A DNA stretch of 64,000 nucleotides from Oscillospiraceae bacterium. GTDB taxonomy: Bacteria > Bacillota > Clostridia > Oscillospirales > Acutalibacteraceae. Location of the stretch: the NCBI GenBank assembly GCA_015066445.1, contig SVOK01000002.1, forward strand, positions 62,001-126,000, written 5' to 3'. A program made the position numbers and the translations under genes. The notes below the pieces were generated by a model. It saw only the letters and a program-made list of their open reading frames with translations, did no database searches and was not told where the DNA came from. Positions 1 through 64,000 of this stretch are shown in pieces (within the stretch, counting starts at the first letter, position 1; each line of letters begins with the position of its first letter).

Positions 1-516
1 ATCTAAAACAAGAGCCTTTTTATGTGATGAACCTTTTTGTATTGCATTCTCTGCTTTAGCACGATAACTATCTAATAATGCTTCATATTTTTTTCTGAAT
101 TTTTCTGTGTACAAAGAGTGATTTTTAACTAAAGTATCATCTATATAAATACAAGCTTTATTACCAAACCATCCATAATATATTCCTAGTGAAATATCTT
201 CTTTTATATCGGTTCTTTCCTTGGTTCCCGATTGTTCAAAATTAATGTTTGGAATAATATTTTTAGCCGAGCCTTTATTCCCAATAAATAGAAATTTTTG
301 ACGAGAAGACGTGTGAGCACGGTTGTCACGATATATTTCATTTGTCCAAATAGCTGTATCAACCGAACCGTCGGTAATGCCAATAATTTTGGTTTTATCG
401 TTACCTTCTTCGGAAATATCATCTGCAACACTAATTAGCATAGACAAATATTCGCAATAAACATCTGTGTCCGTATCCCCAACAATTATTAATTTTTTTG
501 GTGTTCCACTAAACAT
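1..516 (-). CDS. Hypothetical protein, N-terminal 172 residues (runs off left edge)
   Basis: Reading the minus strand from an ATG at 516 gives an open frame to the window edge with no stop. An AGGAG ribosome site lies eight bases upstream and a good promoter precedes it, so the start is well supported. The visible protein begins MFSGTPKKLIIVGDTD, a hydrophobic beta strand followed by an Asp-rich turn that could be a Rossmann-like start, and it contains FLFIGNKGSAKN near residue 80 and a charged, helix-prone stretch near residue 135. There is no signal peptide or membrane segment. I do not recognise the family. The gene looks more AT-rich than the rest of the window, which may point to recent acquisition; that is an inference by eye. 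Confidence 0.7.
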   Translation of the reverse strand, partial: MFSGTPKKLIIVGDTDTDVYCEYLSMLISVADDISEEGNDKTKIIGITDGSVDTAIWTNEIYRDNRAHTSSRQKFLFIGNKGSAKNIIPNINFEQSGTKERTDIKEDISLGIYYGWFGNKACIYIDDTLVKNHSLYTEKFRKKYEALLDSYRAKAENAIQKGSSHKKALVLD

Positions 517-544
517 ATTATTTTTCTCCTTGTTATTTTTTTAC

Positions 545-573
545 ATTATATCATTTCAAAAATCAAAGTGCAA
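545..573 (-). promoter_or_regulatory. Sigma-A type promoter of the left-edge gene
   Basis: On the minus strand TTGCAC (573-568) and TATAAT (550-545) are separated by exactly 17 bases. It lies about 30 bases upstream of the ATG at 516. The -10 is a perfect consensus match. Confidence 0.65.
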
Positions 574-609
574 GTTTTCATATTATTTACACAGGTTTTT
601 AGATAAACA

Positions 610-653
610 AACGACCTTGTGTAACACGTAACTGTGTGTTACACAAGGTCGTT
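610..653. repeat. 44-bp region with perfect 18-bp inverted repeat
   Basis: Arms at 610-627 and 636-653 are perfectly complementary, with an 8-base loop (628-635). It lies 95 bases beyond the stop of the GMP synthase gene and upstream of the left-edge gene, so it could serve as the terminator of the former. However, the minus-strand tail is a weak T run, whereas the plus-strand side continues into TTTCTTATTTTTTC, although no plus-strand gene ends here. A mobile-element remnant is the alternative. Confidence 0.55.
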
Positions 654-747
654 GATTTCTTATTTTTTCTTAGGGCAACTCAGGATATCAATTTTTACCC
701 TTTTGGAAGAAACCCGCGATGAGAGGGGTTACCCTGAAATATCCCGA

Positions 748-1749
748 TTATTCCCATTCGATAGTGCCGATGGGTTTTGGTGTCAGATCCATAAGAACTC
801 GGTTAATGCCTTCAACCTCGTGGGTGATGCGGTCGGTTATGTGATGGAGCAGGGGGTAGGGGATTTCTTCGATAGTAGCGCTCATTGCGTCGGTAGTGTT
901 AATCGCGCGGATAATTGCGGGCCAGCCTTCGTAACGGCTTTCATCTTTAACGCCAACGCTCTTAATATCGGGGATAACCACGAAATACTGCCAAACCTTG
1001 CCGGCAAGACCGTTTTTATCGAATTCTTCTCTAAGTATTGCATCAGCCTCTCTAAGAGCATGAAGTCTGTCCCTTGTGATAGCGCCGAGACAGCGAACAC
1101 CAAGGCCCGGACCCGGGAAGGGCTGACGGTAAACCATTGCGTGGGGAAGACCCAAAGCCTCGCCCACAACACGAACCTCATCCTTGAAGAGCAGTTTTAT
1201 AGGCTCAACAAGCTCGAACTGCAAGTCTTCGGGGAGACCGCCAACGTTGTGGTGTGATTTAACTGCTTTTTTGCCTTCTGCTTGCTTTACGCTTTCGAGG
1301 ATATCAGGATAAATAGTTCCCTGAGCCAGAAAAGAGATATCGTCCAACTTGCGGGCTTCATCAGCAAAAACATTAATAAATTCTGCACCGATGATTTTTC
1401 TTTTCCTTTCAGGGTCAGAAACGCCAGCGAGTAAATCGAGGAAACGGTCGGTAGCATCAACATAAACAAGGTTAGCATCAAGCTCGTTACCGAACATTTC
1501 AATAACAGCTTCGCTTTCACCCTTGCGCATAAGACCGTGGTTAACGTGAACGCATACCAATTGCTTGCCGATAGCCTTAATAAGAAGTGCGGCTACAACC
1601 GAGCTGTCAACACCGCCTGAAAGCGCTAAAAGCACCTTTTTGTCGCCAACCTGAGCGCGAACCTCGGCAATTTGCTTCTCGATAAAAGCATTAGCTAATT
1701 CTTTTGTGGTAATACGAGACATTGAATCAGGACGTACATTACTGCTCAT
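748..1749 (-). CDS. guaA: GMP synthase, stand-alone ATP-pyrophosphatase (synthetase) subunit
   Basis: Converts XMP to GMP with ATP and ammonia, the last step of guanine nucleotide synthesis. The PP-loop SGGVDSS is at residues 44-50, followed by the domain signature KSHHNVGGLPEDL near residue 165 and the C-terminus KPIGTIEWE typical of GuaA dimerisation domains. The protein has 333 residues; bacterial GuaA normally has about 510 because a glutamine amidotransferase domain precedes this part. That domain is absent here and only 20 bases separate the start from the preceding gene, so nothing has been split off locally. The arrangement matches the two-subunit enzyme known from archaea (family knowledge); the partner must lie elsewhere, or free ammonia is used. 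The start has a GGGAGGA ribosome site. Confidence 0.93.
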   Translation of the reverse strand: MSSNVRPDSMSRITTKELANAFIEKQIAEVRAQVGDKKVLLALSGGVDSSVVAALLIKAIGKQLVCVHVNHGLMRKGESEAVIEMFGNELDANLVYVDATDRFLDLLAGVSDPERKRKIIGAEFINVFADEARKLDDISFLAQGTIYPDILESVKQAEGKKAVKSHHNVGGLPEDLQFELVEPIKLLFKDEVRVVGEALGLPHAMVYRQPFPGPGLGVRCLGAITRDRLHALREADAILREEFDKNGLAGKVWQYFVVIPDIKSVGVKDESRYEGWPAIIRAINTTDAMSATIEEIPYPLLHHITDRITHEVEGINRVLMDLTPKPIGTIEWE

Positions 1750-1769
1750 TATTTTTTCCTCCCGTATAA

Positions 1770-2969
1770 TTAATTGGTATAGTTATCAAAGTAGCCTTGA
1801 ACAAGAACAACAGGAGTACCCTTATCACCTGAGCCGCTTGTTAAGTCACAAAGAGAGCCGATAAGGTCGGTGAGCTGACGAGGAGTTGTACCCTGAGCTG
1901 CCATATTACCTACAAGGCTGCCGGATTTTGCTTTGATACTGTCTGAAATAGCTTTTTTAAGCTCGTCACCCGAAAGATTGCTGAAGTCGTTATCAGCCAA
2001 ATATTTAAGCTTTAACTCGTTAGGAGTACCGATAAGTCCGTCAGTAAATGCAGGAGAAACAACGGGGTCGGCAAGCTCCCAAATCTTACCCTTGGGATCT
2101 TTAAATGCGCCGTCACCGTAAATCATAACCTCAACATGCTTGCCTGTAGCGTCTAAGATACGCTTCTGAATATCAAGAACTAAAGGCTGGCAGTCGCGTG
2201 GGAAAAGCTTAATCTTGCCCTCGGTAGACTTATTGGAGCCTAAAAGACCATATTTTTCATTAAATCCGCTTCCGTTAACAGGTGCGGTGAGAATTTCATC
2301 AAGACCGCAAACAATTTTAGCGCCTGCTGCCTTTAAAAGACGTTTGGTACGAGCACGGGTGTGGATATCGCAAGTGAGAACACAGTCAGTATAATTAAGA
2401 ATAGCTTTAGGCTGATTAGCGAATATAATTTCAACCTCTGCGCCACATTCCTTAATAAGGTTCTGATAGTATTCCACATAGTCAACGCCTGTGAATTCAA
2501 GCGGGTGTACACCGAACACTTCGCGGTAACGCTCAAGAGACAAAACATCAGAATGAGGATTGATTCCTGCCTCGTCGATTTTATCCCAATCGGCAAGCTC
2601 ATTACCAACCTCATCAGAGGGGTATGCAAGCATAAGAACTATCTTTTTTGCTCCCTTTGCAATACCTTTAAGGCAAATTGCAAAACGGTTACGGGAAAGA
2701 ATCGGGAAAATAACGCCAATTGTGCCGCCACCTAATTTAGCCTTAACATCAGCGGCAATATCATCAACAGATGCGTAGTTACCCTGAGCACGTGCGGCTA
2801 TTGATTCTGTGAGAGAAATAACGTCACGGTCACGAAGCTCAAAGCCCTCAATCTCAGCGGCTTCAAGAACGCTTGTTGTGACTATTTCAGCAAGGTTATC
2901 ACCCTCACGGATAATGGGACAGCGGATACCTCTTGATACGGTACCTACACGGCGTGTGTTATCTGACAT
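1770..2969 (-). CDS. CofE-like gamma-glutamyl ligase (F420-0:L-glutamate ligase family)
   Basis: The N-terminal half has the F420 ligase fold signature: a GIRCPIIREGDNLAEI segment (residues 14-29) and a DVISLTESIAARAQGNY segment near 49-65, equivalent to the nucleotide and metal-binding region of CofE. At 399 residues it is longer than archaeal CofE (about 250); the C-terminal part contains EVMIYGDGAFKDPKGKIWELADP. CofE adds glutamate to coenzyme F420, but F420 is not generally made by Firmicutes, so the true acceptor here is unknown. It is probably co-transcribed with the downstream GMP synthase subunit (20-base gap). A GAGGAG ribosome site precedes the ATG. The family call is fairly sure; the substrate is not. 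Confidence 0.75.
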   Translation of the reverse strand: MSDNTRRVGTVSRGIRCPIIREGDNLAEIVTTSVLEAAEIEGFELRDRDVISLTESIAARAQGNYASVDDIAADVKAKLGGGTIGVIFPILSRNRFAICLKGIAKGAKKIVLMLAYPSDEVGNELADWDKIDEAGINPHSDVLSLERYREVFGVHPLEFTGVDYVEYYQNLIKECGAEVEIIFANQPKAILNYTDCVLTCDIHTRARTKRLLKAAGAKIVCGLDEILTAPVNGSGFNEKYGLLGSNKSTEGKIKLFPRDCQPLVLDIQKRILDATGKHVEVMIYGDGAFKDPKGKIWELADPVVSPAFTDGLIGTPNELKLKYLADNDFSNLSGDELKKAISDSIKAKSGSLVGNMAAQGTTPRQLTDLIGSLCDLTSGSGDKGTPVVLVQGYFDNYTN

Positions 2970-3052
2970 AAAAATCGTCTCCTCTTTAGGCTGACGAGAA
3001 CAAAGCTCGTCCCACCCAGAAATAAATCATTTATAAACATTAATACCAGAAT

Positions 3053-3081
3053 ATTATATACGATTTTTTTTAAGCTTGCAA
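3053..3081 (-). promoter_or_regulatory. Promoter of the CofE-like/guaA operon, with leader hairpin
   Basis: Minus-strand TTGCAA (3081-3076), 17-base spacer, TATAAT (3058-3053). The leader then holds a six-pair hairpin, GACGAG at 2993-2998 with CTCGTC at 3006-3011, about 24 bases before the start codon. No known riboswitch was recognised in the leader. Confidence 0.65.
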
Positions 3082-3200
3082 TAGTATAGAAAAAATTTTT
3101 TTCATATAAAATAAATTTTTCTGTATTTTTCAAAAAAATTTATTTCAGGTATTAATAATATGGTGAAAATAATTAAAAAATAAATCGCCTTTTTGCCTCT

Positions 3201-5027
3201 TTATTCCACTGTTACAGACTTGGCAAGATTTCGCGGTTTATCAATATCGCAACCGTTTTGCAGGGCAACATAATAGGCCAGAAGCTGAAAGGGTATAACC
3301 TCTAACGAAGCTATAAGCAACGGATTGGTAGCAGGAAAGTTAAGAGTTTTGATTTTATCGTCTTTAAAATTAAAATCCCTGTCAGCCACACAGGCCAAAA
3401 CTCTGGCGCCTCTTGCTCCTACCTCTTTAATATTACTTAAGGTTTTATCATGAAGCCTTTTACAGCCGCATAATGCCACAACAGGTGTTCCGTCTTCAAT
3501 AAGTGATATTGTGCCATGCTTAAGCTCGCCTGCGGCATAAGCCTCGGAATGGATATAGGAAATTTCCTTTAATTTGAGGGAGGCTTCAAGTGACACGGCA
3601 TAATCGATGTTTCTGCCAATAAAAAATATCGATTTAGCATTCGCAAAATCTTGCGCTATATCTTGGATTAAAGATTTTTGGGATAAAATTTTGCTGATTT
3701 TTTGAGGAATGAGCGGTAATTCATCATTCAGGGCTTTTAATTGTTCTTTATTTGCAGTGCCAAGAATATTTGCCGCCCAAATTCCTAAAAGATAAAGCAC
3801 TATAAGCTGAGTGGAATAGCCCTTTGTTGTGGCAACAGCGATTTCAGGACCTGCTCTTGTATAAAGCACATCGTCAGCCGCTTTTGCAATAGAACTGCCG
3901 ACAACATTTACAACTGCTAATATATGAGAGCCCATTTTCTTTGCCTCTTTAAGGGCAGCCAGGCTGTCCGCAGTTTCGCCCGACTGGCTTATAACAACGG
4001 TCAGGGTATTGCTGTCTATTATAGGGTTGCGGTAACGGAATTCGCTTGCCAGCTCCACATTCACAGGGATTCTTAAAAGCTCCTCTAAAACATATTTTCC
4101 TACCGCTCCTGCGTGATAGGCAGAGCCGCAGGCAACGATTTCAATTTTATTTATTTTTTTGAGCTTTTGCTCGGTAAGCTTAATATTGCCCAAAGTTATT
4201 TCACCATTTTTATTATAGCTTTCAAGCGTTTTTTTAACGCAATCGGGTTGTTCCATTATTTCTTTCATCATAAAATGGTCATACCCGCTTTTTTGCGCCG
4301 AAGAAATATCCCAGTCTATAACCGAAATACGCTTGTTTGCCATAGCGCCCTCGCTATCATAGATTTCAACAGAGGCAGGAGTTAAAAAAGCGGTTTCACC
4401 GTCTTCAAGGTAAATCACATTTTTAGTGTGTGATACAAGCGCCGTTACATCTGAGGCAACAAGATTACAGTTTTCCCCAATGCCTAATATAAGCGGGCTA
4501 AAGCGCTTTGCGGCGATGAGAGTCTCAGGGGAGTCTGCGCATATAATCCCCAAAGCGAAAGAACCTTCAAGTTTTTTTAAAGTGGCGGTAACAGCGGCTT
4601 TAATATCACCCTTGTAATATTTTTGCAACAGCATAGGTATAACCTCAGTATCGGTTTCGCTTGTAAACTGGAAGCCGTCATCAATAAGCTCTTGCTTTAA
4701 AACAGAATAGTTTTCTATAATTCCATTGTGAACAACCGCGAATTTTCGGTCATTGCTTAAATGCGGGTGTGAGTTTTCTAAAGATGGTGCACCGTGAGTT
4801 GCCCAGCGGGTGTGACCTATACCAAGAGAGCCTTTTATATTATTGCCATTGCTTGTTTGTGCAAAAAGAGTTTCTATTCTTTCTATTGTTTTACTGATTT
4901 CAAAGCTTTTATCATGCAGTACAGCAATTCCTGCAGAATCATAGCCTCGGTATTCAAGCTTTTCGAGTCCGTTAAGCAAAAATTCTGCTGCTGAGGATTT
5001 GCCTGTATATCCAACTATTCCGCACAT
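3201..5027 (-). CDS. glmS: Glutamine-fructose-6-phosphate aminotransferase (isomerizing)
   Basis: Makes glucosamine-6-phosphate from fructose-6-phosphate and glutamine, the entry to cell-wall amino sugars. The N-terminal nucleophile Cys2 (MCGIVGYTG) begins a class II amidotransferase domain (to about residue 215), followed by two SIS sugar-isomerase domains (about 290-420 and 455-595) and the usual C-terminus LAKSVTVE. The length of 608 residues is normal. Many Gram-positive glmS genes are preceded by the self-cleaving glmS ribozyme; the AT-rich 170 bases upstream here contain no such structured element, so control must differ. A GGTGATA ribosome site precedes the ATG. It is a single-gene unit as far as can be seen. 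Confidence 0.96.
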   Translation of the reverse strand: MCGIVGYTGKSSAAEFLLNGLEKLEYRGYDSAGIAVLHDKSFEISKTIERIETLFAQTSNGNNIKGSLGIGHTRWATHGAPSLENSHPHLSNDRKFAVVHNGIIENYSVLKQELIDDGFQFTSETDTEVIPMLLQKYYKGDIKAAVTATLKKLEGSFALGIICADSPETLIAAKRFSPLILGIGENCNLVASDVTALVSHTKNVIYLEDGETAFLTPASVEIYDSEGAMANKRISVIDWDISSAQKSGYDHFMMKEIMEQPDCVKKTLESYNKNGEITLGNIKLTEQKLKKINKIEIVACGSAYHAGAVGKYVLEELLRIPVNVELASEFRYRNPIIDSNTLTVVISQSGETADSLAALKEAKKMGSHILAVVNVVGSSIAKAADDVLYTRAGPEIAVATTKGYSTQLIVLYLLGIWAANILGTANKEQLKALNDELPLIPQKISKILSQKSLIQDIAQDFANAKSIFFIGRNIDYAVSLEASLKLKEISYIHSEAYAAGELKHGTISLIEDGTPVVALCGCKRLHDKTLSNIKEVGARGARVLACVADRDFNFKDDKIKTLNFPATNPLLIASLEVIPFQLLAYYVALQNGCDIDKPRNLAKSVTVE

Positions 5028-5200
5028 ATTATCACCTTTTTGAAAAATATAAATATTATATATATGTTTTCCATTTTTCTGCTTTTAAAACAAAAAAGTA
5101 ATATTTATATTTTATCTTATTAAAGGCAGGTGAATAAATTTTTTGATTTAAGTTTCAAATCGTGCAACCCGAAGCTGTTTTAATAATTTTTTATAAAACA

Positions 5201-5224
5201 AAAACCGCCCCGAAGGGACGGTTT
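5201..5224 (-). terminator. Intrinsic terminator of secDF
   Basis: Minus strand reads AAACCGTCCC, a TTCG tetraloop, then GGGCGGTTTT, closing a ten-pair stem with one U-G wobble, followed by a T-rich tail. It starts 13 bases after the secF stop. Confidence 0.88.
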
Positions 5225-5237
5225 AAAGTTTTTAAAC

Positions 5238-6158
5238 TTATGCGGCTTTCTTTGCGCGGCTTCTTTTCCAGATAACCCACAACGGACCTGCAATAAAGAG
5301 GGAGGAAATACCACCCGAAATAATACCGAATGCCATAGGAATAGCAAAGGTGCGCAGGCTCTGTAAACCGAACAGCTCAGAAACAACAACAATGGTCATA
5401 ACTGCAAGGAAGGTTGTAACGCTTGTTACAACGTTTCTCTTGAAGGTCTGATTTATACTGTCATTAACAAGCTCACCGATTTCACCCTGCGGGTTAAGAC
5501 GTCTGTTCTCACGAACACGGTCATAAATAACGATGGTATCGTTAAGGGAGTAACCCAAAATGGTGAGTACAACTGCCATATAGTTAGAGTCGATCTGGAG
5601 ACCGAAGAATACGCAGGTGAAGAAAGTAACGAACACGTCAAACACAAGTGCTACAAGAGCGGTAAGAGCTGCGGAAACACCGCCTATCTTTCTGAAACGG
5701 AAGCCTACATAAATCACAACCAAAACAGCGGTGATGATTACGGCAACCAAGCTCTTGAGTAAGAAGGTTCCTGCAAGAGTAGGACTAACTGAGGTTGAGT
5801 TGTAAACAGTGATTTTATTATCCTTGAACTTCTCAGTAAGGGCTTTTGTAAGAGCTTCCTGATCTTCAGCAGAAAGAGCATTTTTACCAACAAGAGAAAT
5901 TTCAAAGGTCTTTGTGTCACCTGCGATAGAGGTACTCTTTGTAAGTTCAAACTTGGGCTCAAGTTTTTCATCAACAACTGCTTTGATATCGGCGTCCTTA
6001 AGCTCGCCTGTGTAAGAATATGAAATTTTTGTACCGCCGCGGAAGTTGATATCAAGATTAACACCGAAGATACCTGCTACTACAGCGCCTGCTAAAAATA
6101 TAACAGCATAAACTATAATTACCTTTAAAAAGGCCTTATTAAAATCTATTTTACGCAT
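5238..6158 (-). CDS. secF: Protein translocase subunit SecF
   Basis: Membrane partner of SecD, which uses the proton motive force to help pull secreted proteins through SecYEG. It has 306 residues with an N-terminal membrane helix (about 11-31), the conserved DINFRGGTKISYSY motif (37-50), a periplasmic-type loop, and five further membrane helices with the SYSLNDTIVIYDRVREN signature typical of SecF. The start overlaps the end of secD by eight bases, which points to translational coupling. It is the last gene of the unit, ahead of a clear terminator. Confidence 0.96.
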   Translation of the reverse strand: MRKIDFNKAFLKVIIVYAVIFLAGAVVAGIFGVNLDINFRGGTKISYSYTGELKDADIKAVVDEKLEPKFELTKSTSIAGDTKTFEISLVGKNALSAEDQEALTKALTEKFKDNKITVYNSTSVSPTLAGTFLLKSLVAVIITAVLVVIYVGFRFRKIGGVSAALTALVALVFDVFVTFFTCVFFGLQIDSNYMAVVLTILGYSLNDTIVIYDRVRENRRLNPQGEIGELVNDSINQTFKRNVVTSVTTFLAVMTIVVVSELFGLQSLRTFAIPMAFGIISGGISSLFIAGPLWVIWKRSRAKKAA

Positions 6159-7530
6159 TTTTCTTACCTCCGTAAAAAGCGGGATTTCTGAAGAGCTTAA
6201 GCTGAGAAATGCTCTTTAACATAAACTTGGAAGCAAGAACACCCATTATAAGGTTGAAGATAGTACCTACAAGCAAGGTATAACCGAAGGAGTAGATAGC
6301 ACCTGTAACCTGAGATCCGAAGAGGGACATAAGGGGTGAGAAGATTTTTGCGAGTAAGCTGTCGGGAGTACCGAAAGCGCCCATGAGTACAACGGATACG
6401 AGGATAATGGTAACGTTACCGTCGATAACAGCGCTGAGACTGTTCTTAAAGCCGCTGTCGATAGCGCCGTCAATAGTTTTACCCTTTTTAAATTCTTCAC
6501 GGATACGCTCTGCGGCGATAACGTTACAGTCAACACCAACGCCGACGGAAAGAATGATACCTGCAATACCGGGGATAGTAAGAGTAAAGCTGTCCGCACC
6601 GCCGAAGTAGCCCGAGATACAAGCAATAGAGCCTGCAAGCTGACCTAAAAGCGCAATTGCGGCAATAACACCGTTAAGACGGTAAAGAGCTATCATAAGT
6701 AAGCAAACAAGAGCGAATGCTATTGAGCCTGCGATAAGCATAACTCGTAAAGCATCAGAGCCAAGAGTAGGGGAAATTACCTGAAGCTTGCTATCGTCAA
6801 CAGTAAGAGCAAAGGGGAGTGAGCCCGCATTGATTTTATCAGCCAATTCCTTTGCGGCTTCAGCGCTTTCCATACCGCTTATCATAGCCTCGCCTGTGGT
6901 GATAACCTCGTTTACTGTGGGAGCGGAAATCATAGTTTCGTCCATCCAGATAGAGATTACAGAGCCCTTGAGTCTTGAAGTGGCAGCACTGAATTTGGTT
7001 GTACCTGCATCTGTAAGCTTTAAGGATACGATAGGCTGATTTGTTTCCTGATTAAGAGAGGCCTCAGCCTTTTGAATATCAGTAGCGCCGCTTAAAATTA
7101 CGGTTTCGTTTGATTCACCCTCACAGAAGGTAAGCAAAGCGGTTTCGCCCAATTCCTGCACTGCAGCTGCCGCATCAAAATTGCTTTCTTCAGCGGCCCA
7201 GGGGAAACGAACGATTATCTGATGGTTGTCAGAATCGGTGTAAACCTCATAGTCGGTTATGTTCTGATTAACCATACGGGTTTCGATAATTGATTTAGCG
7301 GCTTCCATATCCTCTTTTGTGATATCAACATCTTCCTTATCAGGAGAGAAAACGGCTTCAACACCGCCCCTGATATCAATACCCCAACGGATATCTTCAG
7401 CGCCTTTAACATAAACCTTTCTTGTATCGCCGTAATAGTTTTCAATTCCGAAAAAGGCTGTATATGTAAGTGCCAGAATCAGAAGGAAGACTATAAAAAA
7501 TACCGGCTTGCCTGTTCTTTTGGACTTCAT
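6151..7530 (-). CDS. secD: Protein translocase subunit SecD
   Basis: Works with SecF in preprotein export. The N-terminal helix (about residues 9-25 from the chosen start) is followed by the DIRGGVEAVF motif, a large extracytoplasmic domain, and five helices with the GVGVDCNVIAAERIREEF signature. I place the start at the ATG at 7530 rather than the in-frame ATG at 7545, because GGAGG (7544-7540) lies inside the longer reading and is correctly spaced for 7530. The protein then has 459 residues. Unlike in some Gram-positives, SecD and SecF are separate proteins here. Confidence 0.95.
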   Translation of the reverse strand: MKSKRTGKPVFFIVFLLILALTYTAFFGIENYYGDTRKVYVKGAEDIRWGIDIRGGVEAVFSPDKEDVDITKEDMEAAKSIIETRMVNQNITDYEVYTDSDNHQIIVRFPWAAEESNFDAAAAVQELGETALLTFCEGESNETVILSGATDIQKAEASLNQETNQPIVSLKLTDAGTTKFSAATSRLKGSVISIWMDETMISAPTVNEVITTGEAMISGMESAEAAKELADKINAGSLPFALTVDDSKLQVISPTLGSDALRVMLIAGSIAFALVCLLMIALYRLNGVIAAIALLGQLAGSIACISGYFGGADSFTLTIPGIAGIILSVGVGVDCNVIAAERIREEFKKGKTIDGAIDSGFKNSLSAVIDGNVTIILVSVVLMGAFGTPDSLLAKIFSPLMSLFGSQVTGAIYSFGYTLLVGTIFNLIMGVLASKFMLKSISQLKLFRNPAFYGGKKNA

Positions 7531-7590
7531 TGGCAAATCCTCCAACTTGTATCAAATTTAAATTCCACTAATGCGGTAATATACTTTAAT

Positions 7591-7619
7591 ATTATACATA
7601 AAAAGCAATATAAAGTCAA
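7591..7619 (-). promoter_or_regulatory. Promoter of secD-secF
   Basis: Minus-strand TTGACT (7619-7614), 17-base spacer, TATAAT (7596-7591). It sits about 60 bases before the secD ribosome site. Confidence 0.75.
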
Positions 7620-7626
7620 CAGTAAA

Positions 7627-7660
7627 AAATACAGCCGAAAATTTAATATCGGCTGTATTT
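7627..7660 (-). terminator. Terminator of the thrS-aminotransferase operon
   Basis: A perfect 12-pair stem (AAATACAGCCGA at 7627-7638, complement at 7649-7660) with a 10-base loop and a T run on the minus strand. It begins about ten bases beyond the aminotransferase stop and just upstream of the secD promoter. Confidence 0.85.
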
Positions 7661-7670
7661 TAATGCTATT

Positions 7671-8948
7671 TTACATATTTGCAGTCAACTTTTCGAGTAC
7701 GGCATATCGAACGGCTGTGCAGAGCACAACAGAAGCTGTTTTTATCTCCTCAACAGAAGGATATGAGGGGGCTATTCTGAGATTACTGTTCTTAGGGTCT
7801 TTGCCGTAAGGATAAGTGGCGCCTGCAGGGGTTAAAATCATACCCGCATTTGCACAAAGCTGTTCAACCCTTTTAGCACAGCCTTCAGGAACATAAAGGC
7901 TGATGAAATATCCGCCCTTGGGTTTGGTCCAATGAGCAACGCCTGTGTCAGCAAGCTGTTTATCCATTTCGTTTAAAACAGCTTCAAATTTGGGACGCAG
8001 AATTTCAGCATGCTTTTTCATATGCGCCTTAACATCATCTAAATTATGAAGCAGGCGTGCGTGGCGAAGCTGATTAAGCTTATCAGGACCTATTGTCTGA
8101 TACTTCATTCTTCCTTTTAAAAGTGCCACATTATTCGGGCTTGCTGCCTCTGCTGCAACACCTGCACCCGGGAAGGTGATTTTTGAAGTAGAAGTAAAGA
8201 TAATGGGTAAATCGGGATTACCTGCCTTTACACATTCAGTATAAATGTTTAAGAGCTTATCACCCTCGTCATATAAATCGTGAACAACATAAGCATTATC
8301 CCAGAATATACGGAAATCACCAGCGGCAGGTTTTAACGCTGCCATACGGCGAACAACATTGTCGCTATAGGTGATACCCTCGGGGTTGGAATATTTAGGA
8401 ACACACCAGATTCCCTTAACCTTTTCATCTTTTACCAGTTCTTCAACAACGTCCATATCAGGACCTTCTTCGGTGGTAGGAACAGGAATAAGCTCAAAGC
8501 CGAAATATTCGGTAATGGCGAAGTGGCGGTCGTAACCGGGGACAGGGCACAAGAACTTAAGGCCGTCCTGTCTGCCCCAAGGCTCACCGCCCATACCGTG
8601 TGTCATAGCCTGAGCGATAGTATCAAACATCATATTAAGAGATGAATTACCGCCCACTATAATCTGGTCGGGCTCTAACTCTAAAATGTTTGCAAAAAGG
8701 TTTTTAAGCTCGGCAAGACCGTCAAGTCCGCCATAGTTACGGCAGTCTATCCCACTAATATTCTTAAAGCCTGTGTCATTGCCAACCAAATCAAACATTT
8801 TCTCACTTAAATCCATATTGTCAAATCCGGGCTTACCTCTGGACATATCAAGCGATAAATGCATTGAACGCAGATGCTCGTATTCGGCTCTGACAGCACT
8901 GAATTCTGCCGCCAGCTCCTCTTTACTCATTTTATAATAATTGGACAT
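7671..8948 (-). CDS. Class I PLP-dependent aminotransferase (aspartate aminotransferase, Ic-like)
   Basis: The 425-residue protein has the fold-type I layout: an N-terminal MSRGKPGF motif (around residue 35), VVGGNSSL-like cofactor loop at about 99, a YSNPEGITYS segment near 200, DNAYVVHDL near 225, the PLP lysine in STSKITFPGAG near 255, and a C-terminal NLRIAPSYP arginine that binds the substrate carboxylate. The STSKITF context resembles the Corynebacterium-type aspartate aminotransferases (subgroup Ic) rather than AspC. It starts 19 bases after thrS and shares its T-box leader, so it may be induced when charged tRNA-Thr is low, perhaps to supply aspartate for threonine synthesis. That role is an inference. 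Confidence 0.87.
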   Translation of the reverse strand: MSNYYKMSKEELAAEFSAVRAEYEHLRSMHLSLDMSRGKPGFDNMDLSEKMFDLVGNDTGFKNISGIDCRNYGGLDGLAELKNLFANILELEPDQIIVGGNSSLNMMFDTIAQAMTHGMGGEPWGRQDGLKFLCPVPGYDRHFAITEYFGFELIPVPTTEEGPDMDVVEELVKDEKVKGIWCVPKYSNPEGITYSDNVVRRMAALKPAAGDFRIFWDNAYVVHDLYDEGDKLLNIYTECVKAGNPDLPIIFTSTSKITFPGAGVAAEAASPNNVALLKGRMKYQTIGPDKLNQLRHARLLHNLDDVKAHMKKHAEILRPKFEAVLNEMDKQLADTGVAHWTKPKGGYFISLYVPEGCAKRVEQLCANAGMILTPAGATYPYGKDPKNSNLRIAPSYPSVEEIKTASVVLCTAVRYAVLEKLTANM

Positions 8949-8967
8949 AGATATAACCTCGTAAAAA

Positions 8968-10914
8968 TTATTTAATTGCTTTGGTTTCGATTTCTTCTAC
9001 TGCCATACCGATAAAGTCGGCTGTGTTCATAGTGCCAAGGTCGCCGTCCTCACCTCTGCGACGAACTGAAACAGCGCCGTTTTCTACCTCACTGTCGCCA
9101 ATAATAAGCATATAAGGCACTTTTTGTAATCTTGCTTCTCTGATTTTGTAACCGATTTTTTCATTGCGGTCATCTAATTCTACACGCATACCCTTAGCTT
9201 CAAGCTGTTTTTTAACATCGTAAGCATAGTCAAGATGGCGGTCTGCGATGGGGAGAATTTTAACCTGTGTGGGAGCGAGCCACGTCGGGAATGCGCCTGC
9301 ATATTTTTCAATAAGCAACGCAAGAGTTCTTTCATAACAACCAATAGATGTACGGTGAATGATATAAGGATTCTTCTTAACACCATCACGGTCAACATAT
9401 TCCATACCGAATTTTTCAGCTAACATCTGGTCTATCTGGATAGTGATAAGAGTATCTTCCTTACCGTAAACATTCTTAATTTGTATATCAAGCTTAGGAC
9501 CGTAGAATGCAGCCTCACCGATACCAACTTTATAAGGAATCTCAAGATGGTCAAGAATCTTCTTCATCATATCCTGAGCCTCGTCCCACTGCTCGGGAGT
9601 GCCGATATACTTTTCGGTATCGTTAGGATCCCACTGTGAGAAACGGTAGGAAACATCCTCATAAAGACCCAAGGTCTTAAGCATAAATATTGCAAGCTCT
9701 AAAGAGCCTCTGAATTCGTCCTCTAACTGCTCAGGAGTACAAATAAGATGGCCCTCTGAAATAGTGAACTGACGAACACGGATAAGACCGTGCATTTCGC
9801 CCGATTCCTCATTGCGGAAAAGGGTTGAAGTCTCGCCATATCTAAGAGGTAAATCTCTGTAAGAACGGGCACGGTTTAAATATGCCTGATACTGGAACGG
9901 GCAGGTCATAGGACGGAGCGCAAAGCATTCCTTTGTCTCGTCATAAGGGTCGCCTAAAACGAACATACCGTCAAGATAGTGATCCCAGTGGCCTGAAATT
10001 TTGTAAAGGTCACGCTTAGCCATAAGAGGAGTCTTTGTTCTGAGCCAGCCTCTTCTTTCCTCCTCGTCCTCAACGAAACGCTGAAGAATCTGAAGAATTT
10101 TTGTGCCCTTAGGAAGCATAATAGGAAGTCCCTGACCGATGCAGTCAACTGTGGCGAAAAGCTCCAATTCACGACCGAGTTTATTGTGGTCACGCTTTTT
10201 AGCTTCTTCAAGCATAGTAAGGTGAGCTTCCAATTCGCTGGCCTTGGGGAAAGCGGTACCGTAAACTCGGCAGAGCATTTTTTTGCTTGAATCGCCTCTC
10301 CAATAAGCGCCTGTAGCTGAAGTCAGCTTAAACGCCTTTACAGGAGCTGTGGACATAAGGTGTGCGCCTGCGCAAAGGTCAGTGAAGTCTCCCTGAGAAT
10401 AAAGAGAAATATCTTCGCCCTCGGGGATACCCTCAGCTAATTCCACCTTGTAATCCTCGCCCTTATTCTTAAAATATTCAATAGCCTCGTCTCTTGTCAT
10501 TGTGAAGCGCTCGAGCTTTATATCCTCTTTAACGATTTTTTTCATCTCGGCTTCGATTTTTGCGAGGTCATCGGGAGTGAAGCTCTCTTCCACATCAAAG
10601 TCATAATAGAAGCCATCGTCAACAGCGGGACCGATAGCTAATTTTGTGTTGGGAAAAAGGCGCTTTACAGCCTGAGCTAAAATATGAGAAGCGGTGTGAC
10701 GGAAGGTCCATCTGCCGTATTCATCATCAAAAGTAAGGATTTCTAAAGCACAATCCTCGCAAAGCTCTGTTCTGAGATCTGCATTTTCGCCGTTTATTCT
10801 TACAGCGCAAGCGGATTTTGCTAATCCCATACTGATTTCCTTTGCAACCTCATAAGCGGTTATGCCCTTTGGAAATTCCTTGACAACATCGCCTTTTAAT
10901 GTTACTTTAATCAT
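8968..10914 (-). CDS. thrS: Threonyl-tRNA synthetase
   Basis: Charges tRNA-Thr. The 648-residue protein shows the complete bacterial layout: an N-terminal TGS domain (1-61), the editing domain with HTASHILAQ (73-81) and a later cysteine-histidine pair, the class II catalytic core with motif 2 in FRNEESGEMHGLIRVRQF, and a C-terminal anticodon-binding domain with VPYMLIIGD. A GGAGGT ribosome site precedes the ATG. It is the first gene after a T-box leader that should read through when tRNA-Thr is uncharged, and it is followed at 19 bases by an aminotransferase. Confidence 0.97.
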   Translation of the reverse strand: MIKVTLKGDVVKEFPKGITAYEVAKEISMGLAKSACAVRINGENADLRTELCEDCALEILTFDDEYGRWTFRHTASHILAQAVKRLFPNTKLAIGPAVDDGFYYDFDVEESFTPDDLAKIEAEMKKIVKEDIKLERFTMTRDEAIEYFKNKGEDYKVELAEGIPEGEDISLYSQGDFTDLCAGAHLMSTAPVKAFKLTSATGAYWRGDSSKKMLCRVYGTAFPKASELEAHLTMLEEAKKRDHNKLGRELELFATVDCIGQGLPIMLPKGTKILQILQRFVEDEEERRGWLRTKTPLMAKRDLYKISGHWDHYLDGMFVLGDPYDETKECFALRPMTCPFQYQAYLNRARSYRDLPLRYGETSTLFRNEESGEMHGLIRVRQFTISEGHLICTPEQLEDEFRGSLELAIFMLKTLGLYEDVSYRFSQWDPNDTEKYIGTPEQWDEAQDMMKKILDHLEIPYKVGIGEAAFYGPKLDIQIKNVYGKEDTLITIQIDQMLAEKFGMEYVDRDGVKKNPYIIHRTSIGCYERTLALLIEKYAGAFPTWLAPTQVKILPIADRHLDYAYDVKKQLEAKGMRVELDDRNEKIGYKIREARLQKVPYMLIIGDSEVENGAVSVRRRGEDGDLGTMNTADFIGMAVEEIETKAIK

Positions 10915-10943
10915 TTATTTTACCTCCAGATTTAAATCAAAAT

Positions 10944-10985
10944 AAAAAAACCGCCCTGAAAGACAAATATAGTCTTTCGGGACGG
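10944..10985 (-). terminator. T-box regulated terminator
   Basis: A 14-position stem (10951-10964 with 10972-10985, one wobble and one mismatch) is followed on the minus strand by seven T residues (10950-10944). It is the attenuator of the thrS leader. Confidence 0.9.
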
Positions 10986-11279
10986 AGTAAATCATATCTT
11001 CTCCGCGGTTCCACCCGCTTTTTTAACACTCGCCACACGCAGCACACCAATTTACATTCAAAAGAAATGCATTGGCTTTTAAATAAGATTATTAAAAATC
11101 TATGTGGTCAAATGTTCACTCATCATACCCTTAACGCAGGTGCTACGTCTGTGTTTTTTACCCACAGCGCTCAAAGGTGGTTTTCATTTTACCCTTTTCT
11201 ATGCAGACTTCCAGCCAATGACCTGCATTCTCTTTAAGAAGCATAGATAAAACTACTGTCCTTTTCAAAGCTTTACTAA
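10944..11279 (-). promoter_or_regulatory. T-box leader (threonine) controlling thrS
   Basis: The minus strand carries the T-box signature AGCGGGTGGAACCGCGG (11019-11003). Upstream is a stem I region with the AGAGAATGCAGG / GGCTGGAAGTCTGCAT distal elements and the closing segment ACCACCTTTGAGCGC. The specifier is most simply read as ACC (11181-11179), a threonine codon, which agrees with the downstream thrS. The leader ends in the terminator at 10944-10985; the T-box bulge would pair with uncharged tRNA to favour the antiterminator. Confidence 0.95.
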
Positions 11280-11285
11280 TTAACT

Positions 11286-11314
11286 ATAATACAGCTTTTT
11301 AAAAATATTGTCAA
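11286..11314 (-). promoter_or_regulatory. Promoter of the thrS T-box transcript
   Basis: Minus-strand TTGACA (11314-11309), 17-base spacer, TATTAT (11291-11286). The -35 is a perfect match; transcription would start just before stem I of the T-box. Confidence 0.82.
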
Positions 11315-11396
11315 GGTTTTTTTGTTTTTTAAGCCACATCTGATAATTTACAGACTTTAGTTTAATAATTTGACCTATAAAATCTTTAAATACCTA

Positions 11397-11426
11397 TTTA
11401 CATTATAAGTTATTTTATGGTATAAT
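11397..11426 (+). promoter_or_regulatory. Promoter of the lepA operon
   Basis: TTTACA (11397-11402), 18-base spacer, TATAAT (11421-11426), with an extended TGG immediately before the -10. It is about 36 bases upstream of the lepA start. Confidence 0.7.
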
Positions 11427-11461
11427 ATCTTGATTAATTTTTTTAATAATAGGAGAAATAT

Positions 11462-13267
11462 ATGTCCTTTCCGTTAGACAGAATCAGAAATTTTTGCATT
11501 GTAGCACATATCGACCACGGCAAATCCACCCTTGCTGACCGACTTTTAGAGCTTACACAGTCGGTAGCGGAGCGAGATATGGAGGAGCAGATACTTGACA
11601 GTATGGATTTGGAGCGTGAGCGTGGTATCACCATTAAAGCGCACGCTGTAACCCTTTATTATACTGCGTCGGACGGTATCGAATATGAGCTTAATTTAAT
11701 AGATACTCCCGGTCACGTGGACTTTAATTATGAGGTTTCACGTTCTCTTGCTGCGTGTGAGGGAGCGGTGCTTATTGTTGACGCTTCTCAGGGAATTGAA
11801 GCGCAGACCTTAGCTAACACTTATCTTGCGGTTGACCACGGACTTGAAATACTCCCTGTAATCAATAAAATTGACCTACCCTCTGCCGAGCCTGAAAGAG
11901 TTAAAAACGAGATAGAGGATATTATCGGTATTCCTGCTGATACAGCACCCTTGGTTTCAGCTAAAACCGGTATTAATATTGAAGAGGTTTTAGAACGTAT
12001 AGTTACAGATATCCCCGCTCCAAAAGGGGATATAAATGCACCTTTATCTGCACTTATATTTGACTCTTACTATGATCCTTACAAGGGAGTTATAGTTTAT
12101 TTCCGTGTTATGGGCGGTAAAATCAAGAGCGGAGACAAAATTAAAATGATGGCAACAGGCGCCGAGTTTGATATTGTTGAGCTTGGAAGAAAAAGGGCTA
12201 CTTCGCTTGAGCCTTGCGATGTTTTAGAGGTTGGCGAGGTTGGTTATTTAGCAGCTTCTATTAAAACTGTTAGCGAAGCACGTGTGGGTGATACTATTAC
12301 TTTGGCAGAAGCTCCTGCCGCCGCTCCGCTTGCAGGCTACAGAAAGGTTAACCCTGTTGTTTTCTGCGGTATTTACCCTGCTGACGGCGCAAAATATCCA
12401 GACCTTAGAGATGCTCTTGATAAATTACAGCTTAATGACGCTTCACTCCTTTTCGAGCCTGAAAGCTCCAATGCGTTGGGCTTTGGTTTCCGTTGCGGTT
12501 TCTTGGGACTTCTTCATATGGAAATTATTCAGGAAAGATTGGAAAGAGAGTATAATCTCGACCTTGTGACTACAGCGCCCAGTGTTGAATACAAATTTGT
12601 GCTGACTTCGGGTGAGGAATTAACGGTTGATAACCCCACAAATTACCCTGACCCTGCAGTTATTGCCGAGGCATTAGAGCCGGTTGCAGATGTGCATATT
12701 TACAGCCCAAGCGACTATGTCGGCACAATTATGCAGCTTTGTGAGGAGCGACGTGGCGTTTATACCGATATGAAGTATATGGGAGACCGTGTTGATATTC
12801 ACTATGTTATGCCAATGGGTGAAATTGTTTACGATTTCTTTGATGCTTTAAAATCCCGCACAAAGGGTTATGCGAGCTATGACTACGAGACTAAGGGATA
12901 CGAAAAATCAAAGCTTGTTAAGCTTGATGTTATGCTTGCAGGCGATGTTGTGGACGCACTTTCTTTTATAGTTCATTCTGACAATGCTTATGCGAGAGCA
13001 CGCAAAATTGCAGAAAAGCTTAAGGACTTTATTCCAAGACAGCTTTTTGAAGTTCCCATTCAGGTTGCGGTTTCAGGCAAAATTATAGCAAGAGAAACGG
13101 TTAAAGCGCTTAGAAAAGACGTTCTTGCAAAGTGCTACGGCGGTGATATTACCCGTAAGAAGAAGCTTCTTGAAAAGCAAAAAGAGGGTAAGAAGCGTAT
13201 GAGAAAATTAGGCTCTGTTGAAGTGCCTCAGGAAGCATTTATGGCAGTATTAAAGCTTGACGAATAA
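11462..13267 (+). CDS. lepA: Elongation factor 4 (LepA), ribosome back-translocase GTPase
   Basis: A translational GTPase that acts on stalled or mis-translocated ribosomes. The G motifs are complete: AHIDHGKST (G1, residues 15-23), the switch II segment DTPGHVDF and NKID for guanine specificity (about 133-136). The C-terminal LepA-specific domain ends in [18 protein letters not shown], diagnostic for EF4. Its 601 residues are normal. The start has an AGGAGA ribosome site and a promoter. It heads a plus-strand run with a VanY-like peptidase, a DUF1846 protein and an amino-acid symporter. Confidence 0.97.
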
Positions 13268-13279
13268 GAGGTTTTAATT

Positions 13280-14146
13280 ATGACTGAAAGACAAATCGCA
13301 CGAAGAAAGGCAATTATCAGAAGAAGAATTTTCTTAGGTGTTTGCTTTGCTGTGTTAGCACTTATTGTTGCACTTTTGATTTTTATGATAACAGCTATAT
13401 TTTCTGACGATGATAAAGGTAAAGACAATAGTAGCGATATACCTGTGAGCAGCATCTCTTCTGATACAGATTCATCGGAAAATCAATCGAGTGACGATAA
13501 TGAAAGCAACAACTCTGAATCAATGCCCGATACTGTAAATGGACTTGATGCTAATTTCAGTAGTCTATTGCTTGTTAACGGTGAAAACCCGCTGCCTGAA
13601 ACTTATGATAGCGAGGTAAGGCAATATCTTGTGGAGATTGACCCACAGTATCGTAATAATAATTATGTTACTCAAATTCATAAGGATGTTTATCCTTATA
13701 TAACTGCTATGGTGGCTGCCGCTCAGGCGGACGGCGTTGATTTAAGAGTATGGTCACCTTTCAGAAGCTATGCTATACAAAACGATTTGTTCCAAAAGCA
13801 GGTGGCACGTGTCGGCGGTGATGAAGAAAAAGCTGCAACCGTTGTTGCAAGGCCGGGAACCAGTGAGCATAACACAGGTCTTTGCGCTGACTTTAATATG
13901 GCAAGTGATGCCTTTGAAAACACTAAAATGTACAGTTGGATGGTAGAAAACGCTGAGGATTACGGCTTTATTATGCGTTACAGAAAGGATAAACAGCCGA
14001 TTACAGGCGTTATTCACGAGTCCTGGCATTGGCGTTTTGTTGGTATTAATCACGCAAAACAAATCAACAAATTGGATATGTGCCTTGAAGAATATGTTGA
14101 GTATCTTGAAAAGCAAAAAAATAATACAAATAAAAAAGAGAATTAA
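13280..14146 (+). CDS. Membrane-anchored VanY-type D-alanyl-D-alanine carboxypeptidase
   Basis: A zinc peptidase of the M15B family that trims the terminal D-Ala from peptidoglycan stem peptides, outside the membrane. A basic N-terminus is followed by one membrane helix (about 18-40) and a low-complexity Ser/Asp/Asn linker (42-86). The catalytic domain has SEHNTGLCADF (His197 and Asp204 as zinc ligands) and HESWHWRF (catalytic Glu247, ligand His250). It starts 12 bases after lepA with an AGAGG ribosome site. Presence of the VanY fold does not itself mean glycopeptide resistance; no vanH, vanA or vanX homologues are nearby. Confidence 0.9.
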   Translation: MTERQIARRKAIIRRRIFLGVCFAVLALIVALLIFMITAIFSDDDKGKDNSSDIPVSSISSDTDSSENQSSDDNESNNSESMPDTVNGLDANFSSLLLVNGENPLPETYDSEVRQYLVEIDPQYRNNNYVTQIHKDVYPYITAMVAAAQADGVDLRVWSPFRSYAIQNDLFQKQVARVGGDEEKAATVVARPGTSEHNTGLCADFNMASDAFENTKMYSWMVENAEDYGFIMRYRKDKQPITGVIHESWHWRFVGINHAKQINKLDMCLEEYVEYLEKQKNNTNKKEN

Positions 14147-14164
14147 CAATCTGGGGATAATTTT

Positions 14165-15646
14165 ATGAAAAAAGGGTTTGACAATAAAAAATATATCGAG
14201 CTACAGTCGCAGAATATCAGAGACAGAATAGCTCAGTTTGGCGGCAAGCTTTATATGGAGTTTGGCGGCAAGCTTTTTGACGATTACCACGCCGCAAGAG
14301 TGCTTCCGGGCTTTGAGCCTGATGCAAAGGTTAAAATGCTTTTGGAGCTTAAGGACGATGCTGAAATAGTAATCGTTATTAATGCTGACGCCATTGAAAA
14401 GAACAAGCGCAGAGGCGATCTTGGTATTACTTATGATCTTGAAACTCTTCGCCTTATTGACGCTTTCCGTGAAATAGGTCTTTATGTTGGCAGTGTTGTT
14501 ATCACCTGCTATACAGGTCAGCCCTTGGCGCAAAGCTTTGAAAAGAGACTGACGTCTTTGGGAATCAAGGTTTACCGCCATTATCCGATACCTGATTATC
14601 CCTCAAATATTCCGCTTATTGTAAGCGAAGATGGTTTTGGTAAAAATGATTATATTGAAACAACCCGTCAATTAGTTGTTGTAACAGCGCCCGGACCCGG
14701 CAGCGGTAAAATGGCTACCTGCCTTTCTCAGCTTTATCACGAGCATAAGCGGGGAATTACCGCAGGCTATGCTAAGTTTGAAACATTTCCTATCTGGAGC
14801 ATTCCGCTCAAGCACCCCGTTAATGTGGCGTATGAGGCGGCAACTGCAGACCTTAATGACGTTAATATGATAGACCCCTTCCATTTAGAGGCTTATGGGG
14901 AAACTACCGTAAACTATAACAGAGATATTGAAATTTTCCCTGTTCTTAATTCGATGCTTGAAAGTATTCTTGGAGAGTCACCCTATAAAAGTCCTACAGA
15001 TATGGGCGTTAATATGGCGGGCTTTGCTATTTGTGATGATGAAGCGGTAAGATATGCGGCTAAGCAGGAGATTATAAGAAGATACTATGCGGCGCTTGTT
15101 AATGCCCGTCAGGGTATGGGCGAGGCTTCGGACTCGGCTAAAATAGAGCTTCTTATGAAGCAGGTGGGCACTAATGTTAATGACCGTCCTGTTGTAAATG
15201 CCGCTCTTAAAAAGGCGGAGGATACAGGTGCTCCAGCTGTTGCATTAGAGCTTCCTGACGGTACTATAATCACCGGCAAAACCTCGAGTCTTTTGGGTGC
15301 TTCGGCATCGCTTTTGCTTAACTGCTTAAAGGTTCTGGCAGGAATACCCGATGATATTAATCTTATTTCTCCTACCATAATTGAGCCAATACAAAAGCTT
15401 AAAACCGAGATTATGGGCAACCATAATCCAAGACTTCATATGGACGAGATTTTAATTGCGCTTTCTATCTGCGCTGCAACAAGCGATACAGCACGCAAGG
15501 CGCTTGACCACGCATATAAGCTTGAGGGCATGGAGGCTCATTCCAGTGTTATTTTATCCCGAGTGGACGAAAATGTTTTCAGAAAGCTCGGTATTAATAT
15601 AACCTTTGAGCCTAAGTATCAGACCAAAAAGCTTTATCACAACTAG
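14165..15646 (+). CDS. DUF1846 family protein
   Basis: A 493-residue cytosolic protein beginning MKKGFDNKKYIELQSQNI, with the repeated segment GGKLYMEFGGKLFDDYHAARVLPGF characteristic of DUF1846. A VVVTAPGPGSGKMATCLSQ stretch near residue 178 resembles a phosphate-binding loop and suggests nucleotide binding. The family is widespread in Firmicutes and structurally known, but I know of no established reaction. It lies 18 bases after the VanY-like gene. The stop codon is TAG, which shows that amber is used for termination in this genome. Confidence 0.88.
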   Translation: MKKGFDNKKYIELQSQNIRDRIAQFGGKLYMEFGGKLFDDYHAARVLPGFEPDAKVKMLLELKDDAEIVIVINADAIEKNKRRGDLGITYDLETLRLIDAFREIGLYVGSVVITCYTGQPLAQSFEKRLTSLGIKVYRHYPIPDYPSNIPLIVSEDGFGKNDYIETTRQLVVVTAPGPGSGKMATCLSQLYHEHKRGITAGYAKFETFPIWSIPLKHPVNVAYEAATADLNDVNMIDPFHLEAYGETTVNYNRDIEIFPVLNSMLESILGESPYKSPTDMGVNMAGFAICDDEAVRYAAKQEIIRRYYAALVNARQGMGEASDSAKIELLMKQVGTNVNDRPVVNAALKKAEDTGAPAVALELPDGTIITGKTSSLLGASASLLLNCLKVLAGIPDDINLISPTIIEPIQKLKTEIMGNHNPRLHMDEILIALSICAATSDTARKALDHAYKLEGMEAHSSVILSRVDENVFRKLGINITFEPKYQTKKLYHN

Positions 15647-15687
15647 GGTGAATAATCCGAACTCTGTTTTAAAAAGGTGGATTTTCT

Positions 15688-17088
15688 GTGTTAGAAAAAT
15701 TCTCTGCGGTTATAAGTGATGCACTTTATAGCTATATTTTAATTATCATTTTAGTTTTGGGTGGTTTGTACTTTACTTTCAGAACAAAATTTGTACAGAT
15801 AAGAATGCTTGGTGAACAGCTTCGTGCTGTTACCGAAAAGCCTCGGAACGGTAAGGGAGTCTCTTCCTTTCAGGCACTTATGGTTTCAACCGCCTCACGT
15901 GTTGGAACAGGTAATATAATCGGTGTTTCTACCGCTATTTGTATCGGTGGTTACGGTTCGGTTTTCTGGATGTGGGTTATAGCTATTGTGGGTAGTGCTT
16001 CGGCTTTTATCGAAAGCACGTTGGCACAAATTTATAAAAAAAGAGGGCCCGACGGAAGTACAGGTGGCCCTGCATATTATATAGAGGCCTTATGCAAAAA
16101 GCGTTGGCTTGCAGTAATTTTCACTGTTTTTCTTATCCTCACATACGGCTTTGGTTTTAATATGCTGGCTTCTTATAATTTGCAGTCAACCTTTTCAGTT
16201 TATAAGTTTTATAACGAGAAATACACTGCATGGATTATAGGTTTCATAGTCGCAGCTATTGTATGCTACTGTCTTATTGGCGGCGGCAAGCGTATAATCA
16301 AAGTAACAAGCTTTTTAGTACCCTTTATGGGCGTGGCATATATTCTTGTAGCCTTGCTCGTAATTGTGCTTAATATAGGTCTTTTGCCGGATATACTTTC
16401 AAGAATTTTTACTGAAGCGTTTGATTTCAAGGCAATTTTCGGAGGCTTTAGCGGCTCTTGTGTTATGTACGGTATTAAGAGAGGACTTTTCAGCAATGAA
16501 GCGGGTGTTGGTTCTGCGCCGAACGCTTCCGCATCGGCTGAGGTTGAGCACCCTGTAAAGCAGGGGCTTGTGCAGGTTTTATCGGTATTTATTGATACTA
16601 TTTTGGTTTGCAGCGCTACTGCGTTTATGTGCCTTTGTTCCGGTATTGAGCCTAATGCGGATATCTCGGGTGCACAGTATGTTCAGGATTCTTTGGGGAG
16701 TGTGTTAGGCACTTTCGGTCCTATTTTTATCACTGTTGCAATGATTTTATTTGCTTTTACCACTCTGCTTGGAAATCTTTATTATGTGGACAAGGGTATT
16801 TTCTATCTTTTGGGACACGAGCCGAGCAAAAAATTCAAGCTCATATACAGAATAATCGCTTCTCTTGTTATATTTGCAGGCGCAGGCTTAAGCGCTGACC
16901 TTTTGTGGAATATTGCGGATATTACAATGGGCGGTATGACCCTTATAAATATGCCCGTAATAATTATTTTAAGCAAGTATGCAATAAGGGCTTTAAAGGA
17001 TTACGAAACCAAACGCAAAAATGGTAAAAAGCTTAATTTTTTTGTCGCGGATATAGACTTACCGCATAAAGTGGATTATTGGAATTAA
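15688..17088 (+). CDS. Alanine/glycine:cation symporter (AGCS family)
   Basis: Imports alanine or glycine with sodium. The 466-residue protein is strongly hydrophobic with about 10-11 membrane helices. It shows the family signatures TASRVGTGNIIGVSTAI (about 70-86), GGPAYYIE (about 128-135) and RGLFSNEAGVGSAPNASA (about 263-280). The start codon is GTG at 15688, supported by AGGTGG seven bases upstream; no closer ATG fits. It is the last gene before the terminator at 17117-17153. A D-alanine-releasing VanY-like enzyme upstream in the same run makes alanine recovery a plausible, unproven link. Confidence 0.93.
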   Translation: MLEKFSAVISDALYSYILIIILVLGGLYFTFRTKFVQIRMLGEQLRAVTEKPRNGKGVSSFQALMVSTASRVGTGNIIGVSTAICIGGYGSVFWMWVIAIVGSASAFIESTLAQIYKKRGPDGSTGGPAYYIEALCKKRWLAVIFTVFLILTYGFGFNMLASYNLQSTFSVYKFYNEKYTAWIIGFIVAAIVCYCLIGGGKRIIKVTSFLVPFMGVAYILVALLVIVLNIGLLPDILSRIFTEAFDFKAIFGGFSGSCVMYGIKRGLFSNEAGVGSAPNASASAEVEHPVKQGLVQVLSVFIDTILVCSATAFMCLCSGIEPNADISGAQYVQDSLGSVLGTFGPIFITVAMILFAFTTLLGNLYYVDKGIFYLLGHEPSKKFKLIYRIIASLVIFAGAGLSADLLWNIADITMGGMTLINMPVIIILSKYAIRALKDYETKRKNGKKLNFFVADIDLPHKVDYWN

Positions 17089-17116
17089 AAGTGTTATATT
17101 ATAAATATTAAAGATT

Positions 17117-17153
17117 AAAGGTCTGCACCGTTTTAAATCGGTACAGACCTTTT
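17117..17153 (+). terminator. Terminator after the AGCS symporter
   Basis: A stem of AAAGGTCTG and ACCG (17117-17130, one internal mismatch) pairs with CGGT and CAGACCTTT (17139-17152), followed by TTTCATTTTG. Confidence 0.85.
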
Positions 17154-17253
17154 CATTTTGTTATTGAGATTATAAATTGAAGTTTAGTGGCGTGCGGGTT
17201 GTGGCATGAACGACAAAGCTGTGAATTTAATCTCAGCTATATTTTTATTTTAA

Positions 17254-17280
17254 CGGGCTGTCGAGACGCCAGCCCCTACA
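17254..17280. repeat. Imperfect palindrome ending CCCCTACA, copy 1
   Basis: GGGCTG (17255-17260) pairs with CAGCCC (17270-17275), followed by CTACA. It resembles two further elements at 22.2 and 23.4 kb, all in spacers of the polC operon. On the minus strand, its tail is not T-rich enough for a convincing terminator. Confidence 0.55.
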
Positions 17281-17301
17281 ATATTCCCAATCCTTTCAAA
17301 T

Positions 17302-20300
17302 TCAGAACATTGAAATCTGGTTAGTATCGGGCAAATCATTCATAGCGCCGAGGTCGGCAAGATTTTGAATAATTGTTTTGGAAACGCCTGCCTCTAACTG
17401 GAAATCCTCACGTGATACAAAGTTGCCTTTTTGAGCTGCTTCGTAAATAGAGTAAGCCGCTTTTTCACCAACACCACTTAGTGAGCCGAAGGGTAGACGC
17501 ATTTTGCCGTCCTCAGGCACATATTTCATAGCATGGGATTTGTTTAAATCAATGGGCAAAACACCTATGCCTCGTGACATCATTTCATTGAAGATAAGCA
17601 TATTTTCGTATACATCGAGCTCTTTTTTGCTGGCTTCTTTGCCCTTTGCTTTAATATCTCTGATATAGCGTTTTACAGCCTCGTGCCCCTGCATTAGGGT
17701 AGGAACATCAACGTCTTCAGGACGGGCAGTAAAGTAAGCACAGTAAAATTCGAGGGGTCTATGCACCTTATACCAAGCAACTCTTATAGCCGCAGTAACA
17801 TAAGCGGCGGCGTGGGCTTTCGGGAACATATACTTGATTTTATAGCAACTGTTAATATACCATTCGGGCACATTAACTGCTCGCATATCGTCCTCCATAG
17901 CGCCCCATTCTTCCTTAGAAACTTTGCCCTTTGCAACAAGACCTTTACGCACCGTTTCGGTAATCTTAAAGGCTCTGCCTTCCTCCATACCCTGATGGAT
18001 AAGGTAAACCATTATATTGTCACGCGTACCGATAACTTCAGAAATTGTACAAGTGCCGTTTTCAATAAGGTCTTTAGCATTGCCGAGGTAAACGTCGGTA
18101 CCGTGGGAAAGACCTGAAATTTGCAAAAGGTCGGAGAAATTCTTGGGTTTACAGTCAACCAACATTCCTCTGACAAAGGCAGTGCCGAATTCGGGTATGC
18201 AGTAAGTTCCGGTGGGGGAGTCAATCTCCTCAGGGGTAACGCCGAGAGCCTCGGTCGAGGTGAAAAGACTGTAAACATCGGGGTCGCTCATCGAAACCTC
18301 ACTTACAGGGATTCCGGAATACTCCTCTAAATATTTATAGGTAGTTGGAATAACGTGGCCTAATTCGTCAAGCTTTAATATGGTATCGTGAATGGAATGG
18401 AAGTCAAAGTGAGTTGTTACAACATCGGAGTTAACATCATCTGCAGGGTGCTGAACAGGGCAGAAATCGTAAATCTCCTTATCCCTTGGCACTACAATCA
18501 TACCTGCAGGGTGCTGACCGGTTGTGGTCTTGACCTGAGCCGATTCAACAAGCTTTGCCAAACGGTTAAGCTCGGCGTTGCTGAGGGTTACGCCTTTTTT
18601 CTCGGCATAAGCCTTTGCAAAACCGAAAGCGGTTTTTTCTGCAACAGTAGAAATTGTACCCGCTTTAAACACGTTTTCGCTACCGAACATAGTCTCAGTA
18701 TACTTTTGCACCTGAGTCTGGAATTCGTTGGAGAAGTTAAGGTCTATATCAGGTACCTTATCGCCTTTAAATCCTAAGAAGGTTTCAAAGGGGATATCGT
18801 GGCCGTCACGCTCCATCATTTCACCGCATTCGGGACAAGCCTTTTCGGGCAAGTCAAAGCCCGAGCCAACAGAACCGTCGGTGAAAAATTCGCTGTGACA
18901 GCATTTAGGACAAACATAGTGAGGAGCCAAGGGGTTAACCTCGGAAATTCCTGCCATAGTAGCAACAAAGGAAGAACCAACCGAACCACGTGAGCCTACA
19001 AGATAGCCGTTTGCTTCACTGTAAGCCACGAGCTTCTGCGCCGAAATATACATTATGGAGAAGCCGTTATTAATAATTGAATTAAGCTCCTTTTCGAGTC
19101 TTTTTTCAACTATTTCGGGCACATTTTCACCGTATTTTTTATGTGCGTTTTCCCAACAGATGCGTCTGAGTTCCTCGTCTGAGCCTTCAATTACAGGCGG
19201 ATAGTTACCGTCAGGCACAGGGATAACATCACCGTCCACCATTTCGGCGATTTTATTCGGGTTATCAATAACAAATTCTTTTGCTCTCTCACCAAAATAG
19301 CTGAAATCCTCAAGCATTTCGGTAGTTGATTTAAAGTAAAGAGGAGCCTGATTATCAAAGTCGTCAAAGCCCTGACCTGCCATAAGAATTTTACGGATAA
19401 TTTCGTCACTCTTTTTAAGGAAGTGAACGTCACCTGTAGCCACAACGGGCTTTCCTAATTTATCAGCCAATTCCACAATCTTGCGGTTAAAGTTCTTTAA
19501 GACTTCATCGCTTGTAACCTTGCGGTATCGGTTTGGTATAACAGCTCCCGTTTTCTTATCCTTTTTATCGGGGAGCATAGAGTCACGCACCATAAATGCG
19601 TTATTGCCGAGAGGCTGAATTTCAAGATAATCGTAGTAATCGGCAATTCTGAGTAACTCTTCCTCGGGCTTTTCGTCCACAATAGCCTCAAAAAGCTCAC
19701 CAGCTTCACAGGCAGAGCCAACAATTAAGCCCTCACGGTATTGGTCAAGCTTACTTCTGAGGGTTGCGGGTCTGCCCTTATAATCGTCAATATGAGCGAA
19801 AGAAATAAGCTTGTAAAGATTTTTGAGTCCCACAAGGTTTTTAACAAGTATAATCTGATGGTGGCTGAGCTTTCCGATTTGCTTTGCATTTAAAGAGGAA
19901 ATATCGTTATTGACATCATCAACAAAATAGGCTTCGACACCGTAAATAACTTTAAAGTCTCCGCCTGATTTTCTGATACCTTTTACTGCTGCGGCAGCTG
20001 CAGGGTAGGCTTGTACAACGCCGTGGTCGGTAATAGCAACCGCCTTGTGTCCCCATTTAAATGCCTGATTTATAATATCCCCTGCCGAGGTTACAGCGTC
20101 CTTAGCCGACATATTGGTATGGCAATGAAGCTCTACTCGCTTTTCACCCTCATAATCGTCAGTTTCAGTATATTTTTGTAGCAAAGCCATACTTTTTGGT
20201 TTTACAATAAAGTCTTTTTTATAGTTGTCAAATTCATAAATACCGTTGACAAGTATAAAATTACCTTTTTTAACTGGGGCTACTTCGCCCATACGCTTGG

Positions 20301-21126
20301 GGTCAACAAACATTGAAGCGGTGAGAGAGTTTGTGTAATCGCTGAAAGAAAAGGTTAAAATATTGCTTTCGCCACGTTTGGTGTTAATAGTGCGGACTTC
20401 GGTTTCAAAAACCTCACCCCAACAGCAAATTTCGCTGTCGTCACCTGTTACCTCTATCATAGGCTTTGTATTGCTTTCAATTCTTCTGCCATAGAAAATT
20501 TTGGGGTCATCGAGGTAAACTATGCCGTTCTGAGGCTTTTCCTCACGCTTTTCAAACTTGATTTCGGTTTTGGGGGCTTCAGCTTTCTTTTGCTGAGGCT
20601 TTGCTTCTTTTGGCGCAGGCGGTTCGGGTGGTGGCAATTCTATTGCAACATCGTCAAGCTGACCGTCAAATAAAACCTTAATATCAAGCCCGAATTTGCT
20701 CTTTACTGCCGCTTTGAATAAATTTTCGGCGTTTAATTCGCAAATTGTTTTGTAACCGCCGTGCTTTAGGGTGATTTTTACCTCTGATTCTGCAAGAGTA
20801 TAATCTGCCTCGGCAAAGTAACCGTTAAGGGCAGCGTTTTTAAGCTTGATTTCAGCCGCAACATCTGCACAAGCAGCTTTACAAAATGCGGTGGGGTCAA
20901 ATTTATATGTAATGGAACAGCTTTCAGCCTTTAAAACAGCCTTTAAGGTTGAGCTGGCAGTTAGCATTATATCTCTGTTTATATATTCTTTTGAGTTAAG
21001 TTCTAATTCTAAGGCTCTCGTATTAATATCTAAGCTGCAATGCTCAATAACGCTGTTTTTGAACGCTGAATTCAATTCTTCGTTTAAATATGAGCCGAAT
21101 ATTTCGTTAAACGACGGTTTCGCCAT
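17302..21126 (-). CDS. polC: DNA polymerase III alpha subunit, PolC-type, lacking the exonuclease insert
   Basis: Replicative polymerase. Order: N-terminal domain and Pro/Lys-rich linker (1-200), OB domain (about 222-310), PHP domain (about 330-570), then the polymerase with a CPKCC...CPEC zinc motif (739-767) and catalytic PDIDLNF (792-798). It has 1274 residues against about 1437 in Bacillus subtilis. The shortfall falls where the DnaQ-type proofreading exonuclease is normally inserted: the chain goes directly from GVEAYFVDD (396-404) to LSHHQIILVKN (420-430) and no FDxETTG motif exists anywhere. The PHP metal ligands appear complete: His334, His336, Asp343, His368, Glu398, His422 or 423, Cys473, Asp566, His568. 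It is the last gene of the pyrH operon, 19 bases after ispG. Confidence 0.95.
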   Translation of the reverse strand: MAKPSFNEIFGSYLNEELNSAFKNSVIEHCSLDINTRALELELNSKEYINRDIMLTASSTLKAVLKAESCSITYKFDPTAFCKAACADVAAEIKLKNAALNGYFAEADYTLAESEVKITLKHGGYKTICELNAENLFKAAVKSKFGLDIKVLFDGQLDDVAIELPPPEPPAPKEAKPQQKKAEAPKTEIKFEKREEKPQNGIVYLDDPKIFYGRRIESNTKPMIEVTGDDSEICCWGEVFETEVRTINTKRGESNILTFSFSDYTNSLTASMFVDPKRMGEVAPVKKGNFILVNGIYEFDNYKKDFIVKPKSMALLQKYTETDDYEGEKRVELHCHTNMSAKDAVTSAGDIINQAFKWGHKAVAITDHGVVQAYPAAAAAVKGIRKSGGDFKVIYGVEAYFVDDVNNDISSLNAKQIGKLSHHQIILVKNLVGLKNLYKLISFAHIDDYKGRPATLRSKLDQYREGLIVGSACEAGELFEAIVDEKPEEELLRIADYYDYLEIQPLGNNAFMVRDSMLPDKKDKKTGAVIPNRYRKVTSDEVLKNFNRKIVELADKLGKPVVATGDVHFLKKSDEIIRKILMAGQGFDDFDNQAPLYFKSTTEMLEDFSYFGERAKEFVIDNPNKIAEMVDGDVIPVPDGNYPPVIEGSDEELRRICWENAHKKYGENVPEIVEKRLEKELNSIINNGFSIMYISAQKLVAYSEANGYLVGSRGSVGSSFVATMAGISEVNPLAPHYVCPKCCHSEFFTDGSVGSGFDLPEKACPECGEMMERDGHDIPFETFLGFKGDKVPDIDLNFSNEFQTQVQKYTETMFGSENVFKAGTISTVAEKTAFGFAKAYAEKKGVTLSNAELNRLAKLVESAQVKTTTGQHPAGMIVVPRDKEIYDFCPVQHPADDVNSDVVTTHFDFHSIHDTILKLDELGHVIPTTYKYLEEYSGIPVSEVSMSDPDVYSLFTSTEALGVTPEEIDSPTGTYCIPEFGTAFVRGMLVDCKPKNFSDLLQISGLSHGTDVYLGNAKDLIENGTCTISEVIGTRDNIMVYLIHQGMEEGRAFKITETVRKGLVAKGKVSKEEWGAMEDDMRAVNVPEWYINSCYKIKYMFPKAHAAAYVTAAIRVAWYKVHRPLEFYCAYFTARPEDVDVPTLMQGHEAVKRYIRDIKAKGKEASKKELDVYENMLIFNEMMSRGIGVLPIDLNKSHAMKYVPEDGKMRLPFGSLSGVGEKAAYSIYEAAQKGNFVSREDFQLEAGVSKTIIQNLADLGAMNDLPDTNQISMF

Positions 21127-21145
21127 TTTTTACAACTCCGTTTTT

Positions 21146-22198
21146 TTACATTTTTTCTATTTCTTCAAGTAATGCGGAAAGTAGCTGTTCTTCGGGCAAT
21201 TTACGGATTATCTCACCCTTTTTAAAGAGCACTCCGCACTGTTTTCCGCCTGCTATACCTATATCTGCGGCGGAAGCCTCGCCCGGACCGTTCACAACAC
21301 AGCCCATAATAGCTACGGTTATATCCTTATTAACATTTTTAAGTCTTTCTTCCGCTTTTTTTGCAATTCCTATTAAATCAATTTCAGTTCTGCCGCAGGT
21401 GGGGCAGGAGACGAATTTAATTCCGCCCTGTCTCAGGTCGATAGCACGCAAAAGCTTTATGCCGGCTTCAACTTCTTTTACAGGGTCATCTGTAAGAGAA
21501 ATTCTAATGGTATTGCCTATTCCTCTTAAAAGCAGACCGCCAATGCCTGCCGCAGATTTTATAACCCCCATATTTTCTGTTCCTGCTTCGGTAACACCCA
21601 AATGAAGCGGATAATGGCACTGCTCTGCCGCCAGTTCATAAGCCTTATACATTGTGTGTGTGTTAGAGGATTTGAGCGAGAGCACAATGTCGGTAAAATC
21701 GAATTTTTCGAGCAATGATATGTGGTAAAGTCCGCTTTCTACCATAGCTTCAGGCGTGGCAGAGCCGTATTTAGCCAATATATTTTTTTCGAGCGAGCCT
21801 GAATTAACACCAATTCTTATAGGCACATTATTTTTTCTGCAGGCATCAGCCACTAACTTTACCTTATCGTCCGAGCCGATGTTGCCCGGATTTATACGTA
21901 CCTTGTCAACTCCTGCTGCAATACTGTCAAGCGCTAAACGGTAATCAAAATGAATATCTGCCACAAGCGGAATGGAGATGCTTTTCTTTAACGCTTCAAC
22001 CGTTTTAAGCGCTTCCTTATCAGGAACGGTTACTCGCACAATGTCACAGCCTGCCGCCTGTAAGCGACGAGCCTGCTCAACATTGGCTTCAATATTATGA
22101 ACAGGGCAACACAGCATTGACTGAACCGAAATATCTGCTCCGCCGCCTATTGCTATATTACCAACCTGTACTTTTACGGTTTTATCGTTAGTGTACAT
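21146..22198 (-). CDS. ispG: 4-hydroxy-3-methylbut-2-en-1-yl diphosphate synthase (GcpE)
   Basis: Penultimate enzyme of the MEP isoprenoid pathway, an iron-sulfur protein that reduces methylerythritol cyclodiphosphate. The 350 residues show the family's opening VQSMLCCPVHN, a TIM-barrel with GVNSGSLEKN, and the cluster-binding cysteines in SCPTCGRTEID and MGCVVNGPGEA. In this operon it sits between rseP and polC, a common clostridial order, whereas Bacillus has proS there. Together with dxr in the same operon it shows that this organism makes isoprenoids by the MEP route. Confidence 0.96.
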   Translation of the reverse strand: MYTNDKTVKVQVGNIAIGGGADISVQSMLCCPVHNIEANVEQARRLQAAGCDIVRVTVPDKEALKTVEALKKSISIPLVADIHFDYRLALDSIAAGVDKVRINPGNIGSDDKVKLVADACRKNNVPIRIGVNSGSLEKNILAKYGSATPEAMVESGLYHISLLEKFDFTDIVLSLKSSNTHTMYKAYELAAEQCHYPLHLGVTEAGTENMGVIKSAAGIGGLLLRGIGNTIRISLTDDPVKEVEAGIKLLRAIDLRQGGIKFVSCPTCGRTEIDLIGIAKKAEERLKNVNKDITVAIMGCVVNGPGEASAADIGIAGGKQCGVLFKKGEIIRKLPEEQLLSALLEEIEKM

Positions 22199-22218
22199 AT
22201 TAACCTCCCATAGGGTAT

Positions 22219-22286
22219 GGGCAGGTATCTGTGCCTGCCCGAAAATCTGTGTTTTGCGGGAGGGCGTGGAAACCCTCCCCTACAAG
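22219..22286. repeat. Two tandem palindromes, copy 2 of the CCCCTACA family
   Basis: The first hairpin is GGGCAGG (22219-22225) with CCTGCCC (22234-22240); the second is GGGAGGG (22258-22264) with CCCTCCC (22273-22279), ending in CTACAAGG. They fill the 111-base spacer between ispG and rseP. Confidence 0.6.
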
Positions 22287-22309
22287 GTTATAATTCTTTA
22301 ATAAATATT

Positions 22310-23371
22310 TTAAAAAATCAAGGTCCAAATATCTTTGGCGGCTATAAGCACCATAAAGGCTATTAAAACTATGAAGCCTACTGTGTGGATAACCGATTCG
22401 TATTTTTGAGGAACAGGGCGTCTTATAATCATTTCAATTAAAATGAATAAAAGGCGACCGCCGTCAAGAGCGGGAATGGGGAAAAGGTTGAAAAGACCTA
22501 AATTGATGCTGATAAGCGCCATTATGGGCAATACTGCGCTAAGACTTTGTTTTGCCACATTTCCGATAGCCGCCGTAACACCTACAGGACCTGATATTGC
22601 GCTTATTCCGTACTTGCCTGCAAGCATATCAAGCAAGCTTCGCCAGATAACAGCGCAATAAGAAATCGCTGTATTAAAGGTCTGTTTTATATAGGACCAA
22701 ACAGTTTTCTTTATTCCGTAAACCTTGAAATCAAGAAGCAAATAGCTTATGCCGTTTTCTTCTGCTGTTTCAAAGGTTACATCCTTTAAAAGCTTTTCCT
22801 TGCCGTCACGCAAAACAGTTATGTCTATCTTGCCGTCATCAACATTAGTAAAAGCATAGCTTAAATCATAAAAGCTGTAGATTTTTCTGCCGTCGACCTC
22901 TAAAATTTCATCGTCTATCATAAGCCCTGTTTTCTGACTCATTGCGTTTTCATCAAACTGAGCTACAACAGTGGAAGTGAAAGCTTTGGACGGTGCTAAG
23001 ATTATTGCAACTATAATAAAACCAAGCAACAGATTAAATATTGCGCCCATAGCAACAATGATAAATCTGCGCCAAGGCTTTTTGTTGCAAAAAGCCTTAC
23101 TGTCCGTGCTGGTTTCGTCCTCACCCTCCATAGCGCAGTAGCCACCAAAGGGGATAAGGTTTACAGAATATTTAGTTTCCTTGCCCTGCTTTGAAAAAAG
23201 CTTGGGGCCAAAGCCCACCGCAAACTCGTTAACACACACACCTAAAAGCTTTGCGGCTATAAAATGACCGAATTCGTGGATTACAATCAGCACCACAAAA
23301 AGCAGAATTGCAATAAGATAAGGCCATACATTGTTCCAGATATTAAGAACGGCAGAAATATTAATCACCAC
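22310..23371 (-). CDS. rseP: RIP site-2 metalloprotease RseP/RasP
   Basis: Intramembrane zinc protease that cuts anti-sigma factors and signal-peptide remnants. The HEFGH zinc motif lies in the first membrane helix (VIHEFGHFIAAKLLGV, about residues 30-45), the PDZ domain is central (about 125-205), and the second ligand is in the C-terminal FPIPALDGGRLLF motif. The length of 353 residues is normal. The start is uncertain: the frame opens with GTG GTG at 23371 without a clear ribosome site, and no ATG precedes the first helix. It lies between dxr and ispG, as in other Clostridia. Confidence 0.93.
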   Translation of the reverse strand: MVINISAVLNIWNNVWPYLIAILLFVVLIVIHEFGHFIAAKLLGVCVNEFAVGFGPKLFSKQGKETKYSVNLIPFGGYCAMEGEDETSTDSKAFCNKKPWRRFIIVAMGAIFNLLLGFIIVAIILAPSKAFTSTVVAQFDENAMSQKTGLMIDDEILEVDGRKIYSFYDLSYAFTNVDDGKIDITVLRDGKEKLLKDVTFETAEENGISYLLLDFKVYGIKKTVWSYIKQTFNTAISYCAVIWRSLLDMLAGKYGISAISGPVGVTAAIGNVAKQSLSAVLPIMALISINLGLFNLFPIPALDGGRLLFILIEMIIRRPVPQKYESVIHTVGFIVLIAFMVLIAAKDIWTLIF

Positions 23372-23399
23372 TTTAGTAAATTTAAAAATATTGGCTTTC

Positions 23400-23426
23400 G
23401 GTCGGGCGCAGAGACCTGCCCCTGCG
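23400..23426. repeat. Degenerate palindrome, copy 3 of the CCCCTACA family
   Basis: GGTCGGGC at 23400-23407 faces GACC (23413-23416) and GCCCC (23418-23422), ending in TGCG. It is less perfect than the other copies and lies between rseP and dxr. Confidence 0.4.
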
Positions 23427-23433
23427 ATACGGT

Positions 23434-24570
23434 TTAAATATAAGTTCTTACAAGCTCTCGAGCCTGTTTATCGGTCTCGAGAATATCGTCTAAATTAAAT
23501 TCTTTTTTATTATTAACATTTTGAAGCGCTTTTTCCACAAGCTCTGCAATTTCTAAGAATTTGATTTTTCCTTCAAGGAAAAGTCTTACTGCCTCTTCAT
23601 TAGCGCCGTTTACCGCTGTGGGGGCAAGCCCACCCTCGTTTATAGCTTTAATGCAAAGCGGCAAGCAACGGAAGGTCTCATAATCAGGCTTTTGGAAAGT
23701 AAGAGTGCTGATTTTAAACAAATCAAGCTTTTCAAATGCGTAATTACTTCTTTCGGGGTAGGTGAGGGCATACTGAATTGGAAGCTTCATATCAGGTGTT
23801 CCAAGCTGGGCTATAACCGCACCGTCGGACAGCTCAACTCCTGAATGAACAATACTTTGTCTATGCACCAAAACCTCAATATTATCGGCAGAAATGCCAA
23901 ACAAATGCACCGCCTCGATAACCTCAAGTCCTTTGTTCATAAGGGTTGCAGAGTCAATTGTGATTTTAGCGCCCATCGACCAGTTAGGGTGGTTGAGCGC
24001 TTCTTTAACGGTAACGTTTTCTAAATCCTTTTTTCGCTTTCCAAAGAAAGGTCCGCCCGAGGCTGTGAGCAGAATTTTCCTGAGTGAGCCATTGGGTGCT
24101 CCTTGAAGTGACTGAAAAATTGCCGAATGCTCGCTATCAACTGGAAGAATTTTAACACCCTTTTCACGGGCTAATTTATTTACTATTTCACCGCCTGTAA
24201 CAAGGGTTTCCTTATTGGCAAGGGCGATGGTTTTTTTAGCTTCAATAGCTTTTAGCGTTGGGCGAAGACCTGCAATGCCTACAATGGAGTTAAGAACAAT
24301 ATCGCCGTCAAATTGAGCAGCTTCGCAAACACCGTCTACGCCGCAAAGCACCTTAATATCGGTATCGGCTAACTTGATTTTTAATTCTTTTGCTTTTTCT
24401 TCATTGAAAACTGCAACCAAAGAGGGTTTAAACTCTCTCGCCTGTTCCTCTAAAAGCTTTATGTTACTGCCTGCCGCTAAAGCGGTGACTTTATATCCGT
24501 CTCTGCGGCAAACGTCAAGCGCCTGCGTGCCTATAGAGCCTGTTGAGCCTAAAATTATTAAACTTTTCAT
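23434..24570 (-). CDS. dxr: 1-deoxy-D-xylulose-5-phosphate reductoisomerase
   Basis: First committed enzyme of the MEP pathway, using NADPH. From the chosen start the protein begins MKSLIILGSTGSIGTQAL, with the GSTGSIG dinucleotide-binding loop at residues 8-14; the metal-binding DSEHSAIFQ (about 145-153), the SGGPFFG loop and MNKGLEVIEAVHLF are present. The start is the ATG at 24570, not 24594, because AGGAG lies between the two and the ATG overlaps the cdsA stop as TAATG. It has 378 residues. Translation is probably coupled to cdsA. Confidence 0.95.
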   Translation of the reverse strand: MKSLIILGSTGSIGTQALDVCRRDGYKVTALAAGSNIKLLEEQAREFKPSLVAVFNEEKAKELKIKLADTDIKVLCGVDGVCEAAQFDGDIVLNSIVGIAGLRPTLKAIEAKKTIALANKETLVTGGEIVNKLAREKGVKILPVDSEHSAIFQSLQGAPNGSLRKILLTASGGPFFGKRKKDLENVTVKEALNHPNWSMGAKITIDSATLMNKGLEVIEAVHLFGISADNIEVLVHRQSIVHSGVELSDGAVIAQLGTPDMKLPIQYALTYPERSNYAFEKLDLFKISTLTFQKPDYETFRCLPLCIKAINEGGLAPTAVNGANEEAVRLFLEGKIKFLEIAELVEKALQNVNNKKEFNLDDILETDKQARELVRTYI

Positions 24571-25379
24571 TAAATTACTCCTAATGTGATGCACAAATAA
24601 AGAAGTGGAGCTATCATAATTATACTGTCAACACGGTCTAAAATACCACCGTGACCAGGTATCAGATTGCCGTAATCCTTAAGGTTTACACTTCTTTTAA
24701 TAGCAGATGCGAACAAATCGCCAACCATACCTAAAATACAGAATGGTATAGTTAAAACTATCGGTAAAACAAGCGCTTTTTTGAAGCAAAGGCTTAAAAT
24801 TACAGTAACAATTATACTTGAAACCACACCGCCGATAGCTCCCTCAACCGTTTTTTTAGGGCTGATATTAGGGCAAAGCTTATGTTTTCCGCAGGTAACG
24901 CCTGTGAAGTAAGCTCCCATATCGCAAACCGAAGAGAAATTAAGCAGTAACAGTAAATAATATATTCCGCTATCGCTATTTATTACACCTGAAAGGCAGA
25001 AAAACATACCGCCGTATACAAGGGGGAAGCCGTAAAGAGAGGCAATTTGACCCAAACCGAATTCGCTATGATTTTTAAGCACTAAAACAGCGGCTAAGGA
25101 GCTGTAAATTATAGCCCCGAACAAAACGAATATCAATGAAACACCGATATCTTCATTGATAAAACGGGTAAAAGGTACATAAAAGCTGAATGCACAGGCT
25201 AAAATTAATGATAATTTGCATTTAATTCCTGCCGCATTGTGAAGCAGTTCATAAACTGCGCCTGCTGCCAAAAGGGCTACTGCAATTGTAATCACAATAG
25301 GCTCCCATAAAAAGCCTAAAGCTAATACACCCGCTACAATAACACCCATTACAATTCCTGAAATTATACGAGTTTTCAT
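24570..25379 (-). CDS. cdsA: Phosphatidate cytidylyltransferase
   Basis: Makes CDP-diacylglycerol, the precursor of membrane phospholipids. The protein has 269 residues with about eight membrane helices and the C-terminal CTP-transferase signature KDYGNLIPGHGGILDRVDS. It lies between uppS and dxr in the conserved order, and its stop overlaps the dxr start. Confidence 0.95.
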   Translation of the reverse strand: MKTRIISGIVMGVIVAGVLALGFLWEPIVITIAVALLAAGAVYELLHNAAGIKCKLSLILACAFSFYVPFTRFINEDIGVSLIFVLFGAIIYSSLAAVLVLKNHSEFGLGQIASLYGFPLVYGGMFFCLSGVINSDSGIYYLLLLLNFSSVCDMGAYFTGVTCGKHKLCPNISPKKTVEGAIGGVVSSIIVTVILSLCFKKALVLPIVLTIPFCILGMVGDLFASAIKRSVNLKDYGNLIPGHGGILDRVDSIIMIAPLLYLCITLGVI

Positions 25380-25478
25380 TTTTTAATCCGCCTTTACTCT
25401 TGATATTTTCTAAGCCTTTACCCCGACAGCAAAACCCAGCGAATTTGCCACGGGATAAAGCAATTTAATTGGCTATAT

Positions 25479-26192
25479 TCATACTCCGCCAAATCTGCGG
25501 TGGCGGTGGTTATATTCTTCAATGGCTTTTTCTAAATGCTTTGGGGTGAAATCCGGCCACAGAACATCCGAAAACCAATATTCAGCGTAAGCCGACTGCC
25601 AGATAAGATAATTAGAAAGTCTATATTCTCCGCTCGGTCTGATAATAAAATCAGGGTCGGGCATACCAGAAGTATAAAGGTTATCCGAAATAGTCTGCTC
25701 GGTAATACTGTCAGGCGATATACCGCTTGCAACTATTTTTTTAACGGCATTTGTTATTTCGTCTCTGCCGCCGTAATTGATAGCAATATTAAGCTTTAAG
25801 CCTGTAGCATTCTTAGAGCCGTCCTCATCCTTTTTGATGAGTTCTTTGATATCATCTGCCAAGGGCTCTAAATTGCCAATAAATTTAACCTTTATATTAT
25901 CGCTTTTAAAGTTTTCTGCGTCCTTCAAATAATCCCGAAGCAGATTCATAATGCTGTCAACCTCGTCCTTAGGACGTTTCCAGTTTTCGGTTGAAAAAGC
26001 ATAAACGGTTAAATATTCAAGTCCTATTTTGTTGCAGTAACGAGCTATATCCTTAAAGGTTTTAGCTCCTGCAACGTGACCTGCACTTCGCGGCATTGAG
26101 CGTTTTTTTGCCCATCTGCCGTTACCGTCCATAATAATAGCAATATGACGGGGGAGTTTCCGTTCTTCGGTTTTTTTCTTGAAAAGGGACAT
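25479..26192 (-). CDS. uppS: Isoprenyl transferase (undecaprenyl diphosphate synthase)
   Basis: Builds the C55 lipid carrier for peptidoglycan from farnesyl diphosphate. The catalytic Asp sits in IAIIMDGNGRWAKKR (residues 18-32), with the later signatures TVYAFSTENWKRP (about 62-74), INYGGRDEI (about 138-146) and IRPSGEYRLSNYLIWQSAY (about 184-202). The length of 237 residues is typical for cis-prenyltransferases. It is followed by a 99-base gap to cdsA with no recognisable feature. Confidence 0.96.
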   Translation of the reverse strand: MSLFKKKTEERKLPRHIAIIMDGNGRWAKKRSMPRSAGHVAGAKTFKDIARYCNKIGLEYLTVYAFSTENWKRPKDEVDSIMNLLRDYLKDAENFKSDNIKVKFIGNLEPLADDIKELIKKDEDGSKNATGLKLNIAINYGGRDEITNAVKKIVASGISPDSITEQTISDNLYTSGMPDPDFIIRPSGEYRLSNYLIWQSAYAEYWFSDVLWPDFTPKHLEKAIEEYNHRHRRFGGV

Positions 26193-26225
26193 AAAAGCAC
26201 CGCCTTATTTGTTTTGCCCTAATGG

Positions 26226-26255
26226 TAAATAAAGGGCTGTAAATAAACAGCCCTT
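26226..26255 (-). terminator. Hairpin between frr and uppS (possible attenuator)
   Basis: AAGGGCTGT (26232-26240) pairs perfectly with ACAGCCCTT (26247-26255). The minus-strand tail TTTATTTACC is only moderately T-rich, so partial termination within the operon is more likely than full termination. Confidence 0.5.
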
Positions 26256-26264
26256 AGAGTTTTA

Positions 26265-26819
26265 TTAGATTTCTAGGATTTCCTTTTCTTTCAATGCTGC
26301 AAGCTCATCAATTTCTTTGCAGAATTTATCGGTCAAGGTTTGAATTTTCTTTTCGCCGTTGGTAACATCGTCCTCGGTGATGGTGTTAGCCTTTTTGAGA
26401 CCCTTTAATTTTTCAAGAGCATCACGGCGGGTGTTACGGATAGCAACCTTGTTTTCCTCAGCCATTTTCTTAACGTCTTTAACAATTTCTTTTCTGCGTT
26501 CTTCGGTAAGAGGGGGGAATGCAAGGCGGATAACACGACCGTCATTCTGGGGGTTAATACCAATGTCAGAAGTAAGGATTGCTTTTTCAATAGTTTTTAA
26601 TGTAGTAGCGTCCCAAGGGCTTATCATAAGAACACGGGGCTCGGGAACGGAAACTGCTGCCATCTGCTGAATAGGAGTGGGAGCTCCGTAATAATCAACG
26701 GTTATACGGTCAAGCACAGAAGCATTTGCTCTGCCCGCTCTTACAGCCTTATAGTCACGCTCTAAAACAGCGACGGTTTTATTCATCTTTTCTTCGGTAT
26801 TTTTAATTAATTCTTGCAT
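26265..26819 (-). CDS. frr: Ribosome recycling factor
   Basis: With EF-G it splits post-termination ribosomes. The 184 residues show the family's opening helix (EKMNKTVAVLERDYKAVRAGRANASVL in part), the PTPIQQMAAVSVPEPR beta domain (around 50-66) and the long C-terminal helices with RRKEIVKDVKKMAEE. It lies 21 bases after pyrH and has a GGAGAG ribosome site. Confidence 0.97.
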   Translation of the reverse strand: MQELIKNTEEKMNKTVAVLERDYKAVRAGRANASVLDRITVDYYGAPTPIQQMAAVSVPEPRVLMISPWDATTLKTIEKAILTSDIGINPQNDGRVIRLAFPPLTEERRKEIVKDVKKMAEENKVAIRNTRRDALEKLKGLKKANTITEDDVTNGEKKIQTLTDKFCKEIDELAALKEKEILEI

Positions 26820-26840
26820 AACATTCTCTCCTTAAAATGA

Positions 26841-27545
26841 TTATTTAACAGTTGTACCGATAGTCTCGCCCACCATAGCGGAAACGATATTATCAGGATT
26901 ACTCAGATTAAATACTAAAATTTCAATGCCGTTATCCATACAAAGTGAAGCAGCAGTACTGTCCATAACGTGAAGTCCCTGCTGGAGTACTTCAATATGA
27001 GTGAGGGTATCGTACTTTTTAGCATCGGGGTTGAGCTTAGGATCGCTGTCATAAACACCATCAACATTAGTAGCCTTGAATATTACATCTGCACCGATTT
27101 CGGCGGCACGCAAAGCTGCAGCAGTATCGGTAGAAAAGAAAGGGTTACCTGTTCCGCAACCGAAAATTACAACTCTGCCTTTTTCGAGATGTCTCACAGC
27201 CTTGTTGCGGATATAAGGCTCTGCTATCTGACGCATTTCAATAGCAGTCTGCACTCTGGCGGTTACGCCTAACTGCTCTAAAGCATCGGCTAAAGCGAGT
27301 GAATTAATAGAAGTAGCCAACATTCCCATATGGTCGGCTCTTGTTCTGTCCATTTTGCCGCTTGAGCGACCTCTCCAGAAATTGCCGCCGCCTACAACTA
27401 TTGCAACCTGAACGCCCATTTCCACACAAGTTTTAACACGTTCGCAAACTTCCAAAACCTTATCAAAATCAATACCTGAGCCTTTTTCACCTGCGAGAAC
27501 TTCGCCGCTGAGCTTTAAAAGGACACGCTTATAAATAGGTTTCAT
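26841..27545 (-). CDS. pyrH: UMP kinase
   Basis: Phosphorylates UMP to UDP; amino-acid kinase fold. From the selected start it reads [19 protein letters not shown], with GGGNFWRG near residue 54, [10 protein letters not shown]-type UMP site residues and the [20 protein letters not shown] signature. The longer frame to 27602 is rejected because GGGGTG is correctly placed for the ATG at 27545 and the extension overlaps the promoter. It is the first gene of the operon that runs through to polC. Confidence 0.96.
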
Positions 27546-27583
27546 ATTTACACCCCTGTATCTTTTAAATCTTATTCTAATAT

Positions 27584-27612
27584 ATTTTAACTTAATATCC
27601 ATTTAAAGTCAA
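27584..27612 (-). promoter_or_regulatory. Promoter of the pyrH-frr-uppS-cdsA-dxr-rseP-ispG-polC operon
   Basis: Minus-strand TTGACT (27612-27607), 17-base spacer, TAAAAT (27589-27584), about 40 bases before the pyrH start. Confidence 0.75.
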
Positions 27613-27714
27613 TGCTAATATATTCTATATTATTTAAATTTTTGTTAAATAATTTAAGGTTTTTTTCTAACAATAGTTATATATATTTATTTACTGCCTC
27701 GGAGGTAACCTTAA

Positions 27715-28386
27715 ATGGCTGAAGAAAATACCAAAAATAAAGAAAAAATCGATGAAATTAAAGAGCTTGGTACAGTTTCTGCATTTGACGGAAAGCACAA
27801 GATATATTGCCTTACAATAATAGGAGAAATTGAGGGGCATAATGTTTTGCCCGAGCAAAGCAAGACCACTAAATATGAGCACGTTATTCCTCAGCTTGTG
27901 GCGGTTGAGGAAAGCGAGGAAATAGAGGGGCTCTTGATAATCCTCAATACTGTCGGCGGTGATGTTGAGGCAGGGCTTGCTTTGGCAGAGCTGATATCGG
28001 GTATGAAAAAGCCTACTGTTTCCTTTGTTCTCGGCGGCGGTCATTCCATCGGCGTGCCGTTAGCCGTTTCAGCTAAGCGTTCGTATATAGCGCCTTCTGC
28101 TACAATGACGGTGCACCCTGTCCGCACTAACGGACTTGTAATAGGAGTGCCCCGTATGATGAATCATTTTGCCCGTATGCAGGGGAGAATTACCGATTTT
28201 GTGGTCAGAAATTCCAAAATCTCCGCTGAGCGTTTTACATCGCTTATGATGAATACCGAGGAAATGGTGACCGATGTGGGGTCGGTGCTATCGGGAGAAC
28301 GTGCGGTTGAGGAAGGACTTATTGATGAAATCGGCTCACTCGGCAGCGTTATTGAGGGGCTTTATGAGCTTATTGAAAAGCAATAG
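27715..28386 (+). CDS. ClpP-fold serine protease, TepA/YmfB type
   Basis: A 223-residue ClpP-like protein without signal peptide. The nucleophile is in GGGHSIGVPLA (Ser111) and the histidine in MTVHPVRTN (His134), in the spacing expected for the ClpP fold; the sequence matches the translocation-enhancing TepA group of Firmicutes rather than housekeeping ClpP. Its exact substrate is not settled; the Bacillus member was linked to early steps of protein export. A CGGAGG ribosome site lies upstream. It diverges from pyrH and is followed ten bases later by a TauE/SafE half gene. The stop codon is TAG. Confidence 0.87.
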   Translation: MAEENTKNKEKIDEIKELGTVSAFDGKHKIYCLTIIGEIEGHNVLPEQSKTTKYEHVIPQLVAVEESEEIEGLLIILNTVGGDVEAGLALAELISGMKKPTVSFVLGGGHSIGVPLAVSAKRSYIAPSATMTVHPVRTNGLVIGVPRMMNHFARMQGRITDFVVRNSKISAERFTSLMMNTEEMVTDVGSVLSGERAVEEGLIDEIGSLGSVIEGLYELIEKQ

Positions 28387-28396
28387 GGTAAAAGTT

Positions 28397-28777
28397 ATGG
28401 AAAACAAAAGTATTATGTCAACTAACCAAAACAGGCTTATTACTGCCGCTGCAGGGCTCGGAATAGGAATTGTCAATGGGCTTTTGGGGGCTGGTGGAGG
28501 TATGATAGCGGTGCCGATTTTAAAAAAATTAGGCTTAGAGCAAAAGTCAGCTCACGCAAATGCGGTAGCTATAATATTGCCTATAAGCATACTGAGTGCG
28601 GTTTTATATCTATTTAAAGATTATGTAAACCTAAGTGACAGCTTTATTTATATCCCCACAGGTGTTTTGGGAGCGGTTATCGGCGCTTATATACTGCGGA
28701 AAATTTCACCTGTGTGGCTTAAGCGTATTTTCGGCGGTTTTATGGTATATGCAGGTGTACGCCTGCTTCTTAAATGA
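28397..28777 (+). CDS. Half-size TauE/SafE family membrane protein, first of a pair
   Basis: A 126-residue protein with about four membrane helices and the repeat signature NGLLGAGGGMIAVPILKKLG (residues 28-47 approximately). TauE/SafE (TSUP) permeases are normally about 250 residues with two homologous halves; here each half is its own gene. The start is the ATG at 28397, with AGGG ten bases upstream; a second ATG lies six codons on. Its stop overlaps the start of the second half as ATGA. The pair would be expected to heterodimerise into one transporter for an organic or sulfur-containing anion, an inference from the family. Confidence 0.82.
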   Translation: MENKSIMSTNQNRLITAAAGLGIGIVNGLLGAGGGMIAVPILKKLGLEQKSAHANAVAIILPISILSAVLYLFKDYVNLSDSFIYIPTGVLGAVIGAYILRKISPVWLKRIFGGFMVYAGVRLLLK

Positions 28778-29157
28778 CTATTGCCGCCCTTTTAGCAGGG
28801 CTTTTTTCGGGAATTTTGGGCGCTATGGGTTTAGGCGGCGGAGCGGTGCTTATAATTTATCTTACCCTTTTCACCGAAACCGAACAGCTCACCGCCCAAG
28901 GAATAAATCTGCTGTTTTTTATACCAACAGCCCTTTTAGCGGTGATAATTTACGCTGTTAAAAAGAAAATAAAATGGCGTCTTACGGTGAAAATTTCCCT
29001 TTGGGGATTACTTGGAACTGTGTTAGGAATGAGTCTTACAAGTCTGTTAGGGGGAGAGCTTACCGCTAAAATTTTCGGCGGCTTACTGATTTTGATGGGT
29101 CTTTCGGAAATTTTTAAAAGAGATGCTAAAAATGTTGCAGAAAAGAAAAAAAGATGA
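28774..29157 (+). CDS. Half-size TauE/SafE family membrane protein, second of a pair
   Basis: The 127-residue product repeats the signature of its neighbour (SGILGAMGLGGGAVLIIYLTL near the N-terminus) and has about four membrane helices and a Lys-rich C-terminus. The ATG overlaps the stop of the first half by four bases, so equal translation through coupling is likely. The lexA promoter begins inside its last codons. Confidence 0.82.
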   Translation: MTIAALLAGLFSGILGAMGLGGGAVLIIYLTLFTETEQLTAQGINLLFFIPTALLAVIIYAVKKKIKWRLTVKISLWGLLGTVLGMSLTSLLGGELTAKIFGGLLILMGLSEIFKRDAKNVAEKKKR

Positions 29158-29184
29158 TATACTGTAAAAAAGAACTAATATTCG
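29135..29184 (+). promoter_or_regulatory. lexA promoter with probable LexA box
   Basis: TTGCAG (29135-29140), 17-base spacer and TATACT (29158-29163) form the promoter. Immediately downstream AGAAC-TAAT-ATTCG (29171-29184) matches the Gram-positive LexA box CGAAC-N4-GTTCG at eight of ten positions. The location between the -10 and the ribosome site is ideal for autorepression. Confidence 0.7.
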
Positions 29185-29199
29185 TTGGAGGTTAACAGT

Positions 29200-29787
29200 A
29201 TGTCAAAAACTCCTCTTACAGAAAAACAACAGCTGGTATACAGCTTCTTAGTAAAGCAAATGGCAAGCGGTTTTCCGCCCTCTGTGCGTGAAATCTGCAC
29301 CGCAACAAGCATTAAATCCACCTCTACTGTGCATGCTATTTTAGGTGCGCTTGAAGAGGAGGGCTACATAATAAGAGATCCCAAAAATTCCCGCTCTATC
29401 CGTCTTGACACCGGCTCGCCCTCGTCAATGGTGCCCCTTGTGGGTAGAATTACCGCAGGCAAGCCGATTTTGGCGGTTGAGGAAATTGAGGATTATATTC
29501 CATACCCCTCAAAGGATGCTGAAGGTCTTTTCGCCCTGAAGGTTGTGGGACTTAGTATGAGAGATGCAGGTATACTTGACGGGGATATTATTGTGGCCGA
29601 TAAAAATAAGCCCTGCCGCAACGGTGATATTGTTGTGGGTATGGACGGTGATGAGGCAACTGTTAAACGATTGCTTATTAAAAACGGCCAGATTATATTT
29701 ATGCCCGAAAATCCCGATTTTTCGCCTATTTATCCCGAAGACCCGATGGTGCTTGGAAAGGTTGTAGGCAGCTATAGAAAGTATTGA
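29200..29787 (+). CDS. lexA: LexA repressor
   Basis: SOS repressor that cleaves itself when RecA filaments form. The N-terminal winged helix (1-68) has the recognition region [18 protein letters not shown]. The self-cleavage bond is Ala86-Gly87 in RITAGKP, with catalytic Ser119 (GLSMRD) and Lys156 (ATVKRL). The start is the ATG at 29200, seven bases after GGAGG; the upstream in-frame ATG at 29185 would overlap the LexA box. It has 195 residues. rnhA follows four bases after its stop, so RNase HI and QueT are probably in the same SOS-controlled transcript. Confidence 0.96.
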
Positions 29788-29791
29788 TAAA

Positions 29792-30238
29792 ATGTTAAAA
29801 AGTGTTGATGTTTTTACTGACGGCGCCTGCTCGGGCAATCCTGGGCCCGGCGGCTGGGGTGTTGTTTTGCGCTTTGGCGAGCACGAAAAAGAGCTTTCGG
29901 GCGGAGAAAAAAATACCACCAATAATCGTATGGAGCTTACCGCCGCTATAATGGGGCTTTCGGCTTTAAAGGAAAAGTGCAAGGTAAGGCTTGTTACTGA
30001 TTCTAAATATGTTGCGGACGGTATAACCAAGGGCTGGGCAGCTTCCTGGCAGAAAAACGGTTGGAAAAAGGCAGATAAAAAGCCTGCCTTAAACCCTGAT
30101 TTATGGGAAAAGCTTTTGGAGCTTGTCGGTTTTCACGAGGTTACTATTGACTGGGTAAAGGGTCATGCGGGTCACCCTGAAAACGAGCGGTGCGATAAGC
30201 TTGCGGTTGATTTTTATAAGAAATTACAAGGAAATTGA
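29792..30238 (+). CDS. rnhA: Ribonuclease HI
   Basis: Degrades the RNA of RNA-DNA hybrids. The carboxylate active site is complete: Asp10 ([17 protein letters not shown]), Glu48 (NRMELTAAI), Asp70 (LVTDSKYV) and Asp134 or nearby (NERCDKLA), with the conserved VKGHAGH loop. It has 148 residues and the basic handle region ([12 protein letters not shown]) of the E. coli-like type. It is packed directly behind lexA. Confidence 0.96.
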
Positions 30239-30243
30239 TTTTA

Positions 30244-30765
30244 ATGGCAAAAACTTCAAAAACAGAATTTATAATTACAGGGGCTTTAATCGCTGCCGCT
30301 TATGCAGGACTTACGTATCTGAGTAATATTTTCAGTCTGGCTTACGGACCTATACAGTTAAGGGTATCCGAAATGCTTACAATATTGCCTGTTTTCACTC
30401 CTGCGGCAATACCTGGGCTTACGGTTGGCTGTTTTATCGCTAATATAGGCTCGTTTAATCTGCTTGATATGATTTTTGGCACATCTGCCACCCTGATAGC
30501 AGCATTGCTTACATATTTTTTGAGAGGTATAAAGCTTAAAGGCTTGCCTTTACTTGCGGCGCTACCGCCGGTGCTTGTTAACGCTATAGTGATAGGAGCA
30601 GAAATAAACTGGTTTTTCCTTCCTGAGGGCGCATCGCTTTGGGGTTTTATAATATCGGGCTGTCAAGTTGGAGTTTCACAGCTGGTGGTTTGTTATATTT
30701 TAGGAATGCCGTTTTATCTGGTTGTTAAAAAATATAAAATATTTGAAAGAGCAAAAAAGAGCTGA
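30244..30765 (+). CDS. queT: QueT-type queuosine precursor transporter (ECF substrate-binding subunit)
   Basis: A 173-residue membrane protein with about five helices. The opening ALIAAAYAGLTYL and the motif GPIQLRVSEMLTILPVF match the QueT family, predicted S components of ECF transporters for a queuosine precursor. The ATG at 30244 lies ten bases after AAGGA; the TTG at 30235 overlapping the rnhA stop is less likely. No preQ1 riboswitch is present and no other queuosine genes are adjacent; it is simply carried at the end of the lexA unit. Confidence 0.85.
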   Translation: MAKTSKTEFIITGALIAAAYAGLTYLSNIFSLAYGPIQLRVSEMLTILPVFTPAAIPGLTVGCFIANIGSFNLLDMIFGTSATLIAALLTYFLRGIKLKGLPLLAALPPVLVNAIVIGAEINWFFLPEGASLWGFIISGCQVGVSQLVVCYILGMPFYLVVKKYKIFERAKKS

Positions 30766-30783
30766 GAGTATCTCAGCTCTTTT
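30755..30783. terminator. Bidirectional terminator between queT and the M14 peptidase
   Basis: A perfect stem of at least 13 pairs (AAAAGAGCTGAGA-type arm to 30767, loop GTA 30768-30770, complement from 30771) with T runs on both strands. It overlaps the last codons of the minus-strand peptidase gene. Confidence 0.85.
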
Positions 30784-31825
30784 CCTTTATATATCTGTTT
30801 AAAGCTTTGGCAAAGCATCTTCCTAATTCCAGCAGTTTATTATTATCCACTTTGTTTTCTTCGGTGCCGAAATAAGCGGTTTCAAGTGTGAATGAGATAT
30901 TATTTTCTTTTCTTTCCTTCATATAATTAGCAAACTGTGTTCCGCCTTTGTTCCAGCCTGTAGAGAAAGGATAATCGTTTTTATGTTCATATTTTAATGA
31001 GGCTTTTGTTATTAAAGCTTCAAAAATTTCGCCAAATCGGTTGAATTTAGCAAGCTTTTCGATACTGTTCTGAACTATAAATACATTATCATTTTCTCCC
31101 GATTTATGCCAAGGGGAATGAAAATCAAAACCAAAATGGCAACCGTTTGCTTTGGCATATTCTTTTATAGAATTGCATTCGGGATAAATTGAGTCTTCCT
31201 CATAAGCGTAATCTCTGTTATGGTCGTGAGGCGCTCTGCTTTTTCCCTGGTCCCCACGAATAACACCCTCATAGTCTACAAATGGAACACAAAAGACCTT
31301 TGTATCGGGTATTGGATTTGCAATCAATTCTTGCAAAACGCCCTCTAATACATAGTTTCCGGTGGATTCACAAGCATGATGACGTGCTGTTAAAATGATA
31401 CTTATATTACCGTTGCCAAATTGCACACACGGAACGCTACTTCCTTTATATCCCTTGCAAAGTTCCTCAACTGGGAGATTATATTTATCTGCAAAATCGT
31501 ATAAACGCTTTGGGTGATAAAGCATACTGTGAGCGAAATAAACCTTGCTTTCGTGTTCGCCGAATTTATATGTAAACGAATCACCGTTCACATCATTCAG
31601 CCAATGCCAATTTTCAAGGTCATAGCTCACTGCGGGGCCAAAATAACCAAGTCTGTTTTTTTGAAATTTAAAAGTAAGAGTCTTATTTTCTGCCCCTTCA
31701 ACGCAAAACGCCCAATAAAACCAATCCTCTGTTGTATCACGCAGTTCGTTTTGGAGTGTTACAGTATCTGCGTCTATTTCTTTTACAGAAATGTTACCGC
31801 CAACGAAATTCTGATGTATAAGCAT
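30773..31825 (-). CDS. M14 family zinc carboxypeptidase-like protein
   Basis: A two-domain protein: an N-terminal beta-sandwich of the type found in cytosolic carboxypeptidases (about 1-125), then the M14 catalytic domain. The zinc ligands are His150 and Glu153 (ARHHACES) and His236 (FDFHSPW); the substrate-binding Asn203-Arg204 (DHNRDY) and catalytic Glu315 (TLETAYF) are all present. There is no signal peptide, so it acts in the cytoplasm. It starts 19 bases after the FAD oxidoreductase and is probably co-transcribed. The substrate is not known; a peptide or amide-linked amino acid is expected from the family. Confidence 0.82.
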   Translation of the reverse strand: MLIHQNFVGGNISVKEIDADTVTLQNELRDTTEDWFYWAFCVEGAENKTLTFKFQKNRLGYFGPAVSYDLENWHWLNDVNGDSFTYKFGEHESKVYFAHSMLYHPKRLYDFADKYNLPVEELCKGYKGSSVPCVQFGNGNISIILTARHHACESTGNYVLEGVLQELIANPIPDTKVFCVPFVDYEGVIRGDQGKSRAPHDHNRDYAYEEDSIYPECNSIKEYAKANGCHFGFDFHSPWHKSGENDNVFIVQNSIEKLAKFNRFGEIFEALITKASLKYEHKNDYPFSTGWNKGGTQFANYMKERKENNISFTLETAYFGTEENKVDNNKLLELGRCFAKALNRYIKEKS

Positions 31826-31844
31826 TATAGTTAATACCTTCTTT

Positions 31845-33110
31845 TTATATACCTATTCTTTCTCTGATTTCTGTTGCATCAATATCAGTGGTTTTTTTCT
31901 CTTTTGTTACAGAAAGTACCGCCGCCATTCCTGCAGCTTCGCCTGTTCCTACACAAATAGGCATTGCGCGGAAATTGGAATGCGCTATATGAGTACCTGA
32001 AATATTTCTTCCGCAAAGAAGCAGGTTTTCTTTTACTTCGGGTAACAAGCAACGATACGGAATGGTATAACCCTTATTTTGTTTAAAGTGCTTTTGCGCA
32101 CCTGTTTTGTCAAGTCCTGAACCTGTAATATTATGCACATCAAAGTTAAAGAAAGCATCTTTAACAACATAATCATCAAATACTTGAGCCTCTAATATAT
32201 CTTGCTCGGTGAGGGTGTATTTCCCTTTGAAATGGCGGGTTTCTCTGACACCTATAAGCGAAGCCGAGCTGATTACAAAGCAGTTTTCGTAACCGGGAAC
32301 AAATTCTCTGAGATATTTTACAATATCATCTATCTGTTTTCTGCAAACGATGGTCGCTTTTGTTAAATCCTCGGTATTTGTACCGTCAATATCGGTAGCA
32401 TTTGTCATATTACAGGTTACAACACCGGGTAAGGTGGTGGCATAGGTAAGAATATGCCCCGCAGGATATGGAATATGCTGCTTTGCAAGGGCTTGCAATT
32501 CGCCTTTTTCAGTTTGATAGGTTGTTTCAAAAGACGGGATAAATGCCGCTCTGCTGTAATCAACACCACCTACCTTAAACATAAGTGTTGCGGGCTGCAT
32601 TTTGTTGTCATCTTCTCTTCCTAAAATAAACTCTGCTCCCGCCTTTGCGGCAATATCTCCGTCGCCGGTGGCATCTATAGTGATTTTTGCATAAATATCA
32701 GTCACACCGGATTTATTTACAACGGTTGCACCTAAAACGCTGTCACCTTCGCAAATGGCATCTAATGCAAAGGTATAAAGCAGAATTTTAACACCTGCCT
32801 CGTCAAGCATTTCGAGGTATAAGGTTTTCAGCTTTTCGGGGTCAATGAGTGTAATGTTATCCACCTTGAAATCGTTTTTTTCGGCAGAACGGCGCAGAAT
32901 TTCATAATATAGGGGGCTTCCGCAGGTTCCTGTCCAATGGCTCATAAGCCCTGTTGTTGAAATGCCACCAATATCCCCGCATTGCTCAACTAAAATCACA
33001 TCGGCGCCGTTTTTAGCGGCGGTATATGCAGCAGCAAAGCCTGCAGGACCTGAGCCTAAAACCAAAATATCGCAGGTAGATTTTTTATTTGTACTTAGAT
33101 TTAAGTTCAT
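31845..33110 (-). CDS. FAD-dependent oxidoreductase (FAD_oxidored family)
   Basis: A 421-residue flavoprotein. The dinucleotide-binding GSGPAGFAAA (19-28) is followed by DVILVEQCGDIGGISTTGLMSHW, the usual second glycine-rich strand; the second FAD contact is in ITIDATGDGDIAAKAGAEF, and the C-terminal GTGEAAGMAAVLS closes the fold. The pattern is that of the fumarate reductase/FAD_oxidored group with an unknown donor. The start is the ATG at 33110, preceded by AGGAGT; the longer frame to 33203 would cross the divergent promoter. Divergent from a PocR/AraC regulator, which probably controls it. Confidence 0.84.
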   Translation of the reverse strand: MNLNLSTNKKSTCDILVLGSGPAGFAAAYTAAKNGADVILVEQCGDIGGISTTGLMSHWTGTCGSPLYYEILRRSAEKNDFKVDNITLIDPEKLKTLYLEMLDEAGVKILLYTFALDAICEGDSVLGATVVNKSGVTDIYAKITIDATGDGDIAAKAGAEFILGREDDNKMQPATLMFKVGGVDYSRAAFIPSFETTYQTEKGELQALAKQHIPYPAGHILTYATTLPGVVTCNMTNATDIDGTNTEDLTKATIVCRKQIDDIVKYLREFVPGYENCFVISSASLIGVRETRHFKGKYTLTEQDILEAQVFDDYVVKDAFFNFDVHNITGSGLDKTGAQKHFKQNKGYTIPYRCLLPEVKENLLLCGRNISGTHIAHSNFRAMPICVGTGEAAGMAAVLSVTKEKKTTDIDATEIRERIGI

Positions 33111-33111
33111 A

Positions 33112-33169
33112 TTGACTACTCCTTTAGCTTTATGGTAATATATTAGCATAAAATTAGGTATAAAACCTA
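33112..33169 (+). promoter_or_regulatory. Promoter of the PocR/AraC gene with a palindromic candidate operator
   Basis: TTGACT (33112-33117), 18-base spacer, TAATAT (33136-33141) with an extended TGG before it. Shortly downstream TAGGT-ATAAA-ACCTA (33155-33169) is a perfect five-pair inverted repeat located between the two divergent genes. The operator role is an inference. Confidence 0.5.
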
Positions 33170-33215
33170 TTGTTTTAGGCAAATAACCATCGTTTTTGTG
33201 CAAGGAGGGTTTAAT

Positions 33216-34052
33216 ATTTACGATATCACAAAAATAAAAGACTATATTCTTTTTTTAAAAAAGGAGTGCGGTTTAGCGATAACGCTTCATACAAATGCTT
33301 TAGATACTCTTATACTCCAGAGTGAGCTTATATCCTTCAATATTCACGATAATCCCTATTGCGTTTATATAAAAACCTGTAGCGAAGCGCAAAAGCATTG
33401 CATTTTAAGTCAATGTAAGGTTGAAAAAAAGGTTGGGAGCGGTTCTTTTGAGGGTGTATGCTATGCAGGGGTAAGGGAGTATGTTTATCCAATAAGCAAC
33501 GGTGAATCGGTTGTAGGCTTTATTTGCGTAAGCGGGTACAAAACGGCAGAGGCACAAAGCTATATTAAAAGAATATCCGAAAAATATCCGCTATCCCAGA
33601 AAAAATTAAATGCGATATATGCTTCTCTTAAAGCCGATGTACCGAGTAAGGAAAAGGTGGACACTCTTGTCAAGCCGCTTTGTGATATGCTCGAATTGGC
33701 ATATATTAAAACCAAGTCGGCGGCGGTTGTAAAAGAAAAGTTCACTGATAAAGTAATAAGATTTTTAAAGCAATACCACACTCAGGATATTTCAATAGAG
33801 GATATTTGCCGCAATTTTAATTGCAGCAGGTCTCATATAAGCCATCAGTTTTGCAAGGCCACCGGTAAAACGGTAAGAGAATATTTAACTTCACTCAGAA
33901 TTGAGGATGCTAAATTATTGCTTCTCAACTCTGAGCTTACTGTAACAGAAATCGCTTTTTCTGTGGGCTATGGCGATTCAAATTATTTTTCTAATATTTT
34001 TAAGCAAAAGGTTGGTATGTCTCCAAGAGATTACCGAAAGAGAGGAAAATAG
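33216..34052 (+). CDS. AraC-family regulator with PocR ligand-binding domain, probable ATT start
   Basis: The N-terminal PocR-type sensor (about 1-150) has the conserved Cys pattern and the GVCYAGVREYVYPI...VVGFICVSG core; PocR domains bind small organic molecules such as diols. The C-terminal 100 residues form a double helix-turn-helix (ISIEDICRNFNCSRSHISHQF and TEIAFSVGYGDSNYFSNIFK). The start is unusual: a perfect AAGGAGG lies at 33202-33208 and the only in-frame codon at proper spacing is ATT at 33216; the GTG at 33198 lies upstream of that site and has none of its own. It diverges from the FAD oxidoreductase and is followed by an AAC(3)-fold gene. Confidence 0.85.
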   Translation: MYDITKIKDYILFLKKECGLAITLHTNALDTLILQSELISFNIHDNPYCVYIKTCSEAQKHCILSQCKVEKKVGSGSFEGVCYAGVREYVYPISNGESVVGFICVSGYKTAEAQSYIKRISEKYPLSQKKLNAIYASLKADVPSKEKVDTLVKPLCDMLELAYIKTKSAAVVKEKFTDKVIRFLKQYHTQDISIEDICRNFNCSRSHISHQFCKATGKTVREYLTSLRIEDAKLLLLNSELTVTEIAFSVGYGDSNYFSNIFKQKVGMSPRDYRKRGK

Positions 34053-34053
34053 A

Positions 34054-34806
34054 ATGATAAACGAACGAATGAAAAAGGATTTAATTGCTTTGGGAATTAA
34101 GCCTCAGGATACCATACTTATGCATAGCTCACTTTCCTCATTGGGATATGTTGAGGGCGGCGCTGAGACGGTTATCGATACCTTGCTTTCGGTATTAAGG
34201 GAGGGCACTCTGCTTGTTCCGGCGCTTTCGTGGACTACCGTTAATAAGGATAATCCTGTATTCGATGTTAAAAATACGCCCTCTTGCATAGGCGCTATAA
34301 GTGAATATTTCCGTAAAAGAGAAGGAGTTATAAGAAGTCTTCACCCAACTCATTCTGTTTGCGGAATAGGTAAAAATGCTAAGGAAATACTTTCTCATCA
34401 TCTTGAAACAAATACTCCTGTGGGTATAAGGTCCCCTTTCTCGTTATTGAGGGATTACAACGGAAAGGTGCTTATGCTCGGCTGTACACTCCGACCCAAT
34501 ACTTCAATGCACGGTGTTGAGGAAACGGTAGACCCTGAGCCTTGGTATGTGCTCACAAAGGATACGACTGAATTCACCTTAATTGATGAAAACGGTAAAA
34601 AATATGTGCAGAGCTACCGTTGCCACAATTTCGGGGTGACTAAAATGGCTCAGCGCTATGAAAGATTGGCAACAGTAATGGATATTCCCCACGGCAAGGT
34701 TTTAGAGGCGGAATGTTGGCTTGTGCCTTCTAAAGAGATGTGGGAAATCGGTAAACAAAAAATTATGGAAAAGGAAGAGTTTTTTGTGGATCCTTATAAG
34801 GGCTGA
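34054..34806 (+). CDS. AAC(3)-fold N-acetyltransferase
   Basis: A 250-residue member of the aminoglycoside 3-N-acetyltransferase fold: LMHSSLSSLGYVEGG near residue 22, LVPALSW, RSLHPTHSVCGIG (the catalytic histidine region, about 100), GIRSPFSLL and MLGCTLRPNTSMHGVEE are all in order. The ATG at 34054 follows GAGGAA and lies one base after the regulator's stop. Chromosomal members of this fold in Firmicutes act on varied amines, so antibiotic resistance should not be assumed. Its position in the PocR module suggests a role in the same pathway. Confidence 0.83.
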   Translation: MINERMKKDLIALGIKPQDTILMHSSLSSLGYVEGGAETVIDTLLSVLREGTLLVPALSWTTVNKDNPVFDVKNTPSCIGAISEYFRKREGVIRSLHPTHSVCGIGKNAKEILSHHLETNTPVGIRSPFSLLRDYNGKVLMLGCTLRPNTSMHGVEETVDPEPWYVLTKDTTEFTLIDENGKKYVQSYRCHNFGVTKMAQRYERLATVMDIPHGKVLEAECWLVPSKEMWEIGKQKIMEKEEFFVDPYKG

Positions 34807-34915
34807 GTTTTAAAGTTTTGAGCAAGGTGGATTATTGTGAATCCTGATTTGAAGCAAAAATTTTTTGACCGGCTCATAAATATAATATCTTAAAACAAAC
34901 TTTATTATTTCTATG

Positions 34916-34944
34916 TTGATATTTGGCAAATTATTCAGTATAAT
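34916..34944 (+). promoter_or_regulatory. Promoter of the murD operon
   Basis: TTGATA (34916-34921), 17-base spacer, TATAAT (34939-34944), 49 bases before the murD start. The 34807-34915 stretch before it holds nothing else that I can identify. Confidence 0.78.
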
Positions 34945-34992
34945 ATATAAGTATAGTTAACATATTTTAAAAGCTTGAATGGGGGCTTTATT

Positions 34993-36372
34993 TTGGATTG
35001 CAAAAAGTTTTTTGAACAGATAAAGGGTAAAAAAATTGCTATGTGCGGCATTGGTATCAGCAATACACCGCTTATACTTGAATTTTTAAGCAAGGGTGCT
35101 TTGGTTTATGCCTGTGACCGCCGCAGCCGTGAGCTTATAGGCGAAACTGCTGATATGCTCGAAAAGGCGGGCGCAGAGCTTTGCCTTGGAGACGGTTATT
35201 TAGATAATTTAGAGGTTGACATAATCTTTAGAACGCCGGGAATGAATTTCAATTTGCCCGAGCTTGATGCTGCCCGCAAAAAGGGTATTGCAGTTACCAG
35301 CGAGATGGAGGTTTTCTTTGACCTTTGTCCTGCTACAGTTTTTGCAATAACAGGCTCTGACGGTAAAACCACCACTACCACCCTTATTGCTGAAATGCTT
35401 AAAGCGGAGGGTAAAAAGGTTTTTGTTGGCGGAAATATCGGTAAGCCGTTACTTCCCGAAATTGAAAATATTACAGCAGAGGATTATGTTGTAGTTGAGT
35501 TATCCTCGTTCCAGCTTATTTCAATGCGCAAGAGCCCTGATGTTGCGGTAGTTACCAACGTAGCTCCTAACCATTTAGACGTTCATAAGGATATGGACGA
35601 ATATGTTGAGGCGAAGAAAAATGTTATTCTTCACCAAAACGCATTTTCTCGCACAGTTTTAAACAGAGACAATGAAATAACCGAGGGCTTCCGTCAGTTT
35701 GTAAGAGGTCAGTCCTTGGGCTTTAGTATGGAGCGTCAGGTAAGAAACGGAGCTTGGCTTGACAGTGAGGGTTATCTCCATATGGCTTACAGAGGAATGG
35801 ACGTCCCGATTATGCACCGCAGTGAAATTGCTATAATAGGCGACCACAATGTTGCAAATTATCTTACAGCAATAACTGCCGTTTGGGGATATGTTGGAGT
35901 TGATTCTATCCGCAAGGTGGCAAGGGAATTCGGCGGTGTGGAGCACCGTATAGAATTTGTGCGTGAAGTAAACGGCGTTAAATATTATAACGATTCTATT
36001 GCTTCAAGTCCCACAAGAACTATCGCAGGTTTAAAGGCATTTGATAAAAAGGTGCATCTTATTGCAGGCGGATATGATAAGCACATTCCGTTTGAGCCAA
36101 TGGTACCTTATATAATCGAAAAGGTTGAAAAGCTTTACCTTTGCGGTGATACCGCTGAAAAGATAGAAAAGGCAGTTTTAGCCGATACATCATACAACGG
36201 AATGCCCCAGATTATTAAGGTTAAAGATATTGCAGAAGCGGTGGCAAAAGCTAATGAGCTTACAAAATCAGGCGATATTGTAACACTTAGTCCTGCCTGC
36301 GCCAGCTTCGATGCTTTCCCGAATTTTGCCGCAAGAGGCAATTATTTTAAAGAATTGGTGAACAAACTCTGA
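34993..36372 (+). CDS. murD: UDP-N-acetylmuramoyl-L-alanine:D-glutamate ligase
   Basis: Adds D-Glu to the peptidoglycan precursor in the cytoplasm. The ATP loop AITGSDGKTTTTTL (about 116-129), VVELSSFQL, NVAPNHLDVH and the C-terminal ligase motifs IAGGYDKHIPF and LSPACASFDAFPNFAARG are intact. The start is set at TTG 34993, seven bases after GGGGG; the frame extends to a TTG at 34975 without ribosome site. About 459 residues. It leads a plus-strand operon in which the following M42 peptidase start overlaps its stop (TGATG). Confidence 0.95.
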   Translation: MDCKKFFEQIKGKKIAMCGIGISNTPLILEFLSKGALVYACDRRSRELIGETADMLEKAGAELCLGDGYLDNLEVDIIFRTPGMNFNLPELDAARKKGIAVTSEMEVFFDLCPATVFAITGSDGKTTTTTLIAEMLKAEGKKVFVGGNIGKPLLPEIENITAEDYVVVELSSFQLISMRKSPDVAVVTNVAPNHLDVHKDMDEYVEAKKNVILHQNAFSRTVLNRDNEITEGFRQFVRGQSLGFSMERQVRNGAWLDSEGYLHMAYRGMDVPIMHRSEIAIIGDHNVANYLTAITAVWGYVGVDSIRKVAREFGGVEHRIEFVREVNGVKYYNDSIASSPTRTIAGLKAFDKKVHLIAGGYDKHIPFEPMVPYIIEKVEKLYLCGDTAEKIEKAVLADTSYNGMPQIIKVKDIAEAVAKANELTKSGDIVTLSPACASFDAFPNFAARGNYFKELVNKL

Positions 36373-37385
36373 TGAATATTAAAGAAACGCTGTTTGCGTT
36401 ATCCAGCGCCGATGCGGCAGGCTGTGTCAGTGAAGCCGCAGATTTGGCTTATGAAATGTTATCAAAATACTGTGAAACCGAAAAAACCCATACGCTTACC
36501 GTTATGGGTTTTTTAAAGGGTGAAACAGATTATACCCTTATGCTTGATGCGCATATTGACCAGATTTCAATGGTGGTTACAAATGTTGATGAAAAAGGAT
36601 TTTTAACCGTTTCAGCCGCAGGCGGTATTGATACAAGAGCCCTGCCCTCACGCAGGGTTACCGTTCACGGCAAGGAAAAAGTAACCGCTGTTTTTTGCAG
36701 TACACCCCCTCATCTTGCAAAAGGGGAAGTTCAGTATGGCGATATTTCGCAGATAAAGCTTGATACCGCTCTGGGCGAAAAGGCAAGAGAGATAGTAAGC
36801 ATTGGTGATATTGTAACCTTTTGTGCAGAGCCTAAGGAGCTTTACGGCACACGTGTTACAGGCAAAAGCTTTGACGACCGTGCGGCGGTTGCCTGCATAA
36901 TTGAAATTGCTAAAAGATTAAAGGACAAAAAACTGCCCCTTAATGTGGCTTTTGTTTTGAGTGACGGTGAGGAGCTTGGAATGAGAGGCGTTCGCCCTGC
37001 CGCATTTAAGGTGAACCCGAATGAGGCTATTGCACTTGATGTAAGCTTCGGGGACGGTATCGGTATAAAAGAGGAAGAATGCGGAAAATTAGGCGGAGGC
37101 GGTATGATAGGTATTGCTCCCTGTCTTGACAGCAAGCTTTCTGGTAAGCTTATAAAAACCGCAGAGGAAAATAAAATTCCTTACCAAACCGAGGTTATGG
37201 GCAGAAGTACAGGTACTAATGCCGATATGATTTCGGTTAACCGTGAGGGTGTTCGCACCTGTACACTGTCGGTGCCGCTTCGTAATATGCACACAGATGT
37301 TGAGGTGCTTGACATTAAGGATTTAGAAAGTGTTTGCAATCTTATTTGTGAGTATATCCTTTCGGGAGGTATTATGAATGATTGA
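36372..37385 (+). CDS. M42 family metallopeptidase, first of a tandem pair
   Basis: A 337-residue aminopeptidase of the M42 (glutamyl aminopeptidase/endoglucanase M) type. Metal-site motifs are LDAHIDQISMVVT, SFDDRAAVACIIE (bridging Asp), LSDGEELGMRG (catalytic and ligand Glu), ALDVSFGDG and VPLRNMHTDVE (last His). M42 enzymes form dodecameric tetrahedral particles that finish off peptides made by other proteases. It overlaps murD by one base and the next M42 gene by eight bases. Divergence from the second copy suggests different specificity or a mixed complex. Confidence 0.88.
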   Translation: MNIKETLFALSSADAAGCVSEAADLAYEMLSKYCETEKTHTLTVMGFLKGETDYTLMLDAHIDQISMVVTNVDEKGFLTVSAAGGIDTRALPSRRVTVHGKEKVTAVFCSTPPHLAKGEVQYGDISQIKLDTALGEKAREIVSIGDIVTFCAEPKELYGTRVTGKSFDDRAAVACIIEIAKRLKDKKLPLNVAFVLSDGEELGMRGVRPAAFKVNPNEAIALDVSFGDGIGIKEEECGKLGGGGMIGIAPCLDSKLSGKLIKTAEENKIPYQTEVMGRSTGTNADMISVNREGVRTCTLSVPLRNMHTDVEVLDIKDLESVCNLICEYILSGGIMND

Positions 37386-38388
37386 GCTTTTAAAGAAGCT
37401 GTGCTCGCTTGACGGTACATCGGGCGATGAATACAGTATAAGAGATTTCATAATATCTCAAATTGACGGTCATTGTGAATGGAAAACCGATAATTTGGGT
37501 AATATAATCGCTTTTAAAAAGGGCAAAAAAGCCCCTGCCAAAAAGCTTATGGTAGATGCTCATATGGACGAGGTAGGGCTTATTATTACAAATGTCACGG
37601 CGGACGGTTTTTTAAAATTCACAACTGTTGGCGGTATTGATACAGCGGCTCTTATGTTTCGCAGGGTTAAAATCAATAATGATATATACGGTGTAATTTC
37701 GGGCAAGCCTGTTCACCTTATAGGCAAAGAGGAACGCAAAAAGCTTCCCGATAGCGAGAGCTTATATATAGATATAGGCGCTTCAACTAAGGAGGAGGCT
37801 TTAAAGCTTGTCTCTTTGGGTGACAGAGCTGTTATCTGCGGCGATTTTTTTGTGGCTCAGGATAAAATAATATCGAAGGCTCTTGATGACAGAATAGGCT
37901 GTGCTGTGCTTATAGATTTAATCAAAAATGAAAGCGAATATGATTTTTATGCCAGCTTTTCGGTGCAGGAGGAAATAGGATTGAGAGGCGCCAAAACCGC
38001 CGCTTTTGGTATTAATCCTCAGTTTGCTATTGTTTTAGAGGCAACTACTGCCGCCGATATTGCAGAGGTTTCGGAAGAAAAATCTGTTTGCGAGTTAGGC
38101 AAGGGCGTTGCGGTATCGTTTATGGATGGGGCTACTGCTTATGACCGAAAGCTATATAAAGCGGCGCTTGCGAGCGGCATTAAAAGTCAGCCCAAAAGAG
38201 CGGTTGCAGGCGGAAACAACTCGGGCGCTGTGCATTTGTCCCGAGAGGGAGTCAGAACTATTGCGCTCTCATTACCTTGCAGATATATTCACTCTTCGTC
38301 ATCAGTAGCTGATACTAATGATATGGAAAATTTGCTTTATCTTGCAAAATATATGATAAATTATATTTGCAGCGGTGAGGCAGAATGA
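37378..38388 (+). CDS. M42 family metallopeptidase, second of a tandem pair
   Basis: A 336-residue paralogue of the preceding gene: VDAHMDEVGLIIT, ALDDRIGCAVLID, SVQEEIGLRGAKTAAFG, VLEATTAADI and LPCRYIHSSSS provide the expected metal site. The motifs are closer to the textbook M42 pattern (DAHMDE, QEE) than those of the first copy. Its start lies inside the end of the first gene and its stop overlaps the GNAT gene by four bases, so all three are translationally coupled. Confidence 0.88.
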   Translation: MIELLKKLCSLDGTSGDEYSIRDFIISQIDGHCEWKTDNLGNIIAFKKGKKAPAKKLMVDAHMDEVGLIITNVTADGFLKFTTVGGIDTAALMFRRVKINNDIYGVISGKPVHLIGKEERKKLPDSESLYIDIGASTKEEALKLVSLGDRAVICGDFFVAQDKIISKALDDRIGCAVLIDLIKNESEYDFYASFSVQEEIGLRGAKTAAFGINPQFAIVLEATTAADIAEVSEEKSVCELGKGVAVSFMDGATAYDRKLYKAALASGIKSQPKRAVAGGNNSGAVHLSREGVRTIALSLPCRYIHSSSSVADTNDMENLLYLAKYMINYICSGEAE

Positions 38389-39068
38389 TTACTCTTTGTG
38401 AGCGATTACCCTTAATTTGTGCTGATAATGCCGAGCTTATAAAAATCAAATGCCTTTATGACTCTTATAAGGCTGATGATAAAGTGCTCTTTTGGTGTCA
38501 GGACCAGGACAAGGCGGTTATATCTATGACCGACGGCAATATGATAATTTTTAATAACGGAGCTGATTTGGAGGAGCTTAAGGAGTTTACTGATGTGTTA
38601 GCTCCTGCCTGCGTTTTCAGCGATTACGAAACTCTTTGCGCATTGAACCGAAAACCGAGAGAGCGCATTAATATAATGTGGCGGTTTGCAGATATAAAGG
38701 CAGAGCTCTGCGGTGAGGAGCTTTCAAGCAGAGAAGTTTATGACCTGCTTGATGTGGACGGGTTGTCACTTCCGGAATACCCTTATTTTGCGGTGGATTA
38801 TTGCAGACGCTTAAACCACGGCTTTGCGGATTATTTTGCGCTTAAAAATAAATGCGCTGCTATTACCTTTAAAACAGGTGAATATGCAATAATTAACGGT
38901 ATTGCGGCTAAACAAAAGGGCTATGGCTCAGTGGCGCTCAAGGGTATACTCAGCAAAAATTATGGAAAGAAGCTTTTTGTTTGTTGCAGAGACAAAGTAA
39001 AGGGCTTTTATGAAAAAAACGGATTTGAGCCGCTTTATTACGGCGGATATTGGGTGAAGGAATTTTGA
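38385..39068 (+). CDS. GNAT-family N-acetyltransferase
   Basis: A 227-residue protein whose C-terminal half carries a GNAT fold: NGIAAKQKGYGSVALKGIL is the acetyl-CoA loop (about 170-188), followed by CRDKVKGFYEKNGFEPLYYGGYW. The N-terminal half is not recognised. The start overlaps the preceding stop as ATGA. The acetyl acceptor is not known. Confidence 0.75.
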   Translation: MITLCERLPLICADNAELIKIKCLYDSYKADDKVLFWCQDQDKAVISMTDGNMIIFNNGADLEELKEFTDVLAPACVFSDYETLCALNRKPRERINIMWRFADIKAELCGEELSSREVYDLLDVDGLSLPEYPYFAVDYCRRLNHGFADYFALKNKCAAITFKTGEYAIINGIAAKQKGYGSVALKGILSKNYGKKLFVCCRDKVKGFYEKNGFEPLYYGGYWVKEF

Positions 39069-40342
39069 ATATTACAAATTTTTTTAATGTGGATAATAAG
39101 TTGTTGGATTTTGATAAGAGGGCTTTGGAAAAATCTAAGCCCCAGTTTGAGGAAATTGAGGATATAACCGAGTATAATCAGTTAAAGGTATTGAAGGCTT
39201 TTATAAATAACGGAGTGAGCGAGTCTTATTTCACTGCTTCCACAGGCTATGGTTATGATGACAGAGGCAGAGAAATTTTAGAGCGTGTTATGGCGGAATG
39301 TATGGGCGCAGAGGATGCGATTATGCGCCACAATTTTGTTTCAGGAACGCACACATTAACAGTGGCGCTTTTCGGTATGCTAAGACCTGATGATACTGTT
39401 ATATCAATTACAGGAAGACCGTATGATACCATTACTGGTGTTTTCGGTATAGATTCTGTTACTGACGGCTCTTTAAGGGATTTCGGTGTGAATTACGGTG
39501 AGGTTGAGTTAAAGGCTGACGGTACTCCCGATATTGAAGAAATTAAAAAGAGATTAGCCAAAGAAAAGCCTAAAATGGCGTATATTCAGCGCTCCCGTGG
39601 TTATAGTCTCAGACCGAGTCTTAGAATAGAGGATATAAAAGCCTTGGTTGAGGCTGTGAGAGAAGTTTCGCCTGACAGTATTGTTATGGTTGACAATTGC
39701 TACGGTGAGTTCACAGAAAAGGCAGAGCCTTGTGATGTTGGTGCAGATATTGTTGCAGGCTCGCTTATAAAAAATCCGGGCGGCGGAATCGCCTCAACAG
39801 GCGGTTACATTGCAGGAAAAAAAGAACTTGTGGAGCAATGCGCAAACCGTTTAACCTGCCCCGGAGTGGGCAAAGAGGTGGGCGCCACCTTGGGCCACAG
39901 CCGTGAGCTTTATATGGGACTTTTTTCTGCTCCGCACGTTGTTGGAGAAGCACTCAAAACCGCAGTTTACACAGCGGCTTTATTCGAGCTTTTAGGCTTT
40001 GATGTTACTCCCCGAAGTGATGAAAAAAGAGGAGATATTGTTCAGTGTGTTACCTTGGGTACGGCTGAAGGATTAGTGGCTTTTTGTCAGGGTATGCAGT
40101 CAGGAGCTCCGGTTGATTCTTTTGTTGTGCCCGAGCCTTGGGATATGCCCGGTTATACTGACCCCGTAATTATGGCGGCGGGGGCGTTCACGCTTGGAGC
40201 TTCTATCGAGCTTTCTGCTGACGGTCCTTTAAGAGAGCCTTATGCCGCATGGATGCAGGGTGGTCTTAATTTCCACAGCGCTAAAGCAGGCGTGCTTTTA
40301 GCAGCACAGAAAATGTATGAGAAAAACGCAATTAAGCTTTAA
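39065..40342 (+). CDS. PLP-dependent C-S lyase family protein (methionine gamma-lyase-like, YnbB type)
   Basis: A fold-type I PLP enzyme of the family annotated as methionine gamma-lyase-like or aluminium-resistance protein. It shows EYNQLKVLKAF near the N-terminus, TGYGYDDRGRE, MVDNCYGEF for the cofactor Asp, and the PLP lysine in GSLIKNPGGGIA near residue 235, followed by the GGLNFHSAKAGVLLA C-terminus. No ATG exists at the front. TTG at 39065 shares TGA with the stop of the GNAT gene and follows AAGGA at short spacing; TTG at 39050 has no ribosome site. The reaction has not been firmly set for this subgroup. Confidence 0.84.
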   Translation: MNITNFFNVDNKLLDFDKRALEKSKPQFEEIEDITEYNQLKVLKAFINNGVSESYFTASTGYGYDDRGREILERVMAECMGAEDAIMRHNFVSGTHTLTVALFGMLRPDDTVISITGRPYDTITGVFGIDSVTDGSLRDFGVNYGEVELKADGTPDIEEIKKRLAKEKPKMAYIQRSRGYSLRPSLRIEDIKALVEAVREVSPDSIVMVDNCYGEFTEKAEPCDVGADIVAGSLIKNPGGGIASTGGYIAGKKELVEQCANRLTCPGVGKEVGATLGHSRELYMGLFSAPHVVGEALKTAVYTAALFELLGFDVTPRSDEKRGDIVQCVTLGTAEGLVAFCQGMQSGAPVDSFVVPEPWDMPGYTDPVIMAAGAFTLGASIELSADGPLREPYAAWMQGGLNFHSAKAGVLLAAQKMYEKNAIKL

Positions 40343-40354
40343 TTGGAGAAGAAT

Positions 40355-41023
40355 ATGAAACAGATTTTTTCGGGTGAGGTTTTCGAGGTTTTGCCCACAA
40401 GCAACGGAATAATATTTTCTTACTGCAAAGAGGTGGCAGAGGAAAATATTATAGTAGCTTATAAAATGATTTCCTTTGAAAACGGAAGATTTACCGATGT
40501 TGCCAAAAACATTTATATGATAACTAAATTTGGCAATAATTATAAAGCGATAGCCAATAACTGCAAAAATTATATAACGGTAAAATCTTTGGTTTTGCCT
40601 AACGGCAAGGTGTTTTTGCTTGAGACTGACGGCTCTGCGATACTACTCGATAATGACGGTACTCCTGTGTGGACAGGCAGTCTTACCTACCGTTCTTCTA
40701 ATCCTGCGGATATTGTTCTTTATAACAATGCTCTCTGGGCGGCATACCCCGAGTGCAATGTTTTGCTCAGATATAATCTCGCTACTATGCGTGAGGAGCT
40801 TCGCATAGGCGGTAATAAATCCCCCTTCGATAAGCCACGTGACCTTTTTATTGATGGGGACACAGTGATGGTTAGTAATCAGGGCTCTAAAAAGCTCGTC
40901 GAAGTAAACTTAAATAGCTATTCGGTATTCGAATATGAAGAATTTGAGGAGCCGCTTTATCAGTATATAAAGGTGGGCGATAACCGCTTTGCTGTGTTAG
41001 AGTCAGGATTGTATCTTATATAA
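40355..41023 (+). CDS. Hypothetical protein with beta-propeller-like repeats
   Basis: A 222-residue protein with no signal peptide. It is built from repeated strand-rich segments (VFLLETDGSAILLDNDGTPVWTG, LLRYNLATMREEL, DLFIDGDTVMVSNQGSKKLVEV), reminiscent of NHL or PQQ-type blades but too short for a full propeller. I do not recognise a named family. The ATG at 40355 follows TGGAGA, twelve bases after the lyase stop; it is the last gene before a strong terminator. Confidence 0.7.
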   Translation: MKQIFSGEVFEVLPTSNGIIFSYCKEVAEENIIVAYKMISFENGRFTDVAKNIYMITKFGNNYKAIANNCKNYITVKSLVLPNGKVFLLETDGSAILLDNDGTPVWTGSLTYRSSNPADIVLYNNALWAAYPECNVLLRYNLATMREELRIGGNKSPFDKPRDLFIDGDTVMVSNQGSKKLVEVNLNSYSVFEYEEFEEPLYQYIKVGDNRFAVLESGLYLI

Positions 41024-41054
41024 TAAACCAAGCTTAAGCTCTAAACGATTTATC

Positions 41055-41079
41055 CCCACCGAGAAATCGGTGGGTTTTT
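41055..41079 (+). terminator. Terminator of the murD operon
   Basis: CCCACCGA (41055-41062), a GAAA tetraloop, TCGGTGGG (41067-41074) and TTTTT. Confidence 0.92.
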
Positions 41080-41098
41080 AATTTACAAGACATCACCG

Positions 41099-41127
41099 TT
41101 GACTACGAATAATTTATATGATAAAAT
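41099..41127 (+). promoter_or_regulatory. Promoter of the interrupted zinc-ribbon gene
   Basis: TTGACT (41099-41104), 17-base spacer, TAAAAT (41122-41127), 33 bases before the ATG at 41160. Confidence 0.7.
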
Positions 41128-41159
41128 AAATATATCAAATAAGGAATGGAGATACTAAT

Positions 41160-41567
41160 ATGTCGGCTAAAATAAGAATTAAATGTCCTCATTGCGGGGA
41201 AGCAAAAAATGTTCTTTCGGTTAATGATATTTGTCCTAATTGCAAACAACCGCTCGGATTATCGGAAGAAGGTAGTATTTACATCTACCGTCAAGGTTCT
41301 GTATACGGTGTTGCTGGTGGCTTTGGCTTGTTTATTAACAACCAACCTTATGGATATATCGGTAACAAAGAGCTGCTTCGTATCCCCTTAAAATTTGGTA
41401 CATATATTATACATTCGGCTGTTGGAATGAGCAGAAAATGCAGAGATTTATAGGTGACTATTTCACCCGAAAACCCCGTTGCTTACACAAAGGTTTACAT
41501 TAAACCGGGTTTTTGGGCAAACTCATTCGTGGTAGAGCCTCTTGACCCCAAACTTTTAGATTTATAA
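41160..41567 (+). pseudogene. Zinc-ribbon plus small beta domain protein interrupted by an in-frame TAG
   Basis: The first 97 codons encode an N-terminal zinc ribbon (CPHCGEAKNVLSVNDICPNC, four Cys) and the start of a strand-rich domain (SIYIYRQGSVYGVAGG, YGYIGNKELLRIPLKFGTYIIHSA). A TAG at 41451-41453 then ends the frame, but the same frame continues with protein-like sequence (VTISPENPVAYTKVYIKPGF, ...VVEPLDPKLLDL) to a TAA at 41565-41567. Read through, it gives about 135 residues resembling small envelope-stress proteins of the DUF2846 kind (a tentative likeness). The gene has its own promoter, GGAG ribosome site and terminator. Nonsense mutation is the simplest reading; amber readthrough or a sequencing error are alternatives. 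Confidence 0.75.
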
Positions 41568-41570
41568 AGC

Positions 41571-41605
41571 AAAAGGATGTGCAGAATTTTTGCACATCCT
41601 TTTTT
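41571..41605 (+). terminator. Terminator of the interrupted zinc-ribbon gene
   Basis: A perfect 13-pair stem (AAAAGGATGTGCA at 41571-41583 with its complement at 41591-41603), seven-base loop and T run. It begins four bases after the distal TAA, not after the internal TAG, which supports the long frame as the original gene. Confidence 0.9.
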
Positions 41606-41645
41606 ACTGTCTTAAAATTAATCGGCTTTTACTGTTGGGACGATA

Positions 41646-42929
41646 TCACTCGGCTTCTTTTGCTGGTAATGATTTATTTTTTATAAGGTTATATATTTCC
41701 TCTGCGGCAAGCCTTGCCTTGGCAACATTGGTTTTATGCTTGGGGAAGCAGTAGTAAAGACGGTTTCGGTCGCCTATGCAGATAACATCGCCTATTTCAT
41801 ACCAATAATAATCGGCATAAAGCCCGTATGAAGCGGAGGCACTTTGTTGGTAATTAAGATTACCGTCGCAACCTGTAAGAGTAAAGCCATTTGTTGTGTG
41901 AATTAGTCTGCCATCTCCTACCATATAAATTGCTTTATAATCGGCAAGCAGTCCGATAGTAACCTCAGTATCAAGCAAATAACTGCCGTCAGCTATCTCT
42001 TTTTTAACACATTCTCTTTCCCATTTATACCAGTCAGGTATGTGAGGAAATTCAGTTTCGCCCTCTGCTGCGTTTAGCCTGCCGTATATATCCATTTCAT
42101 AAGTTTTGCCGCAGTTTCCGCATTGAAGTTTTGTGCCTTTTCCAACCATTTTTTCTTCACAACCGCAGTTTGCACAACGGTATAGTATGCGTTCAAGTCC
42201 GTCTGCCCTGAAATCTTCCGTAACCGGCGTTTTTGTTTCATATTGGCGGGCAAAATTATCAAAAGTGAAGCAGTTTTCTAAAGCTTTGGTCAGTTCCTCG
42301 GCGGATTTTTCGGCAATTTCCTCTTTAGTAAAAAGGCAGTTTACCTCTGCTTTAACCTTAACCTTTCGCTTTTGCAGACCGTTATAAAGCGGGTCACGCA
42401 AAAAAGCACCGTCTGTCATAACTGTAACTACGGGTATACCAAGCTTTTTGATAAGCACACCTAACTTTTGGGGCAGTGGGGTTGCACAACCGTCAAAGCT
42501 ATAGCTGGCTTCGGGATACATAACAACACTGCATTTGTTTTTTCTCACAGTATGAAGAATATCGCTTATAAGCGTGACATCAGTAACAAATTTATTAGTG
42601 GGAATACAGCCAAGCTTTCGCATTAAAAAGCTTTTTCCAACAAAGCTGTCAGAGGTTGCAATAATATTAAAGGGCTTTGGAAAAAATATTTTATATATTA
42701 TTTGCAAATCTATAAAGCTCGAATGGTTCATTAATATAAAATAAGGACCTTTGCCTGCTTTATCCATTCGGGAAGATGTGAATTTGAATTTTGCGCTCCA
42801 TAAATCGGGCAAGGATATAATGCGGATAAGAGCACCTAAAATCCACCAAGGCTTTTGAGGTTTTTTATGCTTTGGCGGTGTTATTTTTAGAACTTCAGAA
42901 AACGCAAGCTTTTTAGTTTTTATTTTCAT
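41646..42929 (-). CDS. PlsC-like 1-acylglycerol-3-phosphate acyltransferase with C-terminal zinc-ribbon domain
   Basis: The N-terminal 220 residues form an acyltransferase: the HX4D motif NHSSFID (His69, Asp74), a GKSFLMRKLGCIPTNK substrate segment and YPEASYS (138-144). After about residue 248 there is a zinc ribbon, Cys252/255 with Cys270/273, and a further 130-residue strand-rich domain of unknown role ending in a helical segment. Simple PlsC proteins stop near 240 residues, so at 427 this is a fused form. It would add the second acyl chain in phospholipid synthesis or act on a related lipid. It has its own promoter and GAGGAG ribosome site. Confidence 0.82.
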   Translation of the reverse strand: MKIKTKKLAFSEVLKITPPKHKKPQKPWWILGALIRIISLPDLWSAKFKFTSSRMDKAGKGPYFILMNHSSFIDLQIIYKIFFPKPFNIIATSDSFVGKSFLMRKLGCIPTNKFVTDVTLISDILHTVRKNKCSVVMYPEASYSFDGCATPLPQKLGVLIKKLGIPVVTVMTDGAFLRDPLYNGLQKRKVKVKAEVNCLFTKEEIAEKSAEELTKALENCFTFDNFARQYETKTPVTEDFRADGLERILYRCANCGCEEKMVGKGTKLQCGNCGKTYEMDIYGRLNAAEGETEFPHIPDWYKWERECVKKEIADGSYLLDTEVTIGLLADYKAIYMVGDGRLIHTTNGFTLTGCDGNLNYQQSASASYGLYADYYWYEIGDVICIGDRNRLYYCFPKHKTNVAKARLAAEEIYNLIKNKSLPAKEAE

Positions 42930-42961
42930 TATAATTTCTCCTCAAAACAGCTATTTATGAT

Positions 42962-42990
42962 ATTTTATAATCAAGGGGGATTATTATCAA
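42962..42990 (-). promoter_or_regulatory. Promoter of the PlsC-like gene
   Basis: Minus-strand TTGATA (42990-42985), 17-base spacer, TAAAAT (42967-42962), just downstream of the aspS terminator. Confidence 0.7.
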
Positions 42991-43000
42991 GAAAGCCGTA

Positions 43001-43035
43001 AAAAAGCGTATAGGCTTTAAGTCTATACGCTTTTT
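43001..43035 (-). terminator. Terminator of the minD-mgsA-hisS-aspS operon
   Basis: AAAAAGCGTATAG (43001-43013) pairs perfectly with its complement at 43023-43035; the minus-strand tail is a T run. It begins six bases after the aspS stop. Confidence 0.92.
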
Positions 43036-43040
43036 AAAAA

Positions 43041-44825
43041 TCAGTCATCTTTTTTAACAACAGCTATTGAAAGGTCATTAAGCTGAATATCGTCAACCTC
43101 ACCGGGAGCGCCTGACATAAGCTCGCTTGAGTTTGAAATCTTGGGGAATGCGATTACATCACGCAAGCTATCGCATCCGCACATAAGCATTACAAGTCGG
43201 TCAAGACCGATACCCATACCGCCGTGAGGAGGAGCTCCGTAACGGTAAGCATCAACAAGGAAGCCGAATTTCTCGGCTGCTTCCTCGTCGCTTAGTCCTA
43301 AAGCCTTGAACATCTTTTTCTGAAGCTCAGGGTCGGAAATACGGATAGAGCCGCTCGATAATTCTACACCGTTAAGAACTAAATCATAAGCTTTAGCAAA
43401 TACCTTTTCGGGTGCTGTATCAAGATACTCTAAGCATTCGTCAAGCGGTGAGGTAAAGGGATGGTGCATAGCATCCCAATTACCTGTTTCCTCGTTATAT
43501 TCAAAGAACGGGAACTCGGTAATCCACAAGAAATTGTAGCCCTCGGGGATAATATCAAGCTTTTTGGCAACAGTAAGACGAAGTGCACCAAGAACAGAGA
43601 GTGCAGTATTCTTTCGGTCAGCAACTATTAACACAACATCGCCCTTTTCTGCGCCTGTGCGCTCGTAAATTGCTGCCATTTCGTCCTCGGTCATAAACTT
43701 AGCAAAGGAGCAGGTAGGAGTATCTTCACTCCAACGGATAAATGCAAGACCTTTAGCGCCAATGCCCTTAGCCTCTTCGGTTAGCTTATCAATTTCCTTG
43801 CGGGTGTAAACGCCTGCAGCGTTTTTAGCGGTAATAGCTCTTACAGTACCGCCGTTTTTAACTGTATCTGCAAACACACCAAAGCCACAATTTTCTACAA
43901 TATCTGACAAGTCCTTAATCTTCATATCAAAGCGAGTATCAGGCTTGTCCGAGCCGTAGTCGTTCATAGCGTCTGTAAATCTAAGTCTTGGCAACGGTGT
44001 TTTAATATCAACATCAAGAATTTCCTTAAAAAGACGCTTGATAAAGCCTTCAGCGATAGTATAAATATCCTCAGGCTCAACAAAGGACATTTCAAGGTCA
44101 ATCTGTGTAAACTCGGGCTGACGGTCGGCACGCAAATCCTCGTCACGGTAGCAACGGGCAATCTGCATATAACGGTCAAAACCAGAAAGCATAAGCAACT
44201 GCTTATAAAGCTGAGGTGACTGCGGAAGCGCAAAGAAGCTACCCTTTTTAATTCGGGAAGGAACAAGATAGTCACGAGCACCCTCGGGAGTAGATTTAAT
44301 AAGGGTGGGGGTTTCAATCTCAATAAAGCCGTTTTCGTCAAAATAGTCGCGGGTTACTTTAACTATTTTATGACGGAGCAGGATATTATTCTGTATATCG
44401 CTACGGCGCAAATCAAGATAACGGTAACGAAGTCTTAACTCCTCGTTAGCGTTGGAATCGTTGATAATTTCAAAGGGTGGGGTTTCAGCCTCACCTAAAA
44501 TTTTAAGCACATCAACCTCAATCTCAATCTCGCCTGTAGGAATTTCGGTATTAATAGCCGAGCGTACTCTTACCTTACCCTCTGCCATAACAACATATTC
44601 GCTGTGAAGTGAGGAAGCCTTTTCAAAAACCGCTTTATCGGTATTATCGTCAAAAGCTAACTGCACAATACCTGTGCGGTCACGCAAATCTACAAATATA
44701 AGACCGCCAAGGTCACGCTGTCTCTGTACCCAACCGCAAACGGTTACACGCTCGCCGTCATTTGCTCTCGATAATGTACCGCAATAATGGGTACGCCTTG
44801 AACTATTCATTTTATCAAGTGCCAT
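43041..44825 (-). CDS. aspS: Aspartyl-tRNA synthetase
   Basis: Charges tRNA-Asp (or also tRNA-Asn, which depends on whether gatCAB is present). The 594-residue bacterial form has an N-terminal OB anticodon domain (about 18-105), class II motif 2 in CYRDEDLRADRQPEFTQID, the GAD insertion in the middle and motif 3 in GGMGIGLDRLVMLM. An AGAGG ribosome site precedes the ATG. It starts 14 bases after hisS. No T-box precedes it; it is transcribed from the minD-side promoter. Confidence 0.97.
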   Translation of the reverse strand: MALDKMNSSRRTHYCGTLSRANDGERVTVCGWVQRQRDLGGLIFVDLRDRTGIVQLAFDDNTDKAVFEKASSLHSEYVVMAEGKVRVRSAINTEIPTGEIEIEVDVLKILGEAETPPFEIINDSNANEELRLRYRYLDLRRSDIQNNILLRHKIVKVTRDYFDENGFIEIETPTLIKSTPEGARDYLVPSRIKKGSFFALPQSPQLYKQLLMLSGFDRYMQIARCYRDEDLRADRQPEFTQIDLEMSFVEPEDIYTIAEGFIKRLFKEILDVDIKTPLPRLRFTDAMNDYGSDKPDTRFDMKIKDLSDIVENCGFGVFADTVKNGGTVRAITAKNAAGVYTRKEIDKLTEEAKGIGAKGLAFIRWSEDTPTCSFAKFMTEDEMAAIYERTGAEKGDVVLIVADRKNTALSVLGALRLTVAKKLDIIPEGYNFLWITEFPFFEYNEETGNWDAMHHPFTSPLDECLEYLDTAPEKVFAKAYDLVLNGVELSSGSIRISDPELQKKMFKALGLSDEEAAEKFGFLVDAYRYGAPPHGGMGIGLDRLVMLMCGCDSLRDVIAFPKISNSSELMSGAPGEVDDIQLNDLSIAVVKKDD

Positions 44826-44839
44826 AACTAAACCTCTTT

Positions 44840-46141
44840 TTATATAATTTCGGCAATATTTTTAAATATCTGCTCTCTTATAGCCTCGCCAAGCTCTAAA
44901 ACTAATTCGTCAAGCTTGATTTCAGTAACGGTGCCCTCTTTCATATCCTTAAGACCGGCCTTGCCGTTTTCAATTTCGTCATCACCTAAAACAACGGTGA
45001 ATTTAGTGCCGATTTTATCGGCATATTTCATCTGCGCTTTAAGTCCACGGGCGCAAATGTCAGTCTGAGCCTTGTAGCCCTCGGCTCTTAGCTCTGCGCA
45101 AAGGGCAGTGGCTTTAAGCTTTGCCTTTTCGCCCATAGTAGCAATATAAATATCGGTAGTGGGGGCATCGGGCAGCTCTGCACCCTGATTTTTAAGCACT
45201 AACATCAGTCTCTCAATACCCATACCAAAGCCTAAAGACGGTACCGACGGGCCGCCCATCTGTGAAATAAGACCGTCATATCTGCCGCCGCCGCAAACTG
45301 TTGACTGCGCACCAATATCACCCGAAACAAATTCGAAAACAGTTCGGGTATAATAGTCAAGTCCTCTTACAATGTGGGGGTTAACGGTGTATTCAATACC
45401 TTGCGCTGTAAGATGAGCCTTAACCTGTTCAAAATGCTCCTTACAGTTGTCGCAAAGGTAATCTAACACAACGGGAGCTTTTTCGGCGATAGCGGAGCAA
45501 ACAGGAGACTTACAGTCAAGTATTCGCATAGGATTACGGTCAAGACGCTCCTTACAGGTGCCGCAAAGCTCGTCAATATTAGCGCTGAAATATTCTTTAA
45601 GCGCCTTGTGGTATTCTTTTCTGCACTCAGGACAGCCGATTGAGTTGATTTCAAGCGAAATTTTCTCAATTCCAACCGAGCTTAGCACCTGTCTTCCCAA
45701 GGCAATAACCTCGGCATCGGCACTCGGCTCTGCTGCGCCCATACATTCAACACCGAATTGATGGAATTCTCTTAGTCTTCCTGCCTGTGGCTTTTCATAG
45801 CGGTAGCAACCGCCTATATAGCAAACCTTTGCCGGCAAAGCACTGTTTACAATGCCTTTTTCAATAGCACTGCGAATAACGCCTGCCGTAAGCTCGGGAC
45901 GAAGGGTTATAGATCTACCTCCCTTATCGTCAAAGGTGTACATTTCTTTTTGAACAACGTCAGTAGTGTCGCCAACACTGCGTAAAAATACCTCCGTATG
46001 CTCAAAAACAGGCACACGGATTTCTTTAAAGCCGTAAAGAGAGGCTACCTCTAACATCTTGCCCTCAACAAACTGCCAATTATGGCTCTCGTCGGGTAAA
46101 ATGTCATTAGTGCCTTTTACGGCGCGGTTAATTTCTGCCAT
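44840..46141 (-). CDS. hisS: Histidyl-tRNA synthetase
   Basis: Charges tRNA-His. It has 433 residues with the opening AVKGTNDILPDE, motif 2 in GGCYRYEKPQAGRLREFHQFG, the HisA motifs RGLDYYTRTVFEF and GGGRYDGLI, and motif 3 in SLGFGMGIERL, then the C-terminal anticodon domain. Cysteine pairs in the middle (CPEC, CGTC, CDNC) suggest a zinc-binding insert as seen in some clostridial HisRS. It lies 21 bases after mgsA. The hisS-aspS pairing is common in Firmicutes. Confidence 0.96.
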   Translation of the reverse strand: MAEINRAVKGTNDILPDESHNWQFVEGKMLEVASLYGFKEIRVPVFEHTEVFLRSVGDTTDVVQKEMYTFDDKGGRSITLRPELTAGVIRSAIEKGIVNSALPAKVCYIGGCYRYEKPQAGRLREFHQFGVECMGAAEPSADAEVIALGRQVLSSVGIEKISLEINSIGCPECRKEYHKALKEYFSANIDELCGTCKERLDRNPMRILDCKSPVCSAIAEKAPVVLDYLCDNCKEHFEQVKAHLTAQGIEYTVNPHIVRGLDYYTRTVFEFVSGDIGAQSTVCGGGRYDGLISQMGGPSVPSLGFGMGIERLMLVLKNQGAELPDAPTTDIYIATMGEKAKLKATALCAELRAEGYKAQTDICARGLKAQMKYADKIGTKFTVVLGDDEIENGKAGLKDMKEGTVTEIKLDELVLELGEAIREQIFKNIAEII

Positions 46142-46162
46142 TTTAAAAATCTCCGAATAAAA

Positions 46163-46567
46163 TTATTTGTCTTTTTTTACGATTTCGCGCCAGTCAAGGT
46201 CGCCACGCTCTAAGCCGTGGATAAGCATTTCCGCTGTAGCAATATTAGTAGCAACAGGAATGTTGTGCACATCGCATAGACGGAGAAGAGCGCGCTCGTC
46301 AGGCTCGCTGGGCTTAGGGTTAAGAGGATCGCGGAACATGAGAAGAAGGTCAATTTCATCACAACCGATACGGGAAGCAATCTGCTGTGAGCCACCCTGA
46401 GAACCGCTTAAAAATCTGGTTATTTCAAGACCTGTAGCTTCGGACACAGTTTTGCCTGTGGCGCCTGTTGCTACAAGGTTATATCTGCTTAAAATTCCAC
46501 AGTAGGCTATGCAGAATTGTACCATCAGTTCTTTCTTTGCATCATGTGCGATGAGGGCTATTGTCAT
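46163..46567 (-). CDS. mgsA: Methylglyoxal synthase
   Basis: Converts dihydroxyacetone phosphate to methylglyoxal, an overflow route when phosphate is short. The 134 residues carry ALIAHDAKK (8-16 region), the phosphate-binding [24 protein letters not shown] and LLLMFRDPL (catalytic Asp), and [13 protein letters not shown]. Length and motifs are typical. Packed between the MinD-like gene and hisS, with 13- and 21-base gaps, so it is co-transcribed. Confidence 0.95.
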
Positions 46568-46580
46568 AAAAATATTCCTT

Positions 46581-47312
46581 TCATATTTTTTTTAGTTTTG
46601 GTAATAAAAGCTTTTCGCCGCAAAGTCTTGAAGTTATTCTCATAAATGCCTTTAAGGCTTTTGAACGAGAGCTGATTTTGTGCTTTAAGGAAAGCAGACG
46701 CAAATCGTCACTTTCAGGAACTATGCCAATAAGCTGAAGTGCAGAGCCGTCAATTATTTCATCAATATTTTTAAAACGGAACTTGCGGTCTTGCTTTATG
46801 GCAAATTTATTTATTATAAGTCTTGCAGGGATATTGGCGTTTTCCAATGCGTCACTCACTGCTCTGGCATCCCTTACAGATACGGGGTCAGGAACAGCCA
46901 CAGTTAAGAAAAGCGTATCCTTTGGAAGGCAGGAATAAAGCGCTATATTTATGCCTGCGGGGAAATCAAATATAACAGTATCAAACATTTCACTTACATT
47001 CAATGCAAGGGTGCTGAGAGAAAAGTAATCTATCATACCCTGCTTTGCGGGAGCGGGTATCAAATATAGATTTTTTTCGGTTTCGCATTGATAAATGGCT
47101 TCTGTAGGCTCTTTGTCCATAAGAATATCCGCAAGGTCAAAAACGGTGGATTTATCAAGACCAAGCATTAAATCAAGGCAGCGAAGACCTTCGTCCATAT
47201 CAATAAGCAAAACTTTTTCGTCCTTTTGGCAGAAAGCCAGACCTAAACCTACCGCAACGGTGGATTTACCAACTCCGCCTTTGCCTGAGGTTACAGCAAA
47301 AACTTTTCCCAT
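46581..47312 (-). CDS. MinD-like septum-site ATPase
   Basis: A ParA/MinD-family ATPase with the deviant Walker A KGGVGKST (residues 11-18), [18 protein letters not shown] as in MinD, and IFDFPAGI for the later Asp. The 243 residues are somewhat shorter than MinD (about 265). The C-terminus ([21 protein letters not shown]) could form an amphipathic membrane helix as in MinD, although it ends with a basic KLKKI. MinC and MinE are not adjacent, so the role in division is probable, not shown. A GGAGTG ribosome site precedes it. It is the first gene of the mgsA-hisS-aspS operon. Confidence 0.8.
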
Positions 47313-47345
47313 AAAACACTCCTAACCGACTAAAATATTTCTAAT

Positions 47346-47389
47346 ATTTTACCATATACTGTTTTTTTTGTCAATTTAAAACAGTATAT
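47346..47389 (-). promoter_or_regulatory. Promoter of the minD-mgsA-hisS-aspS operon bracketed by a perfect inverted repeat
   Basis: Minus-strand TTGACA (47374-47369), 17-base spacer, TAAAAT (47351-47346). ATATACTGTTTT (47354-47365) and its exact complement AAAACAGTATAT (47378-47389) flank the -35, twelve bases apart. The layout suggests a repressor operator; the regulator is not known. Confidence 0.75.
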
Positions 47390-47399
47390 TGAAACAAAA

Positions 47400-47700
47400 A
47401 TAATAATAATAAAAAATATTATAATTATGTCGCTCCTGCCGCGACGGGCACACCCTTTCTTGTGTAGGCGAAAAGAAAGGGTGCAAAGATTCGCCTTTAA
47501 GGGGGAGTTTCGATTCTCCCCCTTGTGTTGTTGGTTTAAAGCTTATTGTAGCCGCCTTTCAAGAAAAATATTTTATATTTTTCAACTGAAAGGCAAGCGG
47601 TATGTCAACAGAAGGAATAATGTCAACAACACAACCCCCTCAACGACAAGGGCTTTGCCCTTGACCCATTTGTAGGAATTAATTTTTATAGTAAATTAAA
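47400..47700. other. Hairpin-rich non-coding spacer
   Basis: Four inverted repeats lie in series: CACCCTTTCTT with AAGAAAGGGTG (47451-47461/47473-47483); GGGGGAG with CTCCCCC (47501-47507/47516-47522); GCCTTTC with GAAAGGC (47554-47560/47588-47594), which encloses an AT hairpin; and CAAGGGC-TTT-GCCCTTG (47647-47663). GGCGAA and TTCGCC (near 47467 and 47490) could also pair. The 82-codon open frame here is not convincing, because it lacks a ribosome site and follows the repeats. It may be a repeated mobile-type element or a structured RNA. Confidence 0.5.
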
Positions 47701-47707
47701 GTAATTA

Positions 47708-49690
47708 TTAATCAAGCACCACAAATGGCATATCCTCGGCGGGAGAGTTACTCTCGGCATAGAAATAAGCATCAAGAATATCTCTTACTACCGAGCCTGC
47801 GGAGTAGCCTGAGTTACCGTGCTCTAACACTACCGAAATGGCAATTTCGGGGTTATCAAACGGAGCGAATGCCACGAAAACACTATGGTCGACCTTGCCC
47901 TGAACCTGAGAAGTACCGGTTTTACCGCCAACTCTTATCGGATAATCTCCGAGAGCGGCACGTCCTGTACCATCCACAGTAACAGAGAGCATACCCTCTT
48001 TAACCGCAGAAAGATTTGTGTCACTCATATTAACAGTATTAACAACTTCGGGAGAAATCTCCTTATATGTTTCGGACATATTGTAGGATACTACGCTGTC
48101 TATCAGGGTTGCCTTGTAATGTGTGCCGCCGTTGGCGAGAGTTGCAGTGTAATTCGCAAGCTGTAAAGGGGTGAAAGCGTTCATTTGTCCTATAGAAATC
48201 TGCAAAGTGTCACCGCCGACACCGTTGGATTTAGGCTCTATGATGATTCCCTTTGCATCGTCAACCTCAACACCCGTTTTAACTCCCAAGCCGAATTGCT
48301 TGAAATAATCAGTAAGGGTCATTGCGCCTAAGCGGCGTCCTAATTCAAAGAAGAAATAGTTACAGCTTTTTGAAAGCGCCATTTTCAAATTCATATGACC
48401 GTGATAGTGCATACAGTCAGGCTGATAATCGGCGAAAAAGGCATAATTACGAACACATTTAATGGTTTCGCCTAAGGCGTATTTATTATTTTCGAGTGCC
48501 GCTATTGCAACAATGGGTTTTATTGTTGAACCTATAGGATATACACCCTGAAAAGCTCTGTTAGTAAGCGGTTTTGCAGGGTTTGAAGCCAAGGCTTCAT
48601 ATTCCTTATTCATAGTGGCGGAATCATAGGTTGGGTAATTTGCGGCACAAAGTACTTGAGCTGAATCTATTCTGACCGCTACTGCCGTGCCTGCAATACA
48701 GGAGCCACCCTTGCTTTGGAGCTCACGCACTATATTACTCAAAGAATCCTGCGCCTTGCGTTGCATGGTTTTATCTAAAGTCAGCATAATGGTTTTGCCG
48801 GCTATAGGCTCTTTTGTAACCTCTTTTGAGATTATATTACCCTCGGTATCAAGGCGGTAGGTTATTTCACCGTCAGTGCCGCGGAGATATTCCTCGCCCC
48901 ATTTTTCAATACCGCTTTTACCGACCTTATCGTCATAAGAATAGCCTTTGGCTTTGTATTCCTCCCAGTCTTCTTTGAAAATGGGACCTACTGAGCCAAT
49001 AAGGTTTACTGCCAAAGAGGTATCGGTATATTCACGAAAGGGAACAACATCTACCGTAACGCCATTTAACCTGAAAGAGGATTCTGAAACCTTGCGCATT
49101 AGCTCAACGGGGATATCCTCCGCAAAGGTGAAGGGATAGGAAATGGAAAAATCAGCTGCGGTCATACTGTAACGTATGCCCATAATTTTCCGCATTTCTT
49201 CGGTAGTATAGCTTTCAAGCTCATATCGCTCAACCATTTCATTAAAGCAGTTTTCGGCTGTTGCATAGTGAGCAAGCTCTAAAATTTCGAGCATTTTATC
49301 TATATCCGATTCCGAATCCGCTTTAAAACTGTAGGGAGCTTCATATGTCAGGGGCAGAGTATCCTTCCATTCTGCGCCGTGACTTTCCATCAGGTTTACA
49401 AGGGTGAGTATAACGTCATTTAAATTATCGCCTATATAGGCTTTATTGAAAACTATATTATAACCGTCTCGGTTTATAGCAATTTGTCTGCCATAGCAAT
49501 CAAGAATTTCTCCTCGGGGAGCTTTTAACACCGATGTCAGCACAGCAGAGGCGCCGTCATTCTTATCGGTGAACTCCTCTGCATTAGTGATTTGAATAGA
49601 ATATATTCTTGATGTGAAAAGGAGTATCGTTATTATAAGGATTACAGAGAGAACGGTTAATTGTGTTTGGCTTTTTCTCTGAAAAGGCAA
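47708..49690 (-). CDS. mrdA: Penicillin-binding protein 2 (elongasome transpeptidase)
   Basis: Class B PBP that cross-links peptidoglycan during elongation. One membrane helix (about 12-28), then the dimerisation region beginning with LKAPRGEILDCYGRQIA, and the transpeptidase domain with STIK (active Ser near 387), SCN (near 441) and KTGTSQ (near 595). The length of 660 residues is typical. It closes the mreB-mreC-mreD unit, 29 bases after mreD, and so belongs to the rod-shape complex. Confidence 0.94.
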   Translation of the reverse strand: MPFQRKSQTQLTVLSVILIITILLFTSRIYSIQITNAEEFTDKNDGASAVLTSVLKAPRGEILDCYGRQIAINRDGYNIVFNKAYIGDNLNDVILTLVNLMESHGAEWKDTLPLTYEAPYSFKADSESDIDKMLEILELAHYATAENCFNEMVERYELESYTTEEMRKIMGIRYSMTAADFSISYPFTFAEDIPVELMRKVSESSFRLNGVTVDVVPFREYTDTSLAVNLIGSVGPIFKEDWEEYKAKGYSYDDKVGKSGIEKWGEEYLRGTDGEITYRLDTEGNIISKEVTKEPIAGKTIMLTLDKTMQRKAQDSLSNIVRELQSKGGSCIAGTAVAVRIDSAQVLCAANYPTYDSATMNKEYEALASNPAKPLTNRAFQGVYPIGSTIKPIVAIAALENNKYALGETIKCVRNYAFFADYQPDCMHYHGHMNLKMALSKSCNYFFFELGRRLGAMTLTDYFKQFGLGVKTGVEVDDAKGIIIEPKSNGVGGDTLQISIGQMNAFTPLQLANYTATLANGGTHYKATLIDSVVSYNMSETYKEISPEVVNTVNMSDTNLSAVKEGMLSVTVDGTGRAALGDYPIRVGGKTGTSQVQGKVDHSVFVAFAPFDNPEIAISVVLEHGNSGYSAGSVVRDILDAYFYAESNSPAEDMPFVVLD

Positions 49691-49719
49691 TGAATTTTCC
49701 TCCGAAAAAAGATTTAGGT

Positions 49720-50232
49720 TTATTTAGCTTTTAGCTTATTGAAATATCTGAAAATAATATAAAAAGGAAAAATAAAAAACGAAGTATAAAGTGCAGACGG
49801 CAGGGAATTAGCCAATAAATACTGCAGGCTTTGTTGCACCGTCATACCGAATGCGTGGAAAAATATCCAATAAAACAGAAAATAAAATACCGCTGTTAAA
49901 ATGGATAAAACTACTGCCGCACGTATATTCTTATTAAAAAGATTATTAGCTGTAAGGCAGACAAGGGTTGCAGTAATAAGTAAGATTATTGTGTTAAAGC
50001 AGTAGCTGCCGCTGGCAACACTGTCCACACAAGCGCCTGTCAAAAAACCTGCAAGGGCGGATTTTTTAATGTCCGAAAAAATACAAAATGCTGTAAGAAG
50101 CGGAAGGGGAGTAAAAGGTACGGCATTTTTAATTGCAAGGTCAAAAATTCCTGCAGTGTTTAGAATTATAACGGTGAAGAAAAGCAAAAAGGTGAGAAGA
50201 GCTATAAGGGGGTGATTTTTTTTATAAAGCAT
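49720..50232 (-). CDS. mreD: Rod shape-determining protein MreD
   Basis: A 170-residue protein with about five membrane helices, low in conserved residues as is normal for MreD. Identified by its topology and its place directly after mreC (two-base gap) and before PBP2. It joins the elongasome in the membrane. Confidence 0.88.
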   Translation of the reverse strand: MLYKKNHPLIALLTFLLFFTVIILNTAGIFDLAIKNAVPFTPLPLLTAFCIFSDIKKSALAGFLTGACVDSVASGSYCFNTIILLITATLVCLTANNLFNKNIRAAVVLSILTAVFYFLFYWIFFHAFGMTVQQSLQYLLANSLPSALYTSFFIFPFYIIFRYFNKLKAK

Positions 50233-50234
50233 AG

Positions 50235-51095
50235 TTATTCCCCTTTTCCTACCACAAGACCGCCCTGACCGTCAAAAGAGGTGATTACCATAACCTCACG
50301 CAGGTTTTCGATATCTGCGAATGGCTTGACAGAAGCAAAAATAGAGGTATTGTATTCATCGCTTCCGATAGTCTGCACGGTACCGATAAGCAGTCCTTCG
50401 GGGAATATGCCTTCACCTGAGGTCACAACATAGTCGCCTATAGCTACATTACAGGAGCGGGAGAGGTTGTAAAGTCTGGTGTTACCCTCCTTGGCCTGCT
50501 CTAAAGAGCCTGAGAGTATTCCCGAATCGCTTGTGCGGTTATCAAGAGCGCCTAAGGTGATATCAGGGCTTAAAATAGTGGAGACCTTAGCTGTTGTAAG
50601 GCCGACCTCGCTTATGTAGCCCACAAGACCTGCATCGGTTATAACGGGGTCGTTTTCAGCTATATCGGAGGCAGAGCCTTTATTTATTACAAAGCCTTTA
50701 TAGGGGTCTTTGGTATCTTTTGAAATGAGAGTGGCATGGGCAAATTTAAAATCGGGATTAGCATCCTTTATTTCAAGGTAATTTTTATAAAACTCATTCT
50801 CATTTTTAACATTTTCATAATCGGCAAGCTGTTCGCGCAGGCTGTTTATCTCAGACTCAAGCTCGGAATTTTCGAGCATAATTTCATTTCCGTTAGTGTA
50901 AGCAGCGGTAAAATCCAAAATGGAGTTTGAAAGCTTGGTGACCGCTGCCTTAAAGGGGGCGGTAATAGTGCCGAATATATCAGCCTGAGGTGAAATTCTG
51001 CCACCTATAAGAAAAAATGTTATGGATAGAGCTAATAAAATTATAACTGTGGAAAGTATAAATTTAAACTGTTTACTGCGAAAGAAAAAACGCAT
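50235..51095 (-). CDS. mreC: Rod shape-determining protein MreC
   Basis: A 286-residue membrane protein: one helix near residues 12-32, a coiled coil (about 68-100, NSELESEINSLREQLADYENV), then two beta-barrel lobes with the typical LISKDTKDPYKGFVINKGSASDI and GDYVVTSGEGIFPEGLLIGTV segments. It links cytoplasmic MreB to the extracellular PBPs. It is 41 bases after mreB and 2 bases before mreD. Confidence 0.94.
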   Translation of the reverse strand: MRFFFRSKQFKFILSTVIILLALSITFFLIGGRISPQADIFGTITAPFKAAVTKLSNSILDFTAAYTNGNEIMLENSELESEINSLREQLADYENVKNENEFYKNYLEIKDANPDFKFAHATLISKDTKDPYKGFVINKGSASDIAENDPVITDAGLVGYISEVGLTTAKVSTILSPDITLGALDNRTSDSGILSGSLEQAKEGNTRLYNLSRSCNVAIGDYVVTSGEGIFPEGLLIGTVQTIGSDEYNTSIFASVKPFADIENLREVMVITSFDGQGGLVVGKGE

Positions 51096-51136
51096 TTTTA
51101 TCCTCCGTTGTTTGAAAGAAAATCCTTAAGGTTAAT

Positions 51137-52156
51137 TTATCTGAAACGCTTTCCTCTGCGGAAAACATAATTCTGAAAGCCGCTGTCAGCTTCAAGACGC
51201 TTGGCTGTACCTAAAACCACGCAGTCAAGCGGATTTGCAGCCACGGTTACAGGTATGCCGGTTTCTTCGGCGATAAGCTCGGCAAAGCCGCGAAGAAGTG
51301 CACCACCGCCTGTAAGAGTGATACCACGGTCGATAATATCTGCAGCTAATTCCGGCGGGGTTTTTTCAAGGGTTAAACGAATGGTATCAATTATCTGCGA
51401 AATTGGGTCAGCCATAGCCGAGCGCACTTCCTCAGAGGTGATTATTACGTTTTTGGGCAGACCGTCAACCTGATTTCGACCTTTAATTTCAATGCTTGTC
51501 TCATTTTCATAGGGCTTCGCAGAGCCGATTTCAATTTTAATCTGCTCAGCAGTGCGTTCACCTATTAAAAGATTGTGTTTGCGTCTTACATAGTTAATGA
51601 TGGATTCGTCAAGGTCGTCTCCTGCAATACGGATGGACTGCGCTGTTACGATATCTCCAAGAGAAATTACCGCAACCTCACTTGTACCGCCACCCACATC
51701 AACAACCATGCTGCCTGCAGCATCCCAAACGGGAAGCCCTGCTCCTACAGCGGCTGCCATCGGTTCTTCAACAAGGTCAATATCGGTAGCGCCAGCCTGC
51801 TTTGCGGCATCGTAAACCGCACGGCTTTCAACTTCGGTAACGCCTGCAGGAATACAAACCACCATACGCACCCTTGAGAAAAGAGAGCCCTTCATAGCTT
51901 GTCTTACAAATCTTTTAAGCATTGCCGCAGTAACATCAAAGTCGGCAATAACACCGTCCTTGAGGGGTCTTACTGCAACAATAGAGCCGGGTGTTCTGCC
52001 TATCATTTCCTTAGCTTCTGTACCTACAGCTCTTACAGCATCATTTCTTATATCATAAGCCACAACCGATGGCTCACGCATTATAATTCCTTTACCTTTA
52101 AGACAAACTAAAGTATTTGCTGTGCCTAAATCGACACCGATATCTCTTGTAAACAT
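51137..52156 (-). CDS. mreB: Rod shape-determining actin homologue MreB
   Basis: Actin-like ATPase that guides cell-wall elongation. Phosphate 1 loop [13 protein letters not shown] (5-17), connect 1 [14 protein letters not shown], phosphate 2 [17 protein letters not shown] and the adenosine motif [13 protein letters not shown] are all present in 339 residues. It lies 15 bases after the lipid kinase gene and heads the mreBCD-PBP2 part of the operon. Its presence shows that the organism is rod-shaped or makes elongation-type wall growth. Confidence 0.96.
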
Positions 52157-52171
52157 AATATTCTCCGTTCG

Positions 52172-53116
52172 TTATTCTTCTATTGCAGGGGGTTCTTTCT
52201 GCTCTAAGCGTTTTAGGTCGGGCTTGGGCAAGATAAGATTTATTGCGTTATGAATGTTTTGAATTTCAAGCGTTTGTGTACCTGCCGTATATTCGCCGTC
52301 AAGAGTCCAGGAAATATCCTCGCCGCCGACTATTGTAATTTTGCTTGTGTGGAAAAATTCCATACCTTCTCGGTGGAGGTCTTTTTTAATTATGCCATCA
52401 ATAAGAGGCTGATATTTTAAAATATTATCAGGGTTGCGGATAAGCAAAACCTCAAAAAGGCCGTCATTTAGCTTGACCTCGGCTTCATCGAACTTAACAA
52501 CCCCTCCGAGAGACATTGAGTTTGATATGGCACCAAAAAGGAAATCTCCCTCAATTTCACGGTCATCACAGGTGATTTTAAGATGAAGCGGCTTTATGCT
52601 TCCGAGATACTTTATACCCTCGAAAAAGTATGCTGCTTGACCCAACACATTTTTTGCCGCTTGCGGAGCAGAATAGGAGGCACCGGTAAAAGCTCCAAAC
52701 GAGGCGGTGTATGAAAAATATTTATCTCCGAATTTGCCGATATCAAGGCTCACCCTTCTGCCGTCTATTATATCCTTCGCGGCATTTCCTATTATGCGGG
52801 AAATATTAAGCCCAGAGGACCATTCGTTAAGAGTGCCTGATGGGATATAACCCAAATCGCACTTAATGTTTCCGTGCATAAGACCGGTTATAACCTCGTT
52901 AAGAGTGCCATCTCCACCGCAAACCACGATTAAATCAAATTCGTTTTCTGCCAGGCTTGCCACCTTTTCGGTAGCGTCTCCCTTAGCTTTGGTGGGATAA
53001 ACTGTTACGGCATAATCAGCTGAAGAAAGAATAGTAACGACCTTTAAAAGCTCGGTACGCATTTTAGCTTTTCCGGAACAGGGGTTAACTATTAAAAGCA
53101 ATTTCTTTTCGTTCAT
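52172..53116 (-). CDS. Diacylglycerol kinase family lipid kinase (YegS/DgkB-like)
   Basis: A 314-residue soluble lipid kinase: LLLIVNPCSGKAKM (7-20), VCGGDGTLNEVITGLM (nucleotide loop GGDGTLNE), IPSGTLNEWSSGL, and a C-terminal beta-sandwich ending with DGEYTAG. The family phosphorylates diacylglycerol or related lipids; Gram-positive DgkB recycles diacylglycerol from lipoteichoic acid synthesis. It lies between tsaD and mreB in one transcript. Confidence 0.9.
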   Translation of the reverse strand: MNEKKLLLIVNPCSGKAKMRTELLKVVTILSSADYAVTVYPTKAKGDATEKVASLAENEFDLIVVCGGDGTLNEVITGLMHGNIKCDLGYIPSGTLNEWSSGLNISRIIGNAAKDIIDGRRVSLDIGKFGDKYFSYTASFGAFTGASYSAPQAAKNVLGQAAYFFEGIKYLGSIKPLHLKITCDDREIEGDFLFGAISNSMSLGGVVKFDEAEVKLNDGLFEVLLIRNPDNILKYQPLIDGIIKKDLHREGMEFFHTSKITIVGGEDISWTLDGEYTAGTQTLEIQNIHNAINLILPKPDLKRLEQKEPPAIEE

Positions 53117-53177
53117 AAGAATTTCCTTTCGAGTTAATGATAAATATTAATAATTCGGAATTATTAATTTCAAATTT

Positions 53178-54185
53178 TTATCTATAGTCAATAGGTAGGG
53201 TTGCTGTGGCATTTAGCTCTGTGCCTGCCATATTGCCGCTTTCATATTCAAAAATCGCTTGAGCTCCAACCATTGCGGCATTATCGCCACAGTATTTGAG
53301 GGGTGGATAGAAAAGCTCGAAGCCTCTCTTTTTACATTCGGTATCCATACGGCAACGCAGTTCTGAGTTGGCTGAAACACCGCCTGCAACAGCTATTTTT
53401 TTATACCTCAAGCTTTCTGCGGCTTTAAAGGTGTTATCTATAAGCATATCGCAAACACGCTCTCTTATAGTGGCGCAAAGAACAGGGATGTCTATTTCCT
53501 CGCCCTTTTGTCTGGCGTTATGAACTGTGTTGATAACCGCTGTTTTGAGTCCCGAAAAGCTGAAATCATATTCTCCGCCGCCCGATTTCGGGTAGGGCAG
53601 GGGATATTTTTTAAAATCAGCAACCGTTGCGATTTTATCGAGAGTTACACCGCCCGGATATTCAAGACCCAAGCAGCGTGCGGTTTTATCAAAGCATTCG
53701 CCTGCGGCATCGTCTCTTGTGCCACCGATAATTTTGAATGATGTGTAATCTGTAACCTCAGCTAATACTGTATTACCGCCCGACACCAAAAGGCACAAAA
53801 AAGGCGGTTCTAAATCAGGGTGAGCAATGTAATTAGCCGCTATATGCGAGCGCAGATGGTGAACGGGGATAAGCGGCACTCCTAATGACAGCGCCAAGCC
53901 TTTTGCAAAGTTCACTCCCACAAGCAATGCACCGATAAGTCCCGGAGCAAAGGTGACGGCTACAGCATCAATATCGCTATAGGTAATGCCGGCTTGCTTT
54001 AAAGCCTCATCACACACGTGTGAAATAGCCTCGGTATGTCTGCGGGAAGCAATTTCGGGTACAACGCCACCGTAAATGCGGTGCTCAGCTATCTGAGTTG
54101 CTATTATATTTGAAAGAACTATTCTGCCCTCAACCACCGCTGCGGAGGTTTCGTCGCAAGAGGATTCAATTGCTAATATCTTCAT
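53178..54185 (-). CDS. tsaD: tRNA N6-threonylcarbamoyladenosine synthase subunit TsaD
   Basis: Transfers threonylcarbamoyl to A37 of ANN-decoding tRNAs, with TsaB and TsaE. Motifs: LAIESSCDETSAAV at the N-terminus, VHHLRSHIAANY with the metal His pair, LLVSGGNT, and the C-terminal CGDNAAMVGA. The start is ATG 54185 (three codons inside the TTG-initiated frame), based on AAAGG spacing. The start lies within the last codons of the upstream PTP-RimI gene (20-base overlap), indicating coupling. TsaB and TsaE are not in this window. Confidence 0.95.
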   Translation of the reverse strand: MKILAIESSCDETSAAVVEGRIVLSNIIATQIAEHRIYGGVVPEIASRRHTEAISHVCDEALKQAGITYSDIDAVAVTFAPGLIGALLVGVNFAKGLALSLGVPLIPVHHLRSHIAANYIAHPDLEPPFLCLLVSGGNTVLAEVTDYTSFKIIGGTRDDAAGECFDKTARCLGLEYPGGVTLDKIATVADFKKYPLPYPKSGGGEYDFSFSGLKTAVINTVHNARQKGEEIDIPVLCATIRERVCDMLIDNTFKAAESLRYKKIAVAGGVSANSELRCRMDTECKKRGFELFYPPLKYCGDNAAMVGAQAIFEYESGNMAGTELNATATLPIDYR

Positions 54186-55014
54186 TATTTTCAAACCTTT
54201 TAGTCATTATGTTTGCATCTTCCTGAGGGTCACGGTAAAAGTTTTTACGCACGCCCTCTTTTTTAAAGCCCATTTTTTCATAGAGTGAAATAGCCGCAAA
54301 ATTTGATTCTCTTACTTCGAGCGAAACAAAGCTGAGATTTAATTCGCCTGCTAACTCAAAAATTCTGTTGAGAAGTGCTGTTGCAACTCCTTTTTTGCGG
54401 TGCTCGGGATAAACCGCAATGTTTGTGATATAACCTTCATCAAGAATACAGCTTATGCCGACATATCCCAAAAGCCTGCTATCTTTTTCTGCAACAAAAA
54501 ACTTAGTGCCCTTTGTAAAAGAGTCAAGGATAGTAGTCTCACTCCAGGGTTCTGAAAAGCAGATTTTTTCTAAAAGAGCAATTTTTTTAATATGCTCTCT
54601 TTCCATAGTAAGTATTTCAAATGGCAGAAAAAGCTCGTCAATAGCCTTGGTTATTTCATCACGGCAGGCCCTGTAAACTTCTAATCCGCAGATAAACGGG
54701 TCGGAAATACCCTCACCTAAAACTGAAAGCTTTTCTTTTGCATAGGGCTCTAAATATGCTTTATGGGAATGGGACATACAAATTATTTTATCCGCCCATT
54801 CTAAATCTTCTGCGGTTATATTTTTAGAAATATGGCCGCTAATATCAATGCCTATTTCTTTGAGTGCTTTTACTGAGTTTTCACTGACAGGTGAGCCATC
54901 CGCTGCAAGTCCACAGCTTTTGACCGAAACATCTTTTAACCCGAGAGATTTTAAATATCCCTCTGCCATAGGACTGCGGCAGGTGTTACCTGTGCAAACA
55001 AATAATATATTCAT
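54166..55014 (-). CDS. Fusion of low-molecular-weight protein phosphatase and RimI acetyltransferase
   Basis: Residues 1-128 form a low-molecular-weight phosphotyrosine/arginine phosphatase: P-loop CTGNTCRS (Cys7, Arg13, Ser14) and the general acid Asp105 in SDPFICG. Residues 130-275 form RimI, the acetyltransferase of ribosomal protein S18: ALLEKICFSEPWSETTIL, the acetyl-CoA loop VYPEHRKKGVATALL (201-215) and VRESNFAAISLYEKMGF, FYRDP. Both active sites look intact and no stop or frame change separates them. rimI commonly stands with tsaB, tsaD and tsaE; here the phosphatase is fused in front. It follows polA as TAATG and overlaps tsaD. Confidence 0.92.
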   Translation of the reverse strand: MNILFVCTGNTCRSPMAEGYLKSLGLKDVSVKSCGLAADGSPVSENSVKALKEIGIDISGHISKNITAEDLEWADKIICMSHSHKAYLEPYAKEKLSVLGEGISDPFICGLEVYRACRDEITKAIDELFLPFEILTMEREHIKKIALLEKICFSEPWSETTILDSFTKGTKFFVAEKDSRLLGYVGISCILDEGYITNIAVYPEHRKKGVATALLNRIFELAGELNLSFVSLEVRESNFAAISLYEKMGFKKEGVRKNFYRDPQEDANIMTKRFENNEDISN

Positions 55015-57542
55015 TATCCCTTAGCCTCTAACCAATTTTTACCGTATGCTGCATCGGCTGTGAGTCTTACTGCAAGCGAAGCGGATTTTTCCATTTCCTC
55101 GGCTAACAGACTGCAAACCTTTTCGGCATCGTTTTTATCACACTCAACTATAAGCTCATCGTGCACCTGCAAAATAAGCTTAGCTGTGGGGATTTCCTTT
55201 TCAAGGCGGCCGAACACATTTATCATCGCAAGCTTGATAATATCTGCAGCTGTGCCCTGAATGGGAGCATTTCTTGCAACCCTTTCGCCAAATGCTCTGA
55301 GCATACCGTTAGAGTTATTAAGCTCGGGCAAATATCTTCTTCTGCCGAAAAGGGTTGTCACAAAGCCGTCAAGCTTGGCTTGTTTTATGGTATTTTCCAT
55401 ATAATCTGCTACACCTGAATAGGAGGCAAGATAGTTTTTAATATAGCTGTCAGCCTCGGCTCTTGTTACGCCGATATCCTTTGAAAGCGAGAATGCACCA
55501 ATGCCATAAACTATACCGAAGTTTACCGCTTTAGCACGGCTTCTCATAATGGGGGTTACCATATCTTCGGGCATATTGAAAACCTGCGCCGCAGTAGCAG
55601 TGTGAATATCTGCGCCTGATAAAAAGGCGTTTATCATATTTTGGTCGTTTGCAATGTGCGCCAAAACACGAAGTTCTATCTGAGAATAGTCGGCGTCGCA
55701 AAGAACTCGGTTTTCTGGTGCAATAAAATATTCACGAAGACGCTTACCCTCGCTTGTTCTTACGGGGATATTCTGCAAATTAGGCTCCAATGAGCTTATT
55801 CTGCCTGTTCTCGCTTCGGTCTGGTTAAATGTGGTATGAATTCTGCCGTCCTCTGCTATGCAGCCCTGCAAACCGTCCGCATAAGTGGATTTGAGCTTAG
55901 CTAATTGACGGTATTCCAAGAGTAAAGCTACAGCAGGGTGGCGGTCCTTAAGCTCTTCTAAAACTTCGGCATTAGTGCTGTATCCGCTCTTGGTTTTTTT
56001 CTTGGCGGGAAGCTCTAACTTTTCAAAAAGGGCAACGCCTAACTGCTTTGGAGAATTGAGATTAAACTCATAGCCTACAAGGGAGTAGATTTCTTTTTCT
56101 ATAACCGAAATGCGCTCGCCCAATTCGTCTGATAATTTTTCAAGACCTTCTTTATCAACCAAAAAGCCGCAAAGCTCCATATTGCCTAACACCTTAGCAA
56201 GGGGAAGCTCAATTTCCTCTAAAAGCTTTAGCTGATTTGTGGCTTCGAGCTCTTTTTTCAGATTATCGCAAGCAATTTTGAAACCGCAGGCGTTTTTTAT
56301 AAATTCGTCTGCCTCGCCGAGTATTTCGGGTGTGGCACCATATTCTAAAATAAGCCTTTCTGCTGCATAAGACGAGGAAGCGGGGTTACAAAGATACGCC
56401 GCAAGCATAGCATCAAAGCTTATGCTGGAAATGTTATTATTCTGCTTGTAAAGATTTTTATAGTCAAACACCCGTTTTTTAATATTCGGGTTTTCCATAA
56501 CAGCTTTAAGTGTTTGGTAGTCAGAACGGCAGACACCGTCTTCCCAGACAAGGGCTATGTTTTCGTCTTCACAGTAAACGGTGATTTCGGTAATAGAGTC
56601 GGGGAAAGTTTCCTTTACCTCGGTTTTCTTTGCCTCTTCCATATCAAAGCCTATCTGCATCTGAGCATTCACAGGCTCCAAGTCCATTTTTTCCATAAGC
56701 TTGAAAAATTCGAGCTTGGTCATTAAAGCGGCAAGCTCTGTTTTTTGAGGAGCTTTTGTTTTATAGTCCGCAATATTCTCATTTATGGGAGCGGCTTTGC
56801 ATATAGTACCGAGCTCACGGCTAAGAAATGCGCTATCCTTTCCTGCCTCTAATTTTTTGCGTACGCCGTCTTTAATTTCAAGACTTTCGAGATTTTCATA
56901 AATATAATCAATAGTGTGATATCTTGTGATAAGGTCGGTGGCGGTTTTTTCGCCCACGCCTGCAACGCCGGGTATGTTATCGGAAGAATCTCCCATCAAG
57001 GCTTTTAGCTCTATCATTTCGGGAGGAGTGAGTCCGTATTTCAGGAAAAGCGCCACTTTATCGTAATTAATAATTTCAGGGTGTCCCATTTTGGTTGCCG
57101 CAAGCAAAACTCTTGTTTTATCCGACACTAACTGCAGGGAATCACGGTCGCCAGTTGAGATAACACATTCATTACCGCTCTGCTCCGAAAGGTGGGCTAA
57201 TGTGCCTAAAATATCATCTGCCTCAAAGCCCTCACATTCAATACAGGTATATCCTGCGAGCTTTAACCATTCTTTTAAAACAGGCATTTGCTCTGCCAAT
57301 TCCGGCGGCATACCTTTTCTGCCTGCTTTATATTCTGAATACTGCTTATGACGGAAGGTTGGAGCCTTTAAATCAAAAGCCACTGCTACACCGTCAGGCT
57401 TTTCCATTTCGCAAAGCTTATTTAAAATATTGATAAAACCGTATATTCCGTTTGTATATTGACCGTCCTTAGTGGATAGTAATTTAATACCGTAAAAAGC
57501 ACGGTTTATAATACTGTTACCGTCAATCGCAAGCAGCTTCAA
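55014..57542 (-). CDS. polA: DNA polymerase I
   Basis: Repair and lagging-strand gap-filling polymerase. The 842 residues comprise a 5' nuclease (1-290; AIDGNSIINRAFYG, AFDLKAPTFRH, GDSSDNIPGVAGVGEKTA), a degenerate 3'-5' exonuclease-like domain (about 300-450) and the polymerase (TEARTGRISSLEPNLQNIPVR, DADYSQIELRVLAH, VHDELIVE). In the exonuclease region the usual DxE motif is missing, as in Bacillus PolA, so no proofreading is expected. The start is TTG at 57542 with AGAGGTG at good spacing. It is the first gene of the polA to PBP2 operon. Confidence 0.95.
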   Translation of the reverse strand: MKLLAIDGNSIINRAFYGIKLLSTKDGQYTNGIYGFINILNKLCEMEKPDGVAVAFDLKAPTFRHKQYSEYKAGRKGMPPELAEQMPVLKEWLKLAGYTCIECEGFEADDILGTLAHLSEQSGNECVISTGDRDSLQLVSDKTRVLLAATKMGHPEIINYDKVALFLKYGLTPPEMIELKALMGDSSDNIPGVAGVGEKTATDLITRYHTIDYIYENLESLEIKDGVRKKLEAGKDSAFLSRELGTICKAAPINENIADYKTKAPQKTELAALMTKLEFFKLMEKMDLEPVNAQMQIGFDMEEAKKTEVKETFPDSITEITVYCEDENIALVWEDGVCRSDYQTLKAVMENPNIKKRVFDYKNLYKQNNNISSISFDAMLAAYLCNPASSSYAAERLILEYGATPEILGEADEFIKNACGFKIACDNLKKELEATNQLKLLEEIELPLAKVLGNMELCGFLVDKEGLEKLSDELGERISVIEKEIYSLVGYEFNLNSPKQLGVALFEKLELPAKKKTKSGYSTNAEVLEELKDRHPAVALLLEYRQLAKLKSTYADGLQGCIAEDGRIHTTFNQTEARTGRISSLEPNLQNIPVRTSEGKRLREYFIAPENRVLCDADYSQIELRVLAHIANDQNMINAFLSGADIHTATAAQVFNMPEDMVTPIMRSRAKAVNFGIVYGIGAFSLSKDIGVTRAEADSYIKNYLASYSGVADYMENTIKQAKLDGFVTTLFGRRRYLPELNNSNGMLRAFGERVARNAPIQGTAADIIKLAMINVFGRLEKEIPTAKLILQVHDELIVECDKNDAEKVCSLLAEEMEKSASLAVRLTADAAYGKNWLEAKG

Positions 57543-57577
57543 GCTTTTACACCTCTATATACTATATAATCTATATT

Positions 57578-57606
57578 ATTATAACACACTTTAGATTATA
57601 TGTCAC
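57578..57606 (-). promoter_or_regulatory. Promoter of the polA operon
   Basis: Minus-strand GTGACA (57606-57601), 17-base spacer, TATAAT (57583-57578), 36 bases before the polA TTG start. Confidence 0.72.
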
Positions 57607-57631
57607 CCCATTTTGCAATTTTTTTACAAAA

Positions 57632-57664
57632 AAATATTCGCCCGCTAAAAAACGGACGAATATT
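57632..57664 (-). terminator. Terminator of mntP
   Basis: AATATTCG and CCG (57633-57643) pair with CGG and CGAATATT (57653-57664) with one wobble; the minus-strand tail has seven T residues. Confidence 0.88.
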
Positions 57665-57672
57665 AAAGAATT

Positions 57673-58251
57673 TTAAAATTTAAGTATTCCTAAATGCTCT
57701 AACAGGATTTTTGCTCCTAAAAGGATAAGTATTGCGCCACCTGTGAATTCTGCCTTTGATTTCCATTTCATACCGCAGATATTGCCGATTTTAACGCCGA
57801 TAGCTGACAGTGTAAAGGTTATAACACCGATAAAGAGAACCGCTAAATAGGCTTTAGCCGCTTCGCCCTTTAAATCCATTGCCAATGCTATACCTGCCGC
57901 CAAAGCATCAATACTGGTGGCGATAGCCATTAAAAGCATAGTTTTAAAGCCAAAATCACAGTCACTGCAGCCCTCTTCCTTAGAAAACGATTCTTTTATC
58001 ATATTAGCGCCTATTGCCCCTAACAAAACAAAGGCTATCCAATGGTCAACAGCGGTTACATATTTTTCAAAGGCTGAGCCCAGGCAGTAGCCTATAAACG
58101 GCATAAGTGCCTGAAAACCGCCAAACCAAAGACCTGCAATAAGCATATGCTTTGGCTTAACCTTTGGTGTGGCAAGCCCTTTGCAAACGGCAACAGCAAA
58201 AGCGTCCATAGAAAGACCTACAGCCAGTATAAACAGCTCAAAAATTCCCAT
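57673..58251 (-). CDS. mntP: Manganese efflux pump MntP
   Basis: A 192-residue membrane protein with six helices in two repeats. The family's paired Asp motifs are GLSMDAFAVAVCKGL (about 13-27) and ATSIDALAAGIALAM (about 110-124), each in a membrane helix and expected to handle Mn2+. It has its own promoter and terminator. Many mntP genes follow a yybP-ykoY manganese riboswitch; the 80 bases upstream are too short and unstructured for one, but a palindrome lies in the promoter. Confidence 0.93.
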   Translation of the reverse strand: MGIFELFILAVGLSMDAFAVAVCKGLATPKVKPKHMLIAGLWFGGFQALMPFIGYCLGSAFEKYVTAVDHWIAFVLLGAIGANMIKESFSKEEGCSDCDFGFKTMLLMAIATSIDALAAGIALAMDLKGEAAKAYLAVLFIGVITFTLSAIGVKIGNICGMKWKSKAEFTGGAILILLGAKILLEHLGILKF

Positions 58252-58304
58252 TAAGTAAAAACACTCCCGAAATATGTTTATTCCGAAAAATAAAATATGA
58301 TGAC

Positions 58305-58333
58305 ATTTTACCTTTGGTAAGTATAATTGTCAA
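58305..58333 (-). promoter_or_regulatory. mntP promoter with palindrome in the spacer
   Basis: Minus-strand TTGACA (58333-58328), 17-base spacer, TAAAAT (58310-58305). The palindrome TTACC-TTT-GGTAA (58308-58320) overlaps the -10 and fills half of the spacer, a position at which a bound repressor would block RNA polymerase. Confidence 0.68.
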
Positions 58334-58363
58334 GAAATAAACATATTGTGTTGAAATAAAAAG

Positions 58364-59296
58364 TTAAAGCTTTGCAAGCAAATTGTCAATAGAAGCGTCG
58401 TTTTTAAGGTCAACCTCGCAGGGCTTTTTACAAAGACTCCAAAGCTCGGTGTGTTCGCTTGTTTCCCCTGAGGCTACGGTTTTGAGCTCACCCAAGGTTT
58501 CAAATTCAAGCATAACATCATTGGTGTATGTTTCAAAAGAACAGCCGCCGTCAGGGTAATTGCCGTTCGGGTGGTTAGTATCATACTTTTTGCAGAGAAT
58601 ATCCTCACCCAAAACGTAATATGCAGTACCGCAATTAAGGTCAAAGCCTAATTTGATGGGCTTTTCGGCTTTTTCGTCCTGACGTACGGTTACATATTTG
58701 TTGCCCCAGTAAATACGGTCGTTGCTCATATCGGTATAAGGCCATACGGAGATAATTCTGTTTGAAAGAAGACCTGTATCGTTAGTGTTCATTGGAACAA
58801 TGAGTGTGCCGCCCTTATCACAAACAGAAAGAGCCCAGATAGCAAAATCCTGAGGCTTGTCAGCAATATTTTTAACCTTCATAATAACCTGCATATTAGC
58901 ATCGTCAGAGTCCATTTTAAGCTCCATTGTTTTGATAATTCCCACCTGAGTGTCAGCTTCAGGAGTGAAAATTGCGCCGTGTTCGGTTACGGTGTAGTCC
59001 ACTTTTCTGTCGTCAGGCAAATAGGTTTCGGGATGGCTTTCAGGAGAAAGCCAGATTCTGTGACCACCAAGGTTTTCCCAAGCTCTGCCTTCGCCCCAGA
59101 AATCAGTGTAAGCCTTATCCTGCTTGGGAACATAAGCTTTTCTGTCACTCGACATAAAGTTTTTGCCGCCAACAAAACCAAAGCTTATAACACGAGGGCC
59201 TAAATCTACGGTTACTAAAGCTTCAATAACTCCGTTTGAGATACTTACGCATCTGCCATATTCTTTAAAGCTTGCAATTTCTTTTATTGTTACCAT
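58364..59296 (-). CDS. Galactose-mutarotase-like fold protein (DUF4380 type)
   Basis: A 310-residue cytosolic protein dominated by beta strands: VTVDLGPRVISFGFVGGKNFM near the start, GGHRIWLSPESHPETYLPD near 80 and GFDLNCGTAYYVLGED, as in mutarotase-like supersandwich proteins of DUF4380. The family has no well-established substrate; carbohydrates are expected from the fold. The start is ATG 59296, seven bases after GGAG; the frame extends to 59344 inside tmcAL without ribosome site. The stop of tmcAL overlaps this region by a few bases, so the two are co-transcribed. Confidence 0.72.
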   Translation of the reverse strand: MVTIKEIASFKEYGRCVSISNGVIEALVTVDLGPRVISFGFVGGKNFMSSDRKAYVPKQDKAYTDFWGEGRAWENLGGHRIWLSPESHPETYLPDDRKVDYTVTEHGAIFTPEADTQVGIIKTMELKMDSDDANMQVIMKVKNIADKPQDFAIWALSVCDKGGTLIVPMNTNDTGLLSNRIISVWPYTDMSNDRIYWGNKYVTVRQDEKAEKPIKLGFDLNCGTAYYVLGEDILCKKYDTNHPNGNYPDGGCSFETYTNDVMLEFETLGELKTVASGETSEHTELWSLCKKPCEVDLKNDASIDNLLAKL

Positions 59297-59298
59297 TT

Positions 59299-60468
59299 TT
59301 AACACTCCGTTTTTATTATTTTTGCTGTATATTCCAATCCGCACTTAAGCGGTTTAGCTAACGATAAGCCGAATAAATCGGTAGCCCTGCATTCGGTTTC
59401 AAACACCTTTAAAGCACCGTCCCCCAAAGCCTTGATTTCAGAGGGCTTCACAACAATGGGTATAGTTTCAGTTGCAGCAGCGGTTTTAAGCTGAGCCTCA
59501 CCTTTTTTATTAAAGCCTAAAACCCTTATATAAGGCTGTGGCTTCATAAAAAAGCTGTTATCTGCACCTATAAAAGCCGAAAGGGTAAGCCGTCTTATTC
59601 TGGCAAGGGTGTAACGCTTGACCTTGATTATATTATATAGGTCTTCGGTATTTTCCGCAAGCCTTATTGCAGAAAAAAGCTTGTTTTCCACGCCTTCGCT
59701 TAAGTCGGGCAGGGTTTTAAGTATTTCGGGGCTTTTTGTTCGCAGTACTGCAAGTATTGCCCTGTCTATAGTGTTTATATCCGAAATGGTCTCGGGAGAA
59801 AATAGGCTTAAAACTGATTCGCTCATATATTTGCGGCAAAAATCATAGTCACCGCATTTTAATTTTTCTCTTAAAAGAGAGGCAGAAACGAACTCGGCCT
59901 CGGCTTTTGAATCATGGTCAGCGCCGATGCGTTTTACAGTGCTGAAATTTATATCAAGCTTTAATCTATTTGCTGCTTTAATATATTCGATAGCAAGATT
60001 GTTGTTAGGCTTTGAGAGTATATCACCAATAAGCCCGCATTCTGCGGCAGCAGCCTCTCGGGCTGCGGCGAAGGTAACGCCTGAATCAAGCTTTTTGGCT
60101 AAATTTTCGGAAAATTCAGAGCCCAGTAAAATATCAGCTGCTTTTTCAAGAGGCGCAGTATCGCCACATTCACTGCCGAAAATAATACTGTCACAACCAA
60201 TGCCTTTAAGTGCAGTAACTCCGCCTAAAGCAAAGTTTTCCGCTGTGGACATTGACCACAGAACCGGAAGCTCCACTACAAGGTCCACGCCGCTTTTGAG
60301 TGCGGCTTCGGCTCGTATTCTTTTTTCGGCAATGGCGGTCTCGCCCCTTTGCACAAAGTTGCCGCTTATAACCGCCACAACAGTACCCTGCTTTTTGGCT
60401 TCGTTTATTAAATATTCGTGTCCTTTATGGAGCGGATTAAACTCCGCAATTATGCCTACAGCTGACAA
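59299..60468 (-). CDS. tmcAL: tRNA(Met) cytidine acetate ligase
   Basis: Makes N4-acetylcytidine at the wobble base of elongator tRNA-Met using acetate and ATP. The nucleotidyltransferase motif NPLHKGH is at residues 11-17; AVISGNFVQRGETAIAEKRIRAEAAL and VVELPVLWSMSTAENFALGGV follow, typical of the YlbM/TmcAL family. Length 389 is normal. The start codon is TTG (60468) after AGAGGTGAG. It diverges from ackA with interlocking promoters; the enzyme uses acetate, while the divergent gene makes acetyl phosphate/acetate, an intriguing pairing. Confidence 0.92.
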   Translation of the reverse strand: MSAVGIIAEFNPLHKGHEYLINEAKKQGTVVAVISGNFVQRGETAIAEKRIRAEAALKSGVDLVVELPVLWSMSTAENFALGGVTALKGIGCDSIIFGSECGDTAPLEKAADILLGSEFSENLAKKLDSGVTFAAAREAAAAECGLIGDILSKPNNNLAIEYIKAANRLKLDINFSTVKRIGADHDSKAEAEFVSASLLREKLKCGDYDFCRKYMSESVLSLFSPETISDINTIDRAILAVLRTKSPEILKTLPDLSEGVENKLFSAIRLAENTEDLYNIIKVKRYTLARIRRLTLSAFIGADNSFFMKPQPYIRVLGFNKKGEAQLKTAAATETIPIVVKPSEIKALGDGALKVFETECRATDLFGLSLAKPLKCGLEYTAKIIKTEC

Positions 60469-60494
60469 AAACTCACCTCTTTTTGAAAAAAGGC

Positions 60495-60547
60495 TTGAAA
60501 AACCTTTATTTATAAGATATTATATATTAGTTAAGAAAATTTTACAA
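60495..60547. promoter_or_regulatory. Interlocking divergent promoters of ackA (+) and tmcAL (-)
   Basis: Plus strand: TTGAAA (60495-60500), 17-base spacer, TATTAT (60518-60523). Minus strand: TTGTAA (60547-60542), 17-base spacer, TATAAT (60524-60519). The two -10 boxes occupy almost the same bases, so only one promoter can be open at a time. Confidence 0.72.
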
Positions 60548-60593
60548 TAATTTTATGATTTCTTCAATAAAAGTTTTAAACGGAGGAGTAAAA

Positions 60594-61790
60594 ATGAAGA
60601 TTTTTGTTGTAAACGCAGGTAGTTCATCACTTAAGTATCAGCTTATTGATATGGAAAATGAGCAGGTACTTTGTAAAGGTCTTTGCGAGCGTATCGGTGA
60701 GAGTGGCGCTATCACCCACAAGGCGGCTGACGGCCGTACCTATACTGCTGATACTGCAATGCCTACCCACAGCGAGGCTTTTGAGGCTGTAGTTTATGCT
60801 ATGACTAAGAGCGATGCTAAGGTTATTAACTCTTTTGATGAGGTTTCGGCTATCGGTCACAGAATTGTGCAGGGCGGTAGCATCTTTAAGGGCTCATGTC
60901 TTATCACAGATAAGGCTTTACAGGATATTGACGATCTCGGTGCATTAGCTCCCTTACATAACCCTGCTCACGTGCTTGCTATCAAGGCTTGCATCAAGAC
61001 CTTCGGCTCAGATAAGCCTCAGGTTGCAGTATTTGATACCTCTTTCCATCAGACAATGCCTGACAAGGCTTATATGTTTGCGCTTCCTTATAAGTATTAT
61101 GAGAAGTACGGTGTTCGTAAATACGGCGCTCACGGTACATCTCACCACTTTGTAAGTGACCGTGTAGCTGCTCTTGAAGGCAAGGATAAGAAAGACATTA
61201 AGATTATCACCTGTCACTTAGGAAACGGTTGCTCTATCACTGCAATTAAGGACGGCGTTTGTGTTGATACATCTATGGGCTTTACCCCTCTTGACGGATT
61301 TATGATGGGTACCCGTACAGGTACACTTGACCCCTCTGCTCTTACCTTTATTGCTGAGAAAGAAAATCTTTCTCCCGCTGATATTAACCGTATCTGCAAC
61401 AAGGAATCAGGCGTTCTCGGTGTTTCGGGTGTTTCTAACGATAACCGTGATGTTATTGCCGCCGCTAACGAGGGTAATGACAGAGCAAGACTTGCAATTC
61501 AGATGCAGCGTTATCAGATTATCAAGTTCATCGGCTCTTACATTGCTGCTATGAACGGTGTTGACGCTATCGTATTCACAGGCGGTATTGGTGAAAACGA
61601 TAAGGGTCTTCGCAAGGAAATTCTTGAAAGCTTCACTTATATGGGCGTTGAAATTAGTGACGAAAAGAATGATATTCACGGTGAAGAGGTTAAGATTTCT
61701 ACTGAAAACAGTAAGGTTAACGTTTATGTTATTCCTACCAACGAAGAGCTTGCTATTGCAAGAGATACATTGGCAATTATTTCTAAGTAA
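60594..61790 (+). CDS. ackA: Acetate kinase
   Basis: Produces ATP and acetate from acetyl phosphate, a main energy step in fermenters. N-terminal NAGSSSLKYQL (residues 6-16), GHRIVQGG, FDTSFHQTMP with the conserved region near the active site, HLGNGCSITAI, MGTRTGTLDP and FTGGIGEN are intact. The start is ATG 60594, eight bases after GGAGGAG; the upstream in-frame ATG at 60555 lacks a site. 398 residues. No pta gene is next to it. galK follows 15 bases later, so the two are probably one transcript. Confidence 0.97.
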   Translation: MKIFVVNAGSSSLKYQLIDMENEQVLCKGLCERIGESGAITHKAADGRTYTADTAMPTHSEAFEAVVYAMTKSDAKVINSFDEVSAIGHRIVQGGSIFKGSCLITDKALQDIDDLGALAPLHNPAHVLAIKACIKTFGSDKPQVAVFDTSFHQTMPDKAYMFALPYKYYEKYGVRKYGAHGTSHHFVSDRVAALEGKDKKDIKIITCHLGNGCSITAIKDGVCVDTSMGFTPLDGFMMGTRTGTLDPSALTFIAEKENLSPADINRICNKESGVLGVSGVSNDNRDVIAAANEGNDRARLAIQMQRYQIIKFIGSYIAAMNGVDAIVFTGGIGENDKGLRKEILESFTYMGVEISDEKNDIHGEEVKISTENSKVNVYVIPTNEELAIARDTLAIISK

Positions 61791-61805
61791 AATAAGGAGT
61801 CCCTT

Positions 61806-63074
61806 ATGAATATTTGTGAAATTAAGAACGCTATAAAAAACGGTAAATTCGACGATAGCTTTGCTATGCTTTACGGTGATACCGAAGCTGCTAAGGCAAG
61901 ATATATCAAGGCTTGCGAAAGCTTTGAGGAGTTATATCCGCAGTCGGGTGAGATACGTATTTTCTCAGCCCCAGGCAGAACAGAGGTTGGCGGCAACCAT
62001 ACTGACCATCAGCACGGAAGCGTGCTTGCGGGCAGTGTTAATCTTGATGTTATAGCTATAGTTTCCCTTAATGATGATGGTAAAATCCGCATTAAATCTG
62101 AGGGTTATCCTATGGATACTGTGACTGTGGGAGAATTTGCTAAGGCAGAAGGTGAGGAGGGAAAGGCAATTTCCCTTATCCGTGGAGTTTGCAGCCGTTT
62201 TGCTGAAAAGGGCTGTGACATTAAAGGCTTCAACGCATATACCACTTCAAATGTATTAAAGGGCTCGGGACTTTCTTCCTCTGCCGCATTTGAGGTGCTT
62301 GTGGGTAACATTTTAAACGGACTTTTTGACGGCAAGGCCACTCCTATTGAAATAGCAAAAATCGGTCAGTTTGCCGAGCGTGACTATTTTGGTAAGCCCT
62401 GCGGCTTGCTTGACCAGATGGCAAGCTCCTTAGGCGGATTCACCTATGCTGATTTTGCTGACCCTGCTGACCCCATAACCGAAAGCATTGAGCTTGACAT
62501 CAAGAGCTACGGATACACCCTTTGCGTTGTGGATACAGGCGGAAATCACGCAAATCTCACAGGAGATTATGCGGATATTACGCTTGAATGCCGTCAGATA
62601 AGCAATGCTTTAGGCGTTTCGTATCTGAGAGATGCTAATACAGATAAATTTTACGGTAATATAGCCGAGCTTCGCAAGGAGTGTGGCGACCGTGCAGTGC
62701 TTCGTGCGTTCCATTTCTTTAATGAGCAGGAGCGTGTAGGCGAGCAGCGTGCGGCACTTAAGACGGGCAGATTTGAGGATTTCCTCAGAATGGTTAACGC
62801 TTCGGGTCAGTCTTCTTATGACTATTTGCAAAACCTTTACTCAACCTCTGCTGTAAACGAGCAGGGACTCTCCCTCGCAATTGCACTAACAAAGCAGTTC
62901 TTGGGTGATAAGGGTGCTTGCCGTGTTCACGGCGGCGGTTTTGCCGGCACAATACAGTGCTATATTCCTACAGAGAGACTTGCGGAATACAAACAGATGA
63001 TAGAAAAAGCTTTTGGAGAGGGTAGCTGTTGTGTTCTTAATATAAGACCTGTGGGCGGATATGAAATAAAATAA
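61806..63074 (+). CDS. Galactokinase-family GHMP sugar kinase with altered signature
   Basis: A 422-residue GHMP kinase. The ATP loop is in LKGSGLSSSAAFEV (about 148-161) and the catalytic Asp in GLLDQMAS (near 198), with GACRVHGGGFAGTIQ near the C-terminus, all as in GalK. The N-terminal signature is GRTEVGGNHTDHQ (57-69), where canonical GalK has GR-N-L/I-GEH-D-Y; the Glu and Tyr that contact galactose are replaced by Asn and His. It has a longer N-terminal extension (about 45 residues). It may phosphorylate galactose or a related sugar. No galT or galE is near; it is paired with ackA. Confidence 0.83.
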   Translation: MNICEIKNAIKNGKFDDSFAMLYGDTEAAKARYIKACESFEELYPQSGEIRIFSAPGRTEVGGNHTDHQHGSVLAGSVNLDVIAIVSLNDDGKIRIKSEGYPMDTVTVGEFAKAEGEEGKAISLIRGVCSRFAEKGCDIKGFNAYTTSNVLKGSGLSSSAAFEVLVGNILNGLFDGKATPIEIAKIGQFAERDYFGKPCGLLDQMASSLGGFTYADFADPADPITESIELDIKSYGYTLCVVDTGGNHANLTGDYADITLECRQISNALGVSYLRDANTDKFYGNIAELRKECGDRAVLRAFHFFNEQERVGEQRAALKTGRFEDFLRMVNASGQSSYDYLQNLYSTSAVNEQGLSLAIALTKQFLGDKGACRVHGGGFAGTIQCYIPTERLAEYKQMIEKAFGEGSCCVLNIRPVGGYEIK

Positions 63075-63104
63075 ACCTACTCCGAACGAAGGAAAAGGAC
63101 TTTT

Positions 63105-63317
63105 ATGGAACAAGCTTTAGTTATTATTTGTATAGTTGTTGCGGCATTATTTTTTCTTGCTGTTACAATAAAATTGATACTCGCTATTTCTAAGTTTTCA
63201 AGAGACCTTGTTTATTTAAACTCCGAAATTAAACGTACACACGGCTCAGAGCGTAAGGCCTGGAAACGCAGAAAACGCAGATTATTTTCTAAATTTTGGG
63301 TTTATTTTATGAATTAA
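63105..63317 (+). CDS. Small single-pass membrane protein
   Basis: A 70-residue protein with a membrane helix (about residues 5-29: LVIICIVVAALFFLAVTIKLILA) and a very basic C-terminus (KAWKRRKRRLFSKF). AAAGGAC lies before the ATG. I do not recognise a family. It stands between galK and ypeB. Confidence 0.65.
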   Translation: MEQALVIICIVVAALFFLAVTIKLILAISKFSRDLVYLNSEIKRTHGSERKAWKRRKRRLFSKFWVYFMN

Positions 63318-63354
63318 TCCACTTTTTTCCGGAAATACTTTTAATAAAGAATAG

Positions 63355-63401
63355 TTTAAACCAAGTGTAACTTTTAATGTGGCACTTGGTTTAAAATTTT
63401 T
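63355..63401 (+). terminator. Hairpin terminator in the ypeB leader
   Basis: TTTAAACCAAGTG (63355-63367) pairs perfectly with CACTTGGTTTAAA (63383-63395), followed by ATTTTT. It abuts the GGAGG site of ypeB, so it either ends the ackA-galK transcript or acts as an attenuator for ypeB. Confidence 0.8.
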
Positions 63402-63413
63402 CCGGAGGTAAAA

Positions 63414-64000
63414 ATGAAAACAAGAAATGCTGTGAGAATCATAAGCTTTTGTCTGGCGACAGTTTTGGTGAGCGTAGGGTTTTTGATTAAAACAGTTAAA
63501 ACCTCAGAACGCTATGAGCTTGAGCTTAAAAACGGGTATTCTAAAAATTTTGACGATTTCAGCGCCGCAGTAAATAATATATCTTTGCTTTTGAGCAAGC
63601 TGAAATATACTTCCACAAAGGAGCAAGCGGCAAAAACAGCGGCAAAGCTTTTAGCTGAAGCGGAGCTTTCAAAAACTGCACTTTCGCAGATGCCGCAAAA
63701 CGGAGAGCTTACGGTGCTTAACCGCTTTTTTTCACAGGTGGGAAATTATGCTGTGGCGATTTCGGAGCAGATAAGCAGTGACGGTACAGAGTCAGACACA
63801 ATAGCGGAAAATATTATTATTTTAGCAGATACAGCACAAAAAATAGCAGAAACGGTGAATACCGCTCAAAGTGATTATAATAACAGTGAATACTGGGCTA
63901 TGGAGCTTGAAGAAAAGCTGGGCTCTGACGAGAATTCGTTAAATCTTGCTGAGTCACTTCAAAAGCTTGAGGAGGAATTGACCGATTTTCCAACCCTTAT
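63414..64000 (+). CDS. ypeB: Germination protein YpeB, N-terminal part (runs off right edge)
   Basis: The visible 195 residues have a membrane helix (about 7-25), then YELELKNGYSKNFDDFSAAVNNISLLLSKL-type helices (in part), ALSQMP and NRFFSQVGNYAVAIS, which match the N-terminal domain of YpeB. YpeB stabilises the spore cortex-lytic enzyme SleB during sporulation, so it implies an endospore former. In Bacillus, sleB lies directly upstream; here a small membrane gene and a terminator do instead. GGAGG lies five bases before the ATG. Confidence 0.82.
   Translation, partial: MKTRNAVRIISFCLATVLVSVGFLIKTVKTSERYELELKNGYSKNFDDFSAAVNNISLLLSKLKYTSTKEQAAKTAAKLLAEAELSKTALSQMPQNGELTVLNRFFSQVGNYAVAISEQISSDGTESDTIAENIIILADTAQKIAETVNTAQSDYNNSEYWAMELEEKLGSDENSLNLAESLQKLEEELTDFPTL

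Follow-up and report, generated by a model that had tools for sequence, protein, structure and literature searches.

The PolC-type DNA polymerase III alpha subunit encoded in the window (the whole stretch of 64,000 nucleotides that was analysed) has no DnaQ-type exonuclease (Exo) domain, and its PHP metal site is complete. The absence of Exo is genus-wide and recurs in other families of the phylum. As judged from the sequences, the PHP exonucleases of PolC and DnaE1 probably carry out proofreading. The relevant features are as follows.

17302..21126, minus strand: polC, exo-less PolC-type DNA polymerase III alpha (1274 aa and stop, ATG start)
20452..21126, minus strand: N-terminal region, residues 1–225 (no Pfam assignment)
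20146..20433, minus strand: OB-type region, residues about 232–327 (alignment to 3f2b; beta-rich in the model)
19915..20139, minus strand: PHP part 1, residues 330–404, with H334, H336, D343, H368 and E398 (Pfam, alignment)
19867..19914, minus strand: short loop, residues 405–420, at the Exo position of other PolCs (alignment)
19267..19866, minus strand: PHP part 2, residues 421–620, with H423, C473, D566 and H568 (Pfam, alignment, model)
17587..19209, minus strand: polymerase palm, thumb and fingers, residues about 640–1180, DxD D793/D795 (Pfam, alignment)
17329..17571, minus strand: HhH region, residues 1186–1266 (Pfam)
17305..17319, minus strand: C-terminal QISMF (read in the ORF)
21146..27602, minus strand: ispG/gcpE, M50 protease, dxr, cdsA-type, uppS, frr and pyrH-type cluster, upstream of polC
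55014..57542, minus strand: polA with a degenerate 3'-5' exonuclease region (Pfam, NCBIfam, reading by eye)

The polC frame is clean, with no disruption. The protein belongs to the full-length PolC family according to its scores of 1408 bits against PRK00448 (NCBIfam, PolC; cut-off 873) and 1278 bits against TIGR01405 (cut-off 1043). In the window PolC, Pfam detects the PHP, polymerase, finger and HhH domains but no RNase_T/exonuclease domain; the DnaQ-type Exo that interrupts the PHP domain and marks canonical PolC is absent. The original prediction, a PolC with a complete PHP metal site and no DnaQ-type Exo, is confirmed by Pfam, NCBIfam and alignment. The PHP domain also runs on with no Exo as had been read: residues 404–421 leave 18 residues where Exo-bearing PolCs have 191–219. 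The size deficit had been equated with one Exo domain by comparison with Bacillus. The Exo is indeed missing, but the sister genera within its own family make a more suitable reference than Bacillus. Their PolCs are 1451–1493 aa long with the FDxETTG motif in 7/7 genomes, and 207–208 residues are located at the Exo site. The predicted structure of residues 226–1274 was weak (pLDDT 63) and was replaced by a model of residues 226–640. Structural matches to residues 1–96 of this model are OB-fold proteins, and the window PolC has the PHP fold of replicative polymerases. The C-terminal QISMF is presumably a clamp-type motif. The gene order from ispG/gcpE to pyrH beside polC is the usual one in Firmicutes, and thus the window polC is taken to be the chromosomal gene rather than an accessory copy.

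The own genome is assembled in 42 contigs and is 87% complete, which would leave room for an assembly error, a misframed exon or a local deletion confined to one genome. Such an artefact has a negligible probability. Full-length PolC (a match that starts at or before residue 8 and runs through the end) was found in 28 of the 37 own-genus genomes (G000–G036, counted by hand), all exo-less with frames of 1272–1308 aa; the remaining nine have a partial PolC or none. A PF00929 search of all six frames of the own genome (87% complete) revealed no hidden Exo in another frame at polC. The Exo-site stretch is 13–18 residues long across 54 distinct own-genus-like PolC cores, and the own-genus rows together with L068 and L071 form a single exo-less branch with a support of 100 in the PolC core tree. 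The clean ORF and the 28 exo-less PolCs rule out the artefact, and the refutation that had been envisaged, a misframed Exo or a local deletion, is not upheld by the relatives and the six frames. The named relatives are MAGs (Clostridia, Oscillospiraceae and Ruminococcaceae bacterium), many from the ruminant gut by title.

The window PolC is confirmed as a well-formed member of a known exo-less variant. According to the excerpts of the report by Timinskas et al. (2013) (PMC3919608), 6% of PolCs have no Exo, which was called surprising. These proteins are from Clostridia and Negativicutes, plus one Thermotogae copy, their PHP sites are conserved, and they are still classed as PolC. The variant and the window PolC share the N-terminal region, OB, PHP, polymerase and HhH without Exo, as well as the conserved PHP metal site and an accompanying DnaE1. 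Nothing essential differs, and the genus is not named in those excerpts. No further treatment of exo-less PolC beyond the earlier reports was found with the terms used in open-access titles and the starts of abstracts. The original interpretation is supported in part: of its options, proofreading by PHP fares best, but exo-less PolC has been known since 2013 and is frequent in the phylum. Among determined structures, the window PolC aligns with Geobacillus 3F2B from residue 226 to the C-terminus. The 3F2B crystal construct is delta-Exo, according to the parts of the sources available (PMC3656037, PMC12592400). The polymerase and PHP fold of 3F2B and Enterococcus faecium 9QPC is as in the window PolC, whereas the native Geobacillus and Enterococcus faecium proteins have Exo.

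The ligand set of the window PolC is HHDHEH[C/H]DH (H334, H336, D343, H368, E398, H423, C473, D566 and H568). All nine ligands that had been proposed are present. Of the proposed alternatives His422/423, His423 is conserved, whereas residue 422 varies in the relatives. The same nine-ligand set is found in Mycobacterium tuberculosis DnaE1 (PMC5636811, in excerpt), whose domains stand in the DnaE order instead; for that protein both zinc and exonuclease activity were measured, whereas the window PolC is known from sequence. In the same excerpts, the D226N substitution abolished the exonuclease activity of Mtb DnaE1 (PMC5636811). By our reading of the motif, D226 would be the counterpart of PolC D566, where the 3F2B and 9QPC chains have N.

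When identical cores are collapsed, the nine ligands are intact in 88/88 distinct exo-less cores, 3/3 cores with a degenerate insert (L280, L296 and L300, placed in the Exo-bearing class when sorted by insert length) and 97/99 Exo-bearing cores. The two exceptions among the 99 are a truncated row (L103) and L285. The latter, from G310 (family f57), is a reciprocal case: the Exo motif FDLETTG is kept, and most of the PHP ligands are replaced. In a wider set, the ligands are intact in 61/61 exo-less, 3/3 degenerate-insert and 81/85 Exo-bearing rows. Three Exo-bearing rows (L343, L350 and L352) have a broken PHP with D-to-N at the D566 position, and L285 is the fourth broken row. In this sample, a broken PHP is observed only beside Exo (4/85 Exo-bearing against 0/64 with no intact Exo). 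This contrast alone is not significant (p about 0.10, one-sided, by hand, with relatedness ignored). Compared with the polymerase, PHP was not found to evolve more slowly in exo-less families, and stronger constraint was rejected (Mann–Whitney p 0.59, with 9 exo-less and 15 Exo-bearing families). Since nearly all Exo-bearing PolCs examined are intact too, an intact PHP is not special to exo-less PolC, and its conservation cannot be ascribed to proofreading after the loss of Exo. As judged from this distribution, an intact PHP is the ground state of PolC, not a response to Exo loss. Proofreading by PHP is the best supported of the three options originally proposed, but there is no sign of PHP newly taking over here.

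The second option was a separate DnaQ protein. None was found in the own genome (RNase_T search, 87% complete), in which the sole RNase_T protein is KapD-like (G000:C13, about 300 aa, on a different contig from polC), and no recurrent stand-alone DnaQ was found among 61 genus genomes. This option is therefore not supported. An RNase_T match is present in 56/61 genus genomes, most frames being 285–343 aa, and an extra match in 3/61 (G011, G183 and G194), one of which is on a probably chimeric contig. This is L311, a 617-aa frame at the end of G011:C29, which was rejected by eye because its terminase-like start is followed, up to the end of the contig, by a piece of PolC with Exo and PHP; the PolC of G011 itself is exo-less. 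As the sole RNase_T protein of the own genome and a widespread one in the genus, the KapD-like 3'-5' exonuclease could proofread in trans, but we consider this improbable. On the tree, KapD-like proteins form their own clade, apart from the DnaQ-like proteins and the PolC Exo domains (three genus members were placed, and the rest were assigned by frame length and profile match). The clade also includes proteins of the Exo-bearing sister genera, and a compensating gain is thus ruled out. Moreover, no match at E 0.001 was found in G023 (97% complete; three candidates scored) or G192 (94%; none scored); the PolC of G023 is full-length and exo-less.

In some other exo-less lineages, stand-alone DnaQ is present, which is a counterpoint to proofreading by PHP only. 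Exo-less PolC is accompanied by stand-alone DnaQ-like genes in 8/8 f2 genomes, 3/3 f19g19 genomes, 2/2 f37 genomes, one f76 genome and one f32 genome. Among the loci L221–L233, the small f2 genes fall into one clade and those of f19g19 into a second. These DnaQ-type proteins of f2 and f19g19 are candidate epsilon-like PolC subunits. Domain fission in f19g19 was rejected, as the stand-alone exonucleases do not group with the PolC Exo of the family in a weakly supported tree. No RNase_T protein of any kind was found in f27 (3/3), f32 (4/5), f40 (3/3), f77 (1/1), the second f76 genome or f24 (1/1, 86% complete). Of the three f49 genomes, two gave a weak RNase_T match at most and one gave none.

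The third option was a high mutation rate. It is weakened by MutS1, which is over the cut-off in 39/41 genus genomes. Less accurate replication, with no functional proofreading and mismatch repair as the sole backstop, would agree with the lack of a recurrent DnaQ, the degenerate 3'-5' region of PolA and a PHP activity that is only predicted. None of the PHP ligands varies within the clade, however, which is unexpected of a dead site, and together with the retention of MutS1 this makes it improbable as well. The PolA claim of the original prediction is borne out: the E-value to PF01612 is 0.019, and no exonuclease DxE motif is seen by eye. Substitutions at the Pol I 3'-5' site occur in about half of the orthologues and are commonest in Firmicutes, Tenericutes and Actinobacteria, according to the portion of the survey available (PMC12926913), and therefore the degenerate site of the window PolA is ordinary for Firmicutes.

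As in the published variant, PolC with no Exo is accompanied by DnaE1 in the genome, the assignment being to a DnaE1 that is not separated from DnaE3 by tree. The PHP motif of the genus DnaE1 is complete in 19/20 loci, the last being cut at the first ligand, and the C-terminal motifs are mostly of the QLxLF type. DnaE1 with its intact PHP might then copy the bulk of the chromosome and proofread it, the role of PolC being limited and the loss of Exo cheap. This possibility was raised by Timinskas et al. in the excerpts, which ask whether DnaE1 does bulk replication in bacteria with both polymerases (PMC3919608). It is also in line with family f10 of the same order. Of the eight f10 genomes (G045, G070, G089, G105, G119, G132, G145 and G159), seven, which are 90–98% complete, gave no PolC match, the eighth, G132, having only a 227-aa PolC-like frame of 37% identity; G045 is the one genome in which a DnaE was read, and its PHP motif is complete. 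However, full-length PolC with its polymerase motifs is kept in the 28 genus genomes, the rest being partial or unassembled, and all nine PolC PHP ligands are retained. Bulk replication by DnaE1 is thus unlikely, though less so than the two preceding alternatives.

According to the phylum draw of 119 genomes, 90 have PolC proper (hand count), with 55 frames of 1120–1292 aa, 30 of at least 1372 aa and 5 partial. Thirty-six of the 55 short PolCs are confirmed as exo-less, namely that of G000 and 35 with no PF00929 match inside PolC, 20 of which were also read by sequence; the other 19 were called by frame length alone, a guide that can mislead. Nine short or truncated frames of 1006–1310 aa in the order and class sets (G162, G199, G207, G213, G268, G274, G291, G295 and G301) have an RNase_T match inside PolC. 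Exo was found in all 20 of the 30 long PolCs that were read, and Exo-bearing controls gave a PF00929 match inside PolC in 33/33. No RNase_T protein was found in 9/35 tested short-PolC genomes of the draw. As the draw favours rare families, the count describes a fraction of the diversity and not a fraction of the known genomes. By frame length and domain search, exo-less PolC is frequent across Bacillota. These results suggest that the PolC Exo is more dispensable across the phylum than the 6% figure of 2013 implies.

The core trees, which are unrooted and omit the Exo columns, require at least 11 Exo-state changes among 117 PolCs (6 forced by starred branches) and at least 16 on 149 rows (10 forced), 40 of them from the wider phylum; L285 is included in the larger tree only. 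In the exonuclease tree, 32/35 PolC Exo domains form a single group with a support of 81. Because of the single insert site and the one Exo group, we infer that the changes are mainly losses.

The preferred reading, proofreading by the PHP sites of PolC and DnaE1, would run as follows. The host belongs to a genus of small-genome, uncultured Clostridia, and the window PolC is the orthologous PolC of that genus. In the ancestor of the genus, the DnaQ-type Exo insertion would have disappeared from the PHP loop, of which 13–18 residues remain at that site. The polymerase should function with no Exo, like engineered delta-Exo PolC. The PHP exonuclease site of PolC would then proofread, as would the equally intact site of DnaE1, both presumably binding zinc and excising 3' mismatches, and MutS mismatch repair would serve as a backup. 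More broadly, the balance tips slightly towards Exo and PHP in PolC being mutual backups, one of which may be lost but never both. Exo would have been lost about ten times or more in Bacillota, often with no DnaQ-type protein at all, and whole genera would live on PHP proofreading only. What is added here is that Exo loss is recurrent, PHP was not seen lost alongside, and DnaQ is often absent. The natural Exo deletions and the Exo-bearing sister genera provide an engineering-free test set for PolC PHP proofreading. The fidelity apparatus of PolC is also of practical interest, since a drug directed against PolC has reached late clinical development (PMC12592400, in excerpt).

Odd inserts are located at the Exo site in two other families. 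In f67 (L296, L308 and L309; G252, G279 and G327), PolC is about 1650 aa long with an insert of about 320 residues, which is PF00929-negative and partly Exo-like with no DxE acids (hhalign 86%, 52 columns including the flanking PHP). It is possibly a dead, remodelled Exo domain. In f64 (L280, L300 and L310; G312, G261 and G288), an insert of about 140 residues is not RNase_T, and its C-terminal part aligns with the final helix of Exo (hhalign 97.7%, with the flank counted in). In these three f64 genomes no RNase_T protein was found, and the insert is possibly a decaying Exo. Finally, second, diverged PolC-like frames with 32–47% identity are present beside the normal PolC in four genomes (G020:C139, G031:C2, G043:C2 and G300:C2).
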